The position numbers and the translations under genes are program-made. Of a stretch of DNA of 7,181 nt, positions 1 to 7,181 are shown piece by piece. The DNA is from Desulfotignum sp. (GTDB lineage Bacteria; Desulfobacterota; Desulfobacteria; Desulfobacterales; Desulfobacteraceae), in NCBI GenBank assembly GCA_011390235.1, contig JAABSS010000017.1, positions 1-7,181 on the forward strand, in the 5' to 3' direction. Positions within the stretch are counted from its first letter, which is position 1; the number at the start of each line of letters is the position of its first letter. The notes beneath the pieces were generated by a model that was given only the letters and a program-made list of their open reading frames with translations, made no database searches and had not been told where the DNA came from.

Positions 1-255
1 GGCCGTGGACACGCACAGGGGGATCCCTTTGTAGGCTGGTCCGTAAATGCCGTCAAATGCTGTGTTGAAATGGTCGTGCACGGCCCGGGCATAGTAGGTG
101 CCCAGCTGTTTGATTTTTGCTCCTGTGTCAAACATGCCGGTGTTGATGAAATAGGGGGCGATTCTCCCGCTTTTCAGTTGGAATTCCCCGAATGTCAGGG
201 CGTTGCACTGGACAAGAAAAGTGATGAAAGATTCCTGATAGGTCATTTGGGTCAT
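1..255 (-). CDS. pyrE: Orotate phosphoribosyltransferase, N-terminal part (partial, 3' end outside window)
   Basis: The first 85 codons of PyrE, which joins orotate to PRPP to give OMP, the step after PyrD/PyrK. The frame is open to the left edge. The protein begins MTQMTYQESF and contains FGEFQLKSGRIAPYFINTG (23-40 region), the family's N-terminal orotate/PRPP contact block, and YGPAYKGIPL (71-80), a conserved loop whose lysine contacts substrate. The PRPP-binding motif and the catalytic loop would lie outside the window. The ATG at 255 has AGAGGA four bases upstream (260-265); a second in-frame ATG at 246 is too far from that site, so I prefer 255. It lies 51 bases after the pyrK stop, with no terminator-like hairpin between, so it is probably in the same operon. 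Confidence 0.93.
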   Translation of the reverse strand, partial: MTQMTYQESFITFLVQCNALTFGEFQLKSGRIAPYFINTGMFDTGAKIKQLGTYYARAVHDHFNTAFDGIYGPAYKGIPLCVSTA

Positions 256-259
256 TGGA

Positions 260-265
260 TCCTCT
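260..265 (-). promoter_or_regulatory. Ribosome binding site of pyrE
   Basis: AGAGGA four bases before the ATG at 255, in the 51-base pyrK-pyrE spacer. It favours 255 over the second in-frame ATG at 246. The rest of the spacer (256-306) shows no promoter or terminator that I can support. Confidence 0.7.
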
Positions 266-306
266 GTTTGGTTGTGTATGGTTTACCGGGTTGTTTTCCT
301 GTGATA

Positions 307-1128
307 TCACTGGCATCGCCAGGATACATATTCAGACAGGACAACCGGCTTTCCTGATTTGAGCAGGGCAGTGCAGTTGAAATCTCCCATTTTGTCCAAC
401 TGGTCCGAACTAAACACCGGGCCGTCCGTGCACACGACCTGGTCACTGCACACGCAGGCACCGCATACCCCGAACCCGCACCGCATATACCGTTCCAGAG
501 ATACCTGGCAGGGGATGCCGTGGGCTTCGCACAGGGTGAAGACCGCATGCATCATCACTTCCGGTCCGCAGGCATACACCATGTCAAAAGGCGGTTGTAC
601 CTGATCGTTCCGGCGCTGGATCTCTGCTGACAGCAGGTCGGTGACAAATCCTGCATGGCCCAGGCTGCCGTCATCTGTTGTAAAATGGCGTTTGGCTGCA
701 AACCGCTGGGGATACAGGATAAAATCCTTTGTTCTGGCCCCGTGGACAAAAAACAGGTTCGGATCCAGCCGTTCCACCAGGGGGGCTAAGGGCGCCATGC
801 CGCAGCCGCCGGCCACCACCGCTGCATGAGGAGAGGAGATGATGTCAAAACCATTGCCGAACGGTCCCCTGATACCCACCATATCCCCCGGAGACAGGGT
901 TGCAGCCCTGCGCGAAAATATCCCTTTGGCTTCAATGGTGATACCGAAGCAATCTTTTTCATGAAATGAGATGGTATAGGGCTTTTCATCCACCCCGGGA
1001 ATCCACACCATGATGAACTGGCCGGGATGAAAATCGATGGCAAAGTCAAAAAACAAGGTGGTGAAATAAAGATTGTGCACGGTTTTTCGGGCCACCTGGG
1101 CCATGACAGGTTTCTGATCGAAAATCAT
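307..1128 (-). CDS. pyrK: Dihydroorotate dehydrogenase class 1B, electron transfer subunit (FAD, [2Fe-2S])
   Basis: A 273-residue flavoprotein of the ferredoxin-reductase superfamily that moves electrons from PyrD FMN through [2Fe-2S] and FAD to NAD+. FAD-binding motif KPYTIS is at 49-54; the nucleotide-binding motif GGCGMAPLAPL is at 107-117 and CGPEVMM at 187-193. The C-terminal cluster motif has Cys217-x4-Cys222-x2-Cys225-x7-Cys233 followed by DGPVF, the PyrK signature that separates it from NqrF, whose cluster is N-terminal. The gap before the fourth cysteine is shorter than in the Lactococcus enzyme, and Cys227 is an additional cysteine. The ATG shares an ATGA with the pyrD stop; AGGA lies ten bases upstream. 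A second ATG at codon 9 lacks a ribosome binding site. Order here is pyrD then pyrK, the reverse of the Bacillus pyrKD order. Confidence 0.95.
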   Translation of the reverse strand: MIFDQKPVMAQVARKTVHNLYFTTLFFDFAIDFHPGQFIMVWIPGVDEKPYTISFHEKDCFGITIEAKGIFSRRAATLSPGDMVGIRGPFGNGFDIISSPHAAVVAGGCGMAPLAPLVERLDPNLFFVHGARTKDFILYPQRFAAKRHFTTDDGSLGHAGFVTDLLSAEIQRRNDQVQPPFDMVYACGPEVMMHAVFTLCEAHGIPCQVSLERYMRCGFGVCGACVCSDQVVCTDGPVFSSDQLDKMGDFNCTALLKSGKPVVLSEYVSWRCQ

Positions 1129-2108
1129 GGGGTGTTTTTCCTGTATTGGCTGGAAGGGTCTTTTGCAATGGAAACCGGATCATGGGTGATTGTTCCGGTC
1201 GGTTTTCCGGCTGAATGGTGGGCCGCACCGATAACCGCATCCCGGGTGGTGTGGTGGGCAGCCAGCCAGTCGTTGAGTTCCCGGTTCACCATGTCAAACA
1301 CCTGGATTCCCCGGTACCGCACTGCAGATCCCATGCCCACAAGAGTGGCACCGGCCATAAACATTTCCACGGCATCTTCACCGGTGGTGATACCGCCCAC
1401 ACCGATGATGGGTATGGACACGGCCCTGAAGATATCATACACGCACCGCACGGCAATGGGTTTGATCATGGGGCCGGAAAGGCCGCCTTTTTTGAATGCC
1501 AGGACCGGCATTTTGGTTTCAATGTCTATGACCATACCAGGGCCGGCGGTGTTGACTGCGCAAATGGCATCAGCTCCGGCATCTTCACATGCTTTGGCAA
1601 TGCGGCCGATATCCGGGGCCGCCGGGGTGAGCTTGGCGATCAACGGTACATCAATCACCTTTTTCACCGCTGCTGTTACAGCATGGGCCGCTTTCTCATC
1701 CACTCCGAACAGCATGCCGTGGTGATCGGAATTGGGGCAGGAAATATTTATTTCAATAAAATCGGGTCCCTGGTCCGATACAAACCGGGCCACTTCAACA
1801 AACTCGTTCACTGATCCGCCGTAAATGCTGGCATTAAGGGGGAAATCCCGGTCCGCCAGGGCCTGCCATTCCCCATCCATGCGGTCATACCCGGGGGAGG
1901 GCAGGCCCACGGCATTGATCATGCCGCATCCTAAGTCAATTACCGTGGGATTTTTGTGGCCGTCCCTGGGGGCCGGTCCAATGGATTTCATGGTCACAAG
2001 CCCACAGCCGGCCTTGTGTACCCGGGTAAGGATATCACAGCTGTTGCCCAGGATGCCCGAGGCAAGGACCAGGGGATTTTTCAATTGTTTTCCCAGAAAC
2101 GAAATCAT
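1125..2108 (-). CDS. pyrD: Dihydroorotate dehydrogenase, class 1B catalytic subunit
   Basis: A 327-residue FMN-dependent TIM-barrel enzyme that oxidises dihydroorotate to orotate, the fourth step of UMP synthesis, in the cytoplasm. Visible motifs: NPLVLASGILG near the N-terminus (11-21); NISCPN at 121-126, whose Cys124 is the class 1 catalytic base (class 2 enzymes use Ser); NTAGPGMVIDIET (186-198) and GGLSGPMIKP (208-217), typical of class 1B; and IGVGGI with AGATLVGMGSA (235-262) for FMN phosphate. Class 1B needs the PyrK partner, which is encoded next. The tail after about residue 300 is roughly 27 residues longer than I expect for the family, is low in hydrophobic residues and has no recognised motif. 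The ATG is six bases after the nqrF stop with no clear ribosome binding site, so translation is probably coupled to nqrF. The end overlaps pyrK by ATGA. Confidence 0.96.
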   Translation of the reverse strand: MISFLGKQLKNPLVLASGILGNSCDILTRVHKAGCGLVTMKSIGPAPRDGHKNPTVIDLGCGMINAVGLPSPGYDRMDGEWQALADRDFPLNASIYGGSVNEFVEVARFVSDQGPDFIEINISCPNSDHHGMLFGVDEKAAHAVTAAVKKVIDVPLIAKLTPAAPDIGRIAKACEDAGADAICAVNTAGPGMVIDIETKMPVLAFKKGGLSGPMIKPIAVRCVYDIFRAVSIPIIGVGGITTGEDAVEMFMAGATLVGMGSAVRYRGIQVFDMVNRELNDWLAAHHTTRDAVIGAAHHSAGKPTGTITHDPVSIAKDPSSQYRKNTP

Positions 2109-2114
2109 ATTATT

Positions 2115-3329
2115 TTAACTGAACTTGTCATAAAAAATCATGTCATCTTCCACTCCCAGTTCATAAAGGGAGTCAATGACCGCATCGATCATTGGCGGGG
2201 GACCGCACAGGTAATATTCAATTTCTGTGGGATCTTCATGGTCATTAAGATAGGAATTGATCAAATGGGTGTGGACAAACCCGGTGAGTCCGGTCCAGTT
2301 GTCCTCTTTTTCCGGGCTGGAAAGGGCCACATGATAGGTGAAATTGTCGTACCGTTTTGCCATTTCCGTGAACTCTTCATGATAAAACATCTCTTTGACA
2401 GACCGTGCCCCGTACCAGAAGGAAATTTTGCGGTTGCTGTTGATGCCTTTCAGCTGGTGGAGAATATGGCTGCGCAACGGGGCCATGCCGGCGCCTCCGC
2501 CGATAAAGCACATTTCTTTTTCCGTGTCTTTGGCCATGAACTCGCCATAGGGCCCGGAGATCTTGACCTCGTCTCCGGGTTTGAGCCCGAACACAAAAGA
2601 AGAGCCGAATCCCGGAGGTATGCCTTCGGTGCCCGGAGGCGGGGTGGCAATGCGGATATTGAGTTTGATGATATCTTTTTCATGCGGTGCATTGGCCATG
2701 GAATAGGCCCGAAATCCCGGCTTGATCCCTTTGGCTGCCAAATCGAACAGATTGTATTTTTTCCATTCACTCACATACTTGCTGTCAATGTGAAAATCCT
2801 TGAAAGTCAGTTCATATTCAGGCACATCGATCTGGATATAGGCGCCCGCTTCAAACGCAATGGGTTCTTCAGGTTCCAGCACCAGCTCCTTGATAAAGGT
2901 GGAAACATTGTCATTGGACACCACGGTGGCATTTACTTTTTTTATGCTGAAAATAGACTCCGGCACCTGGATGGCCATATCCTGCTTGACCTTGAGCTGG
3001 CAGGACAGCCGGATATTTTCCAGTTTTTCTTTTCTGGACAAATGGGCCAGTTCCGTGGGCAGAATGGCACCGCCCCCATCGTTTACCTTGCATTTGCACA
3101 TGGCGCAGGATCCGGAACCGCCGCAGGCGGATGGCAGAAAAATTTCATTTTGTGCCAGGGCGGACAACAATGTGGGGTTGCCGGAAACCGTGAGGGCATC
3201 GTCTTTGCTGTCGTTTATGGTAATGGTATGGCTGCCCTGGGTGGTGACTTTGGCTTCCACAAATAAAAGTACAAACACAAGGATAATGATCACGCCGGAA
3301 AATATCAACAAACTGAGAAGGTAAATCAC
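2115..3329 (-). CDS. nqrF: Na+-NQR subunit F, NADH dehydrogenase subunit with FAD and [2Fe-2S]
   Basis: A 404-residue electron-input subunit; Vibrio NqrF is 408. Domain order: one N-terminal membrane helix (about 3-24); a plant-type ferredoxin domain with ligands Cys69-x5-Cys75-x2-Cys78 and Cys110 (Vibrio 70, 76, 79, 111); an FAD-binding domain with RAYSMAN at 207-213; and an NADH-binding domain with GGGAGMAPLRSHI at 277-289, WYGARS at 305-310 and CGPPPM at 375-380. It oxidises NADH in the cytoplasm and passes electrons through FAD and the [2Fe-2S] cluster to the NqrD/NqrE iron site. Its presence, with no rnfB, classes the operon as NQR rather than Rnf. The start codon is GTG at 3329, supported by AAGGAG six bases upstream. 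Cys80 is an additional cysteine beside the cluster. The TAA at 2115-2117 is six bases before pyrD. Confidence 0.98.
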   Translation of the reverse strand: MIYLLSLLIFSGVIIILVFVLLFVEAKVTTQGSHTITINDSKDDALTVSGNPTLLSALAQNEIFLPSACGGSGSCAMCKCKVNDGGGAILPTELAHLSRKEKLENIRLSCQLKVKQDMAIQVPESIFSIKKVNATVVSNDNVSTFIKELVLEPEEPIAFEAGAYIQIDVPEYELTFKDFHIDSKYVSEWKKYNLFDLAAKGIKPGFRAYSMANAPHEKDIIKLNIRIATPPPGTEGIPPGFGSSFVFGLKPGDEVKISGPYGEFMAKDTEKEMCFIGGGAGMAPLRSHILHQLKGINSNRKISFWYGARSVKEMFYHEEFTEMAKRYDNFTYHVALSSPEKEDNWTGLTGFVHTHLINSYLNDHEDPTEIEYYLCGPPPMIDAVIDSLYELGVEDDMIFYDKFS

Positions 3330-3335
3330 TGCATG

Positions 3336-3341
3336 CTCCTT
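3336..3341 (-). promoter_or_regulatory. Ribosome binding site of nqrF (supports a GTG start)
   Basis: AAGGAG on the coding strand, six bases before GTG at 3329. No in-frame ATG lies between this site and the membrane anchor of NqrF, so this site decides the start. An ATG between the two is out of frame and stops after two codons. Confidence 0.85.
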
Positions 3342-3347
3342 GTTATG

Positions 3348-3956
3348 CTAGAGGGTGATTCCTGAAAACATCATAAAGGTCATGGCCATGAGCCCGGCTA
3401 TGATCATAATGAAACCAAACCCGTCCAGCCCGGCCGGCACATCTGCATACCGGACTTTTTTGCGAATGGCGGCCATGGACACGATGGCCAGCATCCACCC
3501 GGTACCGGACCCGGCCCCGAACACCACAGACTCGATGAATGTGTGGTTGCGCTCCACCATGAACAAGGATGTTCCTAAAATAGCGCAGTTTACGGCAATC
3601 AGGGGCAAAAATACCCCCAGGCTGACATACAGCAGCGGCGAATACCGGTCAATGACCATTTCAACCGCCTGGACAATGGCCGCAATGACCGCAATAAAGG
3701 TAATGAATTTTAAAAAACTCAAATCCATCTCCGGAAATCCGGCCCAGGCAAGGGCCCCGGGTGCCAGCATCCCATGGTAGATGAGCCAGTTCACAGGACT
3801 GGTCACGGTGAGCACAAAAATAACGGCAAATCCCAGCCCTGTGGCGGTTTCAATGGTTTTGGATACAGCAATGAACGAACATATGCCCAAAAAATAGGCC
3901 AGCAGGATATTGCCGATGAACACGGAATTGACAAACAGACTCAGCAGATCGCCCAT
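3348..3956 (-). CDS. nqrE: Na+-NQR subunit E, membrane subunit
   Basis: A 202-residue six-helix membrane protein homologous to NqrD with inverted topology. Cys26 (FLGICSF) and Cys124 (VNCAILG) correspond to the Vibrio ligands Cys26 and Cys120 of the iron centre shared with NqrD. Glu99 in QAVEMVIDR corresponds to Vibrio Glu95, one of the acidic residues implicated in Na+ transport. [13 protein letters not shown] (147-159) and ADVPAGLDG (171-179) are family signatures. It is four residues longer than the Vibrio protein because of a longer loop at about 61-77, and the usual FIEN near the start reads FIGN (Gly15). The start is well supported: AAGGAG at 3962-3967, five bases before the ATG, overlapping the nqrD stop as TAAGGAG. 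It ends with TAG, 18 bases before nqrF. Confidence 0.97.
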
Positions 3957-3961
3957 GGCAG

Positions 3962-3967
3962 CTCCTT
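3962..3967 (-). promoter_or_regulatory. Ribosome binding site of nqrE, overlapping the nqrD stop codon
   Basis: AAGGAG five bases before the nqrE ATG. It reads TAAGGAG together with the nqrD stop, so ribosomes ending nqrD are positioned to start nqrE. Confidence 0.85.
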
Positions 3968-4598
3968 ATTTTTTTTCATGGGATACGCCGGGCAGGCTGT
4001 TTTTCAGCCAGACCAGCAGCCCGATAATGAAAAATGCCCCCGGTGCCAGCACCATGATGCCCATATCCTGGAATCCCATATCGTATAAAAACCGGGGGAT
4101 AACGGGAAATCCAAAAAACTGCCCGGACCCCAGCAGTTCGCGCAAAAACGCCACAGCCAGCAGGATTATGCTGTATCCAAGGCCGTTGGCCATACCGTCC
4201 ACAAAGGAATCTGTCGGGTTGTTTGCCATGGCAAAAGCCTCGGCCCTGCCCAGAATAATGCAGTTGGTGATGATCAGGCCCACAAAAATGGACAATTGTT
4301 TGGATATGTCATACAAAAAGGCTTTGAGTATCTGGTCGGTGATGATCACCAGGGAAGCGATGACCGTCAGTTCCACAATGATCCGGATATTGGAGGGGAT
4401 CCAGCGGCGTAAAGATGAGATGATCAGGCCGGAAAACCCGGCCACCAGGGTCAAAGCAATGCTCATGACCACGGCGGTGGACATTTTGACGGTGACCGCC
4501 AGGGCCGAACAGATGCCCAGTACCTGGTAGGCTACAGGATTCTCTCTCCAGATCCCCTTGATCAAGATTTCCTTGTAATGGGACAGATCGGTGTGCAT
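3966..4598 (-). CDS. nqrD: Na+-NQR subunit D, membrane subunit
   Basis: A 210-residue six-helix membrane protein. With NqrE it forms the core that holds an iron centre between the two subunits. From the chosen start, Cys30 (GICSALA) and Cys113 (TNCIILGRAEAFAM) match the iron ligands Vibrio Cys29 and Cys112, and Asp134 (FVDGMANGLGY) matches Asp133. The central block LYDISKQLS-FVGLI-TNC is almost invariant in NqrD and separates it from its relative RnfE. An in-frame ATG at 4616 would add six residues (MNKDIC), but it has no ribosome binding site. The ATG at 4598 has AAGGA seven bases upstream and gives exactly the Vibrio length, so I chose it. The ribosome binding site overlaps the nqrC stop (TAAGGA), which suggests coupling. 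Residual doubt concerns only the start. Confidence 0.95.
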   Translation of the reverse strand: MHTDLSHYKEILIKGIWRENPVAYQVLGICSALAVTVKMSTAVVMSIALTLVAGFSGLIISSLRRWIPSNIRIIVELTVIASLVIITDQILKAFLYDISKQLSIFVGLIITNCIILGRAEAFAMANNPTDSFVDGMANGLGYSIILLAVAFLRELLGSGQFFGFPVIPRFLYDMGFQDMGIMVLAPGAFFIIGLLVWLKNSLPGVSHEKK

Positions 4599-4605
4599 AC
4601 AAATA

Positions 4606-4610
4606 TCCTT
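4606..4610 (-). promoter_or_regulatory. Ribosome binding site of nqrD, overlapping the nqrC stop codon
   Basis: AAGGA seven bases before the ATG at 4598 and inside the extended reading frame that begins at 4616. It reads TAAGGA with the nqrC stop, the same arrangement as at nqrD/nqrE. It favours 4598 over 4616 as the nqrD start. Confidence 0.75.
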
Positions 4611-5352
4611 ATTCATCCAATATGGTTTCTACATGTGTCTGGCTTTTTTCTCTCTGACGAAAAATAATGGAAACCGGTTCATATTTTGTCAGGGTTTCCT
4701 CCAGTCCTTCGCTCAGGTATCTGCCGGTGAGGGTGGCACCGGATATGCCGTCCACATAGTGGTCCTGAAGTTTATCGGGCAGGTTTTCCACCTTGCCCTT
4801 GGCAATACCAACGGAAACCAGCTGGTTGCTGGCATTCAGAATTTTTTTGCCCTTGAAATTTTCCTGGAACCAGTTGCTTTCAATCTCTCCGCCCAGGCCC
4901 GGGGTTTCTGAATGGCTGTATATGGAAAATCCTGCAACCGTTTCTCCGTCCTGTTCAAAAGCCATGTATCCATGGATCTTGCCCCACAGCCCCCTGGTAC
5001 TGATGGGAACAATATACCCCTGCACCTTCTGGTCTGTGTGAATCAGGTACAGCTGCAGGCTGCTGCCGGTGGGAGCTTCCATGATCCGGCCCCGTGAATC
5101 CACATGGACCTCCCGGATATGGGTATCATAAATCTGTTTAATGTCTTCAGGCGTGGGCTTTTTGTCTTCCGGCACCAGGCCGGCAGCTTCCAGCAGATTG
5201 GTCTTTTTGTCCAGGGCCATGTTTTCCAGCTGCCGTTCCTTGAGCATGGTGGCGGCGGCGGTGATCAGCACACCGAATACCAGGGCGGTGCCAAGGGCAA
5301 ACATGACCACATATATCCGGCTTTTTTTAAATGATTTTTTTTTGTCAGACAT
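4609..5352 (-). CDS. nqrC: Na+-NQR subunit C, FMN-carrying periplasmic subunit
   Basis: A 247-residue protein with a basic N-terminus (seven Lys in the first ten residues or so), one membrane anchor at about 13-36, and a soluble FMN-binding domain outside the membrane. The FMN attachment motif DGISGATLT is at residues 201-209; Thr207 should hold FMN by phosphoester bond after ApbE modification (Vibrio Thr225). The family signature ETPGLGGEI is at 149-157 and GLWGKIHGY at 121-129. In the pump it takes electrons from the NqrD/NqrE iron site and passes them to the NqrB FMN. Length is close to the Vibrio protein (about 257). The ATG lies inside the end of nqrB (8-base overlap) and is preceded by AGAGGA at 5359-5364 with 6 bases spacing, so the start is well supported. 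Codons 4-6 form an uninterrupted A9 run on the coding strand. Confidence 0.97.
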   Translation of the reverse strand: MSDKKKSFKKSRIYVVMFALGTALVFGVLITAAATMLKERQLENMALDKKTNLLEAAGLVPEDKKPTPEDIKQIYDTHIREVHVDSRGRIMEAPTGSSLQLYLIHTDQKVQGYIVPISTRGLWGKIHGYMAFEQDGETVAGFSIYSHSETPGLGGEIESNWFQENFKGKKILNASNQLVSVGIAKGKVENLPDKLQDHYVDGISGATLTGRYLSEGLEETLTKYEPVSIIFRQREKSQTHVETILDE

Positions 5353-6505
5353 TGGGTATCCTCTTTGAAATTCTGTGTTTCATGACCAGGTGGTCCATAA
5401 GAGGGGCAAATACGTTCATGAACAGAATGGCCAGCATCACACCTTCGGCAAAAGCCGGATTGGCCACCCGGAGAATCACGGTGAGAAACCCGATGAGAAA
5501 CCCGTAAATCCACCGGCCAGGGTCGGTGCCGGGTGCTGATACCGGGTCTGTGGCCATAAAGGAAATACCGAATAAAAATCCGCCGGCACACAGATGATAC
5601 AGGGGGCCGGCATCAGCCCAGGTGCCTTTGGTACCGGGCAGAAAATAAAACAGGATTGCAGTGATGGCAAGGCCGGCAATGCCGCCCAGAATGATCCGAT
5701 AATTGCCGATGCGGGTGACCATGAGAAACACTGCCCCGATCAGACAGCACAGGGCCGAGGTCTCTCCGATGCTGCCCGGGACAAATCCGAAAAACAGGTT
5801 GGACAGGGAAAATCCCTGGTCCGACAGGGTTGAAAACAGGCTGGATCCGCCTTCTGCGTTTACTGCCAACGCGGTTGCACCGGTGATGCCGTCCACTGCA
5901 TCTGCACCTGCCACCCAGATGTTGCCGGACATGGTTACCGGATAGGAGAAAAATACAAATGCCCTGGCTGTCAATGCCGGGTTCAGAATGTTTCTGCCGG
6001 TGCCGCCGAAAATTTCCTTGCCGATGACCACGCCAAAGGAGATTCCCATTGCCACCTGCCACAAAGGAATGGTGGGGGGCAGGGTCAGGGGAAACAGCAG
6101 TCCTGTAACCAGAAATCCCTCACTGATGGGATGGCGCCGGATGGCGGCGAACAAAATCTCCCAGAAAAACCCCACTGCGTAAGATACGATAATAATGGGC
6201 AGCACCACCCAGGCACCGGATAAAAATGCGCTCCAGAACCCCAATGTCTCTCCCCTGGCCAGACCGGACTGATATCCGGTATTGTATATCCCGAAAAACA
6301 GCACCGGCAGCAGGGAGATTATCACAAAACTCATATACCGTTTCAGGTCCAGGTGGTCACGAATGAAGGGCCCTTGTTTGTTTTTCGGAGAAGGCAGAAA
6401 AAAAAAGGTTTTGGTGGCATCGAACAAAGGTGCCAGTTTGGCAAATTTTCCGGCATCACTGAAGTCATATTCCAGCAGCGCAAATATTTTTTTTAAGGGA
6501 TTCAT
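5345..6505 (-). CDS. nqrB: Na+-NQR subunit B, membrane subunit with covalent FMN
   Basis: A 386-residue integral membrane protein with about nine or ten hydrophobic segments from residue 57 onward and a soluble N-terminal stretch that opens MNPLKKIF, like other NqrB. It carries covalent FMN and riboflavin in the Na+-NQR complex and delivers electrons to quinone. The flavinylation motif DGITGATAL is at residues 205-213, so FMN is expected on Thr211 (equivalent to Vibrio Thr236), attached by ApbE, which is not in this window. The family block RNILNPALTARAF is at 171-183 and FMATDPVSA at 316-324. Glu116 in GFFWE and Asp371 near the end align with acidic residues implicated in Na+ uptake (Vibrio Glu144 and Asp397, by recalled alignment). 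It is shorter than the Vibrio protein (about 415), mostly through a shorter loop around residues 76-100. Phe113 replaces a glycine of the quinone site. The nearest AAGGA is 15 bases from the ATG, so initiation probably depends on coupling to nqrA. The stop overlaps nqrC by 8 bases. Confidence 0.97.
   Translation of the reverse strand: MNPLKKIFALLEYDFSDAGKFAKLAPLFDATKTFFFLPSPKNKQGPFIRDHLDLKRYMSFVIISLLPVLFFGIYNTGYQSGLARGETLGFWSAFLSGAWVVLPIIIVSYAVGFFWEILFAAIRRHPISEGFLVTGLLFPLTLPPTIPLWQVAMGISFGVVIGKEIFGGTGRNILNPALTARAFVFFSYPVTMSGNIWVAGADAVDGITGATALAVNAEGGSSLFSTLSDQGFSLSNLFFGFVPGSIGETSALCCLIGAVFLMVTRIGNYRIILGGIAGLAITAILFYFLPGTKGTWADAGPLYHLCAGGFLFGISFMATDPVSAPGTDPGRWIYGFLIGFLTVILRVANPAFAEGVMLAILFMNVFAPLMDHLVMKHRISKRIPNV
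5359..5364 (-). promoter_or_regulatory. Ribosome binding site of nqrC, inside the end of nqrB
   Basis: AGAGGA six bases before the nqrC ATG at 5352, lying within the last codons of nqrB. It supports the 8-base overlap of the two genes. Confidence 0.8.
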
Positions 6506-6517
6506 GATATTGTATCG

Positions 6518-7181
6518 TTATCCTTGTTTGTCCTTGTGATGCAAATCCATACCTTGAGATAAAATATGTGTCAGTTCGATTTTGGACGGGCAGGTGAAAG
6601 AGCACAGCCCACACCGGCAGCAGTCCAGAAGTCCCAGTTCCAGAGCTTCTTCAATATCATCACTCACCAGGGCCTTCATGATGAAACTGGGCATCAGGTC
6701 AACGGGACAGATGCTTTCACAATAGCTGCAGTTGATGCAGGCCCTTTCTTCTCCATGCATGGTGCAGTCCATCTGCACTTTTCTGTCCAGAAGGGTCGAC
6801 AGAAAGGCTTTGGATACAGTGGGCTTGTCCAGTCCCGGCCGGATAAAGCCGAACATTTCATCTGCCGGTGCATCCGGGATGATGTTCAAGGTGTTTTCAA
6901 AAAATCCCAGGTGGGTATCCGGATCCACCGTACGGCCATTGAACTGGCCCGTGGTAATGAGGCTGCTCAAAGGAAAGCTGCCGGCCAAAAGGCGGATGGG
7001 AGAACCCTGACGGGTGATCATATGGGGTTTTTTGTCATTGCCTTTGGTTACGGTGACCATGGTGTCCACCGGATATCGGCCTGTTTCAAGAAATTGTGCC
7101 ATGCGCACCAGGCCCTGGACACCGATATACCAGGCTGCGTTTTCCTTTGCTTCTTTTTTGATGTGATACAAAATTGCCCCT
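6518..7181 (-). CDS. nqrA: Na+-NQR subunit A, C-terminal half, with two [4Fe-4S] motifs (partial, 5' end outside window)
   Basis: About 220 C-terminal residues of a NqrA/RnfC-family protein; the open frame continues past the right edge, so the start and the N-terminal half are not visible. The first visible part resembles the SLBB-like region of NqrA. The assignment to NqrA rests mainly on position directly before nqrB and on resemblance through this region to the Vibrio protein. Near the C-terminus are two tetracysteine motifs, CINCSYCESICP (6707-6739) and CCRCGLCSFTCP (6590-6622), each fitting CxxCxxCxxxCP, the arrangement that binds two [4Fe-4S] clusters in RnfC. Vibrio-type NqrA keeps only a remnant (a CTFVCP-like end) and has no Fe-S cluster. 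The protein sits on the cytoplasmic side of the complex and in Vibrio contributes to quinone binding. The stop TAA at 6518-6520 is 12 bases before nqrB. An alternative label is RnfC-like protein, but no rnfB, rnfD or rnfG is seen and all other neighbours are NQR type. Confidence 0.9.
   Translation of the reverse strand, partial: GAILYHIKKEAKENAAWYIGVQGLVRMAQFLETGRYPVDTMVTVTKGNDKKPHMITRQGSPIRLLAGSFPLSSLITTGQFNGRTVDPDTHLGFFENTLNIIPDAPADEMFGFIRPGLDKPTVSKAFLSTLLDRKVQMDCTMHGEERACINCSYCESICPVDLMPSFIMKALVSDDIEEALELGLLDCCRCGLCSFTCPSKIELTHILSQGMDLHHKDKQG

Follow-up and report, generated by a model that had tools for sequence, protein, structure and literature searches.

The question raised by this locus is why an NqrA subunit should carry two complete [4Fe-4S] motifs of the RnfC type in an operon that is otherwise of NQR kind, and what these could do there. 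The DNA analysed (7,181 nucleotides, referred to as the window) contains, on the minus strand, the C-terminal 220 residues of an iron-sulfur type nqrA (6518..7180), the 5' end of the gene lying outside the window. In the translation of 6518-7180, the first motif, CINCSYCESICP, is encoded at 6704..6739 (-) and the second, CCRCGLCSFTCP, 39 residues past it, at 6587..6622 (-). The cysteine codons of the first are 6737-6739, 6728-6730, 6719-6721, and 6707-6709, and those of the second are 6620-6622, 6611-6613, 6602-6604, and 6590-6592. The eight cysteines occupy exactly 6590-6739 (-), or 6587-6739 when the two prolines are included. It had been noted in the initial annotation that two complete RnfC-type motifs lie near the C-terminus with the usual RnfC spacing, and the eight cysteines at 6590-6739 agree with this. 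Pfam recognized a 4Fe-4S dicluster domain here (Fer4_9, 28 bits against 27; Fer4_7, 27.7 against 27), and the same two families cover the first motif. The half-protein matched the NqrA profile NF003761 with 226 bits over residues 1–218, so that it is NqrA-like throughout; the rnfC profile matched it with 69 bits over residues 140–208 only.

The other subunits were identified by a profile search of the window ORFs, in which NqrB to NqrF each scored above the NCBIfam equivalog cut-off. All on the minus strand, these are nqrB (5345..6505; NF003756, 495 bits, cut-off 414), nqrC (4609..5352; TIGR01938, 175 bits, cut-off 144), nqrD (3966..4616; TIGR01939, 284 bits, cut-off 245), nqrE (3348..3956; TIGR01940, 291 bits, cut-off 248), and, in place of rnfB, nqrF (2115..3329; TIGR01941, 553 bits, cut-off 295). 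No rnfB was found among the window ORFs tested by profile. Six bases past nqrF follows pyrD, for dihydroorotate dehydrogenase (1125..2108, minus strand; TIGR01037, 321 bits, cut-off 270), a neighbour outside the pump, and then another neighbour, pyrK, for the electron transfer subunit of that enzyme (307..1128, minus strand; NF000796, 239 bits, cut-off 224). The gene order is thus nqrA-B-C-D-E-F, pyrD, pyrK, followed by the start of a further frame, presumably pyrE-like; from nqrA to pyrK the genes are separated by at most 18 bases or overlap shortly.

The window sequence was also inspected for cofactor ligands. NqrB keeps TGATAL, whose threonine we take to be the FMN threonine, and NqrC has SGATLT, the presumed site of FMN attachment. 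In NqrD and NqrE two cysteines each are in place, which we assume to be the ligands of the membrane [2Fe-2S]. The motifs of NqrF are taken to be those for [2Fe-2S], FAD (RAYS), and NADH (GGGAG). When the N-terminal half of NqrA was supplied from the nearest genome examined, the NQR ligands were present in all six subunits. Judged from these features, it is near certain that the operon is of NQR type in the wide sense, that is, an NqrF input subunit with NqrB to NqrE equivalogs and their ligands. The claim of a genuine NQR operon, with nqrF and without rnfB, therefore stands.

The nearest genome examined (93% DNA identity across the whole window) encodes a full-length relative of 446 residues (L001:8007-9347(-)), from which the N-terminal half of NqrA was read. 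This protein aligned with the NqrA of V. cholerae over residues 6–442 (158 bits), and with solved RnfC structures through the C-terminal part only (7zc6, residues 317–436; 8ahx, 368–433; 9eri, 372–429). Whether the missing half carries the NAD/FMN motif of RnfC was a point raised in the initial annotation. GxGGAxFP is absent from L001 NqrA, where the position reads GLWQTLRQLPAR; the window lacks that part. Against the NqrA equivalog TIGR01936 the protein scored 253 bits, below the cut-off of 321. The best profile was NF003761 (PRK05352.1-4, NqrA), with 444 bits for L001 (cut-off 450) and 460 for the relative L092. Databases already file such proteins as NqrA, and iron-sulfur clusters go unmentioned in the displayed description of NF003761. 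In an AlphaFold model, the predicted fold of iron-sulfur NqrA is NqrA-like and nearest to NqrA, a fold that classical NqrA shares without the clusters. The ferredoxin domain is not among the best-modelled parts (pLDDT 56 and 76 for the blocks 361–370 and 371–380). As for the structure prediction also proposed in the annotation, the model points to the NqrA/RnfC fold. Going by its sequence, the window NqrA is not to be filed as classical NQR, because it has eight cysteines in two complete motifs.

To see how common such proteins are, we turned to other genomes. Two protein searches seeded with iron-sulfur queries gave both motifs in 120/120 homologues (the best 120 of 414) and again in 120/120 (the best 120 of 1,655). 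The two lists have no sequence in common, giving 240 in total, and in all 240 homologues listed the inter-motif spacing is 39. A third search, with the L086 protein as query, gave a list that includes RnfC proteins; both motifs were present in 95 of its 96 members, the sole exception being a classical NqrA (P0199). The spacing was 39 in 31/40 and 40 in 9/40 of the nearer matches of this search, and 39 in 41/55 of the two-motif RnfC-like matches. Titled genome records supplied 57 loci, of which 54 (L032-L085) are members of groups 1 and 2, the iron-sulfur NQR of Desulfobacterota; the window is of group 1. Both motifs were found in 50/50 of those with the whole cysteine region, a count again seeded with the iron-sulfur type; in L060, L070, L079, and L083 the region is cut by contig ends.

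For a search not seeded with that type, the TIGR01936 profile was run against 395 genomes of the phylum, accepting matches of at least 96 bits. Seventeen genomes matched, 16 of them decidable and one with a fragment beyond judgement. Both motifs were present in 9/16 (seven of NqrA type, two RnfC-like) and missing in 7/16. In the seven genomes with iron-sulfur NqrA there was no second TIGR01936 match of at least 96 bits. By database name, the iron-sulfur NqrA occurs in Desulfobacula toluolica and Desulfonema magnum, and also in Desulfospira joergensenii DSM 10085 and Desulfobacter vibrioformis DSM 8776. It may be noted that a 99% identical database copy of L086 is named Candidatus Auribacterota. 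What had looked like an isolated oddity is the rule in this clade of sulfate reducers.

When 48 chosen rows of groups 1 and 2 were aligned, 30 of 442 well-filled columns were invariant, all eight cysteines among them (hypergeometric p 1.7e-10, columns treated as independent). Chance is excluded as the source of this conservation. With RnfC-like forms and group 4 (L086) added, giving 68 rows, 15/439 columns remained invariant, and eight of these are the cysteines. None of 12 classical rows keeps any of the first six cysteines, and the last two are left in 10 and 11 rows, which is the degenerate remnant that had been described for Vibrio-type NqrA. The invariance of the cysteines in the sampled group argues for a function. 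The motifs themselves, their conservation, and the operon type we regard as near certain, and very probably NqrA binds two [4Fe-4S] clusters.

The origin of the motifs was examined in two trees, in both of which L001 stands for the window. The first was built from NqrB, NqrD, and NqrE of 48 hand-chosen operons and rooted on RNF; L091, whose frames are oddly joined, and the cut L096 were left out, and L089 was entered without E. L086, group 3 (L089 and L090), and the remainder arise here from one fork whose branching order is not settled. Within the remainder the classical enzymes (98/94) are sister to groups 1 and 2 (100/99). On this tree one change of the iron-sulfur state suffices. Forcing all iron-sulfur NQR into one clade was 99 log-likelihood units worse (AU p 4.6e-39), and an arrangement of equal cost, with the classical enzymes forced together with groups 3 and 4, gave p 0.00022; the clades so tested were named after inspection of the tree, in which L086 and L114 are long branches.

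The second tree, of the A subunit with the ferredoxin domain removed, had 98 rows and came from a quick search with SH-aLRT as the only support measure; groups 1, 2, and RNF were thinned to every second pick, and P0205, P0166, P0178, and L114 were omitted. The classical rows (98) were again sister to groups 1 and 2 (97). Next outward came P0142/P0145/P0146, and then group 4 with P0121-P0123; Rnf2 with L087, the group-3-like rows, and the remainder form a fork outside RNF1, again of unsettled order. The trees disagree on Rnf2 with L087, placed inside RNF by B+D+E and on the NQR side of RNF by the A subunit. Both trees agree that the motifs are present in the sister of classical NqrA and in the groups that branch next. 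A position within RnfC had been considered in the initial annotation; in the NqrA/RnfC tree the protein falls outside RnfC.

Since iron-sulfur groups lie between RNF and the classical split in both trees, the motifs would be ancestral and lost once. This origin, with a single loss within the sample, appears well supported for a classical sample drawn from Desulfobacterota, Bacteroidota, and alpha/gamma-Proteobacteria, with Chlorobi, Chlamydiae, and Planctomycetes missing from it. Iron-sulfur NQR (groups 1 and 2) is a clade with two motifs and without the FMN motif, and the window, represented by L001, falls inside it. The suggestion of an intermediate form thus holds in part: the motifs were retained from Rnf, but the lineage is a sister with the ancestral state and not a direct intermediate. 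Nearer intermediates are L090, with its cut relative L089, and L086. In the portions available of earlier work, the NQR of Desulfobacteraceae is placed as early-branching with that of Chlorobi/Bacteroidetes, and gene transfer is given as the explanation. In our sample, which is without Chlorobi, the two Bacteroidota belong to the classical clade, which does not include the sulfate reducers.

NQR is held to derive from RNF by loss of RnfB, gain of NqrF, and stripping of the cofactors from NqrA (available parts of PMC4014512, PMC12174285, and PMC11889175). The forms sampled here make up a graded series between the two. Most RnfC have the FMN motif and both cluster motifs. In group 3 (L089, L090), GSTGIPS or GPSGIPS replaces GMGGAxFP, and NGLSAEPF or NGLSGEPF replaces NGxECEPY, with the cluster motifs kept. 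The A subunit of L090 reached 221 bits with the rnfC profile (cut-off 246) and 97 with that of nqrA, and its NqrF passed its own cut-off (311 against 295); the L089 contig stops before the nqrF position. The L090 A subunit may still bind FMN, because the Pfam FMN-binding domain Complex1_51K is above threshold (37 against 31.2). In group 4 (L086) the FMN motif is absent and the cluster motifs are kept, with an NqrF-like subunit of 233 bits, under the 295 cut-off. Groups 1 and 2 have an NqrA-type pocket and the cluster motifs; classical NqrA has neither FMN motif nor cluster motifs. The N-terminal segment of NqrB is present in the rows shown of groups 1 to 4 and in most classical rows (it is shorter in L116). 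It was not seen in the readable RNF rows, L105, L110, and L113 being unreadable there. The series suggests an order of steps in which NqrF and the quinone-site segment of NqrB came first, with the A subunit still RnfC-like (L090). Loss of the FMN motif would have followed (L086, the window's group), and the clusters would have gone last, once, toward the sampled classical enzymes.

Two loci of this sample show features of their own. The group 3 nqr operon of L090 (A to F, 2143-7621) is flanked by genes for multihaem c-type cytochromes at 1021-1995(+) and 7867-8889(-), identified by Pfam Paired_CXXCH and Cytochrome_C7; the pair suggests a periplasmic electron link there. In L091 (G361), a frame of 778 residues (7323-9656(-)) has NqrA-like and NqrB-like parts without a stop between them, and other subunits lie in long joined frames. 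The long frame is either a real nqrA-nqrB fusion or a frame read-through.

The locus was compared with systems already described. NqrA of the V. cholerae-type Na+-NQR is without a cofactor according to the excerpts consulted, unlike the window NqrA with its eight putative ligand cysteines for two [4Fe-4S]. RnfC of RNF shares the two [4Fe-4S] motifs, but it has an FMN/NAD motif and works with RnfB, whereas the window operon has NqrF instead, and the FMN motif is missing (as read in L001). Rnf2 of Desulfobacteraceae (Desulfobacula toluolica type) is reported, in the sections available of PMC5109826 and PMC11887813, with a large RnfB and with an RnfC that lacks the usual NADH-dehydrogenase and ligand-binding domains. 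The host family is the same, and L112, L113, and L115, which we labelled rnf2 by resemblance, carry the two cluster motifs and lack that for FMN. Unlike Rnf2, the window operon is without RnfB; the rnf2-labelled rows form a clade of their own, and NqrF was not found in these three operons. Each stands as an operon of its own: G001 and G334, which also have iron-sulfur NQR, contain such operons, as does G162. The Desulfacinum loci L087 and L088 are operons of RNF type; NqrF had no match in them, and their membrane subunits fall with those of Rnf2. Both cluster motifs occur in the C subunit of L087, from which the usual FMN motif is missing.

The NQR of Bacteroidota (Prevotella/Segatella bryantii) is, as proposed for the window operon, an NADH:menaquinone Na+ pump of a strict anaerobe with a bulky residue at NqrB 141, going by the parts available of that work. 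Unlike the window NqrA, the sampled NqrA of Bacteroidota (L100, L101) have no motif and lie in the classical clade. Reviews and structure papers, in their accessible portions, state that NqrA has no cofactor or has lost them. In such portions the NQR of a related Desulfotignum is called identical with the Vibrio enzyme, and sulfate-reducer genome papers mention NQR without remark on clusters. An iron-sulfur NqrA, characterised or described, was not found in the accessible parts of the NQR/RNF and sulfate-reducer literature searched, in line with the initial annotation, whose author knew of no characterised NQR of this kind. The proteins are on file; a description of the trait, its spread, or its position in the tree did not appear in those parts.

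As regards electron flow, in the V. cholerae structure report, in the parts available, the quinone site is in NqrB, 11.6 Angstrom from the riboflavin. The N-terminal segment of NqrB that forms this site is retained by sequence (read in L001), and menaquinone reduction at NqrB is likely because this segment is kept. For at least one related sulfate reducer, the scheme in PMC2702500 includes a pool of menaquinone (figure legend). Position 141 of NqrB is Phe in the window, Gly in Vibrio, and Leu in the menaquinone-reducing P. bryantii. According to the V. cholerae paper, in the part available, any residue other than Gly at this position would block the binding of quinone. A closed quinone exit due to Phe141 was considered and set aside: P. 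bryantii has Leu and is modelled to bind menaquinone differently, and classical NqrB with Ser or Phe also occurs (L003, L006, L004, L005).

With the ligands conserved, electron flow up to riboflavin would be of NQR type. Electrons would pass from NADH to FAD and [2Fe-2S] of NqrF, to the [2Fe-2S] of NqrD/E and the FMN of NqrC, and then, as in Vibrio, to the FMN of NqrB and riboflavin. We hold it to be highly likely that this Vibrio-like path operates, with menaquinone reduced at NqrB. In RNF, electrons leave riboflavin for RnfC, reaching first cluster 2, 11.7 Angstrom away, and then cluster 1, FMN, and NAD+ (available parts of PMC9588780). By analogy, the clusters of NqrA may be placed as in RnfC, about 12 Angstrom from riboflavin, and we lean slightly towards their forming a redox-active side wire. 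With the NqrB segment and the NqrA clusters in one complex, two routes would be open from riboflavin. Taken together, the sequence features and the trees make it fairly probable that the operon encodes an ancestral-type Na+-pumping NADH:menaquinone oxidoreductase that keeps a two-cluster wire in its A subunit. As the role of the wire we tentatively prefer a second outlet, through the former FMN pocket of RnfC, to an acceptor in the cytoplasm with a potential above that of NADH. Because ions are exported in forward flow, the potential of any acceptor at NqrA has to lie clearly above that of NADH; a cytoplasmic acceptor of intermediate potential would fit, as would a store for the second electron in menaquinone reduction. 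Ferredoxin, which had been proposed as donor or acceptor, was rejected by argument in both roles: as acceptor it is energetically unlikely, lying uphill from NADH during ion export (potentials in the accessible sections of PMC9588780), and electrons that it donated at NqrA would circumvent the pump.

The surroundings of the operon were surveyed in 59 loci, within 6 kb and for ORFs of at least 80 residues, most of the families so obtained not being identified. A second scan of the 59 loci took ORFs of at least 45 residues with a 4Fe-4S motif. Such ORFs were found in 8/59 loci, all of at least 143 residues, and the only recurrent one, of about 514 residues, lies 4–6 kb upstream in four loci (L051, L059, L067, L071). 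No recurrent small redox partner stood beside the operon in the 59 loci in either scan, and the idea of a soluble partner from the neighbourhood was dropped, since neither scan gave a candidate acceptor. PyrD, PyrK, and PyrE-like proteins recur in 13, 15, and 15 of the 59 loci, on the same strand after nqrF (window 307-2108(-), L032, L033, L035, L036, L038, and others). A gene family found near nqr in 4/59 loci (L054, L075, L082, L097) has one member (L097:3658-4071) identified by Pfam FeThRed_B as the catalytic chain of ferredoxin-thioredoxin reductase. A divergent gene of about 130–150 residues lies upstream of nqrA in 32/59 loci (e.g., L001:9531-9992(+)) and matched no Pfam family. In L092, an ORF of 143 residues (10-438(-)) that lies about 4 kb away from nqr carries a 4Fe-4S motif and presumably resembles the adenylylsulfate reductase beta chain.

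Other roles of the motifs have to be weighed against a second outlet. The clusters could be bound and yet be only structural, fastening the NqrA C-terminal domain to NqrB without carrying electrons during turnover. This is doubtful, though it has arguments in its favour: NqrB has a quinone-site segment of its own, so that a wire is not needed for quinone reduction, classical NqrA has the same fold without clusters, and the 59 loci scanned hold no recurrent redox partner nearby. However, a structural role could have allowed the loss of one cluster, whereas both motifs stand together in 240/240 homologues listed, spaced as is usual in RnfC, and homology would put cluster 2 close enough to riboflavin for electron transfer. 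Next in rank among the roles of a wire, and in our estimate unlikely, is a local one-electron store that would let the riboflavin of NqrB give two electrons to menaquinone at once, with no exit at NqrA. Carriers before the quinone pass single electrons and the quinone takes two, the menaquinone pool drawn in PMC2702500 fits such a role, and the cluster motifs coexist with the quinone segment in the iron-sulfur NQR groups. Against a store, menaquinone is reduced by the NQR of P. bryantii, whose NqrA is modelled without a cofactor, and the two Bacteroidota NqrA sampled (L100, L101) lack the motif.

We consider it quite improbable that NqrA is an inlet, from reduced ferredoxin or another low-potential donor through the clusters to riboflavin and quinone. 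The dicluster domain is of RnfC type, and such an entry was also suggested in the initial annotation. Entry at riboflavin would skip pumping steps, however, reverse flow to NAD+ would import ions, and the nearest genome has a separate Rnf-type operon (L112). That an RNF operon or an RNF/NQR hybrid has been misread, its A subunit working in an Rnf complex, is scarcely credible: the rnfC profile does match residues 140–208 of the half-protein, but NqrF is present, rnfB is absent, the FMN/NAD motif is missing from A, the fold is nearest NqrA, and the trees put the protein beside classical NQR. Equally hard to credit is a decaying, functionless relic, for which one could cite that classical NqrA lost the motifs; across 48 rows with no more than 30/442 columns in common, the eight cysteines never vary, and no broken copy is found among the 240 homologues listed.

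A second outlet by way of the NqrA clusters, our preferred reading, would also bear on a puzzle of the Vibrio enzyme. Photoreactive ubiquinone labels two stretches of V. cholerae NqrA, Leu32-Met39 and Phe131-Lys138, and the labelled cavity is about 30 Angstrom from riboflavin, according to the available parts of those reports. It is puzzling that this cavity is too far from any cofactor to work as a site. Phe131-Lys138 is FRTRPFSK by residue count, and it aligns with the RnfC FMN motif via its relatives. Two clusters could bridge the roughly 30 Angstrom from riboflavin to the cavity. As a speculation that we do not press, the ancestral NQR may have been a pump with two outlets, menaquinone in NqrB and, reached via the NqrA clusters, an acceptor at the former FMN pocket of RnfC, and sulfate reducers would still run it in this way; the cavity of Vibrio NqrA would then be the remains of a disconnected second outlet.

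Iron-sulfur NQR is widespread in (marine) sulfate reducers and is a real variant of a known pump; it occurs in named species for which isolates or type strains exist. Living forms make the order of the steps from RNF to NQR testable in extant complexes. The cluster motifs of NqrA hint at an unrecognised electron route, and at the order in which one ion pump became the other.
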